Positions 1 through 45,041 of a DNA stretch of 45,041 nt are shown piece by piece. Within the stretch, counting starts at the first letter, position 1. Every line of letters begins with the position of its first letter. The notes under the pieces were generated by a model. The model was not told the origin of the DNA, did no database searches, and saw nothing but the letters and a program-made list of their open reading frames with translations. Both the position numbers and the translations under genes were made by a program. Location of the stretch: contig JAFCGA010000008.1 in NCBI GenBank assembly GCA_017608345.1, forward strand, positions 1 to 45,041. Direction: 5' to 3'. This DNA is from Candidatus Pacearchaeota archaeon. Its GTDB lineage: Archaea > Nanobdellota > Nanobdellia > UBA10117 > JAFCGA01.

Positions 1-12
1 CTACTTGCCTTT

Positions 13-999
13 TCATCCTAAATAATATTCAATATTAAAATAGCACTCATATTCGTCATAATCTTCTGTATATGTTTTTCCAATAAAGATCTTCATATCT
101 CCTTGAAGTGTTTCAGGAGTATCAAACAACAAGTAACCATTAACTGTTACACCGCCATGCACATCTGAAGCATCGAACTCGCTCCCATAATCTCTTTTAT
201 ATTGCTTACCTTTTTGTATTATCGCAGCGTCGTAAGTGTATAAATCTGCTGTCTGAGCATCTGCGTTTTTTGCTGCTAGATCTATTCTGAACATCTGTTC
301 AGAGCCAGAATAAGATTGTACTGTATAGAAACCTGCTCTTTCGAGAGTTATTTGAAAGTCGCCACAGCTTCTTGTCATGCTAATCTCCTTCGCAGAAGCT
401 CTGAATCGTGCTGCTAATCTCTCCTCTATCTCCTCATCTGAATAATGTGGTATTGACACAAAATCATTTTCAGCAGTTAATACTCCCTCTCCAGTATCTA
501 TCTTTAACTTAGCACTTCCGTAGTTGGAATATCCTTTATCTATACTATAGACTGAGATTATGTCTAAATAACCATATGATTCTGCGCCTGTTAACGTCCG
601 AGTAAGAGTTCCGAAATCGCTTTTAGTTATTCTCTTAGTATGTTTATATAAATCTCTGCCTGTATTGTCAGTGATTGTAATAGTTAGATCTCCTTCGGCG
701 TAAGTATAGCCTCCCTGAACGCCTGCGATTGAGAACTGAACTTGCAAGTCTCCGCTTGGCTTCTCTAGAACAACAAATTCATTAATTAATGACGGGGGAT
801 TACTATTATATGTAGTGGTACCTCCTGTGGACGATTGCTTACTGGGAACCAGTAAAGCGATAATAATTATTATCAAGAAAAAATAGCCGATACTAGCCAG
901 TACCATCTTCCATGGCTTGCCTGAACGGAAGCCGGGGATCTTCCGAATGAAGGATGACTTACTCTTTGATTTGGACTTCGCCAAAGCGCTTAACGTCAT
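13..999 (-). CDS. Membrane-anchored hypothetical protein
   Basis: I do not recognise a family. The 328-residue product has a basic, Ser/Lys-rich N-terminus, one strongly hydrophobic segment at about residues 32-50, and then a long region rich in beta-strand-forming residues. That arrangement suggests a protein held in the membrane by its N-terminus with most of the chain outside. The start is ATG at 999. It is divergent from the regulator gene at 1065, and the 65-base gap holds TATA-like sequences for both directions. A role in cell-surface structure or sensing is inference only. Confidence 0.75.
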   Translation of the reverse strand: MTLSALAKSKSKSKSSFIRKIPGFRSGKPWKMVLASIGYFFLIIIIIALLVPSKQSSTGGTTTYNSNPPSLINEFVVLEKPSGDLQVQFSIAGVQGGYTYAEGDLTITITDNTGRDLYKHTKRITKSDFGTLTRTLTGAESYGYLDIISVYSIDKGYSNYGSAKLKIDTGEGVLTAENDFVSIPHYSDEEIEERLAARFRASAKEISMTRSCGDFQITLERAGFYTVQSYSGSEQMFRIDLAAKNADAQTADLYTYDAAIIQKGKQYKRDYGSEFDASDVHGGVTVNGYLLFDTPETLQGDMKIFIGKTYTEDYDEYECYFNIEYYLG

Positions 1000-1020
1000 A
1001 GTATATATTAAAACGGAAGT

Positions 1021-1056
1021 TATTTAAATCTAGCGTACGACATATAGTAACGAGGT
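1021..1056 (+). promoter_or_regulatory. TATA-like box and Shine-Dalgarno site for the 1065 gene
   Basis: TATTTAAAT at 1021-1029 is a good archaeal TATA-box candidate. GAGGT at 1052-1056 lies eight bases before the ATG at 1065 and matches an anti-Shine-Dalgarno core, so this transcript probably has a short leader. Confidence 0.5.
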
Positions 1057-1064
1057 ATTTTAAG

Positions 1065-1469
1065 ATGGTAGGGACAAAATCTATAAGAGAAACTACTAAG
1101 AGCTGGGTGGAAGGAACGCTTCGGTCGCTTCCTATACCTTGCCCAAGATGTAGCAGGAAGACTAAAGCTGAAGACCATTGTCAATATTGCAAAGCGAAAT
1201 GGACAAAAGAAGAAATAACTCTGGTTAATAAGCAGAGAAAAGAATTAGAAAAAGCAACAATTGGTTATATGATCCTCAAATTCTTAGAAGAGCAAGAATG
1301 GCCGAGCACTACTGAAGATACAGCTAATGCAGTTGGTGTTACTTGGCATACTGCTCAGATCCATCTGTTTAAACTTCAAGCAGAAGGCAAAATCAAATAT
1401 CGTAAAGTGGGCAGGCAAAATCAATGGTGGTTAGTAAGGAAATATGAAAAGGAGTTTAGCAAACACTAA
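1065..1469 (+). CDS. Zinc-ribbon plus winged-helix DNA-binding protein
   Basis: This is a 134-residue predicted transcription regulator. Cysteines at positions 26, 29, 39 and 42 (CPRC and CQYC) form a compact zinc-ribbon. Residues of about 65-130 fit a winged helix-turn-helix: helices, then a wing ending in a Trp-Trp pair. The ATG at 1065 is preceded by a GAGGT ribosome-binding site. The next gene, a membrane protein, begins 11 bases after the stop, so the two are probably co-transcribed. The target is unknown, but the neighbouring membrane and surface genes are candidates. The fold assignment is from motif spacing only. Confidence 0.75.
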   Translation: MVGTKSIRETTKSWVEGTLRSLPIPCPRCSRKTKAEDHCQYCKAKWTKEEITLVNKQRKELEKATIGYMILKFLEEQEWPSTTEDTANAVGVTWHTAQIHLFKLQAEGKIKYRKVGRQNQWWLVRKYEKEFSKH

Positions 1470-1480
1470 AATATTATAAT

Positions 1481-2290
1481 ATGTTGGGTATTAAGTCGGC
1501 AGGTAATATTTTCTTAGTAGACGCAAATTATAGTTGGAAATCAATTATTTATGCGATATTAACAGCTCTACTCGCCGCGCTTCTTAGATTTATATTAGTA
1601 GGTGAATTAGTAAACATATCCTACGTATTCATTGGTCTTGCAACAATGATAGTAGCTGCTGCTATTTGGCTCCTTTTTAGAGAAAGATTATTAATTTTTA
1701 AATTTCTTAGAAGATATTTGAAGTTTAATTGGTTATTACTGTGGGGAATCTCCGCTACGATAATTATTTCGAGCACGTTCGTTTATTTTTCGGGTAATGA
1801 ATTATATGGATGGATTACCGCTGTTCTTTGGTTTTTAAGTGGCTCTACAAGAGCATTAATACAGTTTAGCGAAGCGCTATTTAATTCGGAGCTCGGAGAG
1901 TTTATGCAAATAATAAGAATATATGCATATTCAAGGATTGCAGTTTATTCTATCGGACTGGTCTCCTTCTTCAGTATGATTCCTTTTTTATCTAATTTGC
2001 CTCAAATTGTATTTTACGGAGCGATATTCTTACTAACTTTATGTCTTATGGCTAATCTTTATCCCTATGCGACACGCCATCAAAATATTCGAAAAGTAAT
2101 CAAACTTATAAGATTAGTCGGTGAGCAAAAATTAATTAAGGTTAACCGCTTGAGAGCACTGGTAGGATTTTCTCAAAAGACCTTTGATAAGATTTGGCCC
2201 AGATTAGTCGGTGGTGGTTTCTTTCACGTTCTTAATAAAAGAGTACAGTTATCGAAAGGCTATAAATATCTTTACAGAATTAGCAGATAA
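1481..2290 (+). CDS. Polytopic membrane protein with C-terminal winged-helix-like domain
   Basis: The 269-residue product has about six hydrophobic segments spread over residues 20-200. The last 65 residues or so are soluble and basic, with a helix-helix-helix-hairpin order (SQKTFDKIWPRL, then a Gly-rich turn, then a strand pair) that resembles a winged helix. It would be a membrane-embedded DNA-binding protein, paired with the soluble zinc-ribbon regulator just upstream. No ribosome-binding site is visible before the ATG. The family is not recognised, and the DNA-binding reading is inference. Confidence 0.65.
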   Translation: MLGIKSAGNIFLVDANYSWKSIIYAILTALLAALLRFILVGELVNISYVFIGLATMIVAAAIWLLFRERLLIFKFLRRYLKFNWLLLWGISATIIISSTFVYFSGNELYGWITAVLWFLSGSTRALIQFSEALFNSELGEFMQIIRIYAYSRIAVYSIGLVSFFSMIPFLSNLPQIVFYGAIFLLTLCLMANLYPYATRHQNIRKVIKLIRLVGEQKLIKVNRLRALVGFSQKTFDKIWPRLVGGGFFHVLNKRVQLSKGYKYLYRISR

Positions 2291-2336
2291 ATGACAAAGA
2301 TCGAGCGCGTTCTTTACCTGAAAGATGCATATTAAT

Positions 2337-2981
2337 CTACTTTGAATTGTTTGTATGTTCATAAGGCACTGTTTCTATATGTGCAGTTTTCTTAAAGAAA
2401 CTACAATAGCGACATTTATGCTCGCGAGTAGTTGTCCTTTTAATTCCATCAAGCGCTTTAACTTCTCGTACATTTGGAGTTCCAACTTCCCTCATTGCAT
2501 AATGCTTCTTGCATTTTAGGCACTGACTATCATACTTATAGTGGACCAGGGAGAGTAGATAAGCTCCGAAGGAAAGTAATACAAAACCAACAATAAGGAC
2601 ATAAATCGCATAATTGCTTGGAATAGTTAACCAAGATGGAAACCAAGAAATAAGTTTATTGTTTTCGAGCAAGGAATTGAGACCAGAGAGTATGGTTATA
2701 ATACTTGTACTCATTGAGATGACTCCAACAACTATCGGTTTCTTTTCACCATACTTATTAATTATCCAAATAGAACTTTTTTCTAAATTCGTAACATCAA
2801 TTTTCCCTATTGGATAATTTATAGAGCTATCATGTACTATCTTTTTCTTAACAATCTTAGCATGATCGCCGATAACTGTGTCTCCTTGAAACTTGTTTTT
2901 TGAACCGATCCGTATAGAAGAATCTCTATGATTATTTTTCAATTTTCCCGTCTCCAAAAGAAGCATCACCAGCAAATTCAT
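2337..2981 (-). CDS. Membrane protein with GD-rich beta-helix motif and zinc-ribbon-like tail
   Basis: The N-terminal part carries the motif DSSIRIGSKNKFQGDTVIGD, which closely resembles the last residues of the upstream gene. Two hydrophobic segments follow in the middle of the protein, then a Cys-rich tail (CLKCKKHY and CRYC) that could bind zinc. Reading begins at TTG 2993, ATG 2981 or ATG 2966; ATG 2981 is reported here. All three starts lie inside the end of the upstream gene in another frame. The overlap and shared motif suggest translational coupling, or a single ancestral gene split by a frameshift. The function is unknown. Confidence 0.6.
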   Translation of the reverse strand: MNLLVMLLLETGKLKNNHRDSSIRIGSKNKFQGDTVIGDHAKIVKKKIVHDSSINYPIGKIDVTNLEKSSIWIINKYGEKKPIVVGVISMSTSIITILSGLNSLLENNKLISWFPSWLTIPSNYAIYVLIVGFVLLSFGAYLLSLVHYKYDSQCLKCKKHYAMREVGTPNVREVKALDGIKRTTTREHKCRYCSFFKKTAHIETVPYEHTNNSK

Positions 2982-3768
2982 TTTCGCTTCCAATCGTTAT
3001 AGAATCATTTACCGAAGCGTCAACATTTACTATTGTCCGTGGCATTTTGCTAAGAGGCAGCAATTCCGCAAAAGGTAAAAAAGAATTAATCGTTGCTAAT
3101 ATTTTCTCAATATCGCGTAATTTAGATTTTAAGATATTTGCAGTAGTATGCAGCGTAGCATACTTTATCATTAACTGTCTGTGATATGGTAATCGGATAC
3201 CCAATTGAGGCTCATCAGTAAGAAAATTGCCTTTTACTTTGTATTTATTCCTCGCAATCTGCTGTGGGCACCACCAAGTTTTATCTAATTCTTCTAACTC
3301 ATTATGCCTTGTAGAAATTCCCGCAATTCTGATAATAAAGCTATTTGAAGATATTGCTATTTTAATTAATGATCTGGCTCTTTCTATGTTTTCTGAAATT
3401 ATGTTTTCGTATTTTTCATAATCCGGTAGACTTTTTTCTATACGCTTTCGTTCTTCTGAAGTCAACGCAATATAATTCGGATTCTTCTTATTATAATCTA
3501 AAATAAATGATTCTGAAGTAGGTTCCTCAAGACCCTTATAATAGTAATCAGCATAATGGCCAAAAGGATAACGAGAATTCGCTTTCTCTAGCCGATGCAT
3601 TAATTTCCAGAAATTATCCATATCTCTATCAAAAGAGGATATGGCTTTTTCATACTCTCGCGAGAGCTTACCGACTTCGTCAATTATCTTTTTGTTTTGT
3701 TCTTCCAGCTGTGATATAGCTTTCTTTTGTTCTTCATTTAGACTAGTTGAGTTCTTTTTCTTTTCCAT
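2932..3768 (-). CDS. Coiled-coil hypothetical protein ending in a GD-rich beta-helix motif
   Basis: The 278-residue soluble product begins with a Lys/Glu/Gln-rich region (about residues 1-65) likely to form a coiled coil. A central helical region containing TWWCPQQ follows, and the last 25 residues carry DSITIGSENEFAGDASFGD. That ending has the strand-turn spacing of a short left-handed beta-helix. It reappears about 40 residues further on in the overlapping downstream gene. The stop is TAA in an A-rich context (GAA AAA TAA T). No family is recognised. The gene lies between a membrane partner and a short AbrB-linked gene pair. Confidence 0.65.
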   Translation of the reverse strand: MEKKKNSTSLNEEQKKAISQLEEQNKKIIDEVGKLSREYEKAISSFDRDMDNFWKLMHRLEKANSRYPFGHYADYYYKGLEEPTSESFILDYNKKNPNYIALTSEERKRIEKSLPDYEKYENIISENIERARSLIKIAISSNSFIIRIAGISTRHNELEELDKTWWCPQQIARNKYKVKGNFLTDEPQLGIRLPYHRQLMIKYATLHTTANILKSKLRDIEKILATINSFLPFAELLPLSKMPRTIVNVDASVNDSITIGSENEFAGDASFGDGKIEK

Positions 3769-3776
3769 TTCTTAAT

Positions 3777-4007
3777 CTAAGTATCAAGAGGAGACAGCCT
3801 ACCAGATTTATCCGGGAGTATCTTTATATAGCCGATTCTATCTAATTGTATCCTATTTACTCCGCGCTCGCGCTTGGATCTTATCGTAACTTGTGTTGAA
3901 TCGATAAATGATACTATACCTCTTACACCAGCTTCTATTCCTTGCACAAATACTATAATTTCGCGCTCTTCTTGCATAGCGAATTTAAGTGTATCGTAGT
4001 AATTCAT
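3777..4007 (-). CDS. Small beta-rich protein, partner of the AbrB-type gene
   Basis: This 76-residue product is mostly alternating hydrophobic strands (IIVFVQGIE, GIVSFIDSTQVTIRS, GYIKILP), which would suit a small SH3- or Sm-like barrel. No exact family is recognised. Its ATG overlaps the stop of the AbrB-type gene by four bases (ATGA at 4004-4007), so the two are probably translationally coupled. AbrB-type proteins are often antitoxins encoded first in a pair, which makes this protein a possible partner or toxin. It has none of the PIN or MazF hallmarks I would look for. Confidence 0.6.
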   Translation of the reverse strand: MNYYDTLKFAMQEEREIIVFVQGIEAGVRGIVSFIDSTQVTIRSKRERGVNRIQLDRIGYIKILPDKSGRLSPLDT

Positions 4008-4144
4008 TCTTTCTTCACCAAAACAATATTGCCTTGCTTATCTATCCTAACGTCTATATCATCGCCTTTCTTCCACTGTTTTGCTCTTGCTAAGGCTGAT
4101 GGAATATTCACAAAAAGTTGGCTCTTAGATTGCTGGAGTTTCAT
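4004..4144 (-). CDS. AbrB/SpoVT-type DNA-binding protein
   Basis: The 46-residue product has the AbrB swapped-hairpin pattern: QLFVNIPSALARAKQWKKGDDIDV, then a short strand ending in Lys/Glu. AbrB-type proteins bind DNA as dimers and usually repress their own operon or act as antitoxins. A longer reading to 4225 exists, but its first 27 residues are hydrophobic and unlike the family, so ATG 4144 is preferred. TTATAAAG lies about 20-30 bases upstream of that start. The stop overlaps the start of the next small gene by four bases. Confidence 0.75.
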   Translation of the reverse strand: MKLQQSKSQLFVNIPSALARAKQWKKGDDIDVRIDKQGNIVLVKKE

Positions 4145-4433
4145 TACCTTATAAATAAGCATAGTAAACTTTATAAGGTTTAAGGTCTTATAGAGTACTA
4201 TAAGAGCAGACTTTATTGGGTTCATGCTATAAAGCTGCTGACTTTCAAACTCTTTTCTTTTAGAAATCGCTATGCTTTATTTAACTTCGAGATATTAATT
4301 AGTCGATCGGAAATTATGAATTGTAATCGTCTAATCTCTGAACAAGTTTTTGTCTGCGCGGAGCATATCTATTAAGAATAGCGTTGCTTCCGGAATTAAT
4401 AATTTCTGCTTCAGCGCTTCGTCTACTCTTACG
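4145..4433. other. Intergenic region with short repeats and an in-frame extension of the upstream gene
   Basis: This 289-base gap holds the promoter of the AbrB-type gene and a copy of AAATCGCTATGCT at 4264-4276 (also at 4784-4796). An 11-base match at 4235-4245 is shared with the repeats at 4832 and 5352. On the minus strand, the frame of the gene ending at 4434 stays open after its TAG stop until a TAA at 4314-4316. No separate gene with a normal start codon is visible. Confidence 0.5.
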
Positions 4434-4441
4434 CTAAGAGT
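4425..4441 (-). other. Hairpin spanning a TAG stop codon
   Basis: ACTCTTA at 4425-4431 pairs with TAAGAGT at 4435-4441 around a three-base loop. The TAG stop of the adjacent minus-strand gene lies inside the hairpin. No T-run follows on either side, so a simple terminator is not obvious. Confidence 0.45.
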
Positions 4442-4742
4442 GTTTATATCTTAAGGAATCTATACCATCCAATATATCAAACGTGAGACAGCTACCTCGA
4501 ATCATGCGATAAGCACCACCAATAATAAGCAGGGTACCAGTGACCATCCCGAATAAAAAGTTTGGGTCTTGCGACCATCCTAATTCAGCCCATTTTTTAG
4601 CAGCTAAATAGCAACTCCCAGCATAGGCTGTACCTCCGAAGACTTCTAGCGGACCAATTAAGGATTTATTTTGCTTAATCTTTTCGTTATGTATTGGTTC
4701 TTCGTGCATGCGCACTTCTAAGTTTTTGGATCGGTTAAACAT
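4434..4742 (-). CDS. Small hypothetical membrane protein
   Basis: The 102-residue product has a charged N-terminus followed by two hydrophobic stretches, at about residues 32-48 and 63-80, that could form a hairpin in the membrane. The ATG is at 4742, and TTTATAAAG at 4779-4787 is a convincing TATA box. The stop is TAG. The same frame continues open for 39 more codons to a TAA at 4314, with coding-like composition, so a longer ancestral gene or amber readthrough is possible. No family is recognised. Confidence 0.6.
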   Translation of the reverse strand: MFNRSKNLEVRMHEEPIHNEKIKQNKSLIGPLEVFGGTAYAGSCYLAAKKWAELGWSQDPNFLFGMVTGTLLIIGGAYRMIRGSCLTFDILDGIDSLRYKHS

Positions 4743-4783
4743 ATTATGTTCCTTTAATCTCGCTTTAAAAAGCTTGCCTTTAT

Positions 4784-4796
4784 AAATCGCTATGCT
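4784..4796. repeat. 13-base repeat, second copy at 4264-4276
   Basis: AAATCGCTATGCT occurs here and at 4264-4276. Read on the minus strand, each copy runs directly into a TATA-like stretch upstream of a gene, so it may be a shared promoter element. Confidence 0.5.
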
Positions 4797-4831
4797 CCGA
4801 CAATAGACAAATTATTTAAAGCCCAAGAAAT

Positions 4832-4867
4832 TCACCAAGTTCGAGCAATTGGACTGCTGACTTTATA
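4832..4867. repeat. 36-base direct repeat, copy 1
   Basis: This copy matches 5352-5387 at 35 of 36 positions, the only difference being C/T at 4836/5356, and lies exactly 520 bases from it. It sits five bases beyond the end of the acyltransferase gene. Read on the minus strand it starts with TATAAAGTCAGCAG, which includes a TATA-like sequence. Confidence 0.8.
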
Positions 4868-4872
4868 CTAAT

Positions 4873-5295
4873 TCATTTTCTCTTATACACATTACAGTTA
4901 CCTATCTTAGAATTCGGTAGAACATCGTGGTCAATAATTTCATTAATACCAATAAGAGAATTATCGCCAATTTTAACTCCACCTAATATTTTTGCACCTT
5001 CAAAGAGAGTAACATTATTTCCAATAATTGTCTCTCCGTCAGGAGAATTTCCAATACTTACGTAAGGATGTATCTGCACATTTTCTCCAAGTATCACGCT
5101 AGAATGGATTATTGAACAAAAACCATCGCTATGTAAAGTTGTACTTTTTGGTATGCTCGGAGAACAACGAAAATTACTGATTAACTTATTTAAAAATACT
5201 GCCATCCGTGTATTCGCGTGTGCTAATCTTTCTGGAAAGAATATTTTCCCTGCGAAGGATAGGATGTTCTTTCTTCTTTCTTTTTCAGTTTCCAC
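4873..5295 (-). CDS. Hexapeptide-repeat acyltransferase (CysE/serine acetyltransferase-like)
   Basis: The C-terminal half of this 140-residue protein is a left-handed beta-helix. Hexapeptide repeats begin at SVILGENVQIHPYVSIGN and continue through TIIGNNVTLFEGAKILGGVKIGDNSLIG. A GI-type turn then leads to HDVLPNSKIGN, as in serine acetyltransferases. It is much shorter than CysE, so the acceptor is uncertain. It may modify a sugar or a small amine rather than serine. The start is GTG at 5295, supported by GGTGA seven bases upstream. Copies of a 36-base repeat lie on both sides of the gene. Confidence 0.8.
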   Translation of the reverse strand: METEKERRKNILSFAGKIFFPERLAHANTRMAVFLNKLISNFRCSPSIPKSTTLHSDGFCSIIHSSVILGENVQIHPYVSIGNSPDGETIIGNNVTLFEGAKILGGVKIGDNSLIGINEIIDHDVLPNSKIGNCNVYKRK

Positions 5296-5351
5296 CCTTC
5301 TCTCACCAAAGTAATAATTTTAAAGTTTGTGATCTCCCGAGATATAAAATC

Positions 5352-5387
5352 TCACTAAGTTCGAGCAATTGGACTGCTGACTTTATA
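5352..5387. repeat. 36-base direct repeat, copy 2
   Basis: This is the second copy of the element at 4832-4867, with one mismatch. It begins two bases beyond the end of the small gene at 5390-5596 and about 57 bases upstream of the acyltransferase start. Both copies therefore occupy the same kind of position between minus-strand genes. Confidence 0.8.
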
Positions 5388-5389
5388 TT

Positions 5390-5596
5390 CTACTTTTTGT
5401 ATTTCTCCGGCAATAAATACGTCTGCTGCCCAGATACGCGCCGAGGCTTCAGCTGACTATAAAGAATTTCGTCTAGAGTCCGCCAAGGAAGATTCACTCT
5501 TTTTTCTGATTCTTCAACGCAGTTAGCTGTATTTTGACCGTTTGTAGACTCGCGCAGCGTGCGGAATTGCGTCACAATATATTGAAAAGGATTCAT
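5390..5596 (-). CDS. Small hypothetical protein
   Basis: The 68-residue, polar, probably soluble product has no recognised motif. The ATG is at 5596 and the stop is TAG at 5390-5392, immediately followed by a copy of the 36-base repeat. It is the first gene of the minus-strand series and is divergent from the glycosyltransferase at 5705. Coding-like composition and its placement support it, but it could be a remnant. Confidence 0.45.
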   Translation of the reverse strand: MNPFQYIVTQFRTLRESTNGQNTANCVEESEKRVNLPWRTLDEILYSQLKPRRVSGQQTYLLPEKYKK

Positions 5597-5704
5597 AATT
5601 TACTTTTTAGAGCAGCAGTTTTAAGCTTATGTATCACGATTTTTAATATTATACCTAACATTTAGCGATAGAAAGCCTTTTAACAGTAAAATCGTCACTT
5701 CATA

Positions 5705-6979
5705 ATGATAATGAATAACGTTGCTGTAGTTACTCCAATGTACAATCGTATGAAAGAAGATGGCGAGAAGGGACTACGCAAAACTATTCAGCATCTTGAA
5801 GATCTAGCACAGCAAGGCTACAATGTTTATTTAGCAGAAGATGGATCAGAAGACGGCTCTCGCGAAGAGTTAATTAAATATAAAATTAAAAATCCTAACT
5901 CAAAAATTAATATTATATTATATCCAGAAAACCGTCAGAAAGTCGGAGCAATCGAAGAAACTGTAAGAAATCTACCTAAAGAGATTGAGTATGTTCTCTT
6001 AACAGACGACGATACTCGGGTTTTGAATCCAGAAGGAATCGAAGAAGTCATCGAGATGCTCGAAGCTGAAGGACACGCGGGAGCAGCGCTTAAGGTAGTT
6101 CCTGCAGTAGTAAATAAAGCTGACTTCAATAACTGTGAAACTCTAAAAAATAAAGCAAAATACCACTGGGCACAGGGTTTAAGGATCCTGCAAGATATGG
6201 ACTATTCTCAAGGAAGAGTATGGTATGGATATACTACTAGTGAAAAAGCTGGTGTAAAACCTGAAGACTCAAAAGTTAGATGCATTGCCGGAGCTGGCGG
6301 AATCTGGAACCGAAACGTGCTAGAAGAAGCCTTTAGATATCACAGCAGGCGCCATAACGGCGATGATATGGAACTAACTGCATTAGTTCTGAAGATAGAT
6401 AATGGCGCGCATTCTGTAACTTATACTGACAAAGTTGTCTTTGAAACAGAAACTCCTAAGACCTATCGAGATCTACTTAAACAGAGAATTCGCTGGGAAC
6501 TAGGCGCGCTAGAGACATACACAAAAGAAGGCAAATTCTATCTTAATCAAATAAAGGACTGGGTACTTGGATTATATACAAATACTCAAGAAGAATTCGG
6601 AAAGCACAGATTAGCATCTACAACCCTCTACGAGTGGGGCGTTTGGGCAGCAGTACCAATTGCAGGAGCTCTCACATATGATGCAATAAAAACTGGAAAT
6701 TATGAATATTTAGAGAACTTCGCTATTTTTGATACAATCTACAACAGCGCACTATTGGGATTAGCTGCTAAGAAAAAAGAAATTCGCTCCGTAAAGCAAG
6801 CTGTACTTGCACTACCGGCGTTAATGGCGTACCGAGTTGGAGTCACTTTCCCCGGAAAAGTCGGTGCAGTAGGGAGCGGTGTAAAAAATTGGGCAAAGTC
6901 TCTATCGAAGAATACCTCCCGAGACAGCCGACCAACTGGAGGAGTAGCAACTGCTTTCTCGAGAGTATTTAAGAAATAA
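5705..6979 (+). CDS. Processive-type family 2 glycosyltransferase
   Basis: This is a GT-A-fold glycosyltransferase that transfers sugar from a nucleotide-sugar donor. The motifs are in the expected order: VVTPMYN at the N-terminus, DDD at residues 101-103 (metal and donor binding), GDD at 219-221 (likely catalytic base region), and QRIRW at 260-264, the QxxRW signature of cellulose- and hyaluronan-synthase-like enzymes. Hydrophobic stretches at about 312-325 and 340-380 suggest membrane attachment, though fewer segments than in true synthases. A basic tail follows. The first ATG is at 5705, and an in-frame ATG at 5711 is equally possible. The product polymer is unknown. Confidence 0.85.
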   Translation: MIMNNVAVVTPMYNRMKEDGEKGLRKTIQHLEDLAQQGYNVYLAEDGSEDGSREELIKYKIKNPNSKINIILYPENRQKVGAIEETVRNLPKEIEYVLLTDDDTRVLNPEGIEEVIEMLEAEGHAGAALKVVPAVVNKADFNNCETLKNKAKYHWAQGLRILQDMDYSQGRVWYGYTTSEKAGVKPEDSKVRCIAGAGGIWNRNVLEEAFRYHSRRHNGDDMELTALVLKIDNGAHSVTYTDKVVFETETPKTYRDLLKQRIRWELGALETYTKEGKFYLNQIKDWVLGLYTNTQEEFGKHRLASTTLYEWGVWAAVPIAGALTYDAIKTGNYEYLENFAIFDTIYNSALLGLAAKKKEIRSVKQAVLALPALMAYRVGVTFPGKVGAVGSGVKNWAKSLSKNTSRDSRPTGGVATAFSRVFKK

Positions 6980-7072
6980 GTTTTAATAGCTCTAGCGAGT
7001 AGATCAATTATGCGTTCTAGACAAAAGCCAGCGCCAGAAAAGCTTTTAAACTTATATAACTATATATAAGAG

Positions 7073-7336
7073 ATGAAATCACAGATATTACATAGTCCCA
7101 CACTTGAAAGCGTAAAGATGGTAGAAAAGACAATACGCGAGCATAGCGGTGAGTTCGGCAAATATCAGCTATGGAAGCACTTGCCGAGAAAAATGATGTA
7201 TCAGACGTTTCAAGTAATAATTGACTATCTAGCAGAATCAAATAAGATAATCTTTGATAGAGACAGAGTAATTGTCTGGATCTGGGATCCAAAAGGAGTA
7301 AAGAGAGCTTTAATACGCGGAGTAACAGTTAGATGA
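7073..7336 (+). CDS. Winged-helix antitoxin-like protein
   Basis: This 87-residue product begins SPTLESVKMVEKTI and continues with helices and a strand hairpin (IIFDRDRVIVWIWDP), consistent with a small winged-helix DNA-binding protein. Similar proteins occur widely in archaea beside toxin-like genes. Its stop overlaps the ATG of the next gene by four bases (ATGA at 7333-7336), typical of a toxin-antitoxin operon with the antitoxin first. An AT-rich TATA-like stretch lies at 7051-7068. The antitoxin role is inferred from this layout. Confidence 0.75.
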   Translation: MKSQILHSPTLESVKMVEKTIREHSGEFGKYQLWKHLPRKMMYQTFQVIIDYLAESNKIIFDRDRVIVWIWDPKGVKRALIRGVTVR

Positions 7337-7674
7337 GTGAGAAAGAGATAACTGTACAGTTTTGGGATGAGAAATTATATTCAGAATTTCAAGAATTAAA
7401 AGATGGGACTGGAGAAGATAAAGAGCGGCGCAAGTTTATTGACCGCGCACTAGATGACCTAAAACAAAATCCAGCTTGCGGTATAAAGATTCTGAGTAAA
7501 TTAATACCTAAAGAATATAAGCAGAAATTTGGCATAAATAACTTATGGAAATATAATTTACCCGGAGCATGGCGGTTATTATATACTTTAGAAGCAGATA
7601 AGATTAAGATTCTTGCAATTGTTCTTGAATGGCTAAGCCACAAGGACTATGAAAGGAGATTTAAGTATGGTTAA
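7333..7674 (+). CDS. RelE/ParE-fold toxin-like protein
   Basis: The 113-residue product has the RelE/ParE pattern. It starts with helices, then has NNLWKYNLPGAWRLLYTL followed by strands (KIKILAIVLEWLSHKDYERRF). In RelE-type mRNA interferases this region carries basic and tyrosine residues needed for cleavage; the Arg, Tyr and His here are suggestive only. It is coupled to the preceding antitoxin-like gene by a four-base overlap. Its last eight bases overlap the start of the Rpp21 gene, placing a toxin and an RNase P subunit in one transcript. Confidence 0.75.
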   Translation: MSEKEITVQFWDEKLYSEFQELKDGTGEDKERRKFIDRALDDLKQNPACGIKILSKLIPKEYKQKFGINNLWKYNLPGAWRLLYTLEADKIKILAIVLEWLSHKDYERRFKYG

Positions 7675-7993
7675 CCGAAGCAGATCAAAGCCAGCTTCAG
7701 ATCTAAAAATCGCTAAAGAGCGAATCCAAATTCTATTTAGCGAAGCTAAGAAACGGCCAGAAAAAGGTACGAGGTATGTTTATTTAGCTAGAAAAATCGC
7801 TAAGAAATACAATCTTAAAATCCCATCCGAATTAAAAAGAAGCTACTGCCATCATTGCTATCACTATTTTACTGCTGAAAACGTTAAGGTTAGAACAAAT
7901 CCTAAAACTAAATGTGTTGAATATAATTGCAAGGATTGTAAAAAGGTAACTAGATATGGATACTCAAAAGAGAAGGCAGCTTCAAAAGAATAA
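7667..7993 (+). CDS. rnp4: Ribonuclease P protein component 4 (Rpp21)
   Basis: Rpp21/RNP4 is a zinc-ribbon protein of archaeal RNase P, which removes 5' leaders from pre-tRNAs; it binds the RNA with Rpp29. The 108-residue product has the typical N-terminal helices (AKERIQILF, RYVYLARKIAKKYNLKIP), the ELKRSYCHHCYHYF signature and a second Cys pair, CKDC. ATG 7667 is chosen over an upstream in-frame ATG at 7649. GGAG at 7654-7657 is well placed for 7667, and the family starts here. The gene begins within the end of the toxin-like gene, so the two are translationally coupled. Confidence 0.92.
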   Translation: MVNRSRSKPASDLKIAKERIQILFSEAKKRPEKGTRYVYLARKIAKKYNLKIPSELKRSYCHHCYHYFTAENVKVRTNPKTKCVEYNCKDCKKVTRYGYSKEKAASKE

Positions 7994-7994
7994 T

Positions 7995-8339
7995 TTAGTT
8001 TATTAACTTTTTAAGCTCAACTAGCAACACCGTCTTAGCTGTTTTTTGCAACAAATTTTTCGAAATAATCAAATGTTTAGTATGATTTATCTCCATCTTC
8101 GTCGAAGTATGAAACGGAGAATAAGCTTCTTGCGTTAATCTGCGCTCGAACATCCTTAATTGTTTTTCCAAATTAATGCGCTCTAATCCGGCTTTATGAA
8201 ATAAGTTCAATGCTTGCATTATCTTACGAGGTACGCGCAGCCTTAGCTTTTCTAGAATTATCTCTAAAACCTGCTTATTCGTAACCAATGAACTAATTAT
8301 CTTAATCTGTTCTGGCGTCAGTTTTCTAAATAATCCCAT
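7995..8339 (-). CDS. Hypothetical helical protein
   Basis: The 114-residue, basic, mostly helical product contains no motif I can assign. The ATG is at 8339. It ends two bases from the Rpp21 stop and is transcribed towards it. An AT-rich spacer of 39 bases separates it from the divergent DUF167 gene at 8379. The basic composition could suit nucleic-acid binding, but nothing specific supports this. Confidence 0.55.
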   Translation of the reverse strand: MGLFRKLTPEQIKIISSLVTNKQVLEIILEKLRLRVPRKIMQALNLFHKAGLERINLEKQLRMFERRLTQEAYSPFHTSTKMEINHTKHLIISKNLLQKTAKTVLLVELKKLIN

Positions 8340-8378
8340 TAGTTAAATATAAAACTCCCCAAATATATATATTTCGAT

Positions 8379-8585
8379 ATGCAACTGAAAATCATAGTCA
8401 AACCAAACTCGCCAAGAACTGAAATTCTAGAAGAATCCGAAGATCAAATAAAGCTAGCAGTAAAAGCAAAACCAGAGAAGGGAGCTGCAAATAGAGAAGT
8501 AATCAAGTTCTTATCAAAGCACTTTGGGAAAGAAGTTAGGATAATTAAAGGGTTGACTAGCAAACGGAAGCTCGTTTCTTTCTAA
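8379..8585 (+). CDS. DUF167/YggU family protein
   Basis: The 68-residue protein has the complete DUF167 signature: VKPNSPRTEI at the start, the KAKPEKGAANREVIKFLSK core, and the C-terminal GLTSKRKLV. This small family is widespread in bacteria and archaea and its biochemical role is unknown. Its final 29 bases overlap the end of the convergent gene at 8557. The ATG at 8379 follows an AT-rich region with several TATA-like stretches. Confidence 0.9.
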   Translation: MQLKIIVKPNSPRTEILEESEDQIKLAVKAKPEKGAANREVIKFLSKHFGKEVRIIKGLTSKRKLVSF

Positions 8586-9114
8586 CTAAGTGGTTTATTC
8601 CAGCCTTTATTCTATTTGCTCCAATCACGCCGCCGAGAGGAGATAGAACATAATAAACAGCTCCTCGGAGGTTTTCCATATCCTTAGTTAGCTTGCTAGC
8701 GCCAGCTTCTTTTATGGTTCCATTAGCAGCATCGATATTATAGTTTACTCCGTTTTTAAAAGTCATATCTGTTACATTAATTACTTCTTCCTCGAGACCG
8801 GTTCCAGTAGTATGGTCTACTTGAATAGCATTAATCGGAGCTGTATCCTTAAGATAGATAATATCATCTTGTGTTATACCGCCATTCTTAGACGGCCATA
8901 CGCTCCATTGTGATACCTCAGGAATAGATTTCCACTTAGCATCAAAAGCGAGAAATGTTTCTAAGTCTCCCGTAATATTCTGTGCTGTGAGAGTGAAATG
9001 ATCTTTTGCTGTCGCTAAGAATATTGGATCAAGTAATCTATATGCTAAATAAGCAGCACCAACAGCTGCACCAGCGTATAACCCGATATTCCCGATTGTT
9101 TTCCAATTTACCAT
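8557..9114 (-). CDS. Membrane-anchored hypothetical protein
   Basis: The 185-residue product has an N-terminal hydrophobic segment (about residues 8-27), an extracytoplasmic-looking beta-rich region with a NGVNYNIDAANGTI strand-turn pattern, and a second hydrophobic stretch near residues 150-167 before a basic end. The strand-turn pattern occurs in structural and surface proteins, but no family is recognised. It lies 48 bases downstream of the radical SAM gene and overlaps the DUF167 gene tail to tail. Confidence 0.65.
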   Translation of the reverse strand: MVNWKTIGNIGLYAGAAVGAAYLAYRLLDPIFLATAKDHFTLTAQNITGDLETFLAFDAKWKSIPEVSQWSVWPSKNGGITQDDIIYLKDTAPINAIQVDHTTGTGLEEEVINVTDMTFKNGVNYNIDAANGTIKEAGASKLTKDMENLRGAVYYVLSPLGGVIGANRIKAGINHLVRKKRASVC

Positions 9115-9162
9115 TATACTACTTAAAGGGAATATTAAGTTCCTTAAAAAGATTTCTAATAC

Positions 9163-9867
9163 TTATCTCACTCTGGCATGCGGAATAATCCTTTGCGCAG
9201 TTCGTAGAAAACTCCCTAACTTAAATTTATCAAAGGGCTTCATGTTACTGCACTTCGGATTAATAGTCTCTGCAGATTTATACGGCTGAATAACATAGCC
9301 CTTACAAACGCCAGTATGGCGAGTAATATTCTGAACGTCCTTTATCTCATGGATATTTGGTACAACAGTTGTTCTAAACTCATACGGAACTCCGGCAGTT
9401 AATAAAATCGAAATGGAGCGCTTAATATCTTTTAGAAACTCCGTCGCTTCCAATCCAATTGCCCGCGAATATTTCTCCGGATCTGGCTGATTCTTAATAT
9501 CTAATGAAATAAAATCTACTAATTTCTCATCAATAAGCTGCTGCAACATAGAGGGATTCGTCCCGTTTGTATCTAGTTTAATTCGATAGCCAATGGCTTT
9601 AATCTTAGCGAATAATTCAGGCAAGTCTTTATGAATTGTTGGCTCACCGCCAGTTATTACTACGCCATCTACCCACGTCTTACTGTTAATTAAATGATCT
9701 CGTATTTTCGACCAAGGAATTGTGGGAATCTTATCTGGGTTCTCAACTAAATCAATTGTATAACACCACGGGCAGCGAAGATTACATCCGGGCAGATAAA
9801 GAACCGTAGTTATCTTACCTTCCCACTCAATGAAGGAAGAATCAACAAATCCCTTAATATCGACCAT
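9163..9867 (-). CDS. nrdG: Anaerobic ribonucleotide reductase activating protein (radical SAM)
   Basis: Cysteines 28, 32 and 35 (CNLRCPWC) bind the radical SAM iron-sulfur cluster. The TGGEPTIH and KLDTNGTNP motifs follow in the expected order. The N-terminal region (SFIEWEGKITTVLYLPGC) matches the archaeal/bacterial NrdG subclass that activates class III ribonucleotide reductase by making its glycyl radical. The partner reductase NrdD is not in this window. At 234 residues the length is normal for this subclass. Nearby ThyX and dCMP deaminase genes support a deoxynucleotide role. A glycyl-radical activase for another enzyme cannot be excluded. Confidence 0.83.
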   Translation of the reverse strand: MVDIKGFVDSSFIEWEGKITTVLYLPGCNLRCPWCYTIDLVENPDKIPTIPWSKIRDHLINSKTWVDGVVITGGEPTIHKDLPELFAKIKAIGYRIKLDTNGTNPSMLQQLIDEKLVDFISLDIKNQPDPEKYSRAIGLEATEFLKDIKRSISILLTAGVPYEFRTTVVPNIHEIKDVQNITRHTGVCKGYVIQPYKSAETINPKCSNMKPFDKFKLGSFLRTAQRIIPHARVR

Positions 9868-9917
9868 ATACTTCTAACAAAGTAAGGTTTATTAAAGATT
9901 TATTTGCTTAAAACTTC

Positions 9918-10439
9918 ATGAGGCTATTCATTGCAATTGAGATTCCCGCTGAAATCAAGCTGAAAATAAGAGCTTACGCTAAGAAATTCGAAGGGGTCCT
10001 CGATGCTAGATTTGTATCTGCTAAGAACCTGCACATAACTGCCAAATTTATCGGTGAAACAAAAGATTCAGATAAAATAAAGGCTAAGTGTAGCGAAATT
10101 AAGTCGGAGAAATTTAGAGTTGAATTAGCTAGAATTGGTGCATTTCCATCTAAAGATAATATTCGAGTTTTGTGGGTTGGCGTCTCGGACGGTGCTAAAG
10201 AAATTGAAAATCTAAATCAACAATTATGTGAAAAATTAGATATGAAAGAATGCCGCCAGTTTAATAGCCACATAACACTTGCTCGAGTGAAGAATGTGAG
10301 AGATAAGAAAAAGCTGGCCGAATTATTTACAGATGAAGAATTCGGAGAGTTCGAAGTTTCTGCGTTTAAGTTGATGAAAAGTACTCTAACTCCCAATGGA
10401 CCTGTTTATGAAGTTATTGAGCAATTTAAACTTCAGTAG
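9918..10439 (+). CDS. thpR: RNA 2',3'-cyclic phosphodiesterase / 2'-5' RNA ligase
   Basis: ThpR enzymes hydrolyse 2',3'-cyclic phosphate RNA ends and can reverse-join 2'-5' linkages. The 173-residue product starts with MRLFIAIEIP and has the two HxT catalytic motifs, at His39-Thr41 (NLHITAKF) and His118-Thr120 (SHITLARV), with usual spacing. It is divergent from nrdG with a 50-base shared promoter region. Its last seven bases overlap the convergent kinase-deaminase gene. RtcA, which handles the same kind of RNA end, is encoded elsewhere in this window. Confidence 0.93.
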   Translation: MRLFIAIEIPAEIKLKIRAYAKKFEGVLDARFVSAKNLHITAKFIGETKDSDKIKAKCSEIKSEKFRVELARIGAFPSKDNIRVLWVGVSDGAKEIENLNQQLCEKLDMKECRQFNSHITLARVKNVRDKKKLAELFTDEEFGEFEVSAFKLMKSTLTPNGPVYEVIEQFKLQ

Positions 10440-11461
10440 CCCGCCTCGTCTAATTCCTTAAATGGATTCTCATTTGCCGCTTTTACCCATTCAGAAACAT
10501 TAACTTCGATTATTCGATTCTCGTTCTTTGTTATAACTTTCGTTATTCCGGCGTTGATAATCATCCGCCGGCACATCTTACAGGGCTTACCCGTCTGTTT
10601 ATTCTCGTTTTCTAAATCTCGTCCAAGGAGATATAGAGTTCCGCCAATCATAAGCTCCCGAGGTGCGTGAATAATCGCATTAGCTTCCGCATGAACAGAT
10701 CTGCATAATTCATAATGCTCTCCCGAAGGAATTTTACGCTCTTGACGATAGCATTTTCCGATATCCAAACAATTCGGTGTTCCTCTAGGTGCACCGCAGT
10801 AGCCAGTGCTAATAATTTGCCCATTATTTACAATCACTGCGCCAAAGGCGCGTCTTAAACAAGTACTACGTCTTGAAGTTGCATCGGCAATTTCTAAATA
10901 GTATTCATTCCAAGAGGGTCTTCCGTTCGTTGGGAACAATACTTCAGTAAGTTTGATGGATAATTCTTGCACATCTGCATTGTTTTCAATAACTATGTCT
11001 GCTGTCTCAAAGCAAACATCAACTCCTGTAACCTTATCTTTCTCAAACATTTGCTTTATCTCTTCTTCTGTATTTGGATCACTTGAGCGATCGCGGGCTA
11101 AAACTCGCTTAATTCTTGTATCTAATTCTGCGGTTATTCCAAGCAGCTTGAAATTATCCATCTGCCGTAGTACTTTTACCTCGCCAACATTACGAATCCC
11201 ATCTACTATGAACTTGCTTCCTCCTGAATTATTTATTTTATCAATAATCTTTTGCGCAAGAATTCCCTCTCCGTGATTTGCCCTTAAACTGTTAGCAACG
11301 GAGATTAAATTATCTCTGATTCCCGATAATCCGCGTTTCTTAGTTTCTTCCCGAACAATATCTGAAGTGGAGAGATACTCGTAGCCTTTTTCCATAAGAA
11401 TTTTAGCTACAGTTCCTTTTCCCGAAGCAATTAATCCGGTTAGTCCGATTATTGTTTTCAT
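10433..11461 (-). CDS. P-loop nucleotide kinase fused to dCMP deaminase
   Basis: Residues 1-180 form a dephospho-CoA-kinase/nucleotide-kinase-like P-loop domain with Walker A GLIASGKGT (residues 9-17). Residues 183-342 form a zinc dCMP deaminase with HAE at 257-259 and PCKMC (Cys294, Cys297). The deaminase should convert dCMP to dUMP, feeding the ThyX encoded just upstream (three-base gap). The kinase half may phosphorylate a nucleotide or regulate the deaminase. Similar domain order is known in the larger anti-phage DcdV/AvcD proteins, but operon context here favours metabolism. The ATG is at 11461. Confidence 0.88.
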   Translation of the reverse strand: MKTIIGLTGLIASGKGTVAKILMEKGYEYLSTSDIVREETKKRGLSGIRDNLISVANSLRANHGEGILAQKIIDKINNSGGSKFIVDGIRNVGEVKVLRQMDNFKLLGITAELDTRIKRVLARDRSSDPNTEEEIKQMFEKDKVTGVDVCFETADIVIENNADVQELSIKLTEVLFPTNGRPSWNEYYLEIADATSRRSTCLRRAFGAVIVNNGQIISTGYCGAPRGTPNCLDIGKCYRQERKIPSGEHYELCRSVHAEANAIIHAPRELMIGGTLYLLGRDLENENKQTGKPCKMCRRMIINAGITKVITKNENRIIEVNVSEWVKAANENPFKELDEAGY

Positions 11462-11464
11462 AAT

Positions 11465-12904
11465 TTATACCTTACAAAATATACTCTGATCAAACGCTTT
11501 TGTACTAACTGGGCAGACTTGACGAGCAGTAAAAGACTTGCAAGGTTTTCTTTCCGAGCAATATCTGTAATTCATAGCTTTCGGGCGCACGTAGTTCCCA
11601 AGCCCAGGATCCTCAGATTTTATTTTATTTGCTATTTCTTGTGCTACGCCTCTTATCTCCCATTGCGCTTCAATGCAAGTTCTATGTCCAACAAATCCTA
11701 TTGCGTTCCAGCCATTTACATGCATTAAATCCCATATCTGCAGTGAATGCGGAATAACTCCTATTGCTTCTTGTTTCGGAACGCCCTCAAGAACTAAATC
11801 CCGATACAAATCAAGCATTATTGTATTCTGGCGCAGATATGCATCTACGTGCGGTGAATTCCTAATTTTCGGGGGAATAACTATACATCTGCGCTCTGCT
11901 GCTGAATAGATAGATTCAACTACGTGATTTAAAGTTTTATTCCGCGTTGATTGATGCCACGCAGATAGAGACATCGGTGCTAAGAAAGTGTAGTGCATAT
12001 GTTTTAGCATAGCAAGGTCAGCTTCATTCTTAGCTTCGATTGCAGATTTAATTGTCTCTTCTGGCAAGGCTATTCCGCATCGTCCTAAAAATACAACTTC
12101 TGGCTCGTCCGGAATCAAGGATTCCAATGTTTTATTCTTCTCTGAATAAAATTGAGAACTCGGATACCATGCAAGAACCTCTTGACTCGCGGGAGTTTCT
12201 TCAAGCGATATTGGCGCTACTTCTCGCGCAGCAGCTAGCATGTCCTCTACAACGTTATGCACTGCGTACGGAACAGAAGGTCTTCGACTCATTGATAAAA
12301 GATGATTTAGCTCTCTCGCATTTCCAGTTGTTTGGATATTTGTTAGGGCATAAAGCGGTAATAAGTTTCTCGCATCTTCAGGAGGAACAACTGCGGATAA
12401 TTTTGTGTATAATTCATATGACTCACTAAGAACGCGTGCACTTTCGTCGGATAAATCTGAATCAAGAATTACTTGCGAAAGATAAAATCTATTTGCTTTA
12501 GTTCTACGAAAGGATTGCTGCTCATGTGCTAAATACTCTGGTGCGCAGAGGAATATTGTCGCAGCCCGAGTAATTCCTTCGATACAGTAGGTAAACGTTG
12601 TCTGATCTCCCACCGAACCATGCCCGACAAGGAAACTATGTCTTATCGCTCCATCCTCAGCTTTTTTGATCTCGCTCGCGGGAATTCCAGCCATATTCGG
12701 ATACTTTTTTTGGATAGATTCGCGTTCCCATAGTACCTTTCGAATTATGTCTGCTTTAGCAAGATCTACAGAAGAATATTGAGAAAAACAACCCATCGCA
12801 CCGATTGCTACTAGTTTATCTGGACTTAGCGATGGAAATTCTGATGTACCACTAAGAGTTGCAATCAGAGTTACATTAGGTTCAGGATCATAAGAACTCG
12901 ACAT
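11465..12904 (-). CDS. thyX: Tandem-domain FAD-dependent thymidylate synthase (ThyX-like)
   Basis: ThyX methylates dUMP to dTMP with FAD and methylenetetrahydrofolate. The 479-residue protein is about twice the usual length and appears to hold two ThyX-like units. The first has GHGSVGDQTTFTYCIEG followed by EQQSFRR. The second has STRNKTLNHVVESIY and ends with RTCIEAQWEIR, a typical ThyX C-terminal signature. The RHR motif is poorly kept in both, reading APE in the first and RNK in the second, so activity may depend on the paired arrangement. The ATG at 12904 has a TATA-like CTTTTTATTAAG about 25 bases upstream. It leads the operon with the dCMP deaminase fusion. Confidence 0.82.
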   Translation of the reverse strand: MSSSYDPEPNVTLIATLSGTSEFPSLSPDKLVAIGAMGCFSQYSSVDLAKADIIRKVLWERESIQKKYPNMAGIPASEIKKAEDGAIRHSFLVGHGSVGDQTTFTYCIEGITRAATIFLCAPEYLAHEQQSFRRTKANRFYLSQVILDSDLSDESARVLSESYELYTKLSAVVPPEDARNLLPLYALTNIQTTGNARELNHLLSMSRRPSVPYAVHNVVEDMLAAAREVAPISLEETPASQEVLAWYPSSQFYSEKNKTLESLIPDEPEVVFLGRCGIALPEETIKSAIEAKNEADLAMLKHMHYTFLAPMSLSAWHQSTRNKTLNHVVESIYSAAERRCIVIPPKIRNSPHVDAYLRQNTIMLDLYRDLVLEGVPKQEAIGVIPHSLQIWDLMHVNGWNAIGFVGHRTCIEAQWEIRGVAQEIANKIKSEDPGLGNYVRPKAMNYRYCSERKPCKSFTARQVCPVSTKAFDQSIFCKV

Positions 12905-12958
12905 GCACGTGAATTACAATAGCTTAATAAAAAGATTTATTCAGCTAAAGAAATAAGT

Positions 12959-12975
12959 CAAAAAAAACAAAAAAG
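12959..12975 (-). terminator. Poly-T terminator of the surface-protein operon
   Basis: Immediately downstream of the PKD protein gene, the minus strand reads as two T-runs (six and eight T) interrupted by single bases. This is the classical archaeal oligo-T termination signal. Confidence 0.65.
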
Positions 12976-12977
12976 AA

Positions 12978-14978
12978 TTAAAAGCTAAAGGCAGCCCTTA
13001 GCTTAGCGAAAATCCACTTAATTATGTCCCATGGCGTAATTATATCCATTGAGCTAGCTTGCTCAACATTTACAACCAGTGGCTGAGTAGCAACTACTTT
13101 GCCTTCAGACATTAGACTAACGGTAGCCAAATATTGTCCGGATTCGTCTGCTATAACGTAAGCATAAACTTTCAGTTCCTGATTTGGTGCTAATACAACT
13201 GAAGCTGGTTCGATAAAGTAGCTAGCTACACCTGCAAGTCCATCTATCTTAAGTGTGTAAGTGCTTAGCTTATTTGAATTTACAACAGTTATATCTACTC
13301 TCTGCGTTTCGCCGCTTGCTAGAGTAATTTCATTGCTAACTAAAGACATTGACGCTTGCTTGCCAAGACTTATTCTCGGGGTCGTGTCGTCTTCATCTTC
13401 AAAGTCAGGAATAATGTATGAAGCTGATGATCGGGAAGAACCTCCTCCACCGTAACTTGAGTATCTAAAAGACTTAGGGCTTACTACAATTCTAACAATT
13501 GCTGTATCTTTATCACCATCTGCATCTGAAACAGTTAGCTTTGCAAAATAAGTGCCTTGTTTTGAGTAAATATGCGTTGGGTTTCTTGAATTAGAAGTAA
13601 CACCATCTCCAAAATCCCATAGATAGCTTATTACACCATCTCCGCCGGTTGCGCTGCTGGTAAATTTAACACTCAGCGGTGCTGTTCCTGAGCTAGGTGA
13701 TGCAGATGCATGTACTACGGGAACTGAATTCGCAGAAGGATCAATTACTTTAATTGTTACTGTCTCGAAAGCTACTGCTCCATCTTCGTCTCTTACTGTG
13801 AGCGCTGCTTGATAGGTTCTGGGAGTATCATAAGTATGCGTTGGATCTTCCAGGATAGAAACTCCGCCGTCTCCGAAAGCCCAGTAATACGTTACATCTC
13901 CTTCGATATCCGCTCCGAGTGAATTGAAATTGACAGTTAAGGGTGCTGTTCCTGAAGTAGGACTAGCACTAAACTCTTCAATTGTTGGATTATCATTTAC
14001 TGAAGTCAGCGTAACTGTAATTGTTTGCTCAGCAGTTGTCCCCTCGCTATCTGTTAGGGTTAGCTTTAAGCTAGTTGAACCGAAGGCATTTTGCTGCGGC
14101 TTTATGCTTAAAGTATCTGCATCGATATCTGTAATACTTGCATAAATTAAATCTGAATCATAGTCGCTAACGGACCAGTCTAAATCTGTACTTGAATCTT
14201 CTGTGTCGGATTCATATTGAGTTAGATCAATTGTCCAAGTTGCTGCATCTTCGTCTTCAGTTTGAGCAGGAATATCTCCGACAATTATTGGTGCATTATT
14301 CTGAGTTGAGGGGTTAACGAATATTGAGAATTGCTGAATCGCTAATCCGCCATTTCCATCTTCGACTCTCAACTGAACGGAGTGAGAAATACCAACTTGT
14401 TGTAGTACAGGTGTCCAGGAGACAGTATTTGTATTCCCATTGAAATTCATCCAATTCGGGCCATCATAATATAAATAAAGCAAATCATCTCCGTCCGCAT
14501 CAGTTGCAGTAATCCGATAAGAATAATATTCTCCGACAGTTGCTGTAGTTCCCGGTGTTGAAGTTATAACAGGATTATGATTTGGGAGAACGTCATCGGG
14601 TACAGTTATTGTTATTGTTTTAGTTGTTGTTATTAGATTACTTCCGCTATCTGCATACGCCTTTAACGTATAGGTATAATCGCCAGGAACTGGCTCGTAA
14701 GCAGCATAATTAAATGAACAGGAAGCGCCCGTACAGAGATAAGTTTGTTGGGTCTGCCCGTTTCTTATAACTTGCGCGTTTTGTAGATGTCCGCCTATAT
14801 CTTCTACAGTAAAAGCTATTGTGAAAGCATTATCTTCAATAGAATAATGATTCTGAGCGACTAGTTGTGCGGGAGTTACGTCATTAATTGTAATTATTGG
14901 TAAGCTAAGTGCAGATGCTGAAGTAGCAACTAGCATTAGCACGGCTAAGAAAATGGATGTTAAGATAAGTTTCTTCAT
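12978..14978 (-). CDS. Secreted PKD/cadherin-like repeat surface protein
   Basis: A signal peptide (residues 1 to about 23, ending ATSASA) is followed by an Ig-like region and a cadherin-like repeat with DADGDD (about 135-225). A related repeat spans roughly 228-328. Two PKD domains follow (about 333-412 and 415-500), each with the W-x-F-GDG and P-T-H-x-Y hallmarks. A serine/glycine-rich linker leads to a last beta domain and a hydrophobic C-terminus that may anchor it. Such proteins build cell surfaces and mediate adhesion. AGGAG lies just before the ATG at 14978. The upstream gene ends one base away, so the two share an operon. Confidence 0.88.
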   Translation of the reverse strand: MKKLILTSIFLAVLMLVATSASALSLPIITINDVTPAQLVAQNHYSIEDNAFTIAFTVEDIGGHLQNAQVIRNGQTQQTYLCTGASCSFNYAAYEPVPGDYTYTLKAYADSGSNLITTTKTITITVPDDVLPNHNPVITSTPGTTATVGEYYSYRITATDADGDDLLYLYYDGPNWMNFNGNTNTVSWTPVLQQVGISHSVQLRVEDGNGGLAIQQFSIFVNPSTQNNAPIIVGDIPAQTEDEDAATWTIDLTQYESDTEDSSTDLDWSVSDYDSDLIYASITDIDADTLSIKPQQNAFGSTSLKLTLTDSEGTTAEQTITVTLTSVNDNPTIEEFSASPTSGTAPLTVNFNSLGADIEGDVTYYWAFGDGGVSILEDPTHTYDTPRTYQAALTVRDEDGAVAFETVTIKVIDPSANSVPVVHASASPSSGTAPLSVKFTSSATGGDGVISYLWDFGDGVTSNSRNPTHIYSKQGTYFAKLTVSDADGDKDTAIVRIVVSPKSFRYSSYGGGGSSRSSASYIIPDFEDEDDTTPRISLGKQASMSLVSNEITLASGETQRVDITVVNSNKLSTYTLKIDGLAGVASYFIEPASVVLAPNQELKVYAYVIADESGQYLATVSLMSEGKVVATQPLVVNVEQASSMDIITPWDIIKWIFAKLRAAFSF

Positions 14979-14979
14979 T

Positions 14980-16398
14980 TTATTCTCCTGCTAGCTCAGC
15001 TACTGCATTTTTTCCGTTATCATCAGTGTACTGGACGTTTGCTACAGATCCATCATTAAAGTAAAAGTTAGCTGCAGTTGGTTTACTAGTATCATTCGGA
15101 GTGATTACTTCGACCTTCGTTATATCCAAACCCTTGCCGTCAGTCAAATCATCCTTCTGATATTTATCTAATACAACTGACTGCTGCCATTCGTCCAAAG
15201 CATCATATCTGCTAGAGAATTCGCTCTGATTGAAGGTATCAACTCTTGCGTAATCATGCCAATCTAATGCAACTTGCTGACCATCTTGAATTGCTTGCTC
15301 CATTGCAGTAATATTCCGTTCCAGAGACTTTACTTGGTAGTCAGCGCTTCTAGCAATAGTATTGAATACTTTTAGATTGTTATGATCATTCTGCTGTTCT
15401 TTGACGAACCGGGTAAGCATTCGATCTAAATTATTAATTGCTTGTTCGTATTTCTCGTGAGTAGATTCCACATAATTCATCTGAGCTTCAGCTTTTGCTA
15501 CTAGTTCTGGACTTACTAAATCCTCTAGTACTGCCATATTACTCTTGTAGTCATTGAACAAGTCTCGGTTAATCGTTAAAATCAACTTCTGAGCTTCGAT
15601 GTTTTCCTTGAAACCAACTACTTGTTTATATATTTCAAGTGCATCATCTACGGCATAGATTGTTCTCTCAGTTACTACACTGTGTGTTGCGCTGAATAAG
15701 TCCTTAAGAGCGCTTGCTTCTGATTTTAAATAGGTTAGGTTATTTACCTTAGAATTTATTTTAGCCAGTTCTGATGCATTCACATCTGCTATGTCTTCGC
15801 CCAAAAGACCTGCTAAAGCACTTAGATTCTCAGAAACGCTTGCAGTTATTTGAGATGGTTGTGCTAAGTACTCTTCGAGTTGAGCAATACTTGCATTAGC
15901 TATATCATATGAACCATTGAAATTATCTGCTACTGCGGTTGATTCAACAAGCATGTTCTTAACTGATGTTGTATTAAGAGTTGTTCTCTCTGCTGAATCT
16001 CGAGCCACCACATATTTTCCATTTGCGACCTCAACTAGGTTAATAGCATCATCTTTTTGTGAATTACCTATATTTTGTAAATAATGTCCTGCATTTGGAA
16101 TCGGAGACCAGTTAATTTCACCGTCGTCTAAATAATCCGCGACCTTCTCGATAGCAAGACCTCCGCCGAAAACCAATAACGCAGCTAATATTGCTTTACG
16201 CTTAGAAATTGTCTGTCTACCACTTGGTCCAGGGCGGTTAACTGTTGGCTGAGCAGGCACATTGGGTGCTTGATTAGCCTGTGTTTTAGCTACTTTTGTA
16301 TCTCGCTTGTGGCTGATTTTCTGCTTATTTTGATGTTGAGCATTCTGTTGACGGTTATTCGCTGCTGGCGAAACTTGAAGTCGATCTTTCTTTCCCAT
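14980..16398 (-). CDS. Membrane-anchored extracellular coiled-coil protein
   Basis: The first 65 residues are Gln/Asn/Lys-rich and probably cytoplasmic. A single hydrophobic helix spans about residues 68-84. The remaining 390 residues are mainly helical with repeated Ala/Leu/Glu heptads, suggesting a long extracellular coiled-coil stalk. No family is recognised. The gene precedes the PKD protein with a one-base gap, and both products are predicted outside the cell, so they may form a surface complex. The ATG is at 16398. Confidence 0.75.
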   Translation of the reverse strand: MGKKDRLQVSPAANNRQQNAQHQNKQKISHKRDTKVAKTQANQAPNVPAQPTVNRPGPSGRQTISKRKAILAALLVFGGGLAIEKVADYLDDGEINWSPIPNAGHYLQNIGNSQKDDAINLVEVANGKYVVARDSAERTTLNTTSVKNMLVESTAVADNFNGSYDIANASIAQLEEYLAQPSQITASVSENLSALAGLLGEDIADVNASELAKINSKVNNLTYLKSEASALKDLFSATHSVVTERTIYAVDDALEIYKQVVGFKENIEAQKLILTINRDLFNDYKSNMAVLEDLVSPELVAKAEAQMNYVESTHEKYEQAINNLDRMLTRFVKEQQNDHNNLKVFNTIARSADYQVKSLERNITAMEQAIQDGQQVALDWHDYARVDTFNQSEFSSRYDALDEWQQSVVLDKYQKDDLTDGKGLDITKVEVITPNDTSKPTAANFYFNDGSVANVQYTDDNGKNAVAELAGE

Positions 16399-16522
16399 AT
16401 TAAATCACTAGCTAGAAGTAAATTGAAATACTTATAAGGATAAGCTTGTCACTTATTAGTAATATTTATCTGTGTGTTTCAGCCTAATTATATTAAAATA
16501 TCCTCAGTTAACTCTATCCGCT

Positions 16523-16654
16523 ATGAATGACAAAACGCTTCTTAAGGTTGCTGTAGTGTGGTCGCTGATAGGAATTCTAGCTTTGCTGTTTCTCTCAGAA
16601 TACACTGAACCAGATAATGTAAAGATCATGGAGCTAGCAGAGCATATGGGATAA
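16523..16654 (+). pseudogene. Truncated N-terminal fragment, possibly of an OB-fold exported protein
   Basis: Forty-three codons from ATG 16523 encode an N-terminal membrane helix (LLKVAVVWSLIGILALLFL) and SEYTEPDNVKI before a TAA. The arrangement resembles the N-terminus of archaeal membrane-anchored OB-fold proteins, but the OB domain is absent. After the stop, a shifted frame stays open for 22 more codons to a TAG at 16717 (coding-like: DNVLAQIEDVNTKLLEKY). A frameshift and truncation are therefore likely, although a short one-helix protein is possible. The family suggestion is from memory and weak. Confidence 0.45.
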
Positions 16655-16763
16655 TGTGCTTGCTCAGATAGAGGACGTTAACACTAAACTTCTTGAAAAG
16701 TACAGAGATTCTTGCTAGTTGCAAGCTAATATTCTCAGCCAAAAGCCTTAATAGTCTTAACTC

Positions 16764-16790
16764 CCTTAGGTCTTTTATGAAGGCCTAAGG
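16764..16790. other. 11-base-pair hairpin in a convergent gap
   Basis: Bases 16764-16774 pair with 16780-16790 around a five-base loop, with one G-T pair. It lies between the truncated fragment at 16523 and the convergent gene at 16846. No T-run follows closely on either strand, so it could be a terminator variant or part of a small RNA. Confidence 0.5.
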
Positions 16791-16845
16791 TTAGTAATCA
16801 TTAATCTCCTGGCCAAATAACACCGCTTGCAACTGAACAGAAAAG

Positions 16846-17508
16846 CTAGTTTTCATCAACGTCTTCAAATAAGACATACCAGTCTTGATCCCAAGCTAAG
16901 TCTATTTCCTGAGAGATATCACTTAAATTCTTAAGATTTTCGTTAAACTCCGGAATTAAGTCACCATAAAGATTGTAATATCTTATTGCTTCTGTCTCTG
17001 AGCCATAGTTTATTTCTTCTAGTTGTAAACGAGTATATTCTAATAGCTGTAAAGTTTGATCGCATAACTCGGACAGAATTTTTGCCTGTTCTATTCTATT
17101 ATTGATCTCAGTATTATAGAATTCATTCGGAGCGTTATCTTTTAGATTGTTAAGTTTATTTTCTGCATGTAGAAGAAGTTCTTTGCAATCTCCTGACTGA
17201 TCTTTTCCAGTAGTTATATAATTTATAGCAGTATCCTGGTAGTAGTCCTCTGTTTGTGTGTACCAGTTAACAGTATCTAAATTTGCACCAGCAAGATCAT
17301 GAAAACTAGAAGCAGTATGATAATCATTTACAGCAATAATATAATCATTGAAGAACTCAGTATGATCTTCAGGAGACGGCCTGGACGCATAGAGATAAAT
17401 TGAAGAAGCTATAGAAACTACAAGGAGTACTGCAAGGATAGATATAATTAGCTTCGGGCTTTTTGTCTCCTTCTTTTCCACATCCTTATGATCTTTCTTA
17501 TCTTCCAT
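16846..17508 (-). CDS. Membrane-anchored hypothetical helical protein
   Basis: The 220-residue product has a highly charged 17-residue N-terminus and one hydrophobic helix at about 20-40. An acidic, helical outer domain rich in Tyr, Asn and Glu follows, with three cysteines. The ATG is at 17508. It resembles the 472-residue stalk protein in architecture but not in detectable sequence. No family is recognised. It is probably exposed outside the cell. Confidence 0.7.
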   Translation of the reverse strand: MEDKKDHKDVEKKETKSPKLIISILAVLLVVSIASSIYLYASRPSPEDHTEFFNDYIIAVNDYHTASSFHDLAGANLDTVNWYTQTEDYYQDTAINYITTGKDQSGDCKELLLHAENKLNNLKDNAPNEFYNTEINNRIEQAKILSELCDQTLQLLEYTRLQLEEINYGSETEAIRYYNLYGDLIPEFNENLKNLSDISQEIDLAWDQDWYVLFEDVDEN

Positions 17509-17685
17509 CGTTATGATGCTGTATTAATTATATACGCGTAACTCTTAAAGACCTTTCTACAATTCGAGTTTTCAATACTTGCGACCCTTAACATCGAATA
17601 CACCTACGTAGCAGGTAGGATGCCAGAGAAATTTTTTAAAATATTCTAGAAAGTCTTTTTAGTTTTTGCCTCTTTATTATATCGA

Positions 17686-17928
17686 ATGAAAGAGAAGCTC
17701 ATTAATAGAAGGGAATTCACATCAAGACAACAAGTTGGATTTACTGTAGGTATGGGGCTTATATTTGCTCTCTTTAGTTTCATTGGCTCAGTATTAGCTA
17801 ATATATTATGGTGGTGGCAAATAAATCATGACGGATTTCTTTACCAAACAATATTCATTACAATATCTATTTTTGTAATAATAATTATTGTCGTATGGAA
17901 AGCAATGGTAAAACTCCTATTTAAGTAA
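17686..17928 (+). CDS. Small two-helix membrane protein
   Basis: The 80-residue product has hydrophobic helices at about residues 17-42 and 52-76, with basic ends. The ATG is at 17686. The next gene starts 21 bases after the stop, so the two are likely co-transcribed. The family is not recognised. Confidence 0.6.
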   Translation: MKEKLINRREFTSRQQVGFTVGMGLIFALFSFIGSVLANILWWWQINHDGFLYQTIFITISIFVIIIIVVWKAMVKLLFK

Positions 17929-17949
17929 TTTGAGGAAGCATTAACTCCG

Positions 17950-18507
17950 ATGGTGTCAGCGCGTAAATTTGAGCTATTTTTAGTGGTTATTGCAATTATA
18001 GGAACTCTCGGCGGTTCATTCGGCGGTGCATATTTCGGACACGTATTAGCTCGATCGCCAGAAGAATTATTCTTATATATAATTCCAAGTCTAGAAAATG
18101 ATACTTTAGTATTTGACGTTCAGAATCCTTCAACAACTACCGCTAGAAATATAAGAATAAAATTTGAATTATCTGGACAGGGACAAGAGTTCGCTGTAAA
18201 GGAAAAGATAGCTTTCTTAACTAATGAAAAAGCTACTTTACGCGAAAAGTTAAACTATCGGTATATGGCGGTGAGCATTTTTAATAAAGACTCTCAGCGA
18301 CAATTTGCTACATTTGCTACTTATTCAGACTATGTAGAGAGTAACATATCTTTTACAGAAAACTATAAGATATCTGCTAGCTGCGATAACTGTAAGCCCG
18401 AAAATATAGCGATATCTCCACCATATGTTAATACATATAAACTCATTAAATGTGGAAACCTTATGAAAGCTGACGCTTGCATTAGGACCTCTGAGCTTGC
18501 TCTTTAA
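17950..18507 (+). CDS. Single-helix membrane-anchored hypothetical protein
   Basis: The 185-residue product has an N-terminal hydrophobic helix (about residues 8-32, Gly-rich) followed by a beta-rich region containing TLVFDVQNPSTTTARNI, which resembles Ig-like domains that decorate archaeal membrane proteins. A CDNC motif occurs near the C-terminus. GAGGA lies about 15 bases before ATG 17950. A 24-base palindrome and a microprotein reading frame lie directly downstream. Confidence 0.65.
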   Translation: MVSARKFELFLVVIAIIGTLGGSFGGAYFGHVLARSPEELFLYIIPSLENDTLVFDVQNPSTTTARNIRIKFELSGQGQEFAVKEKIAFLTNEKATLREKLNYRYMAVSIFNKDSQRQFATFATYSDYVESNISFTENYKISASCDNCKPENIAISPPYVNTYKLIKCGNLMKADACIRTSELAL

Positions 18508-18524
18508 GCTGAATCCAATAAATT

Positions 18525-18548
18525 ATTCTTTGCAATATTGCAAAGAAT
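18525..18548. repeat. 24-base perfect palindrome
   Basis: The half-site ATTCTTTGCAAT is followed immediately by its exact reverse complement. As RNA it would form a stable hairpin. It begins 18 bases after the stop of the preceding gene and just before a microprotein reading frame, so it could be a terminator, an operator or a translation control element. Confidence 0.75.
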
Positions 18549-18624
18549 TAATGGGGGTTCTTCAGAACAACGTACTCCTGCGATGGGCTGTATTGTGCTG
18601 CCGGTTGTGTTTTATTTTATCTAA
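18538..18624 (+). CDS. Microprotein A (paralogue of the one at 19240)
   Basis: The frame ending in TAA at 18622-18624 encodes SSEQRTPAMGCIVLPVVFY plus two more residues. This matches the microprotein at 19240-19311 at 13 of 21 residues, and 8 of those 13 conserved residues use different synonymous codons. That pattern supports protein-level conservation. The start is unclear: the codon aligned with the paralogue's ATG is ATT (18547), while TTG at 18538 lies inside the palindrome. It may be a live gene with a rare start or a decaying copy. The hydrophobic C-terminal half suggests membrane association. Confidence 0.45.
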   Translation: MQRINGGSSEQRTPAMGCIVLPVVFYFI

Positions 18625-18743
18625 GCGCAGCGTGATGAAATTCCGAAACGAAGTTGAGGTTATTTTATCGAATACAGAAATAAGCAATTAATTACTCAAT
18701 TCAAGCTATAAATTCTTTTAAATCTAGAATTATAAGTAACTGT

Positions 18744-19238
18744 ATGGTAAGATTAGAATTAGAAAAACTTCCAACTAATCGATTAGAAGAAGTAGTTATA
18801 GCAACTGAGGCCAAATATCGACGAATACTTGACTTTGCAGAGGAGGCTGTTGAAGAACTCGGAGAAGAAACAGATTACGAGCTACATGATAGTTACGCTC
18901 GCAGCACGCATAAGCTCACTGATTTCTTTGGGTTTGATTTTCAAACAGATGGGGCGTTCAGCATGTTCGGCGGAAGAGGTCTACGGATAAAATATAATAA
19001 ATCAGAGGTTCTTAAAATTGAATATTGGGACAAAGAAAAATTCCAAGTAACGCGGGTCGTTCCAGGAGAATGGATGGACAAGCTAGCGGAATATATGACT
19101 CAGAAGACTGCTTTATTTGATAAGTATAAGTCGGGGCAAACAGATAGCACTTCTACAGCTACTATAGAACATAATGCTAACGTTCGTAAACGCAATCACT
19201 TGTTTGAAACAGCGAAAAGACTGCAAATGACCCTCTAG
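18744..19238 (+). CDS. Hypothetical soluble protein
   Basis: The 164-residue, charged, mixed alpha/beta product includes RGLRIKYNKSEVLKIEYWDKEKF strands and a helical C-terminus. No family is recognised. TTTAAATC at 18716-18723 lies about 25 bases before ATG 18744, consistent with a leaderless transcript. The stop TAG is followed after one base by the ATG of microprotein B, so the two may be translationally coupled. Confidence 0.65.
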   Translation: MVRLELEKLPTNRLEEVVIATEAKYRRILDFAEEAVEELGEETDYELHDSYARSTHKLTDFFGFDFQTDGAFSMFGGRGLRIKYNKSEVLKIEYWDKEKFQVTRVVPGEWMDKLAEYMTQKTALFDKYKSGQTDSTSTATIEHNANVRKRNHLFETAKRLQMTL

Positions 19239-19239
19239 A

Positions 19240-19311
19240 ATGAATCCTTCAGAACGACGTACCTCTGCGAGGGGTTGTATAATTCTTTCAGTAGTATTCT
19301 ACCTTGTTTAA
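19240..19311 (+). CDS. Microprotein B, 23 residues with a hydrophobic tail
   Basis: The frame starts at ATG 19240, one base after the preceding stop, and ends at TAA 19309-19311, directly against the stop of the convergent helicase gene at 19312. It encodes MNPSERRTSARGC followed by a ten-residue hydrophobic tail ending FYLV. A paralogue lies at 18538-18624. Conserved residues with synonymous codon differences indicate selection on this frame. It could be a membrane-associated regulator or part of the neighbouring small membrane-protein cluster. It is too short for routine annotation, and no described family is known to me. Confidence 0.6.
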   Translation: MNPSERRTSARGCIILSVVFYLV

Positions 19312-20502
19312 TTAATATCGCCTACGTTGATGCATATTCCGTCTAGGCGGAAACCTTCCGCGGGGAGGCCGATTCATAGTTCGAATTGCTAGCACTCGCT
19401 TCACACGTGGCGTGTCTAAGTGCGTTATATCGAAATCAGAATACCTCTGCTGAATACGACCATAATTCTCGTGATCATACTCGCATAACAGATTAATTGC
19501 TTTTCCTGCTTCTCCGGCTCTGGCGGTTCGACCTATCCGATGCACATAATCTTTAGCATCTTTCGGAATCTCATAATTATAGATGTGAGATACATTTTCG
19601 ATGTGTAATCCTCGCGCTGCAACGTCTGTGCAAACCAGCACACCTGGGCCGCTTCCATTAAATAGCTTCATAGTTTTGGTCCGCTTATTTTGCGACAAAC
19701 CGCCATGTATTGCTATCGCGTTTACGTCATTTGCTCGGAGATTTTTCACAACAAAATCTGTATTTCTTCGCGTATTACAGAATACCATCACTAACTTTGA
19801 CTTTTCAGCCTTCAGTAAATGCACTAGTAACGATAGCTTCAGGTTCTTTTGAACATCGTAATAAACTTGCTTAAGTTTAGACGGGTCTACGTGTTTTGTG
19901 ACTGAAACAATCTTCGGTTTATTCATGTAGTCATCTGCTAAATCTTTAATCTCCTCTGAAATAGTCGCTGAGAAAAATAAAGTTTGCCGCTTTTCTGGGC
20001 AAGCTTGCATAATCTTCTCAACATCATCGATAAAACCCATATCTAGCATACGATCTGCTTCGTCCAAAACTAATAATTTCAGCTTTGAAAGATTTATGGT
20101 CTTTCGTTCAAGATGATCTAATAGTCTGCCGGGAGTTGCCACAACTACATCTGCTTTTGGCAGATATTGAATCTGTGGATTAATAGAAACTCCGCCATAT
20201 ATTGCCATAATTTTCAGAGAACGGTAAAGCTGTTTCAAAGCGTCCTTTACTTGTTCTGCTAGCTCGCGAGTCGGAGTAAGTACTAATACTTGGATACCTT
20301 CCTTTGCTTTTACAATTTCAGCAATGCTGCATCCAAATGCCAAGGTTTTACCTGAACCTGTTGCAGATTCTCCGACCACATCTTTCCCCGCAAGAATATG
20401 CGGAATTGTCTTTTCTTGTATTGCTGTTGGTTTGGTTATATTTAATTTTTCAATAGCTCTGAGTACCATAGGGTTCAGACCTAATTCTTCGAATTTTTTC
20501 AT
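19312..20502 (-). CDS. DEAD-box RNA helicase
   Basis: This is an ATP-dependent RNA-remodelling enzyme with all core motifs in order: Q motif (KPTAIQEKTIP), Walker A ATGSGKT, PTRELAEQ, TPGRLLD, DEAD, SAT, then CTDVAARGLH and HRIGRTARAG in the second RecA domain. A short Arg/Pro-rich tail may aid RNA binding. The chosen start is ATG 20502 (MKKFEELGL, the family N-terminus); a longer reading to 20538 adds 12 atypical residues. An A/T-rich TATA-like stretch lies about 15-20 bases upstream. It is likely involved in RNA unwinding, ribosome assembly or mRNA decay. Confidence 0.95.
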   Translation of the reverse strand: MKKFEELGLNPMVLRAIEKLNITKPTAIQEKTIPHILAGKDVVGESATGSGKTLAFGCSIAEIVKAKEGIQVLVLTPTRELAEQVKDALKQLYRSLKIMAIYGGVSINPQIQYLPKADVVVATPGRLLDHLERKTINLSKLKLLVLDEADRMLDMGFIDDVEKIMQACPEKRQTLFFSATISEEIKDLADDYMNKPKIVSVTKHVDPSKLKQVYYDVQKNLKLSLLVHLLKAEKSKLVMVFCNTRRNTDFVVKNLRANDVNAIAIHGGLSQNKRTKTMKLFNGSGPGVLVCTDVAARGLHIENVSHIYNYEIPKDAKDYVHRIGRTARAGEAGKAINLLCEYDHENYGRIQQRYSDFDITHLDTPRVKRVLAIRTMNRPPRGRFPPRRNMHQRRRY

Positions 20503-20778
20503 TATATTGAGCGAGGATTTATTTGTCCAATAGCGCAATGTAATCCGCGAATTGCTCCTCGTTGACTAATTCGCGACATAGTATTGTCCTATTTACGTTA
20601 ACAGATTGGTAGAAAAAGCGAAATGTTCGAAAACTCAAGCAAGTGCTGTCTCTTAACTGTTAATCTAATATTAATGGGTATTTTTTAGCATTTATAAGCC
20701 TATCTATTAGGACTACTAGTTGATAATTACTTGTTTGCGATAAGTAGTATTATGCTGTCTTTTGTGTTATTTAGCCAA
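20503..20778. other. Intergenic region without a clear gene
   Basis: These 276 bases separate the helicase promoter from the end of the gene at 20779. I see AT-rich sequence, a T-run near 20684 and no convincing tRNA, hairpin or short coding frame. It may hold the helicase promoter and an unrecognised small RNA. Confidence 0.4.
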
Positions 20779-21318
20779 CTACTCGCTTTCTACCTCAGCT
20801 TCGTCAGCAGGTTTAGTAACGCATCCGGGATCTTTCTTATTCAAGAATTCATTTATGTGGTGGGTTACGGCATTATAAAATAATCTCTCAAAGTCCTCGG
20901 GAGTATTATCTTTCCGCTGCCATTTACTAATAAAAATTTCCTCAGTAGCAGTTGTGTGGTACTGAGCATCCTTAAGTCGAATTAGGATAGATTTTATATT
21001 AGCGTGTTCCATATTCGTCCAATCAGTAATACCCACTGTATTAGAAGTATTTCCGTGTCCGAGTCCAATTTTGTATTTATTTTCATTGTTCTGATAAAAA
21101 TCAACTTTCCCAAATCGTTTATCTACGGACTCGAAATTAAGAATAAACATATTTTCACCAGCTAAGTAGTGCGTAAGTGCAGTTTGTAAATTTTCATTTG
21201 AACATAGAGTACCGCAGAACTCATTAATTCTCTTAACAACCGGCTCCCATGCAGAAGTATATCTTTCTAATTCAGAGCCGAACTCATCAATCTTACCTAT
21301 TAAATCTTGAAGTACCAT
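20779..21318 (-). CDS. Hypothetical soluble protein
   Basis: The 179-residue, acidic, mixed alpha/beta product has no motif I can assign. A longer reading starts at GTG 21327. ATG 21318 is preferred because TTTTATAAG at about 21343-21351 is then spaced as expected for a short-leader archaeal promoter. The C-terminal tail is acidic and probably disordered. Confidence 0.65.
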   Translation of the reverse strand: MVLQDLIGKIDEFGSELERYTSAWEPVVKRINEFCGTLCSNENLQTALTHYLAGENMFILNFESVDKRFGKVDFYQNNENKYKIGLGHGNTSNTVGITDWTNMEHANIKSILIRLKDAQYHTTATEEIFISKWQRKDNTPEDFERLFYNAVTHHINEFLNKKDPGCVTKPADEAEVESE

Positions 21319-21495
21319 TTTAATCACTAAATGAGAGTAAATCTTATAAAACTTCCCTCTGCTCCCTCAGACCATCTAGCTCAACAAAGAATATATTCTG
21401 CTATCTGCCCAAAACTAACTCCCCATTTCCAATCAAAACAGTCTCAAAATAGTTAAGAAGATTTATATACTTTAATAAAAATCTATTCGCATACT

Positions 21496-22089
21496 ATGGA
21501 ATTTATTGAAAAAATGAGGGGTTTCTTACTAACCCCAACAAAGACTTTCAAAGCTGAACGAAAAACCAGCTTTGTTGATGCGATTAAATACGGACTACTT
21601 GGATTACTAATTATGGCGATTTTAACTGCAATAATTACTGCAATCTTTGGCGCAATAGATGTATGGAGCATCACGCAGCCAATCGGAGGGGCAGCTGGAA
21701 CCACAACTCTTGCAGCATTCTTTGGAGTCATAGTTTTTGGATTTATTGGATTAATGCTTGTCGGACTTTGGCTACATCTCTGGGTATTTATCTTCGGTGG
21801 AAAGCAAGGCATTGCGAATACGCTAAAAACAGTCTTCTACGCATACAGTCCAGTTTATGTACTCGGATGGATCCCGATTGTTAGTTTCTTCGCAAATATC
21901 TGGCATCTCGTATTGACCGTTATTGGACTAACTAAATTACAAAAATTAAGTACGGGAAGAGCAGTCGGAGCAGTAATTGTAGCTATAGTGATTCCACTAA
22001 TAATTATCGCTATGCTAGCAGCATGGGCCATTTCAATAATGGGTCCAACGTTTCTTACAAGTCTAACACAGCTGAGCACACTACAATAA
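21496..22089 (+). CDS. Yip1-domain membrane protein
   Basis: The 197-residue protein begins with FLLTPTKTFKAER, a typical N-terminus of prokaryotic Yip1-domain proteins. Five hydrophobic helices follow, with YSPVYVLGWIPIV between helices 3 and 4. The prokaryotic family is a broadly conserved integral-membrane group with no firm function. The ATG is at 21496, and an A/T-rich promoter-like stretch lies upstream. A T-rich run and a hairpin follow the stop. Confidence 0.82.
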   Translation: MEFIEKMRGFLLTPTKTFKAERKTSFVDAIKYGLLGLLIMAILTAIITAIFGAIDVWSITQPIGGAAGTTTLAAFFGVIVFGFIGLMLVGLWLHLWVFIFGGKQGIANTLKTVFYAYSPVYVLGWIPIVSFFANIWHLVLTVIGLTKLQKLSTGRAVGAVIVAIVIPLIIIAMLAAWAISIMGPTFLTSLTQLSTLQ

Positions 22090-22093
22090 AAAC

Positions 22094-22137
22094 TTATTTT
22101 TCTTTTATTATAAGTACAGCTTAGCTGGGCTTATAAT
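22094..22137. terminator. T-run plus hairpin between convergent genes
   Basis: The T-rich run at 22094-22106 is followed by a hairpin: ATTATAAG (22107-22114) pairs with CTTATAAT (22130-22137), with an inner CAGC/GCTG stem. It lies between the convergent Yip1 and AMMECR1 genes and could terminate either transcript. Confidence 0.55.
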
Positions 22138-22159
22138 TAGAGAAAGCTTTGCGATTAAA

Positions 22160-22699
22160 TTAAAGCTTTTCCTTTATTATTTCTCCTTGGAAAGTGTAAA
22201 CTTCAGAATCTTTCCAAGCATCCTTATCCAAACCTGCTTTTAAGCTAGTCTGCTCTAAGAACTTCTTTGCGTCCCAATTATATTCAGTAGCAACTTGTGG
22301 AAGAAGCAATCCAGAATAATGACCTTGCCTTACAATTAACCCATCTTCACCAATCTTTATCTTCTTTGGGTCTGGTTTTATTTTTTTAGGCTTAGTTAAT
22401 AGCGTTATTTCTAGCTGGATACTCTTAAGCTCCGACTCTTTTACTGCGGCGAATCTAGAATCCTCAAATGCTGCGTATTTTGCGGCTTTGATTAACGCAA
22501 TTCCTAACCGCAACGTAGGTTCTGGAAAGCCAATGCAACCTCTGAGCGACTTATTTTTATATAAAGTTACAAAAACTCCTCGCTTCTCAGTAAGAATATT
22601 TTGAAGTTCAATCGGAATATGAATCTCTTTATCAGAAAACTCTGACGCTATTGCTTGTCGAGCTAGCTTAATTAGTTGAAGCTTATTTTCTTCGAGCAT
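22160..22699 (-). CDS. AMMECR1-domain protein
   Basis: The 179-residue product has the AMMECR1 signature LRGCIGFPEP, along with RGVFVTLYKN before it and the ITLLTKP and GLLLPQVATEYNWD segments after it. The family is conserved in archaea and eukaryotes. Its biochemical activity is not established, but archaeal versions are often encoded near RNA or metal-radical enzymes. It follows the Rpo11 gene by two bases, suggesting one transcript. The ATG is at 22699 and the length is near the family norm. Confidence 0.92.
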   Translation of the reverse strand: MLEENKLQLIKLARQAIASEFSDKEIHIPIELQNILTEKRGVFVTLYKNKSLRGCIGFPEPTLRLGIALIKAAKYAAFEDSRFAAVKESELKSIQLEITLLTKPKKIKPDPKKIKIGEDGLIVRQGHYSGLLLPQVATEYNWDAKKFLEQTSLKAGLDKDAWKDSEVYTFQGEIIKEKL

Positions 22700-22701
22700 T
22701 A

Positions 22702-22965
22702 TTACTTAATTAGCTTCTTAAGCTCATCAACTTGCTTAGAAAGAGCATCAACTGCAGAATTCCAAACCTTTTTTGCGTCCTTTCCTTTTGTTTTTAATGT
22801 AAATTCCAGAGTACCTACTTGTGGATGCGTCACGCGGTATCCAGCGAAAGTTGTTGCTTTATCCTTCCAGAGCTGATCCTTAACCAGATTAATAAATCCC
22901 TGATCTTTCTCCTGGAAACTAAGCTTTAGCAAATCTTTTTTTGAATCTATAACTTTAGGTTTCAT
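22702..22965 (-). CDS. rpoL: DNA-directed RNA polymerase subunit Rpo11 (L)
   Basis: Rpo11 pairs with Rpo3 to form the assembly platform of archaeal RNA polymerase. The 87-residue product shows the family pattern: LKLSFQEKDQGFINLVKDQL, then FAGYRVTHPQVG, TLEFTLKTKG and a C-terminal helix. A longer open reading frame extends to 23100, but the first 45 residues are not family-like and overlap the upstream gene, so ATG 22965 is chosen. It is followed after two bases by the AMMECR1 gene. Confidence 0.9.
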   Translation of the reverse strand: MKPKVIDSKKDLLKLSFQEKDQGFINLVKDQLWKDKATTFAGYRVTHPQVGTLEFTLKTKGKDAKKVWNSAVDALSKQVDELKKLIK

Positions 22966-23020
22966 AAGAAAAGGATAGAGAAAACGGTTTAAAAAGCTTT
23001 TTACGCGCTTACTGCAATGC

Positions 23021-23215
23021 CTAACCAAGTATCTTATTAAACTGCTCCTTGCGATCCTCGGAATATAAAAGTAGCTTAGCAGCTTGCTCAAAAAAGTCAT
23101 CGAAAGATTTGAATCTGCCTTCTTCGATGTATTTCTTGATTTTTGCTACTTGCTCTTTTGGGAGATTTATTTCCATCTTAGTTTTCGTCTCCGACTGCAT
23201 TTCAGAAACTACCAT
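23021..23215 (-). CDS. Ribbon-helix-helix (CopG-like) DNA-binding protein
   Basis: The 64-residue product contains MEINLPKEQVAKIKKYIEEGRFKSFDDFFEQAAK, the strand-helix-helix pattern of ribbon-helix-helix dimers. These bind DNA and usually act as repressors or antitoxins. The reading begins at ATG 23215; ATG 23176, just before the strand, is also possible. It lies between lonB and rpoL. The upstream 100 bases contain three consecutive hairpins, which may form its leader or the lonB 3' end. No toxin partner is seen. Confidence 0.8.
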   Translation of the reverse strand: MVVSEMQSETKTKMEINLPKEQVAKIKKYIEEGRFKSFDDFFEQAAKLLLYSEDRKEQFNKILG

Positions 23216-23217
23216 AA

Positions 23218-23309
23218 AGAAATCGAAGATTTCTCTTGGCCAAGAAAATCCAAATGATTTTCTTTGGAGACACGAGGAAAGTAACCCACTTCGTGGCTTT
23301 CCGACGTGT
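23218..23309 (-). ncRNA. Three-hairpin structured region between lonB and the RHH gene
   Basis: Three successive inverted repeats can pair. At 23218-23234 there are seven pairs around GAA. At 23240-23267 there are 11 pairs with one bulge. At 23270-23309 there are stems of 5, 6 and 4 pairs with internal loops and a UUC loop. The region lies downstream of lonB and upstream of the ribbon-helix-helix gene, both on the minus strand. It could be a 5' leader control element, a processed 3' end or an independent small RNA. Strand and function are inferred. Confidence 0.5.
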
Positions 23310-23319
23310 GTATTAATTA

Positions 23320-25128
23320 CTATTTCAAAGCATATTTAAGCACTTCTGAAACATTCTTCACAGGAATTACTTTAATCTTCTTCGCCATGCCGTTGCTTAG
23401 AACAACGTCTTTGGTATTGGCTTCTGGAATTATTACTTGTTTTAGTCCTGCTTCAATGGCTGCTTCTATTTTAGACGTTATCCCTCCAACTGGAAGAACC
23501 TCACCTCTCACGGACAATGAACCGGTCAGAGCTGTATCTTGCCGTATAGCTTTATTCTTTAAGGCTGAAATTATAGCTGCAGCAACTGCAATGGATGCCG
23601 AATCTCCTTCTACACCTTCGTAAGTCTGCAAGAACTGAACATAAATATCTTTAGTCTCACCAATATCTTCTCCATACATCTTTTTAATCACCGCTGAGAC
23701 ATTTGTGATAGCTTCCTTAGCTATGTCTCCTAGCTTTCCAGTAGCTGCAACAAACTGCTCTGCTTCTCTTCCGCCAACTGTAACTTCCGCTTCAATTGGC
23801 AGGACTATCCCCGAAGCTTCGCCGTCTCCGCCGAGAACAGCTAATCCATTAACTCTGCCAACCTCTGCTCCAGAAGTACGAATAACTTCATACTCTTTTT
23901 TGCGCTCAATATACTTATCTGCAATTTGCTGCTCTAAATTTCTAGCTAATTTCTTCGCTTCAATGATATGCGCTGGCTCTACAACTTTGTCTCCTTGTTC
24001 CTGAGCTAAATCACCCGCGGCTCTTATTAATCCGCCGAGATCTCTCAGCTTCAAAGTTAGCTTGCCTTTATGACCTGCTCGCCGTCTAGCTTCGTTAATA
24101 ATATCTTGCACTGCAGCATAGCTAAAATGCGGTATTTTTCCGTCTTTCTTAATCTCTTGAGCTATGAAATATGCGAAAAGCTCTTGATTCTTAGGAGTGT
24201 CATCAATTATATCATTCATATACACTTCATAACCATATCCTCGGATTCTGCTCCGAAGTGCAGGGTGCATATTCTGAACAGTTTCCACATTTCCAGCTGC
24301 TACGAGGATAAAATCACACGGCACGGGCTCGGTTCTAACCATCGCTCCGGCTGACCTTTCTGATTGACCGGTGATTGGATATTTTCGCTCTTGGAGAGCA
24401 GTTAGCAACTCCTGCTGCATCTTTGGCTGCAAGGTAGCAATTTCATCAATAAACAAAACACCTCTATTTGCTTTATGAATCATTCCAGATTCAACTCTTA
24501 AATGCGCGGGAGTACCTAATCCGCCGGTTTGGAAAGGATCATGAAGTACGTCTCCCAGCAGAGCTCCAGAATGCGCAGCAGTAGCCTCAATAAATGGGGC
24601 CTTCTTTGCCGTAGCATTATCAACGATTAGTTTCGGCTCAATTACTTTCTTCCTCCGCATAGACATTGCAAAAGACAAAGCTACAATTCCAACAAACATC
24701 ATTCCCGCGAGTAGAGACGCTGCAGCCATAATATCGCCATAAATATCTCGCATCCACCACGGGATCAGAAGTGCTACGAACGCTAGAACCATAAACAATA
24801 TCTGCTGATTCTTAGAGCCGCTCATCGCTTTTAATTTGGCTTTCTGCACTAAGCTAATTCCCTGACCTGCCGGGAGAGTCCTAACGAGAGGTTTATTCCC
24901 ATCCTTCTGATTAGTTAACGCGAGGATATCCACTAGCTTAGATTTTGGTAATAGCCCCGCTAGCGCTTGGCCGAGCATAGATTTCCCAGTACCAGGAGTT
25001 CCAATTAATAAAACATGTCTCCTTTGTTTTGCAGCTTTTTTGATAATTGAGACGCCATCAGCCTGACCAACAATTTGATTCACGATTTTATCTGGAACTT
25101 TTAGGTCTGCAGTTGTTTTAAATCTCAT
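23320..25128 (-). CDS. lonB: Archaeal membrane-bound Lon protease (LonB)
   Basis: LonB is the ATP-dependent membrane protease that clears damaged and regulatory proteins in archaea. The 602-residue product has Walker A GTPGTGKS at residues 43-50 and two hydrophobic segments at about 112-165 inserted between Walker A and Walker B, as in LonB. Walker B-like FIDEIATLQ and the C-terminal protease domain follow. The catalytic dyad is Ser510 (EGDSAS) and Lys553 (TSKIEAA). A TATA-like CTTATTTTAATC lies about 25 bases before ATG 25128. Length and architecture are typical. Confidence 0.97.
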
Positions 25129-25181
25129 ACTAATTTAGATATGGGAAAGATTAAAATAAGTATTGGTAAGCAAATAAAATA

Positions 25182-25200
25182 ACTTAAAAAATAATAAAAA
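25182..25200 (-). terminator. T-rich terminator of the DsbA-like gene
   Basis: Immediately downstream of the stop at 25201 the minus strand reads TTTTTATTATTTTTTAAG. This oligo-T stretch suits archaeal termination and also lies upstream of lonB. Confidence 0.5.
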
Positions 25201-26256
25201 CTATCCGCAGCTAGCATCACTGTCTTCGCCAGTGCCTCCGCCAATACCTGGCGAAGGTGAAGCTGCGTCTAATTCAGTATCGCATTCTTCAGGTGCATCG
25301 TTGAAAGCTGCGCAAACTGCTTGTTTTATTGCTTCAGGTGATCTTCCTGCACTCACAGTCTTTCCGTTAATTACTAGTGTAGGTGAGCCACGTACACCAT
25401 AGCCTTCACTTGCTTCAGCAGTTACTTTATATTTTGGGAACTTTTCTCCTGAATCCAAGTCTTCCTGAATAGTAAATTCTTCGGTTGTTGAATCTATACA
25501 AGTCTGAAGCTTATCTGCATCAATGTCTGCTTCTTCTAGACATTTATCAACATCGTCTGAAGCTACGAAGCAATTTGCATAAGCTAAATATTTATCGTTG
25601 AATTCTTCCTGTATGCAGTACTGTCTAGTATTCTCGGTAGCTTCCTTTTCACCATGCATAATGTAATGAACCCAATCTACGCTCGAATCTATTTTATCTC
25701 CAAACAGCTCCATTACTGGCAAGAATCCTTTCTGCATCTGTAAACCATACGGACAATAGCTCATTACGAATAACTCTACTTTCGGTTTATCAGATTTCGG
25801 AGCATCTGGTGTAGGTGGTGTAGTTGCTTCCTCAGTTACAGGAGTTACTTCTTCATTCATATCATATAATTGGCCGACAATTAGTTGAGTGCCATCTCTT
25901 GAAACGTAAACCGTAGCTTTATCTCGCTGTTCTTCACCTTCTTTAATATCTAATTCTACTGCGTAAAAGTCTTCTTCTTCTGTAACTTCTGAAACTTCTG
26001 CAGACATGCCTTGTTTTGCTAGAAAATTACCGGTTATATATTCTGCAGCTGATACGCTTGCTGCGTCTCCGGAGATTTTTCCACCTGCATTGAAGAGAGT
26101 TATTACAACAGCTCCAATGAAAATTCCGATAATTAAGCTCCCGAAAATCGTTGCCAATTTATTTGGTTTTAATTTAGGTATGCTAATATTTGGTGCTTTA
26201 AGATCTAATTTAATAGCCTTCTTTGGTTTTTCTTGATCTTTATTTTCTTCTGCCAT
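25201..26256 (-). CDS. Membrane-anchored DsbA/thioredoxin-fold protein
   Basis: The 351-residue product has a Lys-rich N-terminus, one hydrophobic helix at about 35-57, and a small alpha/beta domain. A thioredoxin-fold domain then begins at VELFVMSYCPYGLQMQKG. The active-site-like motif is CPYG, with one cysteine rather than CxxC, followed by further cysteines in the helical insert (QYC, NCF, KCLEE, TCI). GVRGSPTLVING is the conserved cis-proline region. The C-terminus is a Ser/Gly-rich tail. ATG 26256 is preferred over ATG 26277, because TTAAATAG at about 26279-26287 is then correctly spaced. It is likely an extracytoplasmic thiol-disulfide protein. Confidence 0.85.
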   Translation of the reverse strand: MAEENKDQEKPKKAIKLDLKAPNISIPKLKPNKLATIFGSLIIGIFIGAVVITLFNAGGKISGDAASVSAAEYITGNFLAKQGMSAEVSEVTEEEDFYAVELDIKEGEEQRDKATVYVSRDGTQLIVGQLYDMNEEVTPVTEEATTPPTPDAPKSDKPKVELFVMSYCPYGLQMQKGFLPVMELFGDKIDSSVDWVHYIMHGEKEATENTRQYCIQEEFNDKYLAYANCFVASDDVDKCLEEADIDADKLQTCIDSTTEEFTIQEDLDSGEKFPKYKVTAEASEGYGVRGSPTLVINGKTVSAGRSPEAIKQAVCAAFNDAPEECDTELDAASPSPGIGGGTGEDSDASCG

Positions 26257-26279
26257 TTTCAGAGAAGTTATGAACAAAA

Positions 26280-27398
26280 CTATTTAAGTTCTTTGCTAAG
26301 CAACTGAATAACTCGTTTCTTAAACTTTTCTAAGTCTCTTACTTGAATATGCCCTCCAGCTGCGGGTATGTGTCCGCCTGCTGAAGAATGTTCAAACCCT
26401 TTGACTGCTTTCTCTAGCAAGGCATTCATCTTAACTTTGAAATCCTGCCTTCGTGCACTGATTGTAACCTCTCCACCCTTTGCTTCGGTTGTGATAATTG
26501 TTGTCTTCGGATGCAGATTACTTATTAGCGTAGCTAGCACTGATTTTATTGGATATTTTGGTTCAAGTTCGTAAAATATGAGGTTTTGCTTTGGGTGCAG
26601 CTCAGCAAACTTCTCTCGATTATCTACCCAATAATTAATTTCCTTTTCGACAATTGCATATTCCTTAGTTAGTTTTAGAAGCTCTGTCGGACCATTTGCC
26701 GAATAAGTTTTCCAGAAAGCTGCGTCTAATTCTTTGAGAATTGCAGCGAAATTTAAGAAATTAGAGCCCCTTCCGAGCGTAGTTTTGTAAATATCTTTGT
26801 TCCATTTTAAGTTGTACTTTTGATGAACTGCCTTAACGAATTTGCTCCAGCGTTTATGATTCATATCGCCGATTAATCCAGCTACAGATATCCAGTCTAA
26901 ATCAGAAATATCTACTGGAGAAATATCAAAGAGGAACTTTGAAACGCAATATTCTGAGCCATCTTCTTTTTTATTTAGCATAACTGGCTTAATTAGAACA
27001 GTTCTCTTAGAATTAAGGTCTTGATAGAGCTTATGGTGATCCACAATTAATATTTTTGCGAATTCTTCGACTAGCTTAATTGTTTCGGGATCTTCATCGA
27101 CACAACAATCAACACAAATTAGCTTTGTGATTCCTGCTTTTCTAAGATCCTTGACATGTGCGTGACTTATTGTAACTCTGCTAGGTTCGGTGTTCATTCT
27201 TACATCTATTCTTTTTCCTCGAAGCTTTTCAACAATCTTTGCTGCTAAGACGCCTGAGCAGATTCCATCTGTGTCCGAGTGATGCAGAACTGCTATTTTG
27301 TCCTTTGATTCTAGCTCTCTAAAGAACTGGTATGTTTTCTTGACTAACGTGTGCATGTAGTATTTGAGCAGCCTTAGACGTAAAAGTCTTTCTATCAA
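26280..27398 (-). CDS. DHH-family phosphoesterase (RecJ/nanoRNase-like)
   Basis: The product has the DHH motifs: HHSDTDG (metal binding), VDCCVD, IVDHHK, and the DHHA1 signature SAGGHIPAAGGHI near the C-terminus. Such archaeal proteins are 5' exonucleases or short-oligonucleotide phosphodiesterases, some linked to the replisome (GAN/RecJ-like). The longest reading uses TTG at 27398, overlapping the hydrolase stop by four bases. ATG 27356 (MHTLVKK) is an alternative that would remove 14 basic residues. The exact substrate cannot be decided from sequence alone. Confidence 0.9.
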   Translation of the reverse strand: MIERLLRLRLLKYYMHTLVKKTYQFFRELESKDKIAVLHHSDTDGICSGVLAAKIVEKLRGKRIDVRMNTEPSRVTISHAHVKDLRKAGITKLICVDCCVDEDPETIKLVEEFAKILIVDHHKLYQDLNSKRTVLIKPVMLNKKEDGSEYCVSKFLFDISPVDISDLDWISVAGLIGDMNHKRWSKFVKAVHQKYNLKWNKDIYKTTLGRGSNFLNFAAILKELDAAFWKTYSANGPTELLKLTKEYAIVEKEINYWVDNREKFAELHPKQNLIFYELEPKYPIKSVLATLISNLHPKTTIITTEAKGGEVTISARRQDFKVKMNALLEKAVKGFEHSSAGGHIPAAGGHIQVRDLEKFKKRVIQLLSKELK

Positions 27399-28231
27399 GC
27401 TACTTGCTTAGTAAAAAAATCCATAAGTATTTTATTAATTAATTTGCTGTGAGTTATATTCAAATAGTGACCTCCAAAGATACGATGTAATTTAGAATCA
27501 GGTATTTTATTGTGGAGCGTAATCGAGCCAGAATAAAGAGCAATTATATCAAGATATCCGCCAACTACTAAAGTAGGTTTAGCAATTTTATGGAGCCGAT
27601 TCTCCAAGCTATTTTTCCGGTCAGCTAGCTCTCGAACTTCTTCGATTGCAGTTTTTTCATGAGCTGCTTTCACTTCATTTGAAATTGACTGCGCTAATTC
27701 TCCTGAAAGATCATGCAATTTTCCATACATCGCTGTAGTTAAGTCAATCAGTCTATCGATTGGTGGGGAGAAATACTTATGCGCCTCTGCTACAATTAAC
27801 ACTGCTCCGAAGAAGGGTGTATTGATGGGCGATAATTTCAAAGTTGGTGCTGTATTAAGCAAGACTAGTTTATCAACTAAATCCGGACGAGTAAGCGTTG
27901 CATTTAATACTACGCCGCCTCCCAAAGAATGACCTACGCAATATAATTGATCGTGATTGCTGCGCAAGCTTTCGAGTATTTCTATGACGTCATCAGCAGC
28001 GCACCGTAATACCGATCCATTGTTTGAATCGGGGTCTGATCGGCCATGACCGCGCAAATCAAGAGAAAAGATGTGGTATCTAGAGAAAGCTTGTACTTGC
28101 TTATTAAAATAGCTCTCGCCGCTGCATAATAACCCGGGGAGTAAGAAAATCGCGGTGTTGCTCTCGGGATTTCCAGCTTCATAGAGATATAATTTCGCGC
28201 TATCTCTGGTTTCGAATACTTTAGATTGCAT
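27395..28231 (-). CDS. Alpha/beta hydrolase
   Basis: The 278-residue product has the alpha/beta-hydrolase layout: LLPGLLCSGESYFNKQ (oxyanion region), LDLRGHGRSD, the nucleophile elbow GHSLGGG (serine), a Gly-rich strand with Asp (VVGGYLD) and the histidine in FGGHYLNITH. The substrate is unknown, possibly an ester or lactone. It overlaps the DHH phosphoesterase gene by four bases, suggesting one transcript. The ATG is at 28231, 34 bases after the end of rtcA. Confidence 0.9.
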   Translation of the reverse strand: MQSKVFETRDSAKLYLYEAGNPESNTAIFLLPGLLCSGESYFNKQVQAFSRYHIFSLDLRGHGRSDPDSNNGSVLRCAADDVIEILESLRSNHDQLYCVGHSLGGGVVLNATLTRPDLVDKLVLLNTAPTLKLSPINTPFFGAVLIVAEAHKYFSPPIDRLIDLTTAMYGKLHDLSGELAQSISNEVKAAHEKTAIEEVRELADRKNSLENRLHKIAKPTLVVGGYLDIIALYSGSITLHNKIPDSKLHRIFGGHYLNITHSKLINKILMDFFTKQVA

Positions 28232-28265
28232 TCACAGAATTATTTGGAAAACATAAAATATCTTT

Positions 28266-29270
28266 CTATGATTTAGAACAAGTTACAGTTAGATTATTAA
28301 TATTAAATTTAACTGGCAGAAACTGCTCAACAACCCAAATGTTTGTCTTCAAATGTTCTGAAATTCTTGAAGTCTTGAACTCTCCTCTTTTAGAAAGAGC
28401 TAAGAAAGGGATTAATTGGTCAGCTAGTCGATGATCAACAGTTGCTTTCGATGCCATTTCTTTTGCTAGCTTTCTTGCGCATTCTTTTCCAACTGTTTCT
28501 GCTGGCTTTCCTCTTTCTCCAATAGCGTCTGCACCTAAATTGCATTTATCATAATGTGCATGAGCATGCATGCAAGCCCCGCCGCTAAAGGAATCAACAT
28601 AATTTATTTTTGCGGAGATATTTTGTTCTGGGCAAATAGATTTGAATCCTTTGATCATTCTTTCAGCTACTTTTGCGTTTTGTAGTGGTTTTGAGGCAAC
28701 TGCGTGCAAGTCGATCTTTTCGAAGTTTCCTTGCTCTTTTAGAATTAGCGGTTTTAGTTTAGCTGGAGTTATTTGAACCTTAACTTTTCCGCCGCCTTTT
28801 GGATAGAAACCGTATCTAATTATTTCTGCGCTGATTTTGAGATTCATTCTTGCTAGATGTTCTGCAAGAATATGCTGAAAATACTCTATCGGCGGCGACA
28901 TCCAGACGTTTGTTCCTCCGATAATTTCTATTTCAACTTTTCCTGGCGCTTGAGAAGCAATTGGAACTAAAGTTTGCAGAACTAACGTAATTGAGCCAGC
29001 AGTTCCAACGTCGAACTTGAACTTTCCTGACTTGATTTTGTTTGGTATGAATTCAATCTCTGTTGAGCCTAATTTAGCATTGGTTTTTGCTTGACATAAT
29101 TCTGCTGCTGCTAGAATTCCTGTTAGGTGTTGCGGTCTTAATCCAGGCTGTTTTCTCTTTTTTCTAATATTTATTATTTTTATTGGCTTGTTTGTGATAG
29201 CTGAGAGAGCTATTGCTGAGCGCAAAAGCTGACCGCCGCCTTCGCCGTGAGAGCCGTCGATAATTAGCAT
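28266..29270 (-). CDS. rtcA: RNA 3'-terminal phosphate cyclase
   Basis: RtcA converts RNA 3'-phosphate ends to 2',3'-cyclic phosphates through an adenylylated histidine. The 334-residue product starts IIDGSHGEGGGQLLRSAIALS. It then has KRKQPGLRPQHLTG, the GTAGSITLVLQTL loop, YGFYPKGGG and VDHRLADQLIPFLAL, whose histidine is the expected nucleotide-accepting residue. The length is normal. The ATG is at 29270. Together with ThpR at 9918, the window encodes two enzymes acting on cyclic-phosphate RNA ends. Confidence 0.97.
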   Translation of the reverse strand: MLIIDGSHGEGGGQLLRSAIALSAITNKPIKIINIRKKRKQPGLRPQHLTGILAAAELCQAKTNAKLGSTEIEFIPNKIKSGKFKFDVGTAGSITLVLQTLVPIASQAPGKVEIEIIGGTNVWMSPPIEYFQHILAEHLARMNLKISAEIIRYGFYPKGGGKVKVQITPAKLKPLILKEQGNFEKIDLHAVASKPLQNAKVAERMIKGFKSICPEQNISAKINYVDSFSGGACMHAHAHYDKCNLGADAIGERGKPAETVGKECARKLAKEMASKATVDHRLADQLIPFLALSKRGEFKTSRISEHLKTNIWVVEQFLPVKFNINNLTVTCSKS

Positions 29271-29300
29271 GTTTTTAGAAATAAGTTTAGAGTTAAATAG

Positions 29301-30719
29301 CTATTTCTTTTTCTTCTGAATTTCTCTTAGATGTTTTCTTACTGCAGAAGGAAAGTCTTTATCTCTCAGGCCGAGTTGCGACTTAAGTTGTTCAATACCT
29401 GATTCCCAATCTCCAAACGGTATTCTCGCATGAGTTAACTTTTTCCCATGCGAGTATCTCGGCAATTTAATCAAATTCCATAATTCATTATTACGAAGAT
29501 TCGCATCGATATGGTGAATAACTTCATTAATGCCTATTGGACCTTCATTCTTCGAATATAAATATCTATGAAGGGCAGTATTCTTATTTTCGAATCTAAA
29601 ATAACCTTCTTTATCTAAATATATCTTATTACCGTATCGCTCAGAATATAATTTAAAATAATATTCCTTACTTTTCTTTTCTAATTCTTTTGTTAATTTT
29701 TTGATTCTGGCTTTTTCATTCTCTGTTTTTCTAGACTTTTCCCTTAACTCTGCTAGATGCTCTTCTTTCGTTTGAAGTTCATACCTAATCTTTTCTAGTC
29801 CCTTTTTCATAGCCCATAATCTAATCAAGTAGCTTGCTATTCCACCTCCAATTATTAACGAGATTATCAAAGCGGCTGCATAAATCATAAACTTTCTTTC
29901 TTCAGCTTCTTTATCCACGATATCATCTAACCTTGCTTGTTCTTTTTCCTGGCGTTGATCAGCTTCAGCATTAAGCTGACTCGGAGATTTAGCACATAAA
30001 CCGCTGTTCGGATTAATGTAACCAGTAATGCATTCTTCGCTCATTGCACACTTTGGACGATTATCGAGCGAAATAATAGATTTCATAACACATCTCGTAT
30101 TATCACTACACTGAATCTCATGAGCGCTACACTTACAATCATTATTGAAGCAAGTCTCAGAATTTGAGCAATAACCTTTTACGCAATATCCGCCTCCGCA
30201 TTCTGAGGGTTTTGTACAAGCTGCTCCGTCATCTGCACCAGCACATACTTCTTTCTTATGTTCGATTTCTACCAACTCAGCATATACTGGACCAGTATTT
30301 TGATACTGCACCTCATGTACTCCAGTCCATCGGAAATTCTTACAATAACGAGTGTTGAATGGATCTTCAACCGGAATTTCGATAAAATCACTTGCCGGAA
30401 TTATCAATTCCTTAGTTATAATTTGATCTTGTGACCGCCTATGTGGCGGACACCAAGGGTCATTTTTGGCGTTTATATTAAGTTTAATACTAACGGATAA
30501 ATTAAGATCATTCGGATTAATGACTTTTGCTGGCTGATTCCATTCGCTATCGAACTCAAACATAATCTCCTTTAATGGAGCACCAGAAAGATCAAAAGGA
30601 AGAAATTTGCTCTCAACTGAATCAACCACTTCCTTAGTATATTGACAAGTCTGATTTTCTGCATAAACAGCAGTAGTCAAAAATAAAAGTATGAATATAA
30701 CAAAGATTAACTTGCGCAT
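29301..30719 (-). CDS. Membrane protein with cytoplasmic HNH-like nuclease domain
   Basis: A signal peptide (residues 1-20, ending VYA) leads to a Cys-rich outer domain (about 22-250, more than 15 cysteines). One membrane helix follows at 277-300, then a charged coiled coil (about 305-355). The C-terminal domain has His384, HHID at 402-405, NN at 410-411 and NL at 415-416, the spacing of HNH endonucleases. With the signal peptide cleaved, the HNH domain would face the cytoplasm. I know no named family with this architecture. The TTTTTTAAG element lies about 20-30 bases before ATG 30719. A nuclease role is inferred. Confidence 0.8.
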   Translation of the reverse strand: MRKLIFVIFILLFLTTAVYAENQTCQYTKEVVDSVESKFLPFDLSGAPLKEIMFEFDSEWNQPAKVINPNDLNLSVSIKLNINAKNDPWCPPHRRSQDQIITKELIIPASDFIEIPVEDPFNTRYCKNFRWTGVHEVQYQNTGPVYAELVEIEHKKEVCAGADDGAACTKPSECGGGYCVKGYCSNSETCFNNDCKCSAHEIQCSDNTRCVMKSIISLDNRPKCAMSEECITGYINPNSGLCAKSPSQLNAEADQRQEKEQARLDDIVDKEAEERKFMIYAAALIISLIIGGGIASYLIRLWAMKKGLEKIRYELQTKEEHLAELREKSRKTENEKARIKKLTKELEKKSKEYYFKLYSERYGNKIYLDKEGYFRFENKNTALHRYLYSKNEGPIGINEVIHHIDANLRNNELWNLIKLPRYSHGKKLTHARIPFGDWESGIEQLKSQLGLRDKDFPSAVRKHLREIQKKKK

Positions 30720-30801
30720 AAAGTAAGTAAGAAACTAAAACTTAAAAAATCTCCGAGAGACTTTGCATAAACTATAAATACCAAACACTTATTTTAAACT
30801 T

Positions 30802-31917
30802 ATGGACAAAGTTCTCAACAATGCAAGAGTAATCTGCGACAAAGTTCTAGACATTAAGAAGAATGAGAAGATTTTAATCATTGCAAATCCGCGTGCTGAC
30901 TTGCTCAAAATAGCAAGAGCTCTGGCAAAAGCTGCAAAAGAAAAGGGTGCTAAGCCAGCTAAATTTAATGCAGAGCAGAGGAAGCACTTAGATGGAGATT
31001 ATATACTGGTTCAGCCAAAGAAAACCTCGAAAGACTTTATGGAAGAGTATGTTCGTGATGCAATTATCGCTAAGCCAGAGATTGTTATTTCAATCCCCGC
31101 TGACAAATTGGGTAAAGACAGAGTTGGTTTAGAGAAGCCTTACAAGAAAGGGAAAATTGTGAGGGACAGTTTACTCATGTTCTTATTAGATACCAAGCAA
31201 CTCCGAGGCTTCTGGACGCCGCACATAACGCTAGATACTTGGGAGCGAACAATTGATATTGATTATGACTTGCTGCGATCGAGAGTTAAGAAGCTAATTA
31301 AATTATTCAAAGATGCTGACGTGCACATCACAACTAAGAAAGGAACTGATTTAAGAATGAGTTTGAAGGGTCGGCAGCCGCTGCCAGATAACGGTGATAT
31401 TTCTAAGAAAGGCGGTTCGGGAAATATGCCTTGCGGTGAAGTCTTTTTAGGCCCGAAGATTGGCTCTATGCAAGGAACTTGGATATTAGATGGGATGATT
31501 CCTTTGCATTCCGGAAAGATATTGTTCTTAGAAAAAGATCCGCTGACAATTAAGTGGGAGAAAGGATATATTAAATCAGTTAAGGGGAAGCAAGCTGCTA
31601 AGTTATTGGAATCAATTAAGTGGGCTGAAAAAGAAGCTAAGACAAAGTTCAAGGGAAAGAAAGCTGAAAAATATTTCAAGAACGCTCGCCACTGCGGTGA
31701 GTTAGGTATTGGTCTAAATCCAAATGCTAAGATTGTTGGAACAGTTTTAGAGGATGAGAAAATTATGGGAACCTTTCATCTAGCAATTGGCATGAATTAT
31801 GAAGGTGATGCTCCGGCATTTATACATTTAGATGGTGTTACGCATGATCCAACTATTGAAGTTATTAAGGACGGAAAGACGAAGGTGATTATGCGGGATG
31901 GGGAGTTGCTGTTCTAG
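30802..31917 (+). CDS. M29-family aminopeptidase-like protein
   Basis: The 371-residue product resembles thermophilic metallo-aminopeptidases of family M29. Conserved regions include GNMPCGEVFLGP (metal-binding Glu), CGELGIGLNP, GTFHLAIGMN and FIHLDGV (His and Asp ligands), in the expected order. These dinuclear-metal enzymes remove N-terminal residues from peptides. TATAAATA at 30773-30780 lies about 25 bases upstream of ATG 30802, implying a leaderless transcript. The stop shares CTAG with the stop of the convergent PepF gene. Confidence 0.88.
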   Translation: MDKVLNNARVICDKVLDIKKNEKILIIANPRADLLKIARALAKAAKEKGAKPAKFNAEQRKHLDGDYILVQPKKTSKDFMEEYVRDAIIAKPEIVISIPADKLGKDRVGLEKPYKKGKIVRDSLLMFLLDTKQLRGFWTPHITLDTWERTIDIDYDLLRSRVKKLIKLFKDADVHITTKKGTDLRMSLKGRQPLPDNGDISKKGGSGNMPCGEVFLGPKIGSMQGTWILDGMIPLHSGKILFLEKDPLTIKWEKGYIKSVKGKQAAKLLESIKWAEKEAKTKFKGKKAEKYFKNARHCGELGIGLNPNAKIVGTVLEDEKIMGTFHLAIGMNYEGDAPAFIHLDGVTHDPTIEVIKDGKTKVIMRDGELLF

Positions 31918-33710
31918 AGCTTTCCTAATTTCTTAGCTAGCTTCTCAGTCTCCACCAACAACGCTTCAACCTCTTTCAAACCTTTTTCCCAGAAAGATTT
32001 CTTAGTAATATCAATTCCTAATTTAGCAAAAATACTCTTTGGAGATTCCGATAATCCTGCTGCTAGAAATTCTTTAACATTAACAATAAACTTCGGATCT
32101 TTCTTAACGGAGTTTTGCAAAGCTTTTGATATCAGCAACCCATTTGCATAAGAATAATTGTAAAAGAAAGCTCGTATGTGACTCCAGTAGACCCACCATT
32201 TCTCAGAACCTTTTGACTGCTCGACAGCAGAGCCCATGTACGCTTCCATGTGCTTCTGGAACAATTTGCCGATTTCTTCTTTTGATAAATATCCTTTTTT
32301 TCTAAATTCTTTGTGCAGTTCTTGCTCGAACATGTAGCAAGCAATCTGCCTGAAGATTGTTGAAACATCGTCATTGAGTCGCATCATCATCAAAGCTAAT
32401 CTAAGTTCGTCGTCTGATTCTTCCATTAATTCCTGCAGAACAAAATCTTCCATAAATGTGCTTGCAACTTCTGCAGTCGATAAAGGCGTACCAAAGTTAA
32501 TTGCATTTTGTTTCTTCTTTACTAGCTCATTATTTATTCCATGACCGACTTCGTGAGCCAAAGTTGTTACTTCTCTCAATTCTGGTCCATAATTTAACAA
32601 AAGGTAAGTTGGCTGCGAAATTAAATGGTGCGTGCAAAATGCTCCGCCTCGCTTGCCTTTGCGCGGATAAACATCAATTAAATTATTACTCACGAACTCA
32701 TTGAAAATTTCATAAAATTCCTTGTCAAGGTTTGCTAGAACTTTGCTAACTAGCTCAACAGCTTCAGAATATTTTATTTTCTTGTCAATTTTTCCGTAGT
32801 TAACATTTCTTTCATGATACTCTAGCTTCTTTACGTTCATTAATTTAGCTTTGAGTTTGTAGTATCGTTTAGCAATATCAAACTTCGAAGAAACAGCTTT
32901 AATTAAAGTATCAACTACTTCCGAATCAACATCATCGCCTAGATGTCTCATAAAATCTGGTCGAGGAGATCCTCGAAGCTCGTCAGCGATTTTCTTAAAT
33001 TCGAGAACAGAATTCAGCTCTGATTCAGCTACTTCAACATATTTTACTAGAACTTCGTTAAGCGCCTTTGCCGCAGAATCGCGCGCTTTTTTATTCGGGT
33101 TATTGATCAAAATGAACAGCTCTGAGAAAGTTTTCTTTTCTTTCTTCTTAGAATCTACAAATACCTCGCGCTCTTCTTTAGACAGAAAGCTCCCGAGCAT
33201 ACTGACCCAATTTCCGTAAGAAGTTTTTGAAACCAAAGTCATAATCTTTTCTTCGGGCTCACTCAACTGATACTTTGCGCTAGCAAATAATCGCTCGAGG
33301 AAGTGCTTGTAATCTCCGAGAGATTTGTAAGCTAGAAATTTCCTTTGAATTGTTTCAGTAACTTTCGCCAGTCTTAGTTCGAAGAATTGCAGATCATTTC
33401 CAATTTTCTTTGCAAAATCATCTACTTGATTTAGCTTTGCTTTGATTTTTGGATTAGTCTGCTCCTGCGATTCCCTCAACCCAAAATAATATCCTTCATT
33501 TCCACCTGCAGCATAATAAGTTTGCAGGTCGTTGTATTCATCCAGCGCTTGCTTGAGAATTTTCGGATCCGTAAGATAATCACTTCTTTTGTTCCATTTG
33601 TTTATGAATTTATAGTTTTGTTCTTTGATTATTTTCCTTTGCTTTTTGATAATTAGATCATTATCTGATTTGAGAAGCGGTGAAAGATCCCAAGTATTTT
33701 TAGATTCCAT
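31914..33710 (-). CDS. pepF: Oligoendopeptidase F (M3 family)
   Basis: This cytoplasmic zinc metallopeptidase degrades short peptides. The 598-residue length and the HEVGH motif (TTLAHEVGHGINNELV) with a downstream glutamate helix (STAEVASTFMEDFV) match the M3B/PepF family. The YANGLLISKALQ region near the C-terminus is also typical. GTTTATATC at about 33731-33740 is a good TATA candidate before ATG 33710. It is encoded back to back with an aminopeptidase, so both may act in peptide turnover downstream of proteases such as LonB. Confidence 0.96.
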   Translation of the reverse strand: MESKNTWDLSPLLKSDNDLIIKKQRKIIKEQNYKFINKWNKRSDYLTDPKILKQALDEYNDLQTYYAAGGNEGYYFGLRESQEQTNPKIKAKLNQVDDFAKKIGNDLQFFELRLAKVTETIQRKFLAYKSLGDYKHFLERLFASAKYQLSEPEEKIMTLVSKTSYGNWVSMLGSFLSKEEREVFVDSKKKEKKTFSELFILINNPNKKARDSAAKALNEVLVKYVEVAESELNSVLEFKKIADELRGSPRPDFMRHLGDDVDSEVVDTLIKAVSSKFDIAKRYYKLKAKLMNVKKLEYHERNVNYGKIDKKIKYSEAVELVSKVLANLDKEFYEIFNEFVSNNLIDVYPRKGKRGGAFCTHHLISQPTYLLLNYGPELREVTTLAHEVGHGINNELVKKKQNAINFGTPLSTAEVASTFMEDFVLQELMEESDDELRLALMMMRLNDDVSTIFRQIACYMFEQELHKEFRKKGYLSKEEIGKLFQKHMEAYMGSAVEQSKGSEKWWVYWSHIRAFFYNYSYANGLLISKALQNSVKKDPKFIVNVKEFLAAGLSESPKSIFAKLGIDITKKSFWEKGLKEVEALLVETEKLAKKLGKL

Positions 33711-33786
33711 AGAAAATTCTTAGATTAACAAGATATAAACCTTTCCTAACTGCAAACTTTTTATATTCACACTTCATTAGAATAGC

Positions 33787-35076
33787 ATGCTAGACATAAA
33801 GTTATTCAGAGAAAACCCTAAAGCTATCAAAGACTCGGAAAAGAAACGGGAACATGATGTCAAGCTAGTTGATGAAGTTATCAAATATGATAAGCTCTGG
33901 CGGCAAGCTCTGCAAAAAGTCGGGAAACTCAAACATAAACGAAATGTTGTTTCTGAAGAGATTAACGCGCTAAAGAAAGCTAGCAAGGCAGTAACCGCTA
34001 AAGTTCGCGATATGAAAAAAGTTGTTGCTGACATTAAGAAGCTTGATGAAGCTTCTGAAAAGTATCTAAAACAAAGAGATGATGCAAGAAAGCAAATTGG
34101 GAACTTACTTCACAAAACAGTTCCAAAAGGAAAGGATGATTCTGAGAATGTTCAACTAAAAACTTCTGGCAAGAAGCCTAAATTTAGTTTCAAAATAAAA
34201 GATCATATTGAACTCGGAAAGGATTTAGACCTATTTGATTTTGATACAGCTGCGAGAGTTTCAGAAGCCAGGTTTGTATACTTCAAGAACGAAGCTGCGC
34301 TGTTAGATATGGCTTTGCAAAAGTATGCAGTTGATCGTTTAGTTAAATCCGGATTTAGTATGATCTGGCCGCCATTAATGCTAAATCGCGCAGCACTGGC
34401 TGGTGGAGTAAACTTACATGAATTTCAAGATACAATCTACAAAATAGAAAACCAAGATCTTTATTTAATTGGAACTTCAGAACTTCCGCTGATTGCATTA
34501 GGATACAAGAAACTTTTTGAGGAAGACAAACTACCAATAAAGACTGGTGGAATTAGTTCTTGCTTTAGAATGGAGCTGGGTGCGCACGGAAGAGATGACA
34601 AAGGAATATTTAGAATGCATCAGTTCAACAAGATCGAGCAAGTTGTAATTTGCAAGCCAGAAGATTCTAAGAAATACTTTAAAGATATGCAGAGAAATGC
34701 AGAGAAACTTTTTGAAGATTTAGGATTGCATTTTAGAACCGTAAACATTTGTACTGGAGATTTGGGAAACAAACAGCATTTGCAATATGACATTGAACTT
34801 TGGATGCCTGGACAAGATAACAAAAAAGGACGATACAGAGAAGAAGGTTCATGTAGCAACTGTCTAAGTTATCAAGCCGAAGTTCTTAACACAAAAGTTG
34901 TTCGTAAGGACGGAACAAAAGAATATGTGCACATGCTAAACAACACTGCAATTGCAACCCCTCGAACAATCATTGCAATCTTAGAAAACTTTCAGCAGAA
35001 GGACGGCTCAGTTAAGATTCCGAAAGCTTTGTGGAAGTATACTGGATTTAAGATTATTCCATCTAAGAAAAATTAA
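33787..35076 (+). CDS. serS: Seryl-tRNA synthetase
   Basis: This class II synthetase charges tRNA-Ser. The 429-residue product starts with the long N-terminal antiparallel coiled coil (about residues 30-115) that recognises the tRNA long arm. The class II core follows: FSMIWPPLMLNRAALAGG (motif 1 region), CFRMELGAHGRDDKGIFRMHQFNKIEQ (motif 2), and NNTAIATPRTIIAILENFQ (motif 3). It is of the common bacterial/archaeal type, not the rare methanogen form. TTTTTATATT at 33757-33766 lies about 25 bases before ATG 33787. Confidence 0.97.
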   Translation: MLDIKLFRENPKAIKDSEKKREHDVKLVDEVIKYDKLWRQALQKVGKLKHKRNVVSEEINALKKASKAVTAKVRDMKKVVADIKKLDEASEKYLKQRDDARKQIGNLLHKTVPKGKDDSENVQLKTSGKKPKFSFKIKDHIELGKDLDLFDFDTAARVSEARFVYFKNEAALLDMALQKYAVDRLVKSGFSMIWPPLMLNRAALAGGVNLHEFQDTIYKIENQDLYLIGTSELPLIALGYKKLFEEDKLPIKTGGISSCFRMELGAHGRDDKGIFRMHQFNKIEQVVICKPEDSKKYFKDMQRNAEKLFEDLGLHFRTVNICTGDLGNKQHLQYDIELWMPGQDNKKGRYREEGSCSNCLSYQAEVLNTKVVRKDGTKEYVHMLNNTAIATPRTIIAILENFQQKDGSVKIPKALWKYTGFKIIPSKKN

Positions 35077-35100
35077 AAAATAAAAGAATTAAAGAGGAAA

Positions 35101-35472
35101 TTATCTTTTTCGTGTAGTCTTTCTTCGAGTTGTTGTTCTTCTGACAGTAGTTTTTCTTGCAGCTGTCTTTCTCTTTGTTGCAGCTTTCTTAACAGCAGCT
35201 AGCTTATATCCGCCCTTAACCTTGTACATTCTTTGTCCTTTTCTCTGTGCAGTTTTTGCTTTAGTCTTGGTCGAATAAAGTTTTCTTCCACTTGTGGAAG
35301 TTTTTCCTACGGTTCTCTTTGCTGCAGTTTTTCTTTTTGGTGCTGCCTTTCTTGTTGTTTTCCTCGTTGTAGTCTTTCTGGCGGTTGTCCTTCTTTTTGG
35401 CGCTGCCTTTCTGGCAGTCGTCTTCCTCTTTGTAGTTGATCTTTTAGTTGTTTTTAATCCAAATAGTGCCAT
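35101..35472 (-). CDS. Histone H1-like Lys/Arg/Thr/Ala-rich basic protein
   Basis: The 123-residue product is almost entirely repeats of Lys, Arg, Thr and Ala (for example TTARKAAPKRR and KRKTAARKTT), broken only by a short central segment RKGQRMYKVKGGYKLAAVKK. It would be highly positively charged and unfolded. It resembles eukaryotic and bacterial H1-like tails that bind DNA or RNA. ATG 35472 has an ATTTATTAA promoter element about 30 bases upstream. A role in chromatin compaction is plausible but unproven. Confidence 0.8.
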   Translation of the reverse strand: MALFGLKTTKRSTTKRKTTARKAAPKRRTTARKTTTRKTTRKAAPKRKTAAKRTVGKTSTSGRKLYSTKTKAKTAQRKGQRMYKVKGGYKLAAVKKAATKRKTAARKTTVRRTTTRRKTTRKR

Positions 35473-35600
35473 CTTGATTAAGTTGTTGTTACGCGCATTA
35501 ATAAATATTAGTGAGAACTGTGCAATAACAAATCTTGTCGAAAATTAGCATAAACTAAATTGTTGTGGGGAGTGTAGAAATCTCAAAGAGTTTCGAGAGG

Positions 35601-35630
35601 AAAAATTATGCAATAAAAGCAAAACAAAAA
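35601..35630 (-). terminator. T-rich terminator of the PRC-barrel gene
   Basis: Directly after the stop at 35631 the minus strand reads several runs of four or five T. It is a typical archaeal oligo-T termination zone. Confidence 0.5.
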
Positions 35631-35909
35631 TTATTTTGGTGCTTGGGGTGCTGTTTCAAACTGTGATGGTGCTGCAGCTTGCGCAACAATCATTATACTT
35701 CCAATTGATTTTACAAGTTGATGCGGAATTATAACGCCTTTTGCACTTGGCATAGTTTTCGAAAGAAATGAATCTTTAACAGATCTAACTTTCCAACTAT
35801 CTACTTTGTTTTTAATAACTACTGCTTCATCGATCTGTCCAAAAAGATCGCCATTATCTGTATAAACCATTAAATTCGAAACGTCGCTAAGTTTTTTTAG
35901 TCGTAACAT
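35631..35909 (-). CDS. PRC-barrel domain protein
   Basis: The 92-residue product starts MLRLKKLSDVSNLMVYTDNGDLFGQIDEAVV and continues with alternating strands, matching the small PRC-barrel fold. Archaeal proteins of this kind bind RNA or partner proteins, and related domains occur in RimM and CdvA. The C-terminal tail is Pro/Ala-rich and flexible. ATG 35909 is chosen because GGTGA lies eight bases upstream; a longer reading to 36050 has a non-family N-terminus. Confidence 0.8.
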   Translation of the reverse strand: MLRLKKLSDVSNLMVYTDNGDLFGQIDEAVVIKNKVDSWKVRSVKDSFLSKTMPSAKGVIIPHQLVKSIGSIMIVAQAAAPSQFETAPQAPK

Positions 35910-35975
35910 ATTAAAATCACCATATAATAGAAAGGTATTAAAGAGAATATAAATATTTCTCTTGCTGAGGAAATA

Positions 35976-36638
35976 ATGGCTGCTATTGAATTTATTGGAA
36001 CGTCTCATATTGCTAAGCAAAGCATGAACGAGATAACAAAAAAGATTCATACTTTCCGACCAGACATTGTTGCAGTTGAATTAGATCCGCAACGCCTGCA
36101 TGCATTAATGCAAGGAGAAAGAAAGCTAGAACTTAGAGCAATCTGGCAATTGGGCTTCTTCGGATTCATATTTGCTAAATTTGGCTCTTGGCTTCAGAAA
36201 GAGCTGGGAAAGAAAGTTGGAATCATGCCCGGATCAGATATGAAGCTTGCAGTTAATGAAGCTAGAAAAATCAAAGCTAAAATATTCTTAATCGATCGTC
36301 CGCTACAGCTAACACTGCATAGACTTAGTAAAAATATGTCTCGCTGGGAAAAAACAAAACTCGTTGGACATATCTTATTCGGAGGATTCTCGCCAAAGAA
36401 TCGTAAAATTCTCAAGCAAATAAATCTAACTAAAGTTCCAAGCGATAAACTCATTCAGATCTTAATGAATGATATTAAACAAAAATTTCCTGCGCTGCAT
36501 AAAGTTCTGATTGAAGAGAGAAATAACTATATGGCTCACCAGATTAGAAAAATATCTGAAAAACTACCCGAATCAAAAATATTAATTGTTGTTGGTGCTG
36601 GACATGTTAAGGAGCTTAAAAGAATGCTTGCTCACTAA
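35976..36638 (+). CDS. TraB/PrgY-family protein
   Basis: The 220-residue product carries the conserved TraB motifs in order: GTSHIAKQS, VAVELDPQRL, a long helical middle, EERNNYMAHQI and VVGAGHVKEL. This fold is related to metalloproteases such as TIKI; bacterial TraB shuts down a pheromone, and the archaeal role is unknown. It lacks the multi-helix membrane C-terminus found in many archaeal relatives. It ends 16 bases before a hairpin with a nearby T-run. Confidence 0.88.
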   Translation: MAAIEFIGTSHIAKQSMNEITKKIHTFRPDIVAVELDPQRLHALMQGERKLELRAIWQLGFFGFIFAKFGSWLQKELGKKVGIMPGSDMKLAVNEARKIKAKIFLIDRPLQLTLHRLSKNMSRWEKTKLVGHILFGGFSPKNRKILKQINLTKVPSDKLIQILMNDIKQKFPALHKVLIEERNNYMAHQIRKISEKLPESKILIVVGAGHVKELKRMLAH

Positions 36639-36644
36639 ACTATC

Positions 36645-36675
36645 TATTTTTGGCCTCGCTTTTTCTAAAAGCGAG
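36645..36675 (+). terminator. T-run and hairpin after the TraB gene
   Basis: A T-run near 36646-36651 is followed by a perfect nine-base stem, CTCGCTTTT (36655-36663) and AAAAGCGAG (36667-36675), with loop TCT. The position just after the TraB stop suggests termination or 3'-end protection. Confidence 0.55.
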
Positions 36676-36713
36676 AAAGAAATCCTTAATAAGAATTAAG
36701 TAATTAGAATCTC

Positions 36714-37568
36714 ATGAAGACTGATTGGGTTGAAGTCCAAGATTTAATTTTATCAATATTAGTTTTAGGTTTCTGCTTCTCATTCCGACATTGGGGCGAA
36801 CCGTTTAGCTGGGAAGTTGGAGCTAGTAGCTTCGTTCTAATCACTTTTTTGGTAGCTTTCTCTTTCTTCGTGCATGAGATAGTTCATAGAATAATTGCTA
36901 GAAATTCTCAAGCAGATTTGAGATATAGAGCATGGAAATTTGGGCTATTGCTCGCAGTTATTATTGTATTTATCACAAATGGCTGGTTCATTTTTGCGGC
37001 GGTTGGTGTAATAACTATTGTTTCCCATACCGTGCATAGACCAGGGAAAGCTAAACCTGGTTGGGGATCAGTACTCGGACCGTATGAGCGCGCGAAGATT
37101 GCTATTAGTGGTCCGATAACGAACTTCGCTCTAGCAATTTTCTCAATGATCATGTTTAAGTATACTACAGAGTTTCTATGGAGTAAATTATTTACAATCA
37201 ACGCTTGGCTGGCAGTGATGAACTTATTTCCGTTCTTTAGAAGTATTCCTTATACTCTAACACGCAAAATGCTTCCAGCTTCAGTAGCAGGAAAACTCCA
37301 ATTGTTAAATCCGCGCAGAGCTTTCATTGCAGAGAAGAGGGGCGATGAACGGCTGATTCCCGGAACAGAAGGTGAAGTGGTTTTCTTCGGATCAAAGCCG
37401 ATGTGGATTTTTGCGTTTATGTTCGTCTTAGTCTCTTGTATTCTTCTAGCATTAATTAAAAAAGTGATTATAAGTCTAGTCCTTGGATTTATTGTAGGTG
37501 CTATTTTCTATATTCTTTGGCAATATTATCTTGAAAAGTGGCCGGGTAAAAAACCTTATCAATACTAG
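36714..37568 (+). CDS. M50 (site-2 protease)-like membrane protein lacking the usual aspartate
   Basis: The 284-residue membrane protein has about six hydrophobic helices. HEIVH at residues 54-58 matches the zinc-binding HExxH of intramembrane proteases. The second expected motif, an NxxPxxxxDG-type helix that supplies a metal-binding aspartate, reads NLFPFFRSIP at 170-179 with no aspartate. An insertion follows, then GTEGEVVFFGSKPMWIF. It may be an inactive or altered protease, or the ligand may lie elsewhere. It lies 15 bases upstream of the Hef-like gene. Confidence 0.75.
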   Translation: MKTDWVEVQDLILSILVLGFCFSFRHWGEPFSWEVGASSFVLITFLVAFSFFVHEIVHRIIARNSQADLRYRAWKFGLLLAVIIVFITNGWFIFAAVGVITIVSHTVHRPGKAKPGWGSVLGPYERAKIAISGPITNFALAIFSMIMFKYTTEFLWSKLFTINAWLAVMNLFPFFRSIPYTLTRKMLPASVAGKLQLLNPRRAFIAEKRGDERLIPGTEGEVVFFGSKPMWIFAFMFVLVSCILLALIKKVIISLVLGFIVGAIFYILWQYYLEKWPGKKPYQY

Positions 37569-37583
37569 CTCTAAGAACTGTTC

Positions 37584-39035
37584 ATGAAGTTCCACAAGGA
37601 TAAATTACAACTTAGACTATATCAGCAAGCAATTCTCGGTACTACTTTGGAAAATAATACGCTAGTTGTAATTCCGACTGGACTTGGCAAAACCTTTATC
37701 GCTGCAGGACTAGCAGGTTTGCTTTGCAATAAAGGTCAAATATTATTTATGGCACCCACAAAACCGCTCTGTGTGCAGCATTCGAAAACTTTTGGGGATT
37801 TGTTTGAAGGGGAACTTTGTGTTTTGACAGGAGCTATTCCTCCGGAGAAACGAAAGGAGCTTTGGACTTCAGATATTGTTTTTGCAACTCCGCAGACAGT
37901 TACAAATGATTTGATTAAAGGTTTGTTTAAGTTTGATACTTTTTCATTAGTTGTCTTTGATGAAGCGCATAGAGCTGTTGGTGATTATGCTTATGTTTGG
38001 CTAGCAAAGCAAGCTCAAGAGAAATGCCGAATTTTGGCTTTATCTGCTTCTCCAGCTAGCGATAAAGAAAAGCTAGATGAAGTTAAAGAAAACTTGTTTA
38101 TTTCTAAGATTGAAGTTAGGACTGAGAAAGATGGTGATGTTGAGAGCTATGTTCAGGAAAAAGCTATCAATCGGATTTATGTTGATTTGCCAGAAAAGTA
38201 TCGCGTAATAAAAGACTTATTAGAGAAAGTTCTGAAGAGTAGGATTGCAATTCTGTATGACGAAGAATTAATTACTAGCAAAGATGTTAGCAAAGTTCGC
38301 AAGCGGGATATGCTTATGCTGCAAGGTCGGCTTGGTCGAGAAGTTACTGCGGGGGACTTTGATGTTTACCGGCAGATCTCAGTTGTTGCTTCATGTATAA
38401 AGATTATGCACGCTTCAGAATTATTACAAAGCCACGGAATCACCTCACTAAACGAGTTCTTTGATAAGCTAGCAATCCAAAGCAAGAAAGTAAAGGCTGC
38501 TAAGAACCTTTTGGCAGATTGGAACTTTAAGAAAGCTCGCATAATTGCTGCAGATGTTGATGAAGAGCATCCTAAGCTAAAAGCACTTGAAGCTATTGTC
38601 CGCAAGAATGCTGGACGGCGGTTGATAATATTTACGCAATACCGAAGCTCAGTTAATCAAATTTTGAAGAAGATTTCTGAGCTGCCAAAAGTTAAAGCTG
38701 CGAAGTTTATTGGGCAGAAAGAAGGTTTAAGTCAGAAAAAGCAAGTTGAGGTTTTGGATAAGTTCCGCTCAGGAGAGTTTAATGTTTTGGTTGCAACTTC
38801 TATTTCTGAGGAAGGTTTGCATATTGAAAACGCGGATATTGGTGTGTTTTTTGAACCTGTTCCTTCTGCTTTGCGGTCGATACAGCGGCGGGGTCGGATT
38901 GGTAGGGTTAATATTGGTAAGATTTATGTTTTAATTACAAAAGGAACAATTGATGAGAAATATTACTGGGTAGCTGTGCATAAAGAAAAGAGAATGTATC
39001 GCTTGTTGGATAGTCTTAAGCGGGCAGAGAAATAG
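37584..39035 (+). CDS. Hef/FANCM-type superfamily 2 helicase without nuclease domain
   Basis: The helicase motifs are LRLYQQAI (Q-like), VIPTGLGKTFIA (Walker A), APTKPLCVQH, DEAHRAVGDYAY, LSASPASD, IFTQYRSSVNQI, and ATSISEEGLHI with QRRGRIGR. They match the helicase half of archaeal Hef and FANCM, which process stalled replication forks. At 483 residues the C-terminal XPF-like nuclease and HhH region of full Hef is missing. A separate nuclease gene may complement it elsewhere. The ATG is at 37584, shortly after the M50-like gene, so the two may share a transcript. Confidence 0.9.
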   Translation: MKFHKDKLQLRLYQQAILGTTLENNTLVVIPTGLGKTFIAAGLAGLLCNKGQILFMAPTKPLCVQHSKTFGDLFEGELCVLTGAIPPEKRKELWTSDIVFATPQTVTNDLIKGLFKFDTFSLVVFDEAHRAVGDYAYVWLAKQAQEKCRILALSASPASDKEKLDEVKENLFISKIEVRTEKDGDVESYVQEKAINRIYVDLPEKYRVIKDLLEKVLKSRIAILYDEELITSKDVSKVRKRDMLMLQGRLGREVTAGDFDVYRQISVVASCIKIMHASELLQSHGITSLNEFFDKLAIQSKKVKAAKNLLADWNFKKARIIAADVDEEHPKLKALEAIVRKNAGRRLIIFTQYRSSVNQILKKISELPKVKAAKFIGQKEGLSQKKQVEVLDKFRSGEFNVLVATSISEEGLHIENADIGVFFEPVPSALRSIQRRGRIGRVNIGKIYVLITKGTIDEKYYWVAVHKEKRMYRLLDSLKRAEK

Positions 39036-39041
39036 AGAACA

Positions 39042-39482
39042 CTATAGTTGCTTGCGCAGTAGAATAGCATGCTCGCCCTTACCATATTTATCTGCAAAGA
39101 AACCTGTAACTTTAAATTTAAGCTGCGAATAGAAGATTATTGCGATTGTATTACTCTGATGAGTATACAAATATAATTTATTTTTACCGAGAGTCTGCGC
39201 TACGTGCTCAGCTTTATTAACAAGCTGGGATCCAATTCCTTTCCGATGGTGCTCTTTATGAACTGACAACCATCGCAACCGAGAGCCTTTTGCAAAGATC
39301 GGTTGTAATGCTGCATATCCTACAGAAACGCCGTTTTCTTCAGCAATATAAAATTTGCACCCTTCTTCAAATGCACGAAGATAGCGTTCTTTAGAAATAC
39401 CTACCTTATAATCATAACCGTCTGCTTTTGCTAGCTCGATGAAGAGCGGTATATCTTTCTTATGGGCTTCGCGAATCAGCAT
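39042..39482 (-). CDS. GNAT-family N-acetyltransferase
   Basis: The 146-residue product has the GNAT fold sequence: MLIREAHKKDIPLFIELA, then WLSVHKEHHRKGIGSQLVNKA (acetyl-CoA pyrophosphate loop R-x-x-G-I-G) and the LYTHQSNTIAIIFYSQLKFKVTGF substrate/CoA segment. The acceptor is unknown and could be a protein N-terminus or a small amine. It is divergently transcribed from the glycosylase gene. The two starts are symmetric about one palindromic TATA-like element. Confidence 0.93.
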   Translation of the reverse strand: MLIREAHKKDIPLFIELAKADGYDYKVGISKERYLRAFEEGCKFYIAEENGVSVGYAALQPIFAKGSRLRWLSVHKEHHRKGIGSQLVNKAEHVAQTLGKNKLYLYTHQSNTIAIIFYSQLKFKVTGFFADKYGKGEHAILLRKQL

Positions 39483-39503
39483 ATCGAGGGCAATAAGTTA
39501 AAG

Positions 39504-39511
39504 CTTATAAG
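39504..39511. promoter_or_regulatory. Palindromic TATA element shared by two divergent leaderless genes
   Basis: CTTATAAG lies with its centre 25.5 bases from the GNAT ATG at 39482 and 26.5 bases from the glycosylase ATG at 39534. Both distances are what a TATA box needs for a leaderless transcript, so one element may serve both directions. Confidence 0.55.
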
Positions 39512-39533
39512 ACTTATTAAGTAAGAATAAACG

Positions 39534-40415
39534 ATGAGCATCATACCAAAGCAACCATTCAGTTTTGATCTAACCTGCAATATATTCTCAAAAGGAGATC
39601 CGCAGATAGAAGTTTATGAGAACGGTGAGTATCGCAAAGTTATTCGAACTTCGCAAGGATTGTTTTTATTAAAAGTTAGAGAAGAAAAAGGTGAGTTAGT
39701 AATTAATTCAGATGATCCAGAAGTCTTGGAAAAAGTAAGATATATATTTGATACAAAAAGGGATCTGCAAGAGTTTTATTCAGCTGTAACAGAAGATAAG
39801 GTTCTTACAAATCTTACCTCGCAGTTGAATGGTTTGAGAACTCCAGCCACAGCTTCGGTTTTTGAAGCATTGATTTATGCAATTGTCGAACAGCAGATAG
39901 CTTTGAAAGTTGCTGTGATTATGGAAAAGAGAATCATTAGAAAGTTTGGTGAAGAATTTGAAGGGCATTACGCTATTCCAACTCCGGAGAGATTGGCCAC
40001 AGCTTCGATTTTAGAATTACGAGAATGTGGCTTAAGCACGAGAAAAGCTGAGTACATCAAAGGAATTTCGCAAGCAGTTATCGATGGATTGGATTTGGAA
40101 GCTTTGAAAGATAAGCCGGACGAAGAAGTAATTGAAACTTTGATTAAGCTAAGAGGAGTTGGTTTGTGGACTGCAGAATATTGCATGGTTCGCGGAATGA
40201 GGAAATTAGATGCTATTCCTGCGGATGATTTAGGTTTGCGTAGTGCTATTGGTAAGTTCTACTTTGGTCGGCGAGCTTCAGCTGAAGAATGTCGGAAGAT
40301 CGCTGAGAACTGGAAAGGCTGGCGAGGATATGCTAGCTGGTACTTGCTAAAAGAGTATGCTTTAAGTATTGGCTATGTTAAAGAGCTTAATCAGAAGAGA
40401 TTAGAAAGGCTTTAA
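39534..40415 (+). CDS. AlkA-type DNA-3-methyladenine glycosylase (HhH-GPD)
   Basis: This base-excision repair enzyme removes alkylated bases. The C-terminal two-thirds is an HhH-GPD domain: VFEALIYAIVEQQIALKVA, the helix-hairpin-helix LRGVGLWTAEYCMVRG and the catalytic aspartate region DAIPADDLGLRSAI. The N-terminal 100 residues form an AlkA-like beta domain (FSFDLTCNIFSKGDPQIEVYENG). Length and order are typical of AlkA rather than MutY or Nth, which would carry an iron-sulfur cluster. It has a symmetric promoter shared with the GNAT gene. The start is ATG 39534. Confidence 0.93.
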   Translation: MSIIPKQPFSFDLTCNIFSKGDPQIEVYENGEYRKVIRTSQGLFLLKVREEKGELVINSDDPEVLEKVRYIFDTKRDLQEFYSAVTEDKVLTNLTSQLNGLRTPATASVFEALIYAIVEQQIALKVAVIMEKRIIRKFGEEFEGHYAIPTPERLATASILELRECGLSTRKAEYIKGISQAVIDGLDLEALKDKPDEEVIETLIKLRGVGLWTAEYCMVRGMRKLDAIPADDLGLRSAIGKFYFGRRASAEECRKIAENWKGWRGYASWYLLKEYALSIGYVKELNQKRLERL

Positions 40416-40438
40416 AGATTTCTCGACTGAAAGGCTGC

Positions 40439-41140
40439 ATGAAAGTTCTAGTACTCTACGGATTTCATACTGAAGAAAGAGAGTTTGGTAAAAGAGTTTG
40501 TGAAGAATACTTGCAAAGATTTTCTCCCGCAGAAAACTTATTACAAATTATGGGCATCGAGAATTCTGTGCCCCAAAGAACTACTGAGTCTATTTTTTTA
40601 GCTAAAGGTACTAAAATATCGGCTCTAAAGAAAATTAATCCCGCTACTAAAGAAATAGCTAGCAGAATTAAAGAGTACAAACCGCGGATTTTAATTGAAT
40701 TACATCATAGTAAGAAAAAATGTGGGGTCGCTCAATCTCAGCTAGATGCTTTATTAGATAACATAGGCGAAACAACCTCTCCCGAAGAAAAAGATCTTTT
40801 ACATACGGTTTATGATGGACTTACTCTTATGTCTACCCGAGATCTGCTTTGTAATTATGGCAATATGTCAGACATACGAGATTCGAAGTTAGTAGAATTC
40901 TTAGACAGACAAACAGATTTGATTGCTGTTAATAGTAAAGGAATTAGATTAATTACAATTCGCCCAAATTTCCTTACTCGAGCAGAAAAAAAGCATAAAA
41001 CTTCTCATCTTGAGATTGAAGCGATGGTAAACGTTGATGCTGCGAATAAAGTAATAGAAGATGATCTTTATCATGGAACTTCAGAAGATTTAATTGAATT
41101 TATTCACCGCGTCGAAGGGTTTGCTGCTAAGAATTATTAA
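40439..41140 (+). CDS. Hypothetical protein, possibly related to zinc carboxypeptidase/deacylase folds
   Basis: The 233-residue product starts with a strand-turn pattern (MKVLVLYGFHTEEREFGKRVCEEYL) and later has PRILIELHHSKKK. Both are loosely reminiscent of M14/AstE-type proteins, where a His and Glu near the N-terminus and an Asp-x-His bind zinc. The complete set of ligands cannot be confirmed, so a family is not assigned. It follows the glycosylase by 23 bases on the same strand, but functional linkage is not evident. Confidence 0.55.
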   Translation: MKVLVLYGFHTEEREFGKRVCEEYLQRFSPAENLLQIMGIENSVPQRTTESIFLAKGTKISALKKINPATKEIASRIKEYKPRILIELHHSKKKCGVAQSQLDALLDNIGETTSPEEKDLLHTVYDGLTLMSTRDLLCNYGNMSDIRDSKLVEFLDRQTDLIAVNSKGIRLITIRPNFLTRAEKKHKTSHLEIEAMVNVDAANKVIEDDLYHGTSEDLIEFIHRVEGFAAKNY

Positions 41141-41185
41141 GCAAAATAATACATTAACTCTTTATTATCTTTTTATGAAAGCTCT

Positions 41186-41209
41186 CCCCCTTCGCTATTC
41201 ATAGCGGGG
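41186..41209. other. Hairpin upstream of the Fic gene
   Basis: CGCTA (41193-41197) pairs with TAGCG (41202-41206), and CCC (41188-41190) with GGG (41207-41209) around a two-base bulge. It follows a T-rich run after the previous gene and could be its terminator. Its 3' arm overlaps the left half of the operator-like repeat before the Fic gene. Confidence 0.45.
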
Positions 41210-41243
41210 ACAAATAAGAAAAGCTTATAAAGTATTGTCCCCC
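41206..41243. promoter_or_regulatory. Operator-like inverted repeat around the Fic-gene TATA box
   Basis: GGGGACAA (41206-41213) and TTGTCCCC (41235-41242) form an inverted repeat whose centre is at about 41224. The TATA-like TTATAAAG (41225-41232) lies between the arms, about 25 bases before ATG 41254. Binding of a dimeric repressor here would block transcription. Confidence 0.5.
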
Positions 41244-41253
41244 TTAAAACAAT

Positions 41254-42168
41254 ATGTACATAGAATCAAAAACAATTAACGGGCGGAAATATTATTACTT
41301 AGTCAAAGATATACGCTTAGGAAAGCAAAAAAAGAAATTTAGAACCTATCTTGGGAAAGGCGATAAATCTCAAAAAGAGCTAGCTAGCATAAAACAAGAA
41401 AAAGCAGACATATTGCTAAATAAAATCCACGCATATATAAAAACAAAAGATTATTTTTATTCATTATTATCTGTAGAGACAATCAAAAAGCTGGATCAAA
41501 TAAAGCAAGACTACAAGACTCAGCTAGCCAGATTATACAACAAAGATGATTATTATGAATGGTTTATCACAAAATTCACTTATAACTCAAATGCGATTGA
41601 GGGTTCTACTCTTACTGAAAAAGAAACAGGATTAATCTTATTTGACGGGATCGTACCAAAAGGCAAATCTCTCCGAGAAATACATGAATCTGAAAGTCAC
41701 AAGAAAGCGTTTGATTTTGTTTTAGAATACAAAAAAGATATTGACTTAGCATTCATACTTGAGCTAAATAAAATTATCCTCTCAAATATTCTACCCAACG
41801 ATGCTGGAAAAATAAGAAAGCTCCAAGTTTATATTCGTGGTGCTAATTTTGTCCCGCCGCCAGCCAAAGAAGTCCGTCGCAGATTAAACGCTCTCCTGAA
41901 ATGGTATGATAAAAATAAGCGGAAATATCATCCAGTAATTGTAGCATCTTACGTTCATACGGAATTTGAAGAAATCCATCCATTCATCGACGGCAATGGA
42001 CGAGTCGGCAGGCTGTTACTTAATTTCATACTTATGAAAAAAAGGCTCCCGCCAATAGATATAAAAGCTTCTCGCAGATTAGACTACTACGAATCACTTG
42101 ACAAAGCACACCAAGGAAACTTAAGAGACTTTGTTAAGCTAGTTGTGAACTACCTATTTGAAAAATAA
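41254..42168 (+). CDS. Fic-domain AMP-transferase
   Basis: Fic enzymes transfer AMP (or other nucleotide groups) to hydroxyl side chains of target proteins. The 304-residue product has the active-site HPFIDGNGRVGR at residues 242-253. The inhibitory alpha-helix motif SNAIEG is at 112-117, making it a class II autoinhibited type. Residues 1-60 are a basic N-terminal region with a YLVKDIRLGKQ strand that could contact nucleic acid or the target. The promoter holds an inverted repeat, and a strong hairpin follows the stop. The target is unknown. Confidence 0.92.
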   Translation: MYIESKTINGRKYYYLVKDIRLGKQKKKFRTYLGKGDKSQKELASIKQEKADILLNKIHAYIKTKDYFYSLLSVETIKKLDQIKQDYKTQLARLYNKDDYYEWFITKFTYNSNAIEGSTLTEKETGLILFDGIVPKGKSLREIHESESHKKAFDFVLEYKKDIDLAFILELNKIILSNILPNDAGKIRKLQVYIRGANFVPPPAKEVRRRLNALLKWYDKNKRKYHPVIVASYVHTEFEEIHPFIDGNGRVGRLLLNFILMKKRLPPIDIKASRRLDYYESLDKAHQGNLRDFVKLVVNYLFEK

Positions 42169-42300
42169 CCAAAAACCAAAGGTTTTTGGAACTGCAAATC
42201 GCAATCAATAGGAACATCAAGATTTACAATAAACAGAAATTCCGCCTCAGGAATTTCTATAATTATTTCCCCGAGAAGCCGCAGCAAGCTGCGAGGTTTC
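42169..42300. other. Three-hairpin region between the Fic and ASCH genes
   Basis: Three inverted repeats occur in sequence. At 42169-42189 CCAAAAACC and GGTTTTTGG form nine pairs. At 42235-42258 AGAAATTCC and GGAATTTCT form nine pairs. At 42275-42300 there are about ten pairs with a two-base bulge and loop CAAG. The first lies directly after the Fic stop and is probably a terminator. The other two may be a leader structure for the ASCH gene or a small RNA. Confidence 0.5.
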
Positions 42301-42315
42301 AGACTCAGAAAAATA

Positions 42316-42714
42316 ATGAAAGCACTATCCCTAAGACAGCCATTCGCCAAACTAATTGTTGACGGCAAGAAAACAATTGAGATTAGAAATTGGAATACTA
42401 GCTTTCGCGGGAAGTTTCTGATTCACGCTGCTAAGAAAGTCATGTGGGACGACTGCAAGAAACTAAAGGTTGATCCTAACAGAATGTTTGTTGGAGCGGT
42501 GATTGGTTCAGCGGAATTAGTTGATGTTAAAATATACGAAAACAAGAAAGACTTCCGCAGAGACTTTGACAAGCATCTTGCGGATAATAAGTATTTTGAC
42601 AAGCCTTGCTATGGTTTTGTGCTGAAGAATGCTGAGCGGATAAAGGCTTTTGAGTATAAAGGGATGCTTGGGTTTTTTGAAGTAGAATGTGGAGAACAGA
42701 AGAAGAAATATTGA
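42316..42714 (+). CDS. ASCH-domain protein
   Basis: The 132-residue product begins MKALSLRQPFAKLIVDGKKTIEIRNWNTSFRGKFLIHAAKK, a clear match to the ASCH/PUA-like beta-barrel that binds RNA or modified nucleotides. Some ASCH proteins have ribonuclease or acyl-nucleoside amidohydrolase activity. The Lys, Thr, Glu and Arg in the GKKTIEIRN segment are the residues usually conserved. It overlaps the next gene by 28 bases in another frame. The specific function is undecided. Confidence 0.88.
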   Translation: MKALSLRQPFAKLIVDGKKTIEIRNWNTSFRGKFLIHAAKKVMWDDCKKLKVDPNRMFVGAVIGSAELVDVKIYENKKDFRRDFDKHLADNKYFDKPCYGFVLKNAERIKAFEYKGMLGFFEVECGEQKKKY

Positions 42715-43070
42715 ACGCTTTTAACGATAAAGAGCGGCAAAGTGTAATCCTTGCACAGTATTTTCGCGAAAACGATCTTGGCGGATTCGGCGGCGAGTTA
42801 CCAGAAAATTTAGCTGACATAATCGCTTATATCCGATCCGGAATCTATGACTTCGAGCAGCAACCGCGAGCATATACTCGAATAAATCGCGCGGGACTTA
42901 CTGAAATGAATCTCTGCGTGGAAGAAGTAATTGAGTTGGTAAAAACTGAAGAATTTCTTGAGCATGTCGTTGAAGCATGCAAGAGAAAGTTCCCCTCAGA
43001 TTCACATGCACCCTCGTTTATCTACTCAGCATTATTAATATGGCAGAAAACAAAGAAATCAATCAAGTAG
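42687..43070 (+). CDS. Hypothetical protein overlapping the ASCH gene
   Basis: The 127-residue product is mostly helical, with a Gly-rich FRENDLGGFGGELP segment and no family I can identify. The ATG at 42687 lies 28 bases inside the ASCH gene, and its last 31 bases overlap the start of the next gene, indicating a tightly packed co-transcribed set. Coding-like composition and the context support it. Confidence 0.6.
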   Translation: MWRTEEEILNAFNDKERQSVILAQYFRENDLGGFGGELPENLADIIAYIRSGIYDFEQQPRAYTRINRAGLTEMNLCVEEVIELVKTEEFLEHVVEACKRKFPSDSHAPSFIYSALLIWQKTKKSIK

Positions 43071-43969
43071 CTGAATTATACCATCTTGGCAATATAAAAA
43101 ACATACAAATAATCAAAGGTGGTATGATAAATTATAATTTTAACGTGGAAACCGATCGCGGGCACTTTATCGTACGAAAGCTGGGATACACGCTTAATAA
43201 GTATTGGACCCGTCAGAAATCTCTTGAATTTAAAGTTTTAGAATACTTGCATAGCAAAAACTTTCCGTATCAGATACCAAAACTTCTTCGAAACGACAAG
43301 GAAAAATATCTTTCCCATTTAGGAAGTAATATCTTTCAAGTCTATGTGTGGATTCCAGGCAAGCGAATTAAAATCGCCAATGACAAGCAATTCAAAGAGA
43401 TGATTAAAGCTCTAGCAATCTATCATAAAACAATTAAAGGTTTTTCTGAAAAGCCAAACGTATCTGACGACCGAGAATGGCTAGCTCAAGAATTCGTTGA
43501 AATGAATCAAATAAGCCCAAAAACACCGCTAGATAAACTGATGCTGAAACACGTTGATTTCTTCCAAGACGTTCTAAATAAATTCGCGAAGTTAGAATAC
43601 AACGATAATATCTTAATCACGCACTCGGGTTTTCATAAACCGAATTTACTTTTTTCCGGAGATAAATTAACTGGGATCTTGGATTTTGAGCATGTTCGAT
43701 GGGCTCCGAAGGCGAGCGATCTTAATTTTACGAAGGACGCTGGTCCTGAAAAAATTCACGAAATCGTAACTGAATATAAAAAATACAACTCGCTTTCGAA
43801 GAAAGAAATAAAACTAATAGTTCCGCTAGAATTAATTGATTATTGCGAGACGTTTAGATGGGCGTATCGATCTTTAAAGAAACGCCCTGATTTGAAATAT
43901 AAAGCGCTTCTTAGAATTGCTAGAGAAGCGCGGAGCGTTATGGATGTTTGGGAGACTCAGAAGTTATAG
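43040..43969 (+). CDS. Phosphotransferase-fold (APH/ChoK-like) protein with altered catalytic loop
   Basis: The 309-residue product has the kinase-like fold: IIKGGMINYNFNVETDRGHFIVRKLG (nucleotide-binding hairpin), then the catalytic loop region THSGFHKPNLLF and the metal-binding GILDFEHVRWAPKASDLN. In active aminoglycoside or choline kinases the loop reads HGD-x4-N with a catalytic aspartate. Here that position is glycine (HSGFHKPN), so it may be inactive or use another base. ATG 43040 is chosen over the longer reading from 42977, whose extra residues are unlike the family. It overlaps the previous gene by 31 bases. Confidence 0.8.
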   Translation: MAENKEINQVAELYHLGNIKNIQIIKGGMINYNFNVETDRGHFIVRKLGYTLNKYWTRQKSLEFKVLEYLHSKNFPYQIPKLLRNDKEKYLSHLGSNIFQVYVWIPGKRIKIANDKQFKEMIKALAIYHKTIKGFSEKPNVSDDREWLAQEFVEMNQISPKTPLDKLMLKHVDFFQDVLNKFAKLEYNDNILITHSGFHKPNLLFSGDKLTGILDFEHVRWAPKASDLNFTKDAGPEKIHEIVTEYKKYNSLSKKEIKLIVPLELIDYCETFRWAYRSLKKRPDLKYKALLRIAREARSVMDVWETQKL

Positions 43970-44020
43970 GAATGTATGCAACAAATCCCAAACGGGTTTC
44001 TCAATGCAAAGTTAGCAACA

Positions 44021-44028
44021 TTTAAAAG
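44021..44028 (+). promoter_or_regulatory. TATA-like element for the UPF0182 gene
   Basis: TTTAAAAG lies with its centre about 26 bases before the GTG at 44051, consistent with a leaderless transcript from that start. Confidence 0.45.
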
Positions 44029-44050
44029 ACCATAAGGCTTCAGTAGGATT

Positions 44051-45041
44051 GTGGCAAAGAAAGTAAGTTGGATAAAAAAATGGGCTCTTGCTTTAATTAT
44101 AATACTGTTCTTTTCTATCTCTAAAATAGTCACGCTAGTCACTGATTTTCTCTGGTTCAAGAATCTAGAGTTCTCGCAAATATTCATAATAAGCTTGACA
44201 GCAAAAGTAGTGATATTCTTAATAGCGGCTATCATTTTCTTTGGATTTGCAGTACTTAACTTAGGGCTAGCATCAAAATTCCAGAAGATAAAGTTGCCAT
44301 TCAAATATCCAATAGTTGCGGCCCTTTCGTTATTATTTGCAACATATCTATCTGCACAATGGTTTACTGTCTTGCAGTATTTGAATAAAACAGCTTTCAA
44401 TCTTACTGATCCGATATTTCTGAAAGACATTTCATTCTACATCTTTTCTTTGCCGTTCTTCTTGCTCGTATGGAGATTTGTTTTCATTTTAATCTTACTA
44501 ACGACCATAGTAACTGCGGTTGTCTATTTCTGGTCTTCGCTAGTAGAACTATTCAAAAAACAGGTTATTGAAGTCACTCCCGAAGGAATCAAATCGCCAG
44601 TTACTGCTAAGAAAATGCTTGCTCCGTTGAAAAGAGCTGCAAAACTGCATCTTGCGGTGTTATTATCTTTTATTTTCATTTTATTAGCAGTAAGGCATTA
44701 TCTTGCAAGATTCTCAATCATGTATTCTGGACAAGGAGTAGTGGTCGGAGCGGGTTACAGTGATATTGTTGCCTACCTTCCTATGATGAATATCTTGATT
44801 GTATTCGCAATATTAGTTGCTATAGTGTTCTATGTGTGGATATTTTACATATCTACAGAACCCAAACTCAGGAAAAGACATGTATTAGCATACGCAGTCA
44901 TAATTTACATATTATTTGCTTTTGTAGGTCCGGTGTTAATACCCGGCGTAGTACAGACATTTAGAGTATCTCCTAATGAAATTAACTTAGAAAAGCCGTA
45001 CATCGAGCATAACATCAAATTTACAAAGCTTGCCTATGGAT
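44051..45041 (+). CDS. UPF0182-family membrane protein (partial at the window edge)
   Basis: An open frame runs from GTG 44051 to the window end (330 codons) with no stop. It has several hydrophobic helices and the UPF0182 signatures YLSAQWFTVLQYLNKTAFN, TDPIFLKDISFYIFSLPFF, and near the edge VSPNEINLEKPYIEHNIKFT. UPF0182 proteins are usually about 900 residues, so roughly the first third is present. In-frame stop TAA lies at 44033-44035, and no ATG exists between it and the GTG. Its function is unknown; the family is widespread in bacteria and archaea. Confidence 0.9.
   Translation, partial: MAKKVSWIKKWALALIIILFFSISKIVTLVTDFLWFKNLEFSQIFIISLTAKVVIFLIAAIIFFGFAVLNLGLASKFQKIKLPFKYPIVAALSLLFATYLSAQWFTVLQYLNKTAFNLTDPIFLKDISFYIFSLPFFLLVWRFVFILILLTTIVTAVVYFWSSLVELFKKQVIEVTPEGIKSPVTAKKMLAPLKRAAKLHLAVLLSFIFILLAVRHYLARFSIMYSGQGVVVGAGYSDIVAYLPMMNILIVFAILVAIVFYVWIFYISTEPKLRKRHVLAYAVIIYILFAFVGPVLIPGVVQTFRVSPNEINLEKPYIEHNIKFTKLAYG

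Follow-up and report, generated by a model that had tools for sequence, protein, structure and literature searches.

Two short frames in the window, by which we mean the whole 45,041-nucleotide stretch of Candidatus Pacearchaeota DNA analysed here, bear witness to earlier insertions and do not form a microprotein family of their own. We consider it likely that these frames (copies A and B below) derive from tctA, the gene of a TctA-like membrane protein, as 3′ ends that were displaced, that the 3′ end of this gene is a landing site of small gene cassettes, and that the array of cassettes present in the window was later damaged. If so, an apparently unreported insertion hot spot lies in a gene that the majority of genomes in a large archaeal class share, a class for which assemblies are the main source of knowledge. 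This suggests a route by which these small genomes acquire toxin-antitoxin genes and candidate defence genes. The displaced ends of tctA would provide a simple sequence handle for finding and delimiting such cassettes. They also carry a warning: two tiny, synonymously diverged frames may mimic a new microprotein family yet be footprints of insertion.

Copies A and B and the C-terminus of TctA

Copy A (forward strand, 18559-18624, SSEQRTPAMGCIVLPVVFYFI followed by the stop) corresponds to the last ~18 codons and the stop of tctA; copy B (forward strand, 19240-19311, MNPSERRTSARGCIILSVVFYLV followed by the stop) corresponds to a second tctA 3′ end, with its stop in the same position as in copy A. 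Re-comparison of the frames ending at 18624 and 19311 reproduced the 13 identical residues out of 21 reported in the preliminary description, and a recount confirmed that 8 of these 13 residues are encoded by different synonymous codons. At the DNA level, the copies form a 65-nt repeat with 72% identity and sharp ends (left limit at 18560/19247), and no similarity was found between the flanks of A and B beyond it. In a same-strand translated comparison of 2.5 kb, the A/B pair was the top match, scoring 71, whereas 60 shuffles gave 35 on average and 45 at most. A search of the window's genome (match between A and B, 1.1e-4) retrieved no further copies, so that there are two in total; the left part of the repeat (forward strand, 18561-18583, TTCAGAACAACGTACTCCTGCGA, in copy A and 19248-19270, TTCAGAACGACGTACCTCTGCGA, in copy B) likewise occurs at two places genome-wide.

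Substitutions between A and B at codon positions 1, 2 and 3 number 6, 2 and 11. Since both the residue identity (P=0.012) and the number of third-position changes (P=0.008) exceed what random placement of changes would give, the coding signal is genuine, though modest. The predominance of synonymous differences thus bears out the earlier proposal that the frame was under selection at the amino acid level. The rejection of an RNA repeat as the source of the similarity also stands, since the copies fold ordinarily (z-scores of -0.06 and -0.03) and match no Rfam family; an RNA element was rejected on the same grounds. What did not stand is the view of A and B as a stand-alone microprotein family, since both match the C-terminus of a ~400-aa TctA-like protein. 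The selection acted while the frame was part of the tctA gene.

When 371 genomes of the phylum were searched with copy B, two weak outside matches were obtained, each of which was the C-terminus of a ~400-aa protein, and a scan of a separate collection produced one further match, in an order relative (the Candidatus Woesearchaeota MAG G013). The ~400-aa protein is a TctA-like membrane protein (PF01970, E 1e-49 and 2e-55) that typically ends with ..RTHAMGCLLLPVILYFLL and the stop, and its gene is present in 298 of the 378 genomes of the window's archaeal class. Copy A matched positions 10-27 of an HMM built from 45 TctA C-termini (E 2.1e-7 genome-wide) and is 72% identical to residues 382-399 of the TctA-like protein P0001. 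Copy B matched the C-terminal HMM with E 0.0043-0.013 on fetched loci, which is weak by itself. Both copies end at exactly the TctA stop position. While any one match is unconvincing by itself, the identity becomes convincing once the precise agreement of the stops, the fact that both copies match and the context of the locus are combined, and on the strength of these sequence comparisons we regard A and B as the final codons of the widespread TctA-like protein. Compared with the family as defined by PF01970, they match the archaeal C-terminus and the stop position but keep only ~18 of ~400 residues.

One could still suppose that A and B are functional paralogous microproteins, perhaps mini membrane peptides derived from TctA, given that both frames are intact, that their differences are mostly synonymous, that the C-terminus is hydrophobic, and that copy B has an ATG one base past the preceding stop. 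Indeed, copy B is placed as initially described, with a 1-base gap after the stop of the 18744-19238 ORF and its end adjoining the convergent helicase stop. We nevertheless find this explanation very hard to credit. The end of both frames is identical to the TctA end. Copy A has no proper start codon of its own: as was pointed out before, there is no in-frame ATG at its start and only a TTG upstream, at 18538. An ATG does occur at 18551, but in another frame. The translated search suggested in the preliminary description, when run on the 371 phylum genomes, detected no free-standing homologue of A/B, all other matches being located at the ends of ~400-aa TctA frames. Finally, indels or stops in related copies, which had been named as evidence against a microprotein family, do occur: displaced ends in relatives are frameshifted (the first displaced copy of G009), start-less, or of variable length, down to ~8-10 codons.

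Displaced tctA 3′ ends in related genomes

No full tctA was found in the window's own assembly (G000, 88% complete), a search with P0001 returning copy A only, and since there is no intact tctA, displacement is invisible in this genome itself. In at least eight relatives, an intact tctA is followed on its own strand by one displaced tctA 3′ end or by two, with a spacing of ~0.1-3.6 kb each. These are G031 (two ends), G144, G035, G009 (two ends), G315, G008, G109 (two ends) and G334; the last two were added by a genome-wide search, together with the contig-edge cases G454 and G450. At 73 tctA loci of the class, significant displaced 3′ ends were located on the same strand only and downstream only.

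The larger gaps in relatives house MNT/HepT toxin-antitoxin pairs, a Fic protein, GNAT and a candidate-defence ATPase. In G031, the first cassette contains an MNT/HepT pair and the second a Fic-like gene. The single displaced end of G144 is preceded by two paired genes, one of them for a nucleotidyltransferase, and of the two displaced ends of G009, one lies behind a pair with a nucleotidyltransferase and the other behind an ATPase matching PADLOC PDC-S01. There is one short displaced end in G035, and those in G315 and G008 are very short. Cargo ORFs often terminate a few bases away from a displaced copy, as in G031, G144 and G009, and the 18744-19238 ORF does likewise with respect to copy B. 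As is the case with A and B, the differences between displaced copies and tctA are mostly synonymous in G144, G031, G109 and G334. The left boundary of displaced copies is variable, its distance from the stop ranging from about 10 to 27 codons, and this variation exceeds what one fixed core would give.

In eight relatives with intact tctA, the 3′ end of the target is duplicated beyond the insert, and the congener of G031, G042, provides an empty site without the G031 cassettes. A conserved L35Ae-like downstream region begins ~170 nt past the stop of tctA in G042; in G031, the distance from the final displaced copy to this region is ~140 nt. The two displaced copies of G109, c1 and c2, have a common 33-nt arm to the left of ATGGGC that is absent from tctA, which fits the expectation for an element-side arm. 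By analogy with the G109 arms, an element-side arm, as opposed to TctA codons, probably makes up part of the left portion of the A/B repeat (TTCAGAACRACGTACYYCTGCGA); the R-T-x-A found there is still compatible with TctA. In G454, the contig carrying tctA and the contig carrying the displaced copy are identical over the 3′ end and for 30+ nt beyond it but differ in their left sides, as would be the case for alleles with and without the insert, or for an exact repeat.

The tctA end of G031 matches that of G042 at 34/36, compared with 29-30/36 for the displaced copies of G031, a difference that could be due to post-insertion drift or to an element-borne copy. These values do not support a scenario in which tctA now has an imported end and its original one is the displaced copy.

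A different origin of the displaced ends would be tandem duplication of tctA followed by decay that reduced each paralogue to its 3′ end. It is true that tctA decays elsewhere, being split into two frames in G016 (L050) and interrupted by three internal stops in G338 (C51:15602-16783), and that the first displaced copy of G009 is longer and frameshifted. We consider this origin unlikely: decay would not repeatedly spare just the final 10-27 codons and leave a sharp edge on their left, unrelated genes separate the copies, displaced ends accompany an intact tctA in eight genomes, the two G109 copies have a common non-tctA arm, and the site in congener G042 is empty. In G016 and G338, the decay of tctA was independent.

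A putative mechanism and related systems

We propose that small gene cassettes insert repeatedly at the tctA 3′ end, that each insertion would keep the tctA reading frame intact while the 3′ end would be present once more beyond the cassette, and that repeated insertions would thereby build tandem arrays. Since each cassette would bring or displace a 3′ end that once served a working gene, the differences between copies are expected to be mostly silent; insertion would thus account for the synonymous divergence, and no microprotein function is needed. Integration into the tctA 3′ end is probably site-specific and may be carried out by a recombinase, probably of the tyrosine type, that acts in trans; the crossover would fall close to the conserved H-x-M-G-C codons. 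No recombinase was found inside any delimited cassette, and tyrosine recombinases are encoded elsewhere in the genome in 8 of 8 genomes tested.

Tyrosine recombinase genes were also observed 2-7 kb downstream of tctA at three loci (L073, L101 and L068, in G134, G282 and G032, respectively). There is no recognisable displaced tctA end near these recombinases, and all three (integrases within 9 kb) are outside delimited cassettes.

The cassettes could alternatively have entered via homologous recombination between tctA 3′ ends on incoming DNA, with no site-specific recombinase involved. Cassettes devoid of a recombinase, variable left boundaries and repeats of 30-80 nt all agree with such a route; however, the homology is short and often has just 70-85% identity, and both the strict downstream same-strand placement and the common G109 arm better suit an att site, which makes homologous recombination, in our estimate, quite improbable.

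Integration at the 3′ ends of protein genes, with the reading frame restored and one site re-used in tandem, has been described in Thaumarchaeota (PMC6563490). The proposed site-specific insertion at tctA is similar in its target, a protein-gene 3′ end, in the reconstitution of frame and stop by element DNA, and in tandem re-use. However, the published Thaumarchaeota target list does not contain tctA, the archaeal lineage differs from that of the window, and the tctA cassettes, unlike the Thaumarchaeota elements, are integrase-free and only ~0.1-3.6 kb long. The duplicated coding ends are 30-80 nt in the case of tctA, compared with a 13-bp att in the worked example from Thaumarchaeota (PMC6563490). 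The dif modules (pdif) of Acinetobacter plasmids work in a similar manner, being small, recombinase-less, often toxin-antitoxin-encoding and stacked at short recombination sites (PMC6449649), but they use XerC/XerD dif sites on plasmids, whereas the tctA repeat consists of coding sequence from the end of a gene on the chromosome. Integrons and their gene cassettes, including archaeal integrons (PMC9668308), also consist of small cassettes arrayed in tandem, whose cargo ORFs end where recombination takes place; the delimited tctA cassettes differ in having no recombinase gene inside and in that the repeat is the tctA coding end. The tctA cassettes thus resemble dif modules and integrons in their way of working, which does not amount to membership.

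No report of insertions at the tctA 3′ end in archaea was found in the open-licence literature, where the paper retrieved deals with transposon mutagenesis in Methanococcus instead. While this kind of insertion is known, the target tctA, the small size, the tandem array and the toxin-antitoxin cargo appear to be unreported. A bolder and much more tentative interpretation is that we are dealing with a new mobile cassette array of Woesearchaeota-like archaea, in which recombinase-less cassettes would carry their own tctA 3′ end as att and be stacked in trans by a chromosomal recombinase. If true, such an array would resemble integrons or dif modules but would recombine at the coding end of a conserved gene, and its minimal cassettes would carry toxin-antitoxin, Fic, GNAT and ATPase genes.

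The damaged locus in the window

The forward-strand segment 16523-16654, located 1.9 kb ahead of copy A on the same strand, is a 5′ remnant of an ancestral operon and comprises the first 43 codons of a gene for a ~112-aa OB-fold-like protein. In tblastn comparisons, it matched the gene located near or directly upstream of tctA at five loci (L041, L042, L044, L045 and L046) with E 2e-11 to 9e-5. In order relatives, the OB-fold-like gene is found near or directly upstream of tctA and in several of them overlaps the tctA start; the protein of one relative matched PF01336 (OB-fold) with E 1e-5, narrowly below cut-off. Since the OB-fold remnant is kept while the assembly has no full tctA, the window can be seen to contain an ancestral OB-tctA locus whose middle is gone and which has two extra tctA 3′ ends. 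We infer that the body of tctA was deleted after insertion, along with most of the overlapping upstream OB-fold gene, which would have left behind the 16523-16654 remnant, cargo ORFs, copy A, a cassette with a 164-aa ORF, and copy B. Copy A, like copy B, would be a cassette end, since their left arm is common.

The segment expected for the tctA body is occupied by a 220-aa ORF on the reverse strand (16846-17508) that has an N-terminal membrane helix and for which no family was found. It is followed by two forward-strand ORFs that are probable cassette cargo: an 80-aa ORF with two membrane helices (17686-17928; no Pfam or PADLOC match) and a 185-aa ORF (17950-18507; no family) that ends ~50 nt before copy A. 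Between the latter and copy A there is a perfect 24-nt palindrome (18525-18548, ATTCTTTGCAATATTGCAAAGAAT) that forms a stable hairpin (z-score -3.15) and may be a terminator, an operator or a cassette-end feature.

The cargo of the cassette between A and B, the 164-aa ORF (forward strand, 18744-19238), belongs to a sparse uncharacterised family that, with a threshold of E<=0.01, is present in 17 of 378 genomes (3.2e-10 for the strongest outside match) and has aligned FYGFD..MYGG..Y motifs. Its predicted fold model was unusable (pLDDT 36), and no other homologues were found to adjoin tctA ends. PADLOC detected no known defence families among the window cargo. A viral origin was considered and rejected, since no confirmed IMG/VR relative was found for the C-terminal alignment, the 164-aa ORF or the 185-aa ORF. 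The family of the 164-aa ORF (L166-L174) is frequent in family f15, several members of which have no tctA.

Further upstream, genes for 2′-5′ RNA ligase-like and kinase/deaminase-like proteins are located at 9918-11461. Since homologues of these genes are found near OB-tctA in several order relatives, the neighbourhood of the window is partly conserved. Two small adjacent ORF pairs, at 3777-4225 and 7073-7674, resemble, as judged by eye, toxin-antitoxin modules (AbrB-like and RelE-like). In addition, a 123-aa basic ORF at 35101-35472 is repetitive and rich in lysine, arginine and threonine, with KRKTTARK-like repeats.
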